DNA from: Endomicrobium sp.
GTDB taxonomy: Bacteria; Elusimicrobiota; Endomicrobiia; Endomicrobiales; Endomicrobiaceae
Direction: 5' to 3'
DNA length: 34,121 nt
Assembly (NCBI GenBank): GCA_031271205.1
Contig: JAISWG010000027.1
Span: forward strand, 1-34,121
The position numbers were made by a program, and so were the translations under genes. The notes under the pieces are model-generated. The model did no database searches, was not told the DNA's origin, and saw nothing but the letters and a program-made list of their open reading frames with translations. This document shows positions 1-34,121 of this stretch, piece after piece. Each line of letters begins with the position of its first letter. Positions within the stretch are counted from its first letter, which is position 1.

Positions 1-673
1 TTTATGCCCAGTATAAAAAACCTCATATAAACTTCATAGACAGAATTTCTCTTGGACTATAAATCTAACTGATCAAAAATACAGAGTTGTATTATTCTCT
101 TAAACTTGGCTAATATACCAGAGCTCAACAACAATATAAGCTACCTATTTATACTCTTTATTCCTATTTTAAATTTTAGAAATTAAAATACTTTTACTGC
201 ATATACTCTTCTCGTTAATATTAGCTTGTTAACATTAAAAATCATTTATATTGCCCATCTTCCTCTGTTTTTCTCGTTACTATTTTCGAAACTATATAAA
301 AAAATTAATAGATATCTATCAATATAAATTTCCCAGATACGACAATAGAAGAATGCAGTTATTCTTTTTATAGAAAACAAGTTATATTGTCGTAGAGAAA
401 TAACGAATACTGTTTTCTATCAAATAAAATATGTTTTTTCACTTGACAATAAAATTTTACATTCTAAAATTTCGACCATATATCCACTTTGCATAAAGTT
501 AATAAGACTGTGATTTATATTGAAATAGACAATTCTGTTGTTGAAATCATAAAAAATAATTTTCTCATTTAGACACGTTTTCAATAATAAAAGTTTGAAC
601 ATATACAATATAAATACTGATTTTATAAACAAAGCAAATTAAAATATAAGTTAATATTTATAGGTATTATACT
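1..673. other. non-coding / decayed stretch, no gene seen
   Basis: I see no intact gene, RNA gene or recognisable relic here. The only track ORF (420..632, minus) encodes a low-complexity F/I/L/N-rich peptide typical of random AT-rich sequence. It has no convincing ribosome binding site. The stretch is probably eroded former coding sequence, but no motif survives that I can name. Confidence 0.5.
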
Positions 674-841
674 CTACCCGATAAATTTTTTTATATTTAA
701 ACAGTCGTTATTGTACAAAATATTCTTCGTATTAGTTAAAAATTCTCTAACCATCTCATAATTTTTGGCATTAACGCTTTCAAAAACAAGAGCTATAATA
801 TCGGGAAAGCTAAATTCTATAACATCTCTAGACAAAATACC
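674..841 (-). pseudogene. possible unidentified gene fragment
   Basis: The minus strand has an open stretch of about 55 codons bounded by an in-frame TAA upstream and a TAG at 674-676. It reads ...DVIEFSFPDIIALVFESVN... then VREFLTNTKNIL. It lacks a start codon, so it is absent from the ORF track. Its residue mix (D, E, V, A, G with alternating hydrophobics) is more protein-like than the surrounding random ORFs. I do not recognise a family. It overlaps the plus-strand track ORF 765..968, which I regard as noise. An open stretch this long can arise by chance at this base composition, so confidence is low. Confidence 0.22.
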
Positions 842-1890
842 TTATAAACTATACATAAACAAAACGTTTTACAAAAAAATAGTTCGATATAAATTCTTAT
901 CAAAAGGCTATCTTGATGACAAAATAAATACTGAAAAAATAAGATTGACTTATGTACGAATTAAATAGAACAACCCACAAGAAAAAATCTTTCAAGTACA
1001 AAAAAAATAATCCAAAACCGCATAAATGTTCGTTCTTTTGTACAAATAATCCAACTTTTTGTCGTATTTTGAACATTTTCTTAGATAAATTTACAAAATT
1101 TTTTCATATCTTATCATACTTGCGTGTTTGTTATAGGAATATTCTCTTGTCAAAATCTATTTACAAGATAACATCTTTTATATCTTGCTGATACAAATAT
1201 CGCAAAGCCACATTTAAATTTAGTAAATTTATTTGGACAACACAGTTACAATATGAAAATCATACTCGTTATACATGTCAGTGAAGATAATGTGACAAAA
1301 GCATAATAAATCTCTTTCATACTGTATGGTTATCTGTAAATATAGCTGGATTTTCACCACCACAACTTATATAGAATAGAGTTGATTTTATTCAAATACC
1401 GACAACACTTTTTGCTATGATAAATTCTTAAGTAAGCAGTAAGACTTGCACTTAAACATAACCAATAGAAAATATACTGGATTTTATCAGCTTAAATTGT
1501 TATATATAACACTTCTTTCTTAGAGTCTCTTCCTGAAATGCAGATAAGAAACGGATTGTAAAAATTATAGAATATACTTTTATTTTGATTATAATTTTAT
1601 AATTAAGTTAAATTATATCGTAAAAAGATCTTGATTAATAGGCTCAGGATTGTATTAAGCTTCAATCACATTTACACACTATACACTTAAAAAAAACTAT
1701 AACTCATTATAGAAATTTTTACATGGTGAAAAACTATAACAATAGAAATATGCTCCTTGAAAAATATAACTTTCTTTGAAGTTTTAAAACTATACGTGAA
1801 TAAGAGAGAAACATATAGCAAAGCGGAAAAAACTCTGAATTTGGCAACATTTAATTTAGATAAAAATAACCAAAACAATTTCTAATACTT
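842..1890. other. stretch without a recognisable gene
   Basis: Track ORFs 952..1191 (+) and 1687..1878 (-) have biased, low-information compositions and no good ribosome binding sites. Short minus-strand pieces, for example one reading SCGGENPAIFTDN near 1340-1380, look protein-like but are broken by stops and match nothing I can name. The stretch is probably decayed coding DNA. Confidence 0.45.
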
Positions 1891-2297
1891 ATGAAAAAGG
1901 CAAAAAGAAGAAAAAACTTGTGTATTAAAATGGTCAAAATATAATAAATGTACTTGGTAAAAGAGAAGCTAAAATATATGAAACTATCAATCTTTCTGAG
2001 ATTGAGAAGCAATTAGCAGCTTTGCAAAAGAATTAAAAATTGAAGTTTAGTTTTTTCAGTCAAATCATAAAGACAAAGTTATAGATAAATTCAAGAACTG
2101 TTATAAAAAATTTGTGAATTTATACATGTATAAATCGATTAGCATAATAAACACTTTGCAGCAACAATCTCAATCCGATGATAGAAGTTCATATTTCAAA
2201 TATTTACACAAGAAGATTTTAGGTATAAATCTTTTTATATTACTACTGTGCTTTTTGGAGTAGACGAATGTTTTTTTTTGCCTTAATAGTGTTTTAG
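1891..2297 (+). pseudogene. aroQ: aroQ relic (type II 3-dehydroquinate dehydratase), multiply frameshifted
   Basis: Reading across frames on the plus strand recovers the family's order of motifs. Near the start, GTATTAAAATGGTCAAAATAT corresponds to a former VLNGQNIN. It is followed by LGKREAKIYETINLSEIEKQ and LAALQKN, then after a stop a piece equivalent to FFQSNHKDKVIDKF. Close to the end come IEVHISNIYTR and, in another frame, FRYKSFYITTVLFGV, the usual VEVHISNI..RE.FRHKS...GV block. The intact enzyme (about 145 residues, a dodecamer) dehydrates 3-dehydroquinate in the shikimate pathway. At least four frameshifts or in-frame stops plus loss of the central GAYTHTS region mean it cannot work. 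Boundaries are approximate. Another aroD/aroQ would be needed elsewhere if aromatic synthesis is intact. Confidence 0.78.
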
Positions 2298-2321
2298 TAC
2301 AAAATTTTAGAGAGTAACTTT

Positions 2322-2347
2322 AACAAAACAATGCTTAAAAAAGCACT
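2322..2347 (-). terminator. putative terminator after gmhA
   Basis: On the minus strand AGTGCTT-TTTT-AAGCATT forms a 7-bp stem (one G-U pair). It is followed by a T-rich run (GTTTTGTT), about 20 bases beyond the gmhA stop. It would end the pepQ-efp-accBC-gmhA transcript. The stem is AT-rich, so its strength is uncertain. Confidence 0.42.
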
Positions 2348-2367
2348 AATTCATTAATATATTTATT

Positions 2368-2961
2368 TTAGATAAAGATTTTCTCTTCAACAAATTTAGC
2401 TATTATATGTATCAAAAGTATATGACACTCTTGCGTTCTTGCTGTAACTTTAGACGGCGCACAATAGCACAAATCACACATACGCTTCACCTTTCCGCCA
2501 TCAGAATTTGTCATTCCTATCGTAAATATGTCCAATTTTTTAGCGAATTCCAAAGCATTTATAATATTTTTTGAATTACCGCTTGTTGATATAACTACGA
2601 AAATATCTCCTTCTTGAGCAAAAGCTTCCAACTGTCTGCTAAAAGAATAGTCATAGGCAAAATCATTGCCTATTGCAGTCAAAGAAGATACGTTTTCATT
2701 TAGAGCAATAGACGCAAGAGCTGCTCTGTTTTTTTCAAAACGAACTACCATTTCCGCAGAAAAATGCAAAGCATCAGAAGCAGATCCACCATTTCCGCAT
2801 ATAATAACCTTTCTATTGTTTTTATAAGTTTCAACAATTTTATTTACGACTTTATAAATATATCCAAGCTGAGCAACTTCAAGCATTTTTTTCTTTGCTT
2901 CAATGCTATCGTTTATAAGAGCTTTAATTATTTCTTTGTCATTATTTTCCATTATTCCCAT
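2368..2961 (-). CDS. gmhA: sedoheptulose-7-phosphate isomerase GmhA
   Basis: GmhA converts D-sedoheptulose 7-phosphate to D-glycero-D-manno-heptose 7-phosphate, the first step of heptose synthesis for the LPS inner core, in the cytoplasm. It is a SIS-domain protein. Visible blocks are ICGNGGSASDALHFSAEMV (phosphosugar-binding loop), VISTSGNSKNIINALEFAK (SIS signature with the Ser/Thr-rich loop) and TARTQECHILLIHIIAKFVE near the C-terminus (Glu and His of the active site). Length (about 197 aa) fits the family. The track start is a TTG. I prefer the ATG at 2961, with GGGAA upstream, or the ATG at 2952. The gene overlaps the 3' end of accC by about 20 bases, so it is translationally coupled as the last gene of the pepQ operon. 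The partner phosphatase gmhB lies at 15.9 kb. Confidence 0.93.
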   Translation of the reverse strand: MGIMENNDKEIIKALINDSIEAKKKMLEVAQLGYIYKVVNKIVETYKNNRKVIICGNGGSASDALHFSAEMVVRFEKNRAALASIALNENVSSLTAIGNDFAYDYSFSRQLEAFAQEGDIFVVISTSGNSKNIINALEFAKKLDIFTIGMTNSDGGKVKRMCDLCYCAPSKVTARTQECHILLIHIIAKFVEEKIFI

Positions 2962-4312
2962 TTTTATTCCCAAATATATACTTTGAAAGAAAGTCTGTAC
3001 TTACACTTCCTTTGCGAAACTGCTCGCTATTCATAATCTCAATATGCAGAGAAGATGTATTTTTAACATTTTTTATTTCCACTTCTCTCAAAGCCCTCTG
3101 CATTCTTGCAATAGATTCGTTTCTATCTACTCCAAAAGATATAACCTTTGCTAGTAAACTATCATAAAATGAAGGAATTGTGTATCCTGAATAAACATGC
3201 GTATCAATTCTGATTCCCGGACCTCCAGGCAAATATAATTTACCTATTTCACCAGGTGACGGGATAAAATCTTTATCTGGATCTTCAGCATTTATTCTAC
3301 ACTCTATAGCATGACCTAATATTTTTACTTTTTCAGAAACAACAGAAAGTTTTTCTCCTGCAGCAAGCTTTATTTGTTCTTTTAGAAGATCTATCCCTGT
3401 AACCATTTCAGTTATAGGATGCTCAACCTGAATTCTAGTGTTCATTTCTATGAAATAAAAATGACCTTTCTTATCTACTAAAAATTCTACCGTGCCTACG
3501 GTAACATATCTAATCGCAGCGGCGGCATTCCTTGCAGCTTTTCCCATTTTTTTTCTGAGAGATTCGCTTATTAAAGTAGAAGGACTCTCTTCAACAAGTT
3601 TTTGATGCCTTCTTTGGATTGAACAATCTCTCTCAGGCAAATAAGCGATTTTGCCGTATTTATCCCCAAGAATTTGAAATTCTATATGATGAGGGTCATC
3701 AATATATTTTTCCATATACACATCAGGATTATCAAATGCAGCTTTGGCTTCAGTTTGAGCCATTACAACAGCATTTTGAAGAGTTTCCTCAGAATTTACT
3801 ATTCTCATTCCCTTCCCGCCACCACCCGCTGTGGCTTTAATTATCACAGGATACCCTATCTTTTTTGCTATAGCAAAAATTTTAGGATCATTAGCGCTTA
3901 TAAGACCGTCGGAGCCTGGAATCACAGGAACGCCTGATTTTCTCATAAGTTCAATAGCAGTTATTTTGTCTCCCATCTTTTCTATAGATTCTTTTGAAGG
4001 CCCAATAAATTTTAAACCACAAGCTTCGCAAACTTCGGCAAAATAAGTATTTTCAGATAAAAAACCATACCCCGGATGGATAGCATCTGCTTCTGAAATT
4101 TCTGCCGCAGCTATAATGTTTGGTATGTTAAGATAACTATCAGAAGCACTTGCTTCGCCAATACACACAGACTGCTCAGCAAGTTTTACATGCATGCTAT
4201 CTCTATCAACCTCTGAATGTATGGCAACCGAATTAATCCCAAGCTCTCTGCACGCTCTTATTATTCTACATGCTATTTCACCTCTATTTGCAATTAAAAC
4301 CTTTTTAAACAT
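2942..4312 (-). CDS. accC: biotin carboxylase subunit of acetyl-CoA carboxylase
   Basis: AccC carboxylates the biotin carried by BCCP using ATP and bicarbonate, the first half-reaction of malonyl-CoA formation. All three expected regions are present: the N-terminal biotin carboxylase fold (VLIANRGEIACRIIRACREL, HPGYGFLSEN), the ATP-grasp domain with KATAGGGGKGM, HIEFQILGD and ERDCSIQRRHQKLVEE, and the catalytic FIEMNTRIQVEHPITEMVTG with its Glu/Asn/Arg. A C-terminal carboxylase domain follows (GHAIECRINAEDP). The length of 456 aa is close to the E. coli enzyme. GGGAGATAAG precedes the ATG. accB ends 24 bases upstream, giving the classical accB-accC order. The carboxyltransferase genes accA/accD are not in this window, so pairing with another biotin-dependent carboxylase cannot be excluded from sequence alone. 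Confidence 0.96.
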   Translation of the reverse strand: MFKKVLIANRGEIACRIIRACRELGINSVAIHSEVDRDSMHVKLAEQSVCIGEASASDSYLNIPNIIAAAEISEADAIHPGYGFLSENTYFAEVCEACGLKFIGPSKESIEKMGDKITAIELMRKSGVPVIPGSDGLISANDPKIFAIAKKIGYPVIIKATAGGGGKGMRIVNSEETLQNAVVMAQTEAKAAFDNPDVYMEKYIDDPHHIEFQILGDKYGKIAYLPERDCSIQRRHQKLVEESPSTLISESLRKKMGKAARNAAAAIRYVTVGTVEFLVDKKGHFYFIEMNTRIQVEHPITEMVTGIDLLKEQIKLAAGEKLSVVSEKVKILGHAIECRINAEDPDKDFIPSPGEIGKLYLPGGPGIRIDTHVYSGYTIPSFYDSLLAKVISFGVDRNESIARMQRALREVEIKNVKNTSSLHIEIMNSEQFRKGSVSTDFLSKYIFGNKNGNNGK

Positions 4313-4336
4313 CTTATCTCCCGAACGTTTGACAAA

Positions 4337-4747
4337 TTATTTACTCACCGTATCAACTAAAAATAATTTTTGGCCATATTCAATGGCTTGACCATTTGAA
4401 ACAAAAACTTTTACTATTTTACCATTAACCTTACTTTTTATGTCTTTAATAATCTTCATTGCTTCTATTTGACCAATTTTTTGGTCAACTACAATATTAT
4501 CACCATCTCTTATAAAACCATTCACAAAGGTACCTACCATTGTTGATTTGATTAGAACTATAGAGCCTCTTTCTTCCACCTTTTTGACTTCAACAGCAAT
4601 TTTTTTGATAGATGCAATAGGAACTGCAACAGTTTCAACTTCCGATTTTTTAAAATACAAAGATTGATTACCGTTGTGATATTCCATTTCTTCAATGTCG
4701 GTATACTTGATTGATTTTAAAAATTCTTTTATTTCCTGTGGATTCAT
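4337..4747 (-). CDS. accB: biotin carboxyl carrier protein (BCCP)
   Basis: BCCP carries biotin between biotin carboxylase and the carboxyltransferase. The protein is 136 aa: an N-terminal helical segment (about residues 1-25), a linker, and a C-terminal biotinyl domain (about 60-136) with the EAMKI motif, whose Lys98 is the biotinylated residue. Oddity: between GTF and EAMK there are about 20 residues, whereas my recollection of bacterial ACC-type BCCP is about 27, the difference being the 'thumb' (a PSPDAKAF-like segment). The usual APM before VGTF is here STM. The domain therefore looks thumbless, more like biotinyl domains of other carboxylases, although the neighbouring accC supports an ACC role. 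It lies in the pepQ-efp-accB-accC-gmhA order, 73 bases after efp. Confidence 0.92.
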   Translation of the reverse strand: MNPQEIKEFLKSIKYTDIEEMEYHNGNQSLYFKKSEVETVAVPIASIKKIAVEVKKVEERGSIVLIKSTMVGTFVNGFIRDGDNIVVDQKIGQIEAMKIIKDIKSKVNGKIVKVFVSNGQAIEYGQKLFLVDTVSK

Positions 4748-4820
4748 TTTAACCTCTATTACATTTATACCTCATCAAAACAAGAAGTATTAAAATTTTC
4801 ACTGACAAATACAGATTTAA

Positions 4821-5378
4821 TCATACTCTCTCTGTATACTCTCCAGTTTTTGTATCCACTTTTATTTTGTCACCTTTCTTAATAAAAAGAGGAACGCGAA
4901 TATCCGCACCTGTTTCAAGTTTTGCTATCTTTGTAAGGTTGGAAATTGAATCGCCTTTAATTCCGGGTTCTGCTTCAGTTATTGTCATTTCTATTATTAT
5001 CGGAACCTCTATGCCAATAAGCTCATTTTCAAGATATATAGCTTCAATTTCAAGATTTTCTTTAAGATAATTTACTTTATCTCCTAACAATTCTTGAGAA
5101 ACGCTTACCTGTTCATATGTATTCACATCCATAAAATTAAAATTTACACCTTTTTTGTACAAAAATTGCTTTTTTTGTCTTGTAATGCTTAAAGTTTCAA
5201 ATTTCTCTCCTGACTTAAAAGTACGTTCAATAATGCCGCCTTTTTTAAGATGTTTCAACTTAACACGCATTACAGCTCCGCCTTTTCCTGGTTTATGATT
5301 TTGAAACCAAACAATCTGATAAGGACTGTTATCTACTAAAATATTAAGTCCATTTTTAAAATCCGATGTTGAAATCAT
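4821..5378 (-). CDS. efp: translation elongation factor P
   Basis: EF-P binds between the P and E sites of the ribosome and relieves stalling at polyproline runs. The protein is 185 aa, the standard bacterial length. It has the N-terminal KOW-like domain (STSDFKNGLNILVDNSPYQI), the loop NHKPGKGGA with Lys32 at the position that is post-translationally modified in many bacteria, and two OB domains, the last ending GDKIKVDTKTGEYTERV. The ATG follows GGGAGAAAGG. It starts 13 bases after the pepQ stop, so the two are surely cotranscribed. A pepQ-efp-accB-accC arrangement is common in bacteria. No modification enzyme (EpmA/EpmB or EarP) is in the window. Confidence 0.97.
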   Translation of the reverse strand: MISTSDFKNGLNILVDNSPYQIVWFQNHKPGKGGAVMRVKLKHLKKGGIIERTFKSGEKFETLSITRQKKQFLYKKGVNFNFMDVNTYEQVSVSQELLGDKVNYLKENLEIEAIYLENELIGIEVPIIIEMTITEAEPGIKGDSISNLTKIAKLETGADIRVPLFIKKGDKIKVDTKTGEYTERV

Positions 5379-5391
5379 CCTTTCTCCCTAT

Positions 5392-6447
5392 TTAATAACA
5401 TGCTGCTGAAGTCAACACTTCACAACCATCTTCTTTTATAAGTATTGTATCTTCTATTCTAACACCAAACTCTTGCTCAATATATATTCCAGGCTCTACG
5501 GTAACAGTCATTCCCGCAACAAAAACACCCTTAACATTTGAGGATAACGAAGGCATTTCATGAATTTCTATTCCAACCCCGTGTCCAGTAGCATGTATAA
5601 ACTTATTCTTATACCCAGCAGATTCTATGACACTTCTTGCAGTTTTGTCAGCCCAAGAAATAGGCAAACCAGCCTTTATTCCTTTCAATACAGCTTCCTG
5701 CGAACACTTAACAACATTCCAAATCTGCTGCTTACGATCATCGTCAATCCTATCTAAAAAATATGTACGCGTCAAGTCTGAACAATAACCGTTGCAGATA
5801 CAACCTATATCAATCATTACAATATCATTTTGAATTAATTTCTTATCAGAGCTTATGTGATGAGGATTTGCAGAATTTTTTCCAAAAGCTATTATAGGAA
5901 CAAAACTTTTAGCTACATAATTTTTTGAAAATAACTCAAGAACTTTATAATGTACATCTAATTCACTAATACCCGGTTTAAGCTCTTTTCTGACAGTGTT
6001 ACAAACCGCTGAAATTATTTTACATGACTTCTTTAAATTATCTATTTCGTTATTTTTTTTTATCATTCTTACACTATCAAGCATGCCTATCTTTTTTTCA
6101 ATTTCTATACCATTTTGGTTTAATTTTTCGCTTACAACAATAAAATCCAAAGCTGTCATGTATTTTGGATCAACAAACATTTTTTTTGCATTGTTTTTTT
6201 TCAAAATTTCTAAAATAGTTTTATGAAAAGGAGTGCCAACATGTATATCTACACCTTTACCAAAAAAGAATTCTCTTACTTGACTTTCTATCATCTTAGA
6301 ACAAATAGCATAAGTTTTGTCATTAACACACAAAAACCAAAAACCATCAAACTCAGCCCCCGTAAGATAAAAAATTTCTTTTGAATTGGTAAATAGAACA
6401 CATCTTGCTTTCACAGCATTTATTATTTTATTTATATTTTCTTTCAT
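5392..6447 (-). CDS. pepQ: M24-family aminopeptidase P / Xaa-Pro dipeptidase
   Basis: This is a cytoplasmic metallopeptidase that cleaves an N-terminal residue or dipeptide next to proline. It has an N-terminal creatinase-like domain (about 1-125) and a C-terminal pita-bread catalytic domain. All five dinuclear metal ligands are visible: Asp in VMIDIGC, Asp in CSDLTRTY, His in HATGHGVGIEIHE, Glu in TVEPGIY and Glu in VRIEDT. The track starts at 6501, but a TTGACA...TATTTT promoter predicts transcription starting near 6472, downstream of that codon. The ATG at 6447, preceded by GGAGATAAAAAGAG, is therefore preferred (351 aa). Whether it is strictly PepP or PepQ is not decided by sequence. It heads the operon with efp and accBC. 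Confidence 0.93.
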   Translation of the reverse strand: MKENINKIINAVKARCVLFTNSKEIFYLTGAEFDGFWFLCVNDKTYAICSKMIESQVREFFFGKGVDIHVGTPFHKTILEILKKNNAKKMFVDPKYMTALDFIVVSEKLNQNGIEIEKKIGMLDSVRMIKKNNEIDNLKKSCKIISAVCNTVRKELKPGISELDVHYKVLELFSKNYVAKSFVPIIAFGKNSANPHHISSDKKLIQNDIVMIDIGCICNGYCSDLTRTYFLDRIDDDRKQQIWNVVKCSQEAVLKGIKAGLPISWADKTARSVIESAGYKNKFIHATGHGVGIEIHEMPSLSSNVKGVFVAGMTVTVEPGIYIEQEFGVRIEDTILIKEDGCEVLTSAACY

Positions 6448-6478
6448 CACTCTTTTTATCTCCAAATTTTTTCGATAT

Positions 6479-6508
6479 AAAATACTGTTTTTTGTATACA
6501 TATGTCAA
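6479..6508 (-). promoter_or_regulatory. sigma-70 promoter for pepQ-efp-accBC-gmhA
   Basis: On the minus strand TTGACA (6503-6508) is separated by 18 bases from TATTTT (6479-6484). The predicted start near 6472 gives a leader of about 25 bases to the ATG at 6447. It is back to back with the csp promoter, whose -35 box lies 23 bases away. Confidence 0.6.
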
Positions 6509-6531
6509 CACACGTCATATTGCACATATAC

Positions 6532-6561
6532 TTGACAATTATATAATTATTTTATTAGAAT
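6532..6561 (+). promoter_or_regulatory. sigma-70 promoter for the cold-shock gene
   Basis: TTGACA (6532-6537) is followed after 18 bases by TAGAAT (6556-6561). Transcription would start near 6568, leaving a structured leader of about 70 bases before the csp ATG. Confidence 0.6.
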
Positions 6562-6569
6562 GATAAGGC

Positions 6570-6616
6570 AATCACTAAAAAGTGGTTGTAATCTTAGTGT
6601 CTGCTAATGTGCAGAC
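6570..6616 (+). promoter_or_regulatory. structured 5' leader of the cold-shock mRNA
   Basis: Three competing stems are visible. AATCACT-AAAA-AGTGGTT (6570-6587) has a 7-bp stem. CACTAA (6573-6578) can alternatively pair with TTAGTG (6594-6599). GTCTGC-TAATGT-GCAGAC (6599-6616) is a perfect 6-bp hairpin. The ribosome binding site AAGGAG (about 6623-6628) lies just beyond and is not itself in a stem. Temperature-sensitive rearranging leaders are known for cspA-type mRNAs. A similar role here is inference. Confidence 0.4.
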
Positions 6617-6636
6617 AAAAAAAAGGAGTTGCAGTA

Positions 6637-6840
6637 ATGGCACAAGGTAAAGTTAAATGGTTTAACGACCAGAAAGGGTACGGGTTTATTTCTAATGATG
6701 ACGGATCTGGTGATGTTTTTGCACACTATTCAGCTATCCAGTCTGAAGGTTTCAAGTCATTATCGGAAGGCGACAGCGTAGAATTTGAAGTTGTAAATTC
6801 TGACAAAGGTCATAAAGCAGCAAACATAAAGAAAATCTAA
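6637..6840 (+). CDS. CspA-family cold-shock protein
   Basis: This is a small single-stranded nucleic-acid-binding protein, an RNA chaperone of the cold-shock domain family. It is 67 aa with one five-stranded OB fold. RNP1 is KGYGFI and RNP2 is VFAHY, with the aromatic surface residues (KWFND, YGFI, FAHY) in place. The track ORF begins at 6607, but the family start [10 protein letters not shown] at 6637 is directly preceded by AAAGGAG at proper spacing, so I use that. It is the only intact plus-strand gene recognised in the window, has its own promoter and structured leader, and ends at a strong terminator. Paralogue identity (cspA, cspB and so on) cannot be assigned. Confidence 0.95.
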
Positions 6841-6861
6841 ACTTGTTCTAAAAACCTTTTT

Positions 6862-6901
6862 AAAACAGGATTGAAAGAAGTATTTCAGTCCTGTTTTTTT
6901 T
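6862..6901 (+). terminator. rho-independent terminator of csp
   Basis: AAAACAGGA-T-TGAAA-GAAGTA-TTTCA-G-TCCTGTTTT forms a long, nearly perfect hairpin followed by eight or more T on the plus strand. It lies 20 bases after the csp stop. Confidence 0.85.
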
Positions 6902-6926
6902 GTTTATTATCTTGGGCCTAAGAAAC

Positions 6927-6962
6927 AAAAACCAGTTCCCAAATTCTGGGAACTGGTTTTTG
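6927..6962 (-). terminator. rho-independent terminator of groEL (probably bidirectional)
   Basis: AAAACCAGTTCCC-AAATTCT-GGGAACTGGTTTT is a perfect hairpin with at least 13 bp. A T run follows on both strands, so it can end groEL on the minus strand and back up the csp terminator on the plus strand. It starts about 17 bases past the groEL stop. Confidence 0.85.
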
Positions 6963-6978
6963 TATAAAAGAATATTTA

Positions 6979-8927
<1,949 letters not shown>

Positions 8928-8952
8928 TTCACTTCCTCCTTAATATTTTTTT

Positions 8953-8978
8953 GCGCTTTAAATATTTTATTTTAGCGC
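8953..8978 (-). promoter_or_regulatory. inverted repeat in the groES leader (possible operator, not CIRCE)
   Basis: GCGCT...AGCGC arms enclose an AT-rich core between the promoter and the groES ribosome binding site, where CIRCE would normally sit. An overlapping TTAGC-N7-GCTAA repeat lies just upstream. Neither matches CIRCE (TTAGCACTC-N9-GAGTGCTAA). A regulatory role is inference from position. Confidence 0.33.
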
Positions 8979-8996
8979 TTTAAGCTAATGACTGCT

Positions 8997-9025
8997 ATTA
9001 TACAACTAAAACTATGTAATGTCAA
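8997..9025 (-). promoter_or_regulatory. sigma-70 promoter for groES-groEL
   Basis: TTGACA (9020-9025) and TATAAT (8997-9002) on the minus strand are separated by 17 bases. Both hexamers match the consensus perfectly. Transcription should start near 8990, about 60 bases before the groES ATG. Confidence 0.8.
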
Positions 9026-9099
9026 CATTTAAAACAACAGTGCATTATTTCAAAAACAATACCACACTTGATTCAGAAAGTTTAACTTTTTAAAATTAA

Positions 9100-9816
9100 T
9101 TACATTTCTGCCATTTCTATAGAGCGTCTCAAATTAAAATTTTTTTTATATAATGCACTGCCAACAACTGCCCCGAAAACACCACATTGTTTAAGCTTAA
9201 TAACATCACCTTCTGTCTTTATACCTCCCGAAGCTATAACTTTAATGTTTTTTTTCAAAAGCTTTTTTATTCCTTTATAGTCAGGTCCATAAAACATCCC
9301 ATCCCTGGAAATGTCTGTATATAAAATATTTTGAACACCTATCTCTTCAAGGTTGTCAGCTAACCTAAATGCATCAATAGAAGTCATATCGTTCCAGCCA
9401 TTAACAGCAACTTTCCCATCTTTTGCATCAACAGCAACAATAATTCTTTCTTTACCGTATTTTTTTATAGATTCTTTTACAATCTTAATATTAGAAACAG
9501 CAAGAGTGCCTAGCACTACCTTTGCAGCTCCTAGACTAAAGATTTCAGATATTTTTTCTAAACTTCTTATACCTCCACCTACATGTACAGATATATTTAC
9601 GACACTGCATATCTGTTTAATAGTTTCTTTGTTTTTACCTTCCCCGCTAAAAGCGCCATCTAAGTCAACAACATGTATGCACTTTGCTCCGCAGGATTCC
9701 CATATTTTTGCAGCGTCTACAGGATCATTAGAATAAATAATTTCATGCTTTATCTTTCCCTGTTTTAATCTTACAGAATTACCTTGTCTTATATCTATAG
9801 CTGGGATTAAAATCAT
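9100..9816 (-). CDS. hisA: ProFAR isomerase HisA
   Basis: HisA isomerises ProFAR to PRFAR (fourth step of histidine synthesis). It is a (beta/alpha)8 barrel of 238 aa. The catalytic Asp of the first strand is in IPAIDIRQG, the second in TDISRDGM. The phosphate-binding loops HVGGGIRS and [10 protein letters not shown] are intact, as is the [14 protein letters not shown] region. It is the last gene of the his operon. Its start overlaps the 3' end of hisIE by 38 bases, with GGAGGG upstream of the ATG. I see no strong terminator between its stop and the groES promoter region. Confidence 0.96.
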
Positions 9817-10441
9817 TTTCCCTCCATTTTTTTTTATTACCCTTAATAGCGTAGCGTTCTTGGAGCTTAATACTTATGTCTTTTAAATTTATGTCTTTAT
9901 TTTGCATCAAAACAAGAATATGATAGATTAAATCGCATATTTCGTCAATCAAATCATTTTTATTTTCATTTTTTGCAGCAATAATAATTTCTGAAGATTC
10001 TTCTCCTATTTTTTTGCAAATTTTATCAATCCCTTCAGCAAGCAAATAATTTGTATAAGAATTTTCAACCGGATTTTTTACCCTATCTAAAATACGATAA
10101 CAAATAATTTCAATTATATTTTTTTGGAAATTGCAAGCAACTATTTCATTAAAGAAACATGATAATTCTCCTGTATGACACGCAACTCCTGACTGTTCCA
10201 CCAAAATCAAAAGAGCATCGCCATCACAATCTGAATATATGCCTTTTACTTTTTGAACACATCCTGAAGTTTCTCCTTTGTGCCACAACTTCTTTCTGCT
10301 ACGCGAATAAAAATATGTTTCGCCTTTTTCAAGCGTAAGGTTATAACTTTCTTTGTTCATATACGCTAACATCAATATTTCTCTTGTTTCATAATCCTGA
10401 ATAATAGTCGCAATTAAAGGCGTTTTACTAAAATCTATCAT
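9779..10441 (-). CDS. hisI: bifunctional PR-AMP cyclohydrolase / PR-ATP pyrophosphatase HisIE
   Basis: This fusion carries out steps two and three of histidine synthesis. The HisI part (about 1-110) has [29 protein letters not shown] and the metal-binding [13 protein letters not shown]...GVACHTG with the catalytic Cys residues. The HisE part (about 125-205) has [16 protein letters not shown] and [16 protein letters not shown], the MazG-like acidic helices that bind Mg. At 220 aa it is the normal size of the fused enzyme. It overlaps hisF by 14 bases and hisA by 38, so it is translationally coupled at both ends. Confidence 0.96.
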
Positions 10442-11192
10442 TGTTATATCCTCTTCTTGTAGGAATTCTATTTTTAATCATTTCTCGTTTTATATCATAT
10501 ATGGTTGTAGCTTTATAATGCAATATAGATGCTACCAAAGCACCGGAACATTTTGTTTTTTTAAACATATTAACAATATCAAATACGTTTCCGCATCCTC
10601 CGCTTGCAATAATGGGCATATTTATGCACCTTGCAACTTTCTTCAATGTTCTAATATCATATCCTATCTTTGTTCCATCTGTATTTATTGATGTAAGCAA
10701 AACTTCTCCTACACCTAAAACTTCGCATTTTTTTACCCAATCGGTTAGTTTTATACCAGTATTAAGCCGACCTCCATTTATAAACACATTTTCTCCGTCG
10801 GTATCAATAGCAGCAACAACACATTGTGTTCCAAATTCTCTTACCGCTTGCAAAATAATATCTGGATTTTTAACCGCTGCTGAATTTATAGAAATTTTAT
10901 CTGCACCCAAACGCAAAATACTACGAAAATCATCTATTGAGCATATGCCTCCCCCGATTGTTAATGGTATTCTTAACGCCGTTGATGCTCTTTTTAATAT
11001 ATCACCTGCTATAGCACGGTTCTCGTATGTAGCCGAAATATCCAAAAACACTATTTCATCAGCTCCCTGTTTTTCATATTCTTTTGCAAGAATAACGGGA
11101 TCTCCTACATCAGTTAGATTTGAAAAATTAACGCCCTTTACAACTTTCCCATCTTTTATATCTAGACATGGAATTATTCTTTTTTTAAGCAT
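10428..11192 (-). CDS. hisF: imidazole glycerol phosphate synthase, cyclase subunit HisF
   Basis: HisF closes the imidazole ring of PRFAR using ammonia channelled from HisH, releasing IGP and AICAR. It is 254 aa, a (beta/alpha)8 barrel. Catalytic Asp11 is in [15 protein letters not shown] and Asp130 in [22 protein letters not shown] and IASGGCGN are the phosphate loops. It overlaps hisH by 19 bases, as expected for subunits of one heterodimer. The AICAR produced is the substrate of PurH, whose gene is at 23.5 kb, linking the two pathways. Confidence 0.97.
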
Positions 11193-11761
11193 TTATATCC
11201 CTCTATATTACAATACCATTCCTTCAAAAGTTTAAGTCCATATTTTCCACTTTTTTCAGGATGAAATTGAAATCCAGTTACATTTTTGTATTTGACTATA
11301 GCTGGTATTCTAATTCCACCATAGTCTACATAAGAAACTATACATTCAGATACAATGTTTGCCATGTATGAATGAACAAAATATACGTCTTCTCCAGTAT
11401 TTGATAAACTGTTCCAACCTATATGAGGAAGTCTTGCATTAACAGGTATTTTTATAACTTCACCTTTTATAAACCCCAAACCTTCGGTTTCTTCGCCTTC
11501 ATAACTTCTTTCAAATAAAATTTGCATACCTAAACATATTCCTAAAATAGGCTTATCAATATTCTTTAAAATATCAAATAAACCCGCTGTCTTTAAATTT
11601 TCTATAGCAGCTTTAAAAGCACCAACTCCTGGTATAATAACAGCATCGCATAAAGCCACTGTTTTGATATCATTTACTAGTTTAGCTTCAATGCCTAGTT
11701 CTCTGCAAGCCGACAATAAACTTTCTGTGTTGCCAGCTCTATAGTCAATAATTGCTACCAC
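11174..11761 (-). CDS. hisH: imidazole glycerol phosphate synthase, glutaminase subunit HisH
   Basis: HisH is the class I glutamine amidotransferase that feeds ammonia to HisF. It is 195 aa. The catalytic triad is complete: Cys76 in LGICLGMQ, and His167 and Glu169 in FQFHPEKSG. The PGVGAFKAAIENL oxyanion-strand region is present. It starts with GTG, whose G is the last base of the hisB TAG stop (TAGTG), so it depends on hisB translation. Confidence 0.96.
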   Translation of the reverse strand: MVAIIDYRAGNTESLLSACRELGIEAKLVNDIKTVALCDAVIIPGVGAFKAAIENLKTAGLFDILKNIDKPILGICLGMQILFERSYEGEETEGLGFIKGEVIKIPVNARLPHIGWNSLSNTGEDVYFVHSYMANIVSECIVSYVDYGGIRIPAIVKYKNVTGFQFHPEKSGKYGLKLLKEWYCNIEGYKCLKKE

Positions 11762-12339
11762 TATATAACTCCCTTTGAAGAATTTATTCTGTTTCTGATT
11801 TTCTCAATCGCTTGCCATAACGCACAACCAAAACCTTTGAAAATAGCCTCTATTATATGATGAGTATTTTTCCCGTATTCAAGATTAACGTGAAGTGTTA
11901 TCGCCGCATTTACAACAACGGCTCTAAAAAATTCTTCAACTAATTCAGTTTCAAAATCTCCTATACGTTCAGCTGGGAAACTCGCATTAAAAACCAAATA
12001 ATCACGCCCTGAAATATCTAAATTCACATTAACTAAAGTTTCATCCATAGGTAAAAAACAACTGCCAAATCGAGCTATTCCCTTTTTATCCCTTAAAGAA
12101 TTTTTTAGAGCTTGTCCAAAAACTATACCAATATCTTCAACAATGTGATGTGCGCCAGTATTTAAATCCCCTGTACAAAAAAGCTTAATGTTAAAGTTAG
12201 CATAAAAAGCTAAAATATTAAGCATATGATCAAAAAAACCAATTCCACTACTTCCTTTAAACTCACCTGTTCCGTCCAGATTTAATTTTATTTCTATTTT
12301 TGTCTCTTTAGTGTTACGTTTAATATCACATATTCTCAT
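11761..12339 (-). CDS. hisB: imidazoleglycerol-phosphate dehydratase HisB (monofunctional)
   Basis: HisB dehydrates IGP to imidazole acetol phosphate. It is 192 aa, the monofunctional form without the histidinol-phosphate phosphatase domain found in enterobacterial HisB. Mn-binding motifs are intact: FFDHML, AHHIVEDIGI, DISGRDYL and THHIIEAIFKGFG. It overlaps hisD by 4 bases (ATGA) and hisH by 1 base. Because the phosphatase is absent, a separate histidinol-phosphatase must act. None is visible in the window. The nearby HAD phosphatase GmhB belongs to the same family group but has the heptose-type zinc motif. Confidence 0.96.
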   Translation of the reverse strand: MRICDIKRNTKETKIEIKLNLDGTGEFKGSSGIGFFDHMLNILAFYANFNIKLFCTGDLNTGAHHIVEDIGIVFGQALKNSLRDKKGIARFGSCFLPMDETLVNVNLDISGRDYLVFNASFPAERIGDFETELVEEFFRAVVVNAAITLHVNLEYGKNTHHIIEAIFKGFGCALWQAIEKIRNRINSSKGVI

Positions 12340-13610
12340 TTATAACTCCTTTTAAAACGAATATTTGCCGCAATTGCATGAGCATCTAAACCTTCTAACA
12401 AAGCAAAAGACGTGATGTCTTCTTTAAATTCCAACAATACATTTTTCGGATAATAACTATATGAAATTCTCTTTACAAAATCATATACTCCTAAAGGCGA
12501 AGCAAACCTTGCCGTACCTGCCGTTGGCAATACATGATTAGTCCCACCAACATAATCACCAAGCACCTCAGGAGAATTACATCCCAAAAAAACTGTACCA
12601 GCATTTTTAACTTTAGCCAGCATTTCCAGAGGTTTTTTAGTCATTATTTCTAAATGTTCCGGAGCAATTAAGTTTGATATTTCAAAAATGTTGTTAATAG
12701 ATTTTGCTATGATGCATATTCCGTTATTTTCTAATGCTTTTTTTGCTATTCCTTTACGCTTAAGCTTTGGAAGCTGTAATTCTAGCTCCTTTTTAACTTT
12801 TTTGTATAAGCTCAAATCAGTTGTAACTAAAATACTCCTTGACATTTTATCATGTTCAGCTTGGCTTAGGAGATCCGCCGCAATATACTCCGGTTTAGAG
12901 CTAGAATCTGCAGCTATTAAAATTTCTGAAGGTCCAGCTATCATATCTATATCAACTACTCCAAACAACAACTTCTTTGCAGTTGCCACATAAACATTGC
13001 CTGGACCTACTATTTTGTCCACTTTTGGAATACTGCGAGTACCATACGCCGCTGCTGCAACAGCTTGCACACCTCCTATCTTGTAAATTTCAGTTACACC
13101 ACAAATAGCAGCTGCAGCTAAGATAAAATTTTCAATTTTTCCATCAGATTTTACAGGTGTAAACATAACGACATTTCTGACACCAGCAAGTTTTGCCGGA
13201 ATCGCATTCATTAGAACTGTTGAAGGATATACTGCTGAGCCACCCGGAACGTAAATAGCTACACGCTCTAAAGCTCTTATAATCTGCCCCATAATAACAC
13301 CATTTTCTTTATAGATAGAATAAGAATTTTCTATTTGTCTTTTATGAAATTCTTCAATTTGTATCTTTGCTCTTTTAAAAATATGCAATATGTTTTTATC
13401 AACTATCTTCAATGCATTCTCTATTTCTTCGTTTTTTACTTTTATACTTCTGCCATTAAAGCCATCAAATTCTTTTGCATAAGATAAAACCGCATTGTCT
13501 CCAAACCGACGAATATTGTCAATTATTTTTTGAACAGATTTTTCTATCTTGTTATCACGTGTATTTTTTACTGCCAATTCTTTTGAATTATATTTAACTA
13601 GTTTTAACAT
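12336..13610 (-). CDS. hisD: histidinol dehydrogenase HisD
   Basis: HisD is the zinc enzyme oxidising histidinol to histidine with 2 NAD+, the final step. It is 424 aa. Conserved regions are YVPGGSAVYPSTVLMNAIPA, KIVGPGNVYVATAKKLLFG, DMIAGPSEILI, the zinc ligands in LLSQAEHDKM, APEHLEIM with the catalytic Glu/His, and the C-terminal EGLDAHAIAAN zinc His. It overlaps hisG by 7 bases and hisB by 4. As in many his operons, it follows hisG directly, although it acts last. Confidence 0.97.
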   Translation of the reverse strand: MLKLVKYNSKELAVKNTRDNKIEKSVQKIIDNIRRFGDNAVLSYAKEFDGFNGRSIKVKNEEIENALKIVDKNILHIFKRAKIQIEEFHKRQIENSYSIYKENGVIMGQIIRALERVAIYVPGGSAVYPSTVLMNAIPAKLAGVRNVVMFTPVKSDGKIENFILAAAAICGVTEIYKIGGVQAVAAAAYGTRSIPKVDKIVGPGNVYVATAKKLLFGVVDIDMIAGPSEILIAADSSSKPEYIAADLLSQAEHDKMSRSILVTTDLSLYKKVKKELELQLPKLKRKGIAKKALENNGICIIAKSINNIFEISNLIAPEHLEIMTKKPLEMLAKVKNAGTVFLGCNSPEVLGDYVGGTNHVLPTAGTARFASPLGVYDFVKRISYSYYPKNVLLEFKEDITSFALLEGLDAHAIAANIRFKRSYK

Positions 13611-14206
13611 AGGTATTTCCTCAACTTTTCCGTAAAATTATACAACGATTTCAATTCAATGCTATTAGAGTTGCCTATAAGTACTGCACTTATATCACAA
13701 ATCTTTTCTATAACATCTAATCCATTGGCTTTTAGCGTATTGCCACTTTGAACAATATCAACTATACCATCAGCAATATTTAAAATGGGGGCAAGTTCGA
13801 CTGATCCTTCTATCCTTAAAATTTTTGGATATTTGCTCTTTTTTGCAAAAAATTTTCTTGCTACATTCGGATATTTTGAAGCTATTACATTTGCAGTTTT
13901 AAAATATGAAAACCCAGCTAAAGCAAAATAACATTTTCCAATTTTCAAATCTAACAGCTCATTATAAATTTCTCTATCGTTTTCAATAATTACATCTTTA
14001 CCAACAACTGCTAAATCTACAATATCTAAATCTATAAATCTCAAAGTATCATTCGACTTTGAAAATATAAACTCTATATCGTCTTTTGATTTTACAAACA
14101 AACGCCTTCCTTTATCACGAATTGATACGCTATCAAAACCTGCTCTGTTAAGCAATCCAACAAACTCTTCTTCAATGCGTCCTTTTGTTACTGCAATTCT
14201 AAGCAT
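13604..14206 (-). CDS. hisG: ATP phosphoribosyltransferase, short catalytic form HisG(S)
   Basis: HisG condenses ATP with PRPP, the committed and usually feedback-inhibited step of histidine synthesis. It is 200 aa: MLRIAVTKGRIEEEFVGLL at the start, DLAVVGKDVI, GSVELAPILNIADGIVDIV and the PRPP loop VQSGNTLKANGL. It ends after the second catalytic lobe, so the C-terminal ACT-like regulatory domain of the long form is absent. In characterised bacteria this short form needs HisZ, a HisRS-like subunit, for activity and histidine sensing. No hisZ is in this window. GGGAG precedes the ATG, only a few bases after the attenuator's T run. Confidence 0.95.
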   Translation of the reverse strand: MLRIAVTKGRIEEEFVGLLNRAGFDSVSIRDKGRRLFVKSKDDIEFIFSKSNDTLRFIDLDIVDLAVVGKDVIIENDREIYNELLDLKIGKCYFALAGFSYFKTANVIASKYPNVARKFFAKKSKYPKILRIEGSVELAPILNIADGIVDIVQSGNTLKANGLDVIEKICDISAVLIGNSNSIELKSLYNFTEKLRKYLC

Positions 14207-14230
14207 TATAATTATCTCCCTTAATTACAA

Positions 14231-14271
14231 AATAAAAAAGCCGTATGGTTTAAACCAAACCCACACAGCTT
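14231..14271 (-). terminator. his operon attenuator (rho-independent terminator upstream of hisG)
   Basis: On the minus strand AAGCTGTGTG-GGTTT-GGTTT-AAACC-ATACGGCTT forms a long two-part stem (about 14 pairs with G-U and one bulge), followed directly by TTTTTTATTTT. It sits 25 bases before the hisG ATG and after the leader ORF, so it can only act on transcripts entering the his operon. Its left arm is shared with an alternative pairing. Confidence 0.82.
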
Positions 14272-14289
14272 AAAGATTTATATAGCAAT

Positions 14290-14320
14290 GTAGGCGCAAG
14301 AAGGCAACACCTGCGCCTAC
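14290..14320 (-). promoter_or_regulatory. his leader hairpin that competes with alternative pairings
   Basis: GTAGGCGCA-GGTGTTGCCTTCT-TGCGCCTAC is a perfect 9-bp GC-rich stem between the leader ORF and the attenuator. Its left arm can instead pair with TGCGCTAAAG at the end of the leader ORF (14334-14343). Its right arm (CCTACATTGC, 14285-14294) can instead pair 9 of 10 with GCTGTGTGGG (14260-14269), the left arm of the terminator. These exclusive options are the architecture expected of translation-coupled attenuation. Confidence 0.7.
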
Positions 14321-14335
14321 TGTAAAGTTCATACT

Positions 14336-14395
14336 TTAGCGCAAATGTCGCTCATCATGACGATGCAATACTGTAAACATTACTTTGTTAAACAT
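14336..14395 (-). CDS. his operon leader peptide (HisL-like)
   Basis: A 19-codon ORF reads MFNKVMFTVLHRHDERHLR, stop TAA. Within codons 11-17, three of seven are His (CAT) and two are Arg, with a further Arg at codon 19. That is a strong local enrichment just before the attenuator. GGGTGATT precedes the ATG at proper spacing. It begins about 36 bases after the predicted transcription start. Leader peptides rich in the end-product amino acid regulate enterobacterial his operons (E. coli HisL has seven His in a row). Here the codons are interspersed rather than consecutive. The peptide itself probably has no function beyond ribosome positioning. The ORF is too short for the track. Confidence 0.72.
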   Translation of the reverse strand: MFNKVMFTVLHRHDERHLR

Positions 14396-14437
14396 CTAAT
14401 CACCCAATTATTTAATTTACTTCTTATACACCACTGG

Positions 14438-14466
14438 AGTATAATCTTTATTTCAAAACTTGTCAA
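14438..14466 (-). promoter_or_regulatory. sigma-70 promoter of the his operon
   Basis: TTGACA (14461-14466) and TATACT (14438-14443) on the minus strand are 17 bases apart, an almost perfect consensus promoter. The start near 14431 gives a leader RNA of about 225 bases before hisG. Confidence 0.8.
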
Positions 14467-14514
14467 GTTATAAATTTACGTTTATTTACATAGCTTTATT
14501 TCAACAACTGTCAT

Positions 14515-15000
14515 AGAAAAAAACAGCACGCCAATATTGCGACTGGCTCCACATCCGAAGATTATCGTTTTTAGTTCAATATCAACTTTTAAAACCTTTG
14601 CTTTTAAATTTCTCCAACAGAAATAACTTCATGCAAATTTGAAACAAATAAGATTTATTTCATTGCTGAACTGAACAATTAAGGCCTTTTCTAAGAGATC
14701 AACATACCGCTTTTTAATCTTGTATAAATACCGTTAGAGTTTTCACGAGTTTTAAATAAATCCCAGTCTTTCAAATATCTCTCGTTATTTAAATAAGCCC
14801 CTATATACCGTAAATTTAAGAATTGCAATATTATGATAGTCCCATAAATCTCTTGTGCTAAACTTTAATTTTGTTTCAAAAGCGTAAAAACCAGCAATAT
14901 CATTGTTAAACTTCATAATACTTTCGACCATAACTACTTCGTTTTGAGAAAGACTTACATCAAATAAATTTGTCGATTTTATTGCAAAATCCCAGCGGCT
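14515..15000 (-). pseudogene. decayed gene, possibly S1-domain RNA-binding protein
   Basis: The minus strand has a long protein-like stretch without a start: LSQNEVVMVESIMKFNNDIA, then FETKLKFSTRDLWDYHNIAI. After frameshifts it continues with NNERYLKDWDLFKTRENSNG, RLKSGMLIS and finally HEVISVGEI plus KAKVLKVDIELKTIIFG. The last block resembles the end of an S1 repeat (pattern HPSE.v.vGd.vkAKVLkvD.e...i.LG). The SGMLISL-K-GL segment before it fits the 'GG.vVdlG' strand. It might therefore be an rpsA-like or other S1-domain relic. At least three frame changes and several stops rule out function. The family assignment is tentative, while decayed coding DNA is well supported. Confidence 0.5.
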
Positions 15001-15320
15001 TTTTATTTATCATAACCGCAAAAGTCACTCTTTTTAGTATGAAAACAACACAAAAACAAATTCCAAAGTAGAGTTTTATTAGCAACCAGTATTTGAAAAT
15101 ATCAGTTCTCAATGCCATCATCATATTTTAATTCTATAACTAAAATTTGTTTTCTTTCGCAAGGCACAAACAATTATAATAATGCTAATTGTATGCGTAC
15201 TGACATGAAATATTTTCAAATTTATCGTACTTGTACCACTGCACTCTATATCAACAAGTTGAAAAACTTTCATGATAGTAAAATAAGCTATCAAGGACAC
15301 AAGCAAATCTTATAAAGATA
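15001..15320 (-). other. probable decayed coding DNA, hydrophobic fragments
   Basis: Two short minus-strand readings contain hydrophobic segments: one beginning MALRTDIFKYWLLIKLYFGI near 15118, and the track ORF 15121..15306 with a run of isoleucines. Neither has a convincing ribosome binding site or a recognisable domain, and they lie between two relics. They could be parts of the neighbouring pilin-like or S1-like relics. I do not call a gene. Confidence 0.3.
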
Positions 15321-15321
15321 A

Positions 15322-15406
15322 ACTGCAAACAAGACTTTTGTGCAATATAAACCCCATATTATTACTGCAACAAATCTACCACTGTAAAGCCGCGTTCAAC
15401 ACGCAT
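15322..15406 (-). pseudogene. type IV pilin-like N-terminus relic
   Basis: From the ATG at 15406 the minus strand reads MRVERGFTVVDLL. After a one-base frame change it continues AVIIWGLYCTKVLFAV. This mirrors the prepilin leader and N-terminal helix GFTLVELLVVVIIIGIL, with the Gly-Phe processing site, Thr and a hydrophobic helix, but with Asp in place of the near-invariant Glu5. No body of a pilin follows in frame. Type IV pilin-like genes and remnants are common in this kind of genome. The match is short, so this is moderate evidence only. Confidence 0.42.
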
Positions 15407-15589
15407 AAAATTTACGATTTTATATGTTTTCTTTTTGCGCTTAACACATCACAAAGTAAATGTAGATATATTCTAATCTACATTTATCAAATACTATCTG
15501 ACTATCTAATTATTTAAATAACAGGTAAATTTCCTGTTCACCAAAAACACAAATTAAGGTTTTACCACCTAAAACCCCTAACTATTTAG

Positions 15590-15810
15590 AATTTTCGTTA
15601 AATAAATACTCGACTCCATTGCAAAACAATTAAACTCATCTAATTTTATTTTAACTTTTTTCTCTTCATCAAGCAAAGATTTAAACATTGCATTAAGATC
15701 AAAATAAAACCTAAAACCTTTTTGTTGCAGCAGATAGAAGTGTGTTACGCACTTTTCTCTTAATTATATTTTTTAAACTTTTTATCTCAAGCTCAAGTAT
15801 TACATCTAAA
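15590..15810 (-). pseudogene. unidentified decayed gene fragment
   Basis: The minus strand reads DVILELEIKSLKNIIKRKVR and on to LLSAATKRF. With one frame change it continues RFYFDLNAMFKSLLDEEKKV and KIKLDEFNCFAMESSIYLTK, about 73 codons in all. Amphipathic and charged composition marks it as former coding DNA. I do not recognise the family. It lies downstream (in transcription sense) of gmhB and is followed by the pilin-like and S1-like relics, so the whole 14.5-15.8 kb stretch is a graveyard of several genes. Confidence 0.45.
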
Positions 15811-15885
15811 TTCTAAAATCACAGCTATAATATAAGTTAATTTTCATTTATCAAAAGTCTAATATTTACAAAATTTTATGCAAAA

Positions 15886-15918
15886 CAAAAAAAATAAAAA
15901 TAACATATAAACTATGTC
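15886..15918 (-). terminator. weak putative terminator after gmhB
   Basis: On the minus strand GACATA-GTTTA-TATGTT forms a short stem followed by ATTTTTATTTTTTTTG, about 25 bases past the gmhB stop. The stem is short and AT-rich, but the T tract is long. Confidence 0.38.
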
Positions 15919-15940
15919 ACTATTATCAAAATAATGTTAA

Positions 15941-16513
15941 TTAGCTTTCTTCCGCATCTTTAATTATTAAACTAACAGCCTCTTTTAGAGTTTTACATAT
16001 AGCCATAGGTTTAATTTTTTCTTGTGCTATTTCTGTCTGCTGTTTTTTACCACGTCCTGTAAGAGTTAAAATACCCTTACCTCCAGCATTGTATCCAAGC
16101 AAATAATCTCTTATGCTGTCACCAACTGTATAAGATTTTTCAAGGTTTATATTAAAATCTTTAGCACCTTGCAAAACCATTCCCGGCTTCGGTTTCCTAC
16201 AATTGCAAAAATTTTTATCAGTATGGGGACAATAATAAATAGCATCTATTTTAGCTCCAGCTTTTTTAAGCAAAAACTCAAACCTTTTATGAATTTTTCG
16301 CAAATCTTGTTCTGTAAATATTTGCCTTGTAACACCAGACTGATTTGTAACTATAATCACTTTAAATCCTGCTGCACGCAATCTGTTTATACTATCTGCC
16401 GCATAAGAGTAAAGTTTCACTTGTTCAGGTAAACTTAAATAATTTTTGTCAAAAATAACAGTACCGTCACGATCTAAAAAGACTGCAGGCACTTTAATAT
16501 TGTTTGTTCCCAC
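15941..16513 (-). CDS. gmhB: D-glycero-D-manno-heptose 1,7-bisphosphate 7-phosphatase GmhB
   Basis: GmhB removes the 7-phosphate of heptose bisphosphate during ADP-heptose synthesis for LPS. It is a HAD-superfamily phosphatase of 190 aa. The nucleophile and acid/base are Asp14 and Asp16 in FLDRDGTVIF. Motif II is VTNQSG. The zinc-binding loop CPHTDKNFCNCRKPKPGM (one His and three Cys ligands) is the diagnostic GmhB feature. Motif IV is TVGDSIRDYLLGYNAG. It starts at GTG 16513 inside the 3' end of lpxK (40-base overlap), so it is coupled to lipid A synthesis. It could be mistaken for the histidinol-phosphate phosphatase missing from the his operon, since the two families are closely related. 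The heptose role is favoured by the lpxK linkage and the presence of gmhA. Confidence 0.88.
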   Translation of the reverse strand: MGTNNIKVPAVFLDRDGTVIFDKNYLSLPEQVKLYSYAADSINRLRAAGFKVIIVTNQSGVTRQIFTEQDLRKIHKRFEFLLKKAGAKIDAIYYCPHTDKNFCNCRKPKPGMVLQGAKDFNINLEKSYTVGDSIRDYLLGYNAGGKGILTLTGRGKKQQTEIAQEKIKPMAICKTLKEAVSLIIKDAEES

Positions 16514-17502
16514 CTTTCTTTTCCCTTTATAAACTGTGGCTTAATTGTAAGAACAGAAATTTTTTCTTTCATTTTAGTATCAACGTTTTGCAATTTGACC
16601 GCATCTTTAGCAGTTACAACAAAATAAGCGTCTGTTCCCTTTTGAGAAACCAGTTTATTTAATTTATAGTTGTCATATCGACCGTGGTCCCTTAAAATTA
16701 TACTATCTTCTAAAGTTATACCAGATTTTTCTATAGAATTTTTAAACCCCTCGGCAAAACCTATCGCGCTTAAAGAATAAACTTTAGATTTCTTCAAAAG
16801 TTCAATATTAAAATCTGTTTTTAAATCAACTTTTTTGTATTTAAAATCACCGTAAAATGTTAAAATCGCTTCCTTTCCTGACAGCTCAAATATTTTTTTT
16901 TCAAGTTTATTAAGATTGTCTTTTGAAACCATGTCACAATTAGTAATAACTACAACATCAGCCCTCTTTAATGATTTAGGTTTTTCCCGCAAGATTCCAG
17001 AAGGAATAAGCATATCATTACCAAAAGGATTGGCTACATTGACACAAACTATATCTAAATTTCTTTTTATTTTCCAATGTTGAAATCCATCATCTAAAAC
17101 ATAAACATCCGGATTTGTTTTAGATCCAATCACTAAAGCATTTTTATATCTGTCAATGCCAACAATAACAATTGTATTAGGTACGCTTCTTGCTATCAAA
17201 AGAGGCTCATCACCGCTTGCTATAGCACAAACATCTGATGCACCGTTTTTCAAAAGCATTGGGATTTTATTTTTTCTTAAATAACCACGCGTTAAGACTG
17301 TAGATTTGAATTTATTTGCCGCAAGAAACTCCAACAGTTCTATAACTATCGGGGTTTTGCCAGTACCGCCACAAGTTATATTTCCTACGCTTATTACAGG
17401 TTTGGGCAGTTTTCTCACAATAGTAAATTTTCTGTCAACTTTTAATAAAACGGCATAAATTAAAGAAATTGGATATAAAGCAACTTTTAAAAATTTTAAC
17501 AT
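16474..17502 (-). CDS. lpxK: tetraacyldisaccharide 4'-kinase LpxK
   Basis: LpxK phosphorylates the 4' position of the lipid A disaccharide precursor at the inner face of the cytoplasmic membrane. It is 342 aa, typical length. An N-terminal hydrophobic anchor (LKFLKVALYPISLIYAVLL) precedes the Walker A motif CGGTGKT at residues 44-50. VLDDGFQHW (the DGFQH signature with the catalytic Asp) and LREKPKSLKRADVVVITN follow. It is the first gene of the lpxK-gmhB pair. TTGTAT-17-TAAAAT lies just upstream. The ribosome binding site before the ATG (GAAGATAA) is weak. It is strong evidence for a lipid A-containing outer membrane. Confidence 0.95.
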   Translation of the reverse strand: MLKFLKVALYPISLIYAVLLKVDRKFTIVRKLPKPVISVGNITCGGTGKTPIVIELLEFLAANKFKSTVLTRGYLRKNKIPMLLKNGASDVCAIASGDEPLLIARSVPNTIVIVGIDRYKNALVIGSKTNPDVYVLDDGFQHWKIKRNLDIVCVNVANPFGNDMLIPSGILREKPKSLKRADVVVITNCDMVSKDNLNKLEKKIFELSGKEAILTFYGDFKYKKVDLKTDFNIELLKKSKVYSLSAIGFAEGFKNSIEKSGITLEDSIILRDHGRYDNYKLNKLVSQKGTDAYFVVTAKDAVKLQNVDTKMKEKISVLTIKPQFIKGKERWEQTILKCLQSF

Positions 17503-17529
17503 TTATCTTCAGTTCTCAAAGCTTTATGT

Positions 17530-17558
17530 ATTTTATCATGTACAAAAGATGAATACAA
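17530..17558 (-). promoter_or_regulatory. putative promoter for lpxK-gmhB
   Basis: TTGTAT (17553-17558) and TAAAAT (17530-17535) on the minus strand, 17 bases apart, lie about 28 bases before the lpxK ATG. Each hexamer departs from the consensus (TTGACA, TATAAT) at one or two positions. Confidence 0.5.
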
Positions 17559-17743
17559 CAACGCAAATATAAGCCATGTCAGACACAGTTAAGAAACCCA
17601 TTTTCACTTATAATATACATTTTAAAACAATAATGTTGGGTTTTTACAAAGAGATTTAAAAATTTTAAATTTTCCAACACGCTCAAAGATTTTTTTAAAC
17701 ACAATGAATATAAATCAAACTTTTAACAAATGTTTTATTACAA

Positions 17744-18180
17744 ATAATGAAGAATATTTATTTTAAAATAAACTTTTTTTGCCGCTGTATCTCACAACAC
17801 AGCATCTTCATAAACCAAGCTGACTTTTTATATCTCATTTTATTCTTGTTGAATAAATGAGATGCCTCTGTAATCTAAGCGCCAATCTAAATACACATAT
17901 AAATAAGCATCATCTGTGTTCTATAAATGTTCTTTCTTGAAACCGATAAAAGTATCGGCAGCGATCTCCAGAAGCTATTTTAAACTCTTGTCCTATTTCT
18001 TCTTTTAATTTAAAATGTACTTTCATCAACATCAAAACACATATAGCCAATCATTAGAACATTAGTTCAAAGAAAAGTTTCTCCGTTTACTGAAATTTCA
18101 AATTTGTTCTGAATAATTTTATAGTCCACACTCTTTGATATTCTAACATCAAATCCGTACTAGAGCAGAAATATTTATTA
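17744..18180 (-). pseudogene. unidentified gene, decayed by frameshifts and stops
   Basis: The minus strand, read across frames, gives a continuous protein-like sequence. It runs YGFDVRISKSVDYKIIQNKF and EISVNGETFL, stop, NVLMIGYMCFDVDESTF, frameshift, KLKEEIGQEFKIASGD, frameshift, NTDDAYLYVYLDWRLDYRGI and SFIQQE, then YEDAVL and DTAAKKVYFKI before a terminal stop. About 140 residues of former protein are recoverable. The alternation of short beta-like segments around NGETF and FDVDE suggests a small beta-rich domain (a PilZ-like fold crossed my mind), but I cannot name it. It sits in the 1.2 kb gap between lpxK and typA. Confidence 0.5.
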
Positions 18181-18718
18181 ATTTGCCCAATCTAATTTAA
18201 TTAGATTTTCAGAACATAGCCATACTTACTTTTAACACCTTAGAGTATTATATAATTTTATAAATCGTAAAAGCGCAATCACTTAATACAGCTTTATCTT
18301 CTTATAAAGCCATAAAATACCAAAGCAAAATTCTTTTGTCTATAAATTATAGTTACTAAAAAATATTTATAAATTTAATAATCTGACAAAGTTGAGTATT
18401 CGTAAGAAGTTTGTTGTGTAAATCAAAACACACTACTAAAAACTATGAGTTTGTTATCATTGATTAGAGAACGTATGGATAGAAAGAATAAAAAGCTGTA
18501 AAAATGGACCGAAAAAGCTAGCAAAGAAACGATAAAAACTACACTAGTAATTTAAGTTGGGCTCAAAATGAAGTTTAAATAAGCATTAATAGAGTTTAAC
18601 ACAAACGACAAAGAAAACTTACGCTTTTTAACAACAAAAGCCAAGATTACACATGCAAAATAACAAATTACCAAATAATAAGATTATAACAAAGATCTTG
18701 TTGTCTATTTCTCTATTC
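18181..18718. other. stretch without a recognisable gene
   Basis: It holds a perfect palindrome AATCTAAT-TTA-ATTAGATT at 18189-18207. On the plus strand from 18445 it holds a short interrupted reading (MSLLSLIRERMDRKNKKL, stop, then KASKETIKTTLVI) that may be a relic. I see no intact gene, RNA gene or convincing terminator for typA, which would have to lie just below 18719. Confidence 0.45.
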
Positions 18719-20545
18719 TCAGGATTCATTCTGTGAAGAACGTTTCCTTAGCAAATGATTTAAAATTTTCTTTCTTAAACGCACAGAAGTTGGGGTTCCC
18801 TCTACAAGTTCATCATGAGCAATATATTCTGCTGCTTGTTCAAGGTTCATAATCCTTGGAGATATAAGCATAGGGGTGTCATTGACGGTTTTGCTTCTCA
18901 TATTACTCAGCTTTTTAAATTTGCATGGGTTTACAACTAAATCATTTTCTCTTGAGTTCTGCCCCACTATCATGCCTTCGTAAACTTCAACTCCAGGTCC
19001 TACAAAAAGCTGACCACTCATTTGAAGATTGCTTAACGCGTAAGTCGTAGTCTTTCCTTGCTCTTTAGCTATAAATACACCGTTTCTTCTTAAATCCACA
19101 ACATTAACTTTAGGCATATAGTCATAAAAACTGTAATGCATTATGCCTTGACCTCTAGTATTTGTTAAAAACTCATTTTTAAAACCTATTAAAGCTCTTG
19201 AAGGAATTATATATTCAAGATGTATTCTGTTTTCACTTTTGCTTGTCATATTTTCAAGCTTTGCAGAACGTTTTCCTGCAAGCTCAAAAACAGCACCTTG
19301 ATATTGGCTTTCTATATCTAAAGTAAGAAATTCCATAGGTTCACAGAGCTTACCACCTATTTCTTTATAAATAACTTCCGGCGAAGAAATGGAAAGCTCA
19401 AAACCTTCACGGAGCATAGTTTCAATTAAAACAGTTAAGTGCAACTCACCCCTTCCAGAAACTTTAAACTTACCCTCACCTTCAAGCATTTCTATTTTTA
19501 ATCCCACATTCGTCTGAACTTCTTTTTCAAGTCTTGCTTTTATGTGCCGACTCGTAAAAAACTTCCCCTCACGCCCTGCAAAAGGAGAATCATTTACAAA
19601 AAAATTCATTGAAACTATCGGATCATCTATGGAAAGACGAGGCAGTGGGATTATATTACCCACATTACATACGCTATCACCAACTTCAACACCCTTAAGT
19701 CCTGCCATAGAAACTATATCTCCAGCTTTTGCTTCTTCAACCTCTTGCTTGCCAAGTCCATAGAATTTATCTATACGAACAGCCTTTGTTATTTTTGGAA
19801 AATCAACATTTTGCTTGTTTACAAGAGCTACAGTTTGTCCTTTTTTAACAGAACCGTTTAAAATTCTCCCTATACCGACGCTTCCTAAAAAGTTGTTATA
19901 ATCAAGCATTGTTATCTGCATTTGTAATGGTTTGTTCTCATCAACTTCAGGAGGTGGAACATAGGACATAATAGCTGCAAGCACGGACTCTATGTTTTTG
20001 CCTTTTATGCTCATATCCATACTTGCCCACCCTTCGCGTCCTGAAGCATAAAGTATGGGAAAATCAAGTTGTTCATCAGTAGCATCAAGTTTCATAAACA
20101 AATCAAAAACGCTATCCACTACCGTACTTGGGGTTGCGTTTGGTCTGTCCATTTTGTTTATAATTACTATAGGCTTTAATCCCAACGCTAAAGCCTTTCT
20201 CAAGACAAATCTTGTTTGTGGCATAGGACCTTCAACAGCATCAACCATAAGTATAACACCTTCTACCATCTTTAACACTCTTTCAACTTCACTACCAAAA
20301 TCTGCGTGTCCCGGAGTATCTACTATATTTATAGTGTTTCCTAAGTAATTTACCGAAGTACATTTTGCAAGAATCGTAATCCCTCTCTCTCTTTCAAGAG
20401 GATTAGAATCCAAAACCATATCTTGAGATTCGCCATTTTTAACAGTAAACTGACCTGAAAACTTTAACAAGGAGTCTACTATGGTAGTTTTACCATGATC
20501 AACGTGAGATACAATCGCAACATTTCTTACATCATTTCTTTTCAT
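18719..20545 (-). CDS. typA: ribosome-associated GTPase BipA/TypA
   Basis: TypA is a translational GTPase related to EF-G and LepA that helps 50S assembly and growth at low temperature or stress. The protein is about 608 aa. Visible G motifs are G1 [10 protein letters not shown]2 [12 protein letters not shown]3 DTPGHADFG and G4 NKMD. Domain II follows ([18 protein letters not shown]). Next are EF-G-like domains III and V, and the family-specific C-terminal domain ([20 protein letters not shown] ... [17 protein letters not shown]). The track start (20578) adds 11 residues. ATG 20545 is preferred, because AAGGG precedes it and family members begin a few residues before the G1 motif. It stands alone, flanked by decayed DNA on both sides. 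Confidence 0.96.
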
Positions 20546-20614
20546 ACTATGCCCTTCTATCAAAAAAACAATCTTCACAACAAACTGTATTTACTTTTTG
20601 TAATTTTGTTCTAT

Positions 20615-20644
20615 AATTGTACAATTTTTACAACGTTTTGTCAT
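20615..20644 (-). promoter_or_regulatory. promoter of typA with an overlapping palindrome
   Basis: ATGACA (20639-20644) and TACAAT (20616-20621) on the minus strand are 17 bases apart, each one base off consensus. The perfect 12-bp palindrome AATTGTACAATT (20615-20626) overlaps the -10 box and could be an operator. No repressor is visible. Confidence 0.45.
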
Positions 20645-21450
20645 TAATAAAAAGAAGTTAAATCATTTTATAAAATAACACTGATATGCGAATTTCCAAC
20701 TAAAAAAATTTCAAGAACATCATCTGGTAAGAATATCCACAACTCCATTTACATCATCTCAACGATATCTCCATAACTTAGCTTGACAACATTTTCAAGT
20801 TTCTTTGTGTTGCAAAGCTTGTTATGTTTATATTACAAGTCGCCTTGTACAATATCGTAAATTTTATCTTTAATACTCTATCCCCAAGGAAAGATCAAGT
20901 TGTGAAACTGCTACTTGCTTTATATTCTTTTACACTTTTTTAAAAACAACAAAACTATATGATTATTAGTATCTGTCAAAGTGATATATTCTGTTTTAAA
21001 ATAATGTACTCATAATAGACAAGTATTTTACTTTTTAAAATAATTCATCACGAGTTTTTATGTAGTTAAACTTTTCATAACAGTAACCATCATAGATTTA
21101 TATTCGTAAGTACTTCTAGTTTTATAACACTCATATAAGGTTGATAGATTTTCATACTATAAAAATTCTGAATTATATTCTAGTCATCTAATTCTATTAC
21201 CATCATTTTCTAACGTTATAGCGGTCGGAAATTTTCTTTTAAGGAATTTATATTGAATCGTAATTGAAAAAATGTGACCTTTTCCGCACGAGTTAGTTCT
21301 GAACTGAACAATCTAAATTTGTTTATATATAAAGCAAGTTTTTTGATCATTATAAAACTTGGCTATTTTCATCATACATTTTGTCAAAAAAACATCATTG
21401 AAAAAATCAACGAATAAAAAATAGCAACAACCACTGTTAAAATACTTCTT
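20645..21450. other. stretch without an intact gene, probably decayed
   Basis: Minus-strand pieces that look protein-like include DDVLEIFLVGNSHISVIL near 20690-20740 and GHIFSITIQYKFLKRKFPTA near 21220-21280. They are short, frame-broken and not identifiable. There is no RNA gene, promoter or terminator that I can support. Confidence 0.45.
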
Positions 21451-22349
21451 TTAAACAAGTTTATCTCCATTTAAATAATATAAAACGGCTTGTTGACAAT
21501 TTTTGATTGCAACATTAACACACGTAAAACCAAATCTTGCGATAATTTTTATGTAATCTATAGAATTTTCAGAAACTTTTGTTTTCTTTAATTTAAAAAA
21601 GTAACGTCTCCAGACATAAATTCCACTATACGGAATAATCCAATATAAATTTGAAATATCCAACATTGAAAAATCACCATTTTGACAAAAATACAAATAA
21701 ATATAATTATCATCTTCTGAAATAGCTTTTATATTAAATCTTTCAGCAGCAACCCTTAAATTGACAGCTTCAAAACAGCATTTGTGTTTCTTGAGGAATT
21801 TTCCCAAAAAGTTTAGCAAACGTATCGTAGCCAATATCCCCTTATTACAAAACCATGCTGATCTAACGAAAGAATTCCGCCCGCACCTCTTATTTCCACC
21901 AAATCTTTAATACCTAGCCTAAACCCAAGAACCTAGTTCGTTAAATTCTTTTATAGTCTCGAATCTTTTAATAGCTTCATCATTTATATTTTTATCTTTA
22001 TAAAGCAAATAGCAATATGCTTTCTCTACCCCCCCCTACCTATTCTGCTTCTAAGCTGATAAAGCTGTGACAACCCAAAATTTTTCAGCTCATTTATTCT
22101 ATCCATCGTAAAAGACCTTTGCTCAGCATCATTAGCTGGAAACAAAAGTTATAAGTCACTTTATTATTTAAATTAAAAAAGCTTTCAAATCATCATAAAA
22201 AAATTAAGTTCTTTATCTTTAACAAAAGCAAAAAAAACAACCAAATCTAATTTTTTGTTTTTAATCTCAGTTTGTTCTTCAGACATGCATCTAAATAATG
22301 AGCTTTACCACACTACCGCGCCTACACCAGATAAATATATTTTACTCAA
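21451..22349 (-). pseudogene. mfd: mfd (transcription-repair coupling factor) with a large internal deletion and frameshifts
   Basis: Mfd (about 1,100 aa) pushes stalled RNA polymerase off DNA and recruits UvrA. Only about 900 bp remain. At the 5' end, starting 10 bases after lipA, come IYLSGVGAVVW and SLFRCMSEEQTEIKNKKLDL. After a one-base shift come YDDLKAF and FPANDAEQRSFTMDRINEL, the N-terminal UvrB-like domain. The reading then jumps directly to FGLSQLYQLRSRIGR (helicase motif VI). There follow frame-broken LGFRLGIKDL and RGAGGILSLDQHGF, and the 127-codon track ORF that corresponds to the C-terminal domain. The RNA polymerase-interacting and most translocase sequence is missing. The 127-aa ORF should not be annotated as a separate gene. 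A G8 run sits right after motif VI. Confidence 0.85.
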
Positions 22350-22359
22350 AAATACGTCT

Positions 22360-23181
22360 CTAAAAATACTTTTCTGCCAAATACGAACTACGAATATATC
22401 TTCCTGAAATTACTTGTTTTATACCAATTGAAAGAGCAAAATCTCTTATCTTTTGAAACTCTTCCTCTTTATATTGTTTAACAACAGAATAATGCTTTTT
22501 TGTAGGAGCAAGATATTGTCCAATAGTAAGAATATCAATACCTGCATCTTTTGCATCTTTAATAGTATCAAATAATTGCTGTTCAGTTTCACCTAAACCT
22601 AATATTATTCCTGTTTTGACTTTAAAGCCTGCATCTTTTGCATGCTTTAAAACTTTCATAGAACGTTCATAATCTGCACCTTTTCTCACATTATTATATA
22701 AATATGGAACTGTTTCTAAATTATGAGAAAAAACATCTGGTCTTGAAGCTAAAACTATATTTACAAGTTCTGTCCTACCTAAAAAATCCGGCACAAGAAC
22801 TTCTACTTTGGCATTAGGAACAATAATTTTTATCTCATTTACTGTTTTTGCAAAATGAGCTGCGCCACCATCAGCCAAATCGTCTCTTGTTACCGATGTT
22901 ATAACACTGTAAGAAAGCTCAAGCTCTTTTATTGTCTCTGCAATTTTAAAAGGTTCATCTACATCAATCGGTTCTGGAACATATTTTTCCACAGCACAAA
23001 AAGCACATTTTCTTGTGCAATTTTTTCCAAGTATTAAAAATGTTGCTGTTTTCTTTTTAAAACATTCACCGATATTTGGACATTTAGCGCTTTGACAAAC
23101 AGTATTTAACCTTTTAGTTCTAAAGTCTTTTTTCAATACCGTTATATCAACAATTGTAATTCTTTTTTTTTCTTGTATCAT
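22360..23181 (-). CDS. lipA: lipoyl synthase LipA
   Basis: LipA is a radical-SAM enzyme that inserts two sulfurs into octanoyl groups on lipoyl domains (pyruvate dehydrogenase, glycine cleavage H protein). It is 273 aa, slightly short. Both [4Fe-4S] clusters are supported: auxiliary-cluster cysteines at 29, 34 and 40 (C-x4-C-x5-C) and the radical-SAM triad CTRKCAFC at 55, 59 and 62. TRDDLADGGA and RSSY near the C-terminus (the Ser ligand of the auxiliary cluster) are intact. The octanoyltransferase lipB is not next to it. The 340 bases upstream hold no intact gene. The broken mfd begins 10 bases downstream, so the two were one operon. Confidence 0.95.
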   Translation of the reverse strand: MIQEKKRITIVDITVLKKDFRTKRLNTVCQSAKCPNIGECFKKKTATFLILGKNCTRKCAFCAVEKYVPEPIDVDEPFKIAETIKELELSYSVITSVTRDDLADGGAAHFAKTVNEIKIIVPNAKVEVLVPDFLGRTELVNIVLASRPDVFSHNLETVPYLYNNVRKGADYERSMKVLKHAKDAGFKVKTGIILGLGETEQQLFDTIKDAKDAGIDILTIGQYLAPTKKHYSVVKQYKEEEFQKIRDFALSIGIKQVISGRYIRSSYLAEKYF

Positions 23182-23503
23182 CTCATCTGTTTCTTCTTAT
23201 CCAATATATTTTTCTTCAAATTATCTAATCATTCTTTAACTGTTATTTAAAAAACACTCACGTAAACTGTTCCGTCACTAACACCTAGCACATTATAAAA
23301 GCAACAAAATTGGATATAGTATCGAAAACTTTTACTTTAAAACGCCATACTACAGAAAAATCATTAAAGCTATTTCATAAATATTTTATACTCCATTTGT
23401 AATCTCTTATTATCTAATTGTTTTTCAAAATAATCTCAGTTATAGAAACAACAAAGAAGCTTCAACACTGTGTAACACTGCACTATTTATAAAAATTAAT
23501 TAA
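23182..23503. other. stretch without a recognisable gene
   Basis: It lies between purH and lipA. Scanning both strands gives only short interrupted readings, for example LDNLKKNILDKKKQMR next to lipA. I see no clear promoter for lipA. A former lipB is a reasonable guess from common gene order, but no LipB motif is visible. Confidence 0.4.
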
Positions 23504-23525
23504 AAATTATGCTTTTACATAATTT
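23490..23525 (-). terminator. putative terminator overlapping the purH stop codon
   Basis: AAATTATG-TAAAAG-CATAATTT is a perfect 8-bp stem on the minus strand followed by TTAATTAATTTTT. The first bases of the stem are part of the purH stop codon. It would end the ligA-purH operon. It is AT-rich, hence only moderate strength. Confidence 0.45.
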
Positions 23526-25080
23526 AATGTTTAAAATGACGAACACCTGTCACTACCATAGCCATATTTCTGTCATCTGCAGCTCTAACAGAATCCTCAT
23601 CTTTTATTGAACCACCAGGTTGAATTATAGCTGTAACTCCTGCCTTTGCCGACTCTTCAACAACATCAGAAAAAGGGAAAAAAGCATCTGACGCTAAAAC
23701 AAGAGAAAATTTTTTCTCATCTAATATATGATTTATATATTTCATTTTTTCAACAGCAATTTTTAAAGAATCTATACGACTCATCTGTCCGGCTCCAATA
23801 CCAACTATTTGTCTACCTCTAGCTAAAATAATAGCATTAGACTTAACATGTCTTGCAATCTTCCAAGCAAAATCTAAAGAATCGTTTTCTTCTCTTGTTG
23901 GCTGACGTCTTGTTATAGGTTTTATTTCAACCGATAAAAGATTATCTCTATCCTGAGCAAGTATACCATGAGATACCGTTCTATACTCAATAACATTTTT
24001 ATCTTCCTTATAGGGTATTTCTTGAACTAATAATCTTATATTTTTCTTGCGGATTAAAATATCTAAAGCGTTTTTAGAATAACCCGGAGCTATAACACAC
24101 TCCACAAATATTTTGCCTATTTCTTCCGCTGTATCTTCTTCAACAGGCTTATTAAAAGCTATTATACCACCAAAAGCACTTATGGGATCACAAGACAAAG
24201 CTTTTAAATATGCATCTTTTGTATAACTCCCCTCAGCACAGCCACAAGGATTGTTATGTTTGATAATAGTACAGGCAGGTGCATCAAATTCATGAACAAG
24301 TCTCCATGCTGATTCCAAATCTAAATAATTATTATACGACAGTTCTTTTCCATGAATTTGTCTTGCAGATATTACTACAGACTTATTTATTTCTGTACCA
24401 TTTGAATACAACGCAGCTTCTTGATGAGGATTTTCACCGTATCTGAGATCTGACAACTTTTTTAAAGGCATAGACACATATGTAGGAAACTTTTCATAAG
24501 TTAAATAATTTGAAATTAAAGAATCATAGTAAGCTGTATAACGAAAAGCTTTTGCAGCCAAATTTAATTTTAAGTCTTCATTTACAGATTTGCTTTTTAA
24601 ATTATCAACAATAACCGAATAATCTTTTGAATCACAAATAACAATAACGTCTTTATAGTTTTTCGCCGCCGCTCTAAACAAAGTTACCCCGCCAATATCT
24701 ATATTTTCTATAACATCTTGAGCTATTTTTTTGTCTTCAGGTTTAGGGGTTTTGTTTATTGTTTCTTCAAGTGGATACAAATTTACGACAACCATGTCTA
24801 TAGCCCCAATATTATATTTCTGCAATTGTTTCATATGATCGTTTTTATTTCTTATAGCAAGTATTCCGCCATGGATTTTCGGATTAAGGGTTTTTACTCT
24901 GCCATTTAAAATTTCTGGGAATCCAGTAATTTCAGATATTTCCCTGCAATCAATAGAATTTTCTTTTAAAATTTTTGCCGTACCGCCACTAGAAATTATA
25001 TTCCAACCTAAATTTTTTAATTCTCTTGCAAATTTCACAATACCAGTTTTGTCAGAAACACTAATCAACACCGTACTCAT
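23524..25080 (-). CDS. purH: bifunctional AICAR formyltransferase / IMP cyclohydrolase PurH
   Basis: PurH performs the last two steps of IMP synthesis: formylation of AICAR by 10-formyl-THF, then ring closure. It is 518 aa with both domains. The N-terminal cyclohydrolase (VLISVSDKTGIVKFARELKN, SSGGTAKIL, VVVNLYPLEETI, ENIDIGG) is intact. So is the C-terminal transformylase with the catalytic Lys-His in TIIKHNNPCGCA, and DAFFPFSDVVEESAKAGVTA and IQPGGSIKDEDSV near the end. The track start (25104) is upstream of AGGAGG. The ATG at 25080, five bases after it, is the real start. It lies 16 bases after recX as the last gene of the ligA operon. It also recycles the AICAR released by HisF. Confidence 0.97.
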   Translation of the reverse strand: MSTVLISVSDKTGIVKFARELKNLGWNIISSGGTAKILKENSIDCREISEITGFPEILNGRVKTLNPKIHGGILAIRNKNDHMKQLQKYNIGAIDMVVVNLYPLEETINKTPKPEDKKIAQDVIENIDIGGVTLFRAAAKNYKDVIVICDSKDYSVIVDNLKSKSVNEDLKLNLAAKAFRYTAYYDSLISNYLTYEKFPTYVSMPLKKLSDLRYGENPHQEAALYSNGTEINKSVVISARQIHGKELSYNNYLDLESAWRLVHEFDAPACTIIKHNNPCGCAEGSYTKDAYLKALSCDPISAFGGIIAFNKPVEEDTAEEIGKIFVECVIAPGYSKNALDILIRKKNIRLLVQEIPYKEDKNVIEYRTVSHGILAQDRDNLLSVEIKPITRRQPTREENDSLDFAWKIARHVKSNAIILARGRQIVGIGAGQMSRIDSLKIAVEKMKYINHILDEKKFSLVLASDAFFPFSDVVEESAKAGVTAIIQPGGSIKDEDSVRAADDRNMAMVVTGVRHFKH

Positions 25081-25096
25081 TATTTCCTCCTGTTGT

Positions 25097-25726
25097 TTAA
25101 TCAATAGAAATATTCTTATATTCTCTAAACGCTTTCACTATATTTTCTAAAGAAAAACCTCTTCTTAAAAAAAACAACGCAACTCTTCTTGCTTCGCTTT
25201 TATTTTTCCATTTAAAATTTTTAAATTTCAAACATATTATTTTAATAATCTGTTTATAAAACTCTTCTAGAGATTTCACTTCATCAAGAGCTTCCATTAT
25301 TAAAACCTTATTTATACCATGTTTTTCTAACTTGGCTTTAATTGCAAACTCCCCATTGCCTTTCTGAGATAAATAGACAGCATAATTTTTTGAAAACTTA
25401 CCATCGTTTATATAGTTCAATTCTTCAAGCCTACTAATAACATTCAAGACTATGTTTTTATCATAACCTTTTTGTAAAAGTTTTTCTTGCAACCATTTTG
25501 AGCTGTAAGATCTTAAAGCAACCAAAGCCAATGCATCAGACATTATCCTATTAGATTTATCATAAAACATAATTTCTTTATACTCTTTACCAACAAGATC
25601 TTTACCTATTTTGAGATTGAACTTAACAATAGTATCAGCTAAAACAATTATAGTGTCATTGTTTTCAAAATATATTTTAAAAATATTTTTTTTAAATTTT
25701 ACTTTATCTATCTTTATAATTCTCAT
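25097..25726 (-). CDS. recX: RecX-family regulatory protein
   Basis: RecX proteins bind RecA filaments and modulate recombination and the SOS response. This 209-aa protein has the family's arrangement of three-helix repeats after a variable N-terminus (about 1-55). The central block DALALVALRSYSSKWLQEKLLQKGYDKN followed by VISRLEELNYINDGKFSKNY is the typical RecX core. A divergent C-terminal repeat contains ARRVALFFLRRGFSLENIVKAF. It starts one base after the DUF362 gene and ends 16 bases before purH. recA is not in the window. The N-terminal part is K/I/F-rich and poorly conserved, so assignment rests on the middle repeats. Confidence 0.78.
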   Translation of the reverse strand: MRIIKIDKVKFKKNIFKIYFENNDTIIVLADTIVKFNLKIGKDLVGKEYKEIMFYDKSNRIMSDALALVALRSYSSKWLQEKLLQKGYDKNIVLNVISRLEELNYINDGKFSKNYAVYLSQKGNGEFAIKAKLEKHGINKVLIMEALDEVKSLEEFYKQIIKIICLKFKNFKWKNKSEARRVALFFLRRGFSLENIVKAFREYKNISID

Positions 25727-25727
25727 T

Positions 25728-26774
25728 CTAATAATTTACAAGTTCATAGTCGCGCACACCTAAACCTAATTCTTGTGCATACTCTAACTGTATAGTAGAA
25801 TCAATTTCAGGATATATTTTTTTGAAAAAATTCTTTCCGTAAGCTTTGTTTACTAAATCGTAACTTGCCTGATCTACAGCAACTGGATCTACACCAGCAA
25901 CTATACCTACATCTTTCATAAGAGAATTATTCTTAGGTAAAGAAAAACAATCGCAAAACTTACTTATATGATTTAAAAAATTTACATAAGCCGCTCTTTT
26001 ATTCTTTAAAACCCCATAGGCATACTCAACTATTTTTTCTTGAACTGTTACAGAATCTTCATTCCAATTTAACTTGAATACTTTAAACGCACAATTTACT
26101 ATACACTGCCCGCAACCAGCACACTTTGCTTTATCTATCACAACTTTCTTATCTAAAAGAGACAATGCCTTCTGATAGCAATGCTCCACACAGTTTCCAC
26201 AACCTATACAACACTTATTGTTTAGAGTTGGATGAGAAGAATGATGCATTGCATATTTACCAGCTTTACTCCCACAACCCATGCCTATATTTTTTAAAGC
26301 TCCACCAAAACCTGTTATCTCATGTCCTTTAAAGTGACTTAAAAATATAAAATCATCAGCGTTATAAATATCATAGGCAATTATTACTTGCTTAAAATGC
26401 TTTAAATTAACTTCAATTTTTGTTTCAGCATTGCCGCGCAAAGCGTCAGCTATAATTATAGGACAACCACAAGAATCAATATTGAATCCATGCTTATTGG
26501 CAATCAAGAGATGATGATATGCATCAGAACGTTTACCTACATAAATTGTACTTGCATCAGTTAAATATGAATATGCTGTCTTTTCTCTTATAATTTTTAC
26601 TACTTGAGAAACATATTTAGGTTTAATATAACCTTTATTACCATCTTCACCAAAATGCATTTTTATGGCAACAAAGCTTCTAGATTTTACGTAATTAAAA
26701 ACTCTTATAGCTTTTAAAAATTTATAAAGTTCATTTATCCTGCTCCAAGGAAGGAAGTATACTTTGCTTACCAT
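25728..26774 (-). CDS. DUF362 protein with a 2[4Fe-4S] ferredoxin domain
   Basis: The protein is 348 aa, function unknown. The N-terminal DUF362 domain (about 1-185) contains KMHFGEDGNKGYIKP, TDASTIYVGKR, SHFKGHEITGFGGALKNIGM and GCGSKAGKYAMH. Two classical C-x2-C-x2-C-x3-C motifs follow, CIGCGNCVEHC and CAGCGQCIVNC, each binding a [4Fe-4S] cluster. A C-terminal part includes GIVAGVDPVAVDQASYDLVN. The preferred start is ATG 26774, with GAGG upstream, not the track ATG at 26789 that lies inside the preceding gene. It lies four bases after the pseudouridine synthase gene and one before recX, so it is a true operon member. Proteins of this type are frequent in anaerobes. An electron-transfer role is inference. 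Confidence 0.88.
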   Translation of the reverse strand: MVSKVYFLPWSRINELYKFLKAIRVFNYVKSRSFVAIKMHFGEDGNKGYIKPKYVSQVVKIIREKTAYSYLTDASTIYVGKRSDAYHHLLIANKHGFNIDSCGCPIIIADALRGNAETKIEVNLKHFKQVIIAYDIYNADDFIFLSHFKGHEITGFGGALKNIGMGCGSKAGKYAMHHSSHPTLNNKCCIGCGNCVEHCYQKALSLLDKKVVIDKAKCAGCGQCIVNCAFKVFKLNWNEDSVTVQEKIVEYAYGVLKNKRAAYVNFLNHISKFCDCFSLPKNNSLMKDVGIVAGVDPVAVDQASYDLVNKAYGKNFFKKIYPEIDSTIQLEYAQELGLGVRDYELVNY

Positions 26775-26778
26775 ATAT

Positions 26779-27495
26779 TTACCTCGCATATTTTTTCAAC
26801 TGTTTAAGTACAAGTTCAAAGTCTTTTGGAAGATTAGATTCAAAAGTCTTTCCTATACCGCTAGAAGGCAATATCAATGTTAGAGATTGTGCATGCAAAG
26901 TAAGTCTTGATATAAGAGGTTTTTCGGTTTTATATTTTTTTACCTTATAATTGCGTTTCAACGCTGATAGCATTATAGGATCTGATAAGCCGTATTCAGC
27001 ATCTATAGCTAATGGGTGACCCAAGCTCCAAAAATGTATCCTTATTTGGTGTCTTCTGCCTGTCAAAGGCACAGCTTCAACTAAAGTGTAACTTTTAAAC
27101 CTTTCAAGAACTTTAAAATTAGTTATTGACTCTTTCCCAGTTATATCTATAGATATATTTCTTCCTGAAATAAGTATAGGTTTGTTTATAGTTCCTTCTT
27201 TTTCTTCTAAGACGCCAGATAAAAGAGCAATGTATTTCTTATATACTTGACAATTTTCAAACTGCATGCTTATGCTTCTATGACTTTCTGCGTTTTTTGC
27301 AAAAACCAAAACACCGGTTGTATCTTTATCTATTCTATGAACTATCCATATTTTTTGACTTAACTGACTCTCCAATATACCAACAAGAGTTTTACTCTGA
27401 TTAGTGTATTGATCAGGTATAACTGTAATCCCAGAAGGTTTGCTCACCACTATAATATCATCATCTTGATAAATTGTTTCTATGTTTTGTATCAT
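26779..27495 (-). CDS. RluA-family pseudouridine synthase
   Basis: This enzyme isomerises specific uridines to pseudouridine in rRNA or tRNA. The 238-aa protein contains the RluA-family catalytic motif VHRIDKDTTGVLVFAK with the nucleophile Asp56, then TGRRHQIRIHFWSLGHPLAID, a second family signature. It lacks the N-terminal S4 RNA-binding domain found in RluC/RluD, so it resembles the shorter RluA/TruC type. The exact target cannot be assigned. Its ATG overlaps the ligA stop by four bases (ATGA), and it runs directly into the DUF362 gene. Confidence 0.92.
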   Translation of the reverse strand: MIQNIETIYQDDDIIVVSKPSGITVIPDQYTNQSKTLVGILESQLSQKIWIVHRIDKDTTGVLVFAKNAESHRSISMQFENCQVYKKYIALLSGVLEEKEGTINKPILISGRNISIDITGKESITNFKVLERFKSYTLVEAVPLTGRRHQIRIHFWSLGHPLAIDAEYGLSDPIMLSALKRNYKVKKYKTEKPLISRLTLHAQSLTLILPSSGIGKTFESNLPKDFELVLKQLKKYAR

Positions 27496-29483
27496 ACGCC
27501 TATTAATCTCTCAAACTCTGCTTCATCGATAATTTTTAGATCTAACTTTTTAGCTTTTTCAAGTTTAGAACCAGCATTTACCCCCGCAAGAACATAATCT
27601 ATTTTTTTACTTACTGAAAATGTCACTTCTCCTCCTAGATACTTTATGATTTCAAACGCTTTTTCTCTAGAGTATTTTTTAAGCTCTCCAGTTAAAATAA
27701 ATGTCATACCTTCAAATTGCAAACTTTTTTTTGATGTTTCAGGTTCCATCATGTTTACTCCACTTAAAACCAGATCTTCTATTACATGCCGCACAGTCGC
27801 CTTTCCAAAAAATTCTCTTAAAGACAATGCCAATACTTTACCTATTTCAAATACTTTTGAAAAATCTTCAAGAGATACATCAAATAAAGATTCCATAGTT
27901 TTAAACCTTTTAGCAACAATTTTCGAAACTTTTTCTCCAATATGGCGTATTCCTAAAGCAAATATAAGTTTGCTCAAAGGACGCTTTTTACTTTCAGCAA
28001 TAGCCTTGATAAGATTATTGGCTTTTTTATCTTTAAAAAATTTAAGATCCATAAAATCATCATAACTCAAACGATAAATATCAGACAACTTATGCAATTT
28101 CTTTTTTTCAAGAAGCTGATCTACTACAGATTCTCCAAACCCACTTATATTCATAGCATTCCTTGAAACAAAATGTATCAAGTGGCTTCTAAACTGCACA
28201 GGACACTCGGGATTTATACATCTGTAGGCAACTACCTTTTCGTCTTCTTTTATAACTTCACTACCACATGATGGACAATTTTTAGGAGGTTTAAAAAAAC
28301 TTTCATTTTCCTTTTTCACAACTTTAACTATCTTTGGAATAACATCCCCAGCACGTTCTATCAAAACAATATCACCTTCGTTTACATTGAGACGTTTAAT
28401 TTCTTCAAAATTATGAAGCGTGGCATGAGATATTGTAACTCCGCTAAGCAAAGCAGGTTTTAAAATCGCAGAGGGCGTAATTATTCCGGTACGCCCTACT
28501 TGACATCTTATTTTTATAAGTTTAGTTGTAGTTTGCCTAGAGGGAAACTTAAACGCTATAGCCCATCTTGGACTCTTGTTTGTACTTCCCAGCTCATTTT
28601 GTAAGTTCAAACTATTTACTTTTATAACAAGACCATCAACTTCATAATCTAACAAATCTCTCTTTTCAAGCATTAGATCAATAAATCTTGACACCTCATC
28701 AAAAGAATTGCAAACTCTAAAATTGTTTTGAAGTTTAAAGCCACAATTTTGACAATATCTAAAAAATTCGGATTGTTTTTCAAAGTATTTCCCTTCAATT
28801 TTTCCAAAAGAGTGGACAAAAAAACGAAGCTTTCTTTCAGCAGTAATTTGAGGATTTTTTTGCCTTAGTGAGCCTGAGGCAGCATTTCTTGGATTTGCAA
28901 ATTTTTGACCATTTAAGTAAAACATTTCTTCATTAAGTTTATTAAAGTTGGATTTATCTATATACACCTCACCGCGAAGTTCAAAAAAACTCGGAGGGTT
29001 TTTTATTTTGAGTTTATGTGGTATATCTTGTATAGTTTTTATGTTTTCCGTTATGTCTTCTCCTGTTTCTCCGTCACCACGAGTTGCTCCAACAATCAAA
29101 ACTCCATCTAAATACGTTAGACTTGCACTTACTCCATCTATTTTAAACTCCATTATAAATTCTAAATTTGAGTTATTAAACTTTTTTGCCATTTTCTCAT
29201 ACCATGACGCAGTTTCATCCCGCGAATATGTGTTATCCAATGAAAGCACAGGAACAGCATGTTTTATATGTTTAAAGGAAGAAGAAGCGTAACCTGAAAC
29301 TTTTTTTGTTGGAGATTTTGACAATGCAAAAATATGACACTCTTGCTCAAGATGTTCAAGTTTTCTTACAAGAGCATCATATTCTCCATCAGAAATTTCA
29401 GGTTCATTTTTATCATAATAAAGAGAATTATGCCTAACTAACTCTTTTCTTAAACGTTTTATTAAATTTTGTATATTTCTCAT
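27492..29483 (-). CDS. ligA: NAD-dependent DNA ligase LigA
   Basis: LigA seals nicks during replication and repair. It is 663 aa, full length. An N-terminal Ia domain (HNSLYYDKNEPEISDGEYD) is followed by the adenylation domain with the nucleophile Lys114 in EFKIDGVSAS. Next come the OB fold (VGRTGIITPSAILKPALLSG) and a four-Cys zinc finger (CPSCGSE ... CINPEC). Helix-hairpin-helix repeats (ALGIRHIGEKVSKIVAKRF) and a C-terminal BRCT domain (about 590-663, GMTFILTGEL ... VLAGVNAGSKLEKAK) complete it. All functional parts are present. It heads a tight operon with the RluA synthase, DUF362, recX and purH. A TATAAT lies about 35 bases before its ATG, without a good -35. It begins 50 bases after nusB. 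Confidence 0.98.
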   Translation of the reverse strand: MRNIQNLIKRLRKELVRHNSLYYDKNEPEISDGEYDALVRKLEHLEQECHIFALSKSPTKKVSGYASSSFKHIKHAVPVLSLDNTYSRDETASWYEKMAKKFNNSNLEFIMEFKIDGVSASLTYLDGVLIVGATRGDGETGEDITENIKTIQDIPHKLKIKNPPSFFELRGEVYIDKSNFNKLNEEMFYLNGQKFANPRNAASGSLRQKNPQITAERKLRFFVHSFGKIEGKYFEKQSEFFRYCQNCGFKLQNNFRVCNSFDEVSRFIDLMLEKRDLLDYEVDGLVIKVNSLNLQNELGSTNKSPRWAIAFKFPSRQTTTKLIKIRCQVGRTGIITPSAILKPALLSGVTISHATLHNFEEIKRLNVNEGDIVLIERAGDVIPKIVKVVKKENESFFKPPKNCPSCGSEVIKEDEKVVAYRCINPECPVQFRSHLIHFVSRNAMNISGFGESVVDQLLEKKKLHKLSDIYRLSYDDFMDLKFFKDKKANNLIKAIAESKKRPLSKLIFALGIRHIGEKVSKIVAKRFKTMESLFDVSLEDFSKVFEIGKVLALSLREFFGKATVRHVIEDLVLSGVNMMEPETSKKSLQFEGMTFILTGELKKYSREKAFEIIKYLGGEVTFSVSKKIDYVLAGVNAGSKLEKAKKLDLKIIDEAEFERLIGV

Positions 29484-29533
29484 TTATTTTTTAGATTTTT
29501 ATAGATAAATTATAATCAAAGTAGAGATAAAAA

Positions 29534-29938
29534 TTAAATCCTTGCTACTTTTAGTTTGTCTAATATACCGTTTACAAACCTACTCGAATCCTCTGTGGAA
29601 TATCGCTTCGATATTTCTACAGCTTCATCTATCACAACATTAATTGGAGTCGTAGGCGTAGCAATTATTTCATAAGCTGCCAAACGTATTATATTGCGGT
29701 CAACAACAGCCATTCTGCCTAATTCCCAATTTATAGCGTATTTTCTAATAAGGGCATCTATTTCTCCCTTTTTCTTGCAAACCCCCTTAAACAATACTAC
29801 AGCAAAATCCCTGTAGATTTCGTCTTTTGGCATAACATCTTCAAAAGCATCGCAAACAACATCAACTGAAGTGTTGCAATTGTCAAGTAAATAAAGCATC
29901 TGCAAAGAACATATTCTCGCCTCTCTTCTGGAACCCAT
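29534..29938 (-). CDS. nusB: transcription antitermination factor NusB
   Basis: NusB with NusE (S10) binds boxA RNA in rRNA leaders and supports antitermination. It is 134 aa, all-helical. Characteristic segments are SRREARICSLQMLYLLD at the N-terminus, and NWELGRMAVVDRNIIRLAAYEI and PINVVIDEAVEISKRYSTEDSSRFVNGILDKL towards the C-terminus, which match the family very well. GAGG lies about 11 bases before the ATG. It sits 186 bases after rlmN and 50 before ligA, and may be transcribed with either. Confidence 0.96.
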   Translation of the reverse strand: MGSRREARICSLQMLYLLDNCNTSVDVVCDAFEDVMPKDEIYRDFAVVLFKGVCKKKGEIDALIRKYAINWELGRMAVVDRNIIRLAAYEIIATPTTPINVVIDEAVEISKRYSTEDSSRFVNGILDKLKVARI

Positions 29939-30124
29939 AAAATCACAAACCTCGTTTATAGCCTAAAATCTATCTTATACACCCATTACTCCTCCAACGA
30001 ATTTTACAAAAAAAACAGTTTAGGGTTCAATTTTTCACTATAAAAATTAGAATTAAATATAGAAAAAATTCTAAATATTCAGCTCTAACCAATCAAATAT
30101 TATCTTAACTTTTAAAATATAATA

Positions 30125-31156
30125 TTAGTATCCAAGTTGACCACAAGCAGCTTTAATATCAGCACCTTTTGCTTGCCTTATATTTACTATAATTCCGTTG
30201 AGCTTTAAAATATTTTTAAATTTTTGCACTATTTTTTGTTGAGGAATTTTCAAGTTGGTTCCGTCAATGAGATTAAAAGGCATCAAATTTACTTGAACAT
30301 TAGGATTCAATAATTCATAATGCCTAAGCAATCTCACAAGCTTATGGGCATTTATTGCAGAATCATTGATATTTTTGATTAAAATATATTCTATTGTAAG
30401 ATGAGATTTTGTTTTTTTAAGATAATACTTGCCTGCATTTAATATATCTCCAATATGAAAACCAAAGTTGTTTGGAATCAGCTTTCTTCTTTGTTTTTCA
30501 TCAACTGAATGCAAAGAAAGAGCTAAACGAACGTTGAAATTACCATCTGCAAGTTTTTTAATTGCCAAAACATTCCCTACACTTGAAAGCGTAATATGTC
30601 TTTTGCCTATACCAAACTCTTTATTTGATAATAATGAATTTAAAACAAGCACAGTATTATTTAAATTAAGAGTAGGCTCTCCCATTCCCATGAATAATAC
30701 ACCTGATATTTTCTCTTTAATATCGTTTTCTATCTGCAAAATCTGTTCAAGAATCTCACCCCTAGTTAAGTTCCTAATAAGTTTAGATCTTCCAGAAGAA
30801 CAGAATATGCATGATATGGGACAGCCTATCTGCGAAGAAATACAAACTGAATTTTTTCCATTAGTTGATAAAAAAACAGCAAAAAAGTATTTTTTATCAA
30901 CAGTTTGGAATGTATATCTAATTGTTCTATCTACAATAGATCGCTCTTTTTTTACTATTTTCAAATCTCTGAGCGTAAATCTTTTATTGAGCTCTTCTCT
31001 AAGATCTTTTGAGATATTTGTAAACTCATTAAAAGATGACACTTTTTTAACATAAACCCACTCAATAATTTGATTAATTTTATAATCTTCTTTGATTATA
31101 TTTTTTACTGTCGCTTTAAACTGCGCTACAGTAAAATTCAAAATATATTTCTTCAT
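30125..31156 (-). CDS. rlmN: dual-specificity rRNA/tRNA methyltransferase RlmN
   Basis: RlmN is a radical-SAM methylase that makes 2-methyladenosine at A2503 of 23S rRNA and in some tRNAs. It is 343 aa. The radical-SAM cluster motif is CPISCIFC (Cys112, 116, 119). The second catalytic Cys, which forms the protein-RNA adduct, is Cys338 in AACGQLGY. The EIL-QIL, FMGMGEPTLN and SLHSVDEKQRRKLIP segments are the family's SAM-binding and fold motifs. It starts 73 bases after pgi on the same strand. The GGAG ribosome binding site is about 11 bases from the ATG. Confidence 0.96.
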   Translation of the reverse strand: MKKYILNFTVAQFKATVKNIIKEDYKINQIIEWVYVKKVSSFNEFTNISKDLREELNKRFTLRDLKIVKKERSIVDRTIRYTFQTVDKKYFFAVFLSTNGKNSVCISSQIGCPISCIFCSSGRSKLIRNLTRGEILEQILQIENDIKEKISGVLFMGMGEPTLNLNNTVLVLNSLLSNKEFGIGKRHITLSSVGNVLAIKKLADGNFNVRLALSLHSVDEKQRRKLIPNNFGFHIGDILNAGKYYLKKTKSHLTIEYILIKNINDSAINAHKLVRLLRHYELLNPNVQVNLMPFNLIDGTNLKIPQQKIVQKFKNILKLNGIIVNIRQAKGADIKAACGQLGY

Positions 31157-31229
31157 ATTTTATACTACTCTCCTAACAATTTCCCTTCAAAAAATTTACT
31201 TTTTTCTCACAAAACGATACCACATATAA

Positions 31230-32873
31230 TTATTTTCTTTTATCTCTATAAATCTTTATCAAACTCTCTGTTGACACATCATGCTTACTGTAAGTTTCGC
31301 CTTTGAGTTCTAGCAATATTACATTTGCCAACACCTTTCCAAGCTCAACTCCCCATTGGTCAAAACTGTTTATCCGCCACATAATCCCTTGCACAAATAT
31401 TTTATGCTCATACAACGCTATTAATGCACCAAGAGTTCTTGGTGTAAGACTATCTATCAAAATGCTGTTAGTAGGCCTATTTCCATCAAATACTTTATAA
31501 GGCACCAAAAATTCTATATCAGCTTGGGAAAACCCTGTCCTTACAAAGTTTTCAACAACTTGCTCTTTTGTAAGACCAAACGCTAAAGCTTCCATCTGAG
31601 CAAAATAATTTGCCATCAACTTTTCTTGATGATCACCGACTTTCTCAAGAGAGTTTATAAAGCCTATAAAATCAGAAGGGATAAATTTAGTTCCCTGATG
31701 AACAAGTTGATAAAAAGAATGCTGTGCATTAGTTCCTATTCCTCCTAAGATTACAGGGCCAGTTTCATAATCTACCCTGTCACCTTCACGATTTATAAAT
31801 TTACCATTGCTTTCCATATCTTCTTGCTGAACATATGCTGGAAATTTATACAAATACTGACTGTAAGGCAAAACAGCATAAGTAGAAGCTCCAAAAAAAT
31901 TGTTATACCAAAATCCTAAAATAGCCATAATAATAGGTATATTTTTTTCATAAGGCACGTTTAAGAAATGTTGATCAATATAATATGCACCTTCCAAAAG
32001 TTCAGTAAATCTATCAAAACCAACATAGCAGGCAATTGACAATCCTATAGCAGACCATAAAGAATATCTGCCTCCTACAAAATCCCAAAATTCAAATATA
32101 CCGTTTTCGTCTATACCAAATTCTTTAACTTTTTTTACGTTTGTTGAAAGACCGACAAAGTGTTTGCTTACAGACTTATCTCCAAGTTTAGACACAAGCC
32201 ACTGTCTTGCAGTTGAAGCATTGGTCATAGTTTCAAGAGTAGTAAACGTCTTTGAAGCAATTATAAAAAGAGTCGTTTCAGGATTTAAATTCCTAAGAGT
32301 TTCGCAAATATCTGCTCCGTCAATATTTGAAACAAAATGTACATTAGGACCATCAGCATAATACTTAAGCGCCTCGCAAACCATCCTAGGACCCAAATCT
32401 GAACAACCTATGCCTATATTTACAATATCTGTTATCTTTTTTCCTGTAAAACCTGCCCATTTGCCGTTTCTCAAATCATTGTTGAACTTTTTCATTTTAG
32501 AAAGCACCGCATTAATTTCAGGCATAACATTTTTACCGTTAACATATACAGGTTTTTTACTTCTATTTCTTAAAGCTGTATGAAGAACCGCTCTTTTTTC
32601 AGTCCAGTTTATTTTTTCACCAGAAAACATTTTGTCGGCATACTCTTTGACCTTAGCAGTTTTAGCAAAATCCATTAAAAGTCTAAAAGTTTCTGAAGTT
32701 ATAATATTTTTTGAGTAATCAAAAGTTAAACCTAGATTATTATCTCGTATAGAAAATTCATTAAATCTATTACTTCCTTTAAATAAATCCCTTAAATGCA
32801 ACATGGCAGTTTTTTTGTAATTTTTCTCAAGATTTTGCCAAACATCTGTTTTTTTTAACTCAAATTTGCCCAT
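31230..32873 (-). CDS. pgi: glucose-6-phosphate isomerase
   Basis: Pgi interconverts glucose 6-phosphate and fructose 6-phosphate in glycolysis. It is 547 aa, the long E. coli/eukaryote-like form. Two SIS domains carry NIGIGCSDLGPRMV, IIASKTFTTLETMTN (phosphate loop), DFVGGRYSLWSAIGL (PGI signature 1), EDMESNGKF, QHSFYQLVHQGTKF with the active-site His, and FDQWGVELGKVLA (signature 2 with the catalytic Lys). The ATG follows AGGAGGAAAGC, a strong ribosome binding site. Hexose-phosphate metabolism also feeds sedoheptulose phosphate for GmhA. The 265-base upstream gap separates it from the divergent broken methyltransferase gene. I see no clear promoter in it. Confidence 0.98.
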   Translation of the reverse strand: MGKFELKKTDVWQNLEKNYKKTAMLHLRDLFKGSNRFNEFSIRDNNLGLTFDYSKNIITSETFRLLMDFAKTAKVKEYADKMFSGEKINWTEKRAVLHTALRNRSKKPVYVNGKNVMPEINAVLSKMKKFNNDLRNGKWAGFTGKKITDIVNIGIGCSDLGPRMVCEALKYYADGPNVHFVSNIDGADICETLRNLNPETTLFIIASKTFTTLETMTNASTARQWLVSKLGDKSVSKHFVGLSTNVKKVKEFGIDENGIFEFWDFVGGRYSLWSAIGLSIACYVGFDRFTELLEGAYYIDQHFLNVPYEKNIPIIMAILGFWYNNFFGASTYAVLPYSQYLYKFPAYVQQEDMESNGKFINREGDRVDYETGPVILGGIGTNAQHSFYQLVHQGTKFIPSDFIGFINSLEKVGDHQEKLMANYFAQMEALAFGLTKEQVVENFVRTGFSQADIEFLVPYKVFDGNRPTNSILIDSLTPRTLGALIALYEHKIFVQGIMWRINSFDQWGVELGKVLANVILLELKGETYSKHDVSTESLIKIYRDKRK

Positions 32874-33138
32874 GCTTTCCTCCTGATTGTATTTTGCATT
32901 AGAATCAATTTTTCTAACACATAAAAGTTATAGCAAAATAGTGTATAAACCGTACCATTATTTATATCCTATGACATATTCAAGTAAAAGCTGTTGCAAG
33001 AAGTGACTTAATTTGTGGCAAACTTATTCACTTTAACTGCAAAAACATTATAGGATAAACTATGTTAAAATTATATGCGAACATATGGATATCAAATATA
33101 AAATTTTAATCCTACATCTAATATAGTAAAATTCTTTT

Positions 33139-33905
33139 ATGTTAATTAAAAGATTTCAAAACCAAATCTTTAAAAATTTTTTAAAACTCCGGGATAAAAA
33201 ATTCCGCAGAAAAAATAATGTCTTTCTGGTTGAAGGCAAAAAACAAATTTTTGAAATATCTAAAGATTGGAACATTAGACAAATCATAGTTTCTCAAAAA
33301 TATGAGGCTATTAATACTTTTGAGAAACCCATAATTTTATCAGAGCAACTATTTCAAAATTATCATCTACAAAATCGCCTCAAGGAATAATTGCTGTTGT
33401 TGAAAAAAAACATTATAAAATTGAAGAATTAATAAATCAAACCAGTTTTTTCATAGTTTTAGAAAATGTTCAAGATCCTGGAAATTTAGGGGCAATTGTC
33501 CGTTCAGCTGATGCTTTTGGAGCAAAAGCTATATTTATTTCCAAAAAAAGTACAGATATATATTCAGATAAAACTATAAGAGCCACTATGGGCTCTTTGT
33601 TTCATTTACCTGTATTAAATAACGTTGATATAAAAGAACTTATTATTTTGATGAAAAGAAAAAAAATTACAATCTTTGCCACTTCATTAAATAGCAAAAA
33701 ATATTTAAACGAACTACATTGTTCTACAAAAATAGCTTTTATAATTGGTAATGAAAGTAATGGTGTAAAAATAGAAACTGAAAAACTCGCAAATACATCG
33801 TTTAAAATTCCAATGTATGGAAAAGCTGAATCTTTAAACGTTGCTGTTGCAGCGTCAATAATTATGTATGAAGTTACAAAAAATAAGCAATATATGCAAA
33901 TATAA
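33139..33905 (+). pseudogene. SpoU/TrmH-family rRNA 2'-O-methyltransferase broken by one frameshift
   Basis: Two track ORFs (33139..33390 and 33588..33905) are halves of one roughly 255-residue gene. The first reads KFRRKNNVFLVEGKKQIFEI, the N-terminal substrate-binding domain. In the third frame, from about 33357, the rest continues without a stop: KLSSTKSPQGIIAVVEKKHY, then motif 1 ENVQDPGNLGAIVRSADAFG, motif 2 FIIGNESNGV and motif 3 IPMYGKAESLNVAVAASI. Every family motif for the knotted SAM site is intact. Adding one A to the AAAA at 33356-33359 restores a single frame (LFQ-K-LSS). It is therefore a very recent pseudogene, a sequencing error, or a gene expressed by slippage. The target (RlmB- or TrmH-like) is undetermined. 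Confidence 0.9.
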
Positions 33906-33927
33906 ATTTATTAAAATTTGAAAGTTC

Positions 33928-34010
33928 GTCTAAATTTATCGTTTATACCACACCGTTTTTTGAGTTTTTCCTATAAAATATCAAAAACGTTTTTGAATAA
34001 AAATTTAGAC
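33928..34010. repeat. nested inverted repeats downstream of the broken methyltransferase gene
   Basis: GTCTAAATTT (33928-33937) and AAATTTAGAC (34001-34010) are perfect 10-base inverted arms. Inside, CGTTTTTTGA (33953-33962) faces TCAAAAACG (33981-33989), which itself starts the perfect 16-base palindrome TCAAAAACGTTTTTGA (33981-33996). Alternative hairpins are possible. It may act as a terminator or be the remains of a small mobile repeat. No target-site duplication is evident. Confidence 0.45.
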
Positions 34011-34121
34011 CTTATTGTATGAGAAAAACTTCAAAAAAAGAGATGCTAAGAAAACAATAAAAAACAAAGTGTAGTAAGACTGTTAAAAATTAAAACTTCT
34101 AGTGTTATGAATTTGCAGCCA

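What the first reader, a model, noticed from the sequence alone, without database searches (positions are those of the whole stretch)
14231..14466. A translation-coupled histidine attenuator in front of a full his operon
Directly visible are a TTGACA-17-TATACT promoter, a ribosome binding site, and a 19-codon ORF ending ...LHRHDERHLR. A perfect 9-bp hairpin and a rho-independent terminator with a long T run follow, and then hisG. The order is that of enterobacterial hisL attenuation, in a genome that looks like a reduced, non-proteobacterial symbiont. The control codons are interspersed His and Arg rather than a His run. Retention of such fine control in a decaying genome would imply that histidine supply is still tuned to demand. 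I do not know of a described his leader in this group.
Basis: partly seen in the sequence, partly recalled or inferred. Interest (0 to 1): 0.75.

Follow-up and report, generated by a model that had tools for sequence, protein, structure and literature searches.

The report
Histidine attenuator on transferred his operon
A termite-gut symbiont (Endomicrobium lineage, phylum Elusimicrobiota) carries a conserved RNA switch, built from a short histidine-rich leader peptide and alternative hairpins, in front of a histidine operon apparently acquired from a Clostridia-like donor, and no other histidine feedback control was found in these genomes.

Summary
On the minus strand, 14466-14207, lie a TTGACA-17-TATACT promoter, a 19-codon ORF (MFNKVMFTVLHRHDERHLR), a 9-bp hairpin, a terminator and hisG. 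The same leader occurs before hisG in exactly the 5 of 42 same-genus genomes that carry this short-HisG operon. Four have an uninterrupted HHH run, so the window's H-R-H is a one-base derivative (CAT to CGT). The RNA is a two-state switch: the 3' end of the ORF (B) can pair over 14 bp with the hairpin's 5' arm (C), freeing the 3' arm (D) to pair with the terminator's 5' arm (E). Masking B gives C:D plus terminator. All five sequences keep both states (98-99% of cells paired; slid controls 27-59%). One compensatory CG-to-UA change falls in D:E. 5/5 real sequences pass a switch test; 47/5000 shuffles do. HisD groups with Clostridia, not with native Elusimicrobiota. HisZ and a HisR/TrpR-type repressor were not found. 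HisG-S alone is reported to be histidine-insensitive, so the leader may be the only feedback. His leader-peptide attenuators are known in Proteobacteria and Firmicutes; I found none reported for Elusimicrobiota. New member of a known kind, unusual evolutionary setting. No RNA evidence was available.

The parts
14438..14466 (-). sigma-70-type promoter, TTGACA (14466-14461), 17 nt, TATACT (14443-14438)
   Evidence: 11/12 consensus; conserved in all five loci. No 5'-end mapping.
14336..14395 (-). hisL-like leader ORF, 19 codons, MFNKVMFTVLHRHDERHLR*
   Evidence: Conserved in five genomes; the only length difference (L032) is a 6-nt, in-frame change.
14357..14365 (-). control codons CAT-CGT-CAT (His11-Arg12-His13); CAT-CAT-CAT or CAT-CAC-CAT in the four relatives
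14338..14351 (-). segment B, GCGACATTTGCGCT (3' end of the ORF), pairs with C in the antitermination state
   Evidence: Invariant in five genomes; 14-bp B:C helix
14304..14320 (-). segment C: GTAGGCGCA (14320-14312) pairs with D; GGCGCAGGTGTTGC (14317-14304) pairs with B
14284..14298 (-). segment D: TGCGCCTAC (14298-14290) pairs with C; CCTACATTGCT (14294-14284) pairs with E
   Evidence: D:E has a compensatory C-G to U-A change in L032
14260..14270 (-). segment E, AGCTGTGTGGG, shared by the antiterminator (D:E) and the terminator (E:F)
14234..14248 (-). segment F, CCATACGGCT (14248-14239), and T run: rho-independent terminator with E
   Evidence: T run conserved in five
13604..14206 (-). hisG, short form (HisG-S, 200 aa)
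   Evidence: TIGR00070, PF01634
12336..13610 (-). hisD
   Evidence: TIGR00069
11761..12339 (-). hisB (imidazoleglycerol-phosphate dehydratase only)
   Evidence: NF002111
11174..11761 (-). hisH
   Evidence: TIGR01855
10428..11192 (-). hisF
   Evidence: TIGR00735
9779..10441 (-). hisIE
   Evidence: NF002747
9100..9816 (-). hisA, last gene of the cluster; groES-groEL follow
   Evidence: TIGR00007

Best explanation
This is a ribosome-mediated transcription attenuator of the his operon. When charged tRNA-His is scarce, the ribosome translating the leader ORF stalls at His codons 11-13. Segment B is then free, B pairs with C, D pairs with E, the terminator cannot form and RNA polymerase reads into hisG. 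When charged tRNA-His is plentiful, the ribosome reaches the UAA at the end of B and masks B. C then pairs with D, E pairs with F, and transcription ends at the T run. Shown here: conservation of ORF, His codons, both sets of helices, promoter and T run, and correct switching in folding calculations. Inferred: transcription, translation, stalling and termination.
For: The leader occurs in exactly the five of 42 same-genus genomes with this HisG-S operon. Leader peptides have HHH in four and HRH in the window, and the only length change is in frame. Terminated state C:D+E:F: 97.9% of cells paired; antitermination state B:C+D:E: 99.2%; partners slid by 1-3 columns: 27-59%. One compensatory change in D:E. 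Minimum-energy folds of the RNA up to segment E: B exposed gives B:C 13-14/14 and D:E 10/10 in all five; B masked gives C:D 9/9 and D:E 0/10 in four of five. Full switch in 5/5 real sequences against 47/5000 shuffles. Neighbouring DNA has decayed: 14550-15810 holds remnants of ORFs that are longer in G026, while the leader is intact.
Against: No RNA-seq, term-seq or reporter data. Only five sequences and one double compensatory change; most variation is one-sided G-C/G-U, and for the antitermination state 114/500 column shuffles reach the covariation score. In static folds of the window, once F is made the terminator stays in the minimum-energy structure even with the ribosome at His11 or His13, so switching there depends on co-transcriptional order. 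L035 has a weaker terminator and incomplete switching. The thresholds were set after seeing the real values. No Rfam His_leader match up to E = 10.
Confidence: 0.88

Rival explanations
1. The leader senses arginine, or arginine and histidine together, because of its interspersed Arg codons.
For: The window peptide has three Arg and three His codons; CGA and CGC in ERHLR are invariant.
Against: In all four relatives the run is HHH, without the interrupting Arg. The invariant Arg codons lie inside RNA segment B, where base pairing explains the conservation. The operon makes histidine only.
Confidence: 0.05
2. A constitutive terminator or processing hairpin that only lowers his expression, with the short ORF a chance frame.
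For: His-rich short ORFs are common by chance. In the window and L033 the terminator persists in static folds.
Against: The ORF is conserved in frame in five genomes with His codons kept, and the D:E antiterminator, useless for a plain terminator, is kept at 100% of pairs with a compensatory change.
Confidence: 0.06
3. A decayed relic: functional in relatives, but the window's copy is drifting, as the H12R change suggests.
For: CAT to CGT within the control run; reduced genome with eroded flanking genes.
Against: The window keeps every pair of B:C (14/14), C:D (9/9) and E:F (10/10), and two His codons at the stall site.
Confidence: 0.15
4. A T-box or riboswitch that binds tRNA or histidine directly.
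For: T-box-like RNAs occur elsewhere in this genus.
Against: No Rfam match at the gathering score in the window or loci; no T-box match in the own genome.
Confidence: 0.02

Closest known systems
hisL attenuator of E. coli and other gammaproteobacteria (Rfam RF00514, His_leader)
   Same: Leader peptide with His codons, alternative B:C/D:E versus C:D/E:F pairings, terminator directly before hisG (architecture of hisL from general knowledge).
   Different: No covariance-model match; shorter His run (3 or 2); no A:B helix identified; different phylum; the controlled operon has HisG-S and no hisC.
His leader-peptide attenuators of Firmicutes (Bacillus cereus group, Peptostreptococcaceae/Lutispora, Erysipelotrichales), PMC9413887; Bacillus hisZ and hisS* leaders, PMC2965389
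   Same: Three to five His codons in a row, terminator/antiterminator, his operon, non-proteobacterial; a transfer of operon plus leader is proposed there for Lutispora.
   Different: Different phylum. Sequences were not compared directly, because the alignments are in supplements that could not be read. No comparable leader was seen upstream of hisG in the sampled Clostridia loci.
HisR (TrpR-family) repressor control of his operons, including Elusimicrobium minutum (PMC9413887)
   Same: Histidine control of a his operon in the same phylum.
   Different: Protein repressor; no TrpR-family gene in any of the 42 same-genus genomes.

Membership tests
Ribosome-mediated amino-acid operon attenuators | Short leader ORF rich in codons of the operon's end product | tested here: met
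   HHH in four genomes, HRH in the window
Ribosome-mediated amino-acid operon attenuators | Mutually exclusive terminator and antiterminator helices | tested here: met
Ribosome-mediated amino-acid operon attenuators | Stop codon placed so that a terminating ribosome masks the segment that starts the antiterminator cascade | tested here: met
   UAA (14338-14336) lies at the 3' end of segment B, overlapping its last base, in all five
Ribosome-mediated amino-acid operon attenuators | Intrinsic terminator with U run between leader ORF and first structural gene | tested here: met
Ribosome-mediated amino-acid operon attenuators | Histidine-dependent read-through in vivo | not testable with these tools
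   Needs RNA or reporter experiments
Rfam RF00514 His_leader (proteobacterial hisL) | Covariance-model match | tested here: not met
   Not among matches up to E = 10; none at gathering score
T-box (RF00230) | Covariance-model match upstream of the operon | tested here: not met
   no match in the own genome

The most novel reading that the evidence does not exclude
After lateral transfer of a Clostridia-like his operon into the Endomicrobium line, hisZ (allosteric histidine sensor) was lost and a leader-peptide attenuator arose or was grafted in its place, so that an intracellular symbiont controls histidine synthesis by this RNA switch alone: regulatory rewiring from protein-based to translation-based feedback during genome reduction.
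Probability: 0.35. Interest if true: 0.65.

Novelty: new member of a known kind. Interest (0 to 1): 0.5.

Why it matters
It extends leader-peptide his attenuation to Elusimicrobiota and to an intracellular symbiont of termite-gut flagellates. It suggests that a symbiont losing genes still tunes histidine supply. The apparent absence of HisZ and of a HisR/TrpR-type repressor makes the leader the only candidate feedback, which is testable with a reporter. It is a case where an acquired operon sits under a different control from the one usual in its likely source group.

Tried and rejected
Rfam search of window and loci: no hit at gathering score; a weak trpB-motif match (27 bits against a cut-off of 59) reflects only a hairpin plus terminator. 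Search for further copies of the leader in the genus: none beyond the five (other hits are short and chance-level). His-leader scan of native Elusimicrobiota and Clostridia hisG loci: only chance-like ORFs, none recognised as a leader upstream of hisG (an earlier one-strand version was incomplete). hisG upstream of G010, G013 and G032: no leader (a first attempt, read the wrong strand). A first version of the shuffle control used a criterion that four of the five real sequences failed, because segment E makes weak transient pairs in the masked state; after inspecting the folds I replaced it and say so. Column-shuffle covariation is not significant with five sequences.

Full report
What is there. 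Read on the minus strand, the interval holds TTGACA (14466-14461), 17 nt, TATACT (14443-14438), a 19-codon ORF (14395-14336, MFNKVMFTVLHRHDERHLR), a hairpin with a perfect 9-bp stem (14320-14312 / 14298-14290), a terminator (14270-14261 / 14248-14239 plus T run) and hisG from 14206. The genes that follow are hisG-D-B-H-F-IE-A by NCBIfam and Pfam, then groES-groEL.

Organism. The window is contig C24 of a 0.61-Mb, about 53% complete genome. Its nearest hisG relatives in GTDB are MAGs named Endomicrobium sp. and Candidatus Endomicrobiellum devescovinae and guadaloupense. These are Elusimicrobiota; Endomicrobiellum comprises the flagellate endosymbionts characterised to date (PMC11257099).

Conservation. 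Of 42 same-genus genomes, five (own included) carry this short hisG operon and the same five carry the leader; no other match exceeds chance. Peptides: MFNKVMFTVLHRHDERHLR (window), MFKKAMLTILQQHHHNERHLR, MFNKAMFARLHHHYERHLR, MFNMAMFAKLHHHNGRHLR, MFNIAMFAKLHHHNERHLR. The window's Arg12 is one base from His (CGT against CAT). One relative uses CAC in the run, and the only length difference is two whole codons. Promoter, T run and hisG Shine-Dalgarno are conserved. Downstream synteny with groES-groEL is shared by all five and upstream gmhB-lpxK by three, the window included, consistent with vertical inheritance after one acquisition.

The switch. The end of the ORF, GCGACATTTGCGCT (B), pairs over 14 bp with GGCGCAGGTGTTGC (C). 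C also pairs with TGCGCCTAC (D). D, read as CCTACATTGCT, pairs with AGCTGTGTGGG (E) with one constant mismatch, and E pairs with F to make the terminator. Terminated state: 97.9% of cells paired; antitermination state: 99.2%; slid controls 27-59%. L032 has a compensatory CG-to-UA change in D:E while keeping C:D through G-U. When the RNA is folded up to segment E, exposing B gives B:C and D:E in all five, and masking B gives C:D without D:E in four of five; the fifth (L035) is mixed. A full-switch criterion is met by 5/5 real and 47/5000 dinucleotide-shuffled tails (thresholds chosen after seeing the real values).

Origin and setting. HisG here is the short form; most relatives have a ~295-aa HisG. 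Clostridia HisG reaches 51% identity and HisD 54%, against 47% or less for HisD of the native Elusimicrobiota lineage. In a HisD tree eight Endomicrobium rows (the five plus G010, G013, G032) form one clade (100/100) separated from 17 native Elusimicrobiota (100/99) and lying with Clostridia. The exact sister is unresolved and Clostridia were sampled most deeply, so the donor is only 'Clostridia-like'. G010, G013 and G032 have a related operon but no leader. The Clostridium locus inspected (L036) has a hisZ-type gene overlapping hisG (named from its position and the PF13393 match without a HisS assignment having been tested). In the Endomicrobium genomes there is one PF13393 protein per genome (in G011 split into two matches of one frame); it was confirmed as HisS by TIGR00442 in G026 and G009, and in the own genome it looks the same by eye. 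No TrpR/HisR-family gene was found in 42 genomes. HisG-S alone is reported to be active and insensitive to histidine (PMC9734150). The leader is therefore the only candidate histidine feedback detected; this is inference, since genomes are incomplete and other controls could exist.

Literature. His leader-peptide attenuators are established in Proteobacteria and predicted in several Firmicutes (PMC9413887; PMC2965389). For Elusimicrobiota the held literature reports only HisR in Elusimicrobium minutum. The genome study of Endomicrobia (PMC11257099) does not contain the word stem 'attenuat' in its main text. Searches pairing the group's names with attenuation terms gave no report of a leader; the library is open-access only.

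Verdict. Real and very likely functional ribosome-mediated his attenuator; a known kind of mechanism, apparently not reported for this phylum, placed on an acquired and HisZ-less operon.

Noticed in passing
window 14550-15810 (-): Directly upstream of the his promoter lie decayed fragments matching longer ORFs in relative G026 (L105), which by eye look like a cation-efflux transporter, a Tex-like protein and a further protein; the leader is intact next to this graveyard. The identities were not tested against a family library.
   Followed up: partly
L162, L163, L164 (G041, G010, G025): T-box-like RNAs (RF00230, best per genome E 1e-12 to 1e-19, below the gathering score) in 10 of 42 same-genus genomes; in L164 the downstream ORF is TrpE-like (TIGR00564 the best hit, just under its cut-off), and L162 and L163 have similar ORFs. 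T-boxes in Elusimicrobiota would merit a check.
   Followed up: partly
G000, G009, G011, G026, G035: Short-form HisG without a detectable HisZ in any of five genomes, including two that are 92-94% complete.
   Followed up: yes
G010, G013, G032 (L008, L010, L012): Related Clostridia-like his operon with a divergent short HisG (hisC next to hisD in G010 and G032), but no leader upstream of hisG.
   Followed up: partly
window 9100-14206 (-): Gene order G-D-B-H-F-IE-A, with hisA at the end of the cluster rather than next to hisH.
   Followed up: no
G123 (L049, uncultured bacterium): One genome bin with matches to both a short-form (210-aa frame) and a long-form (309-aa frame) HisG.
   Followed up: no
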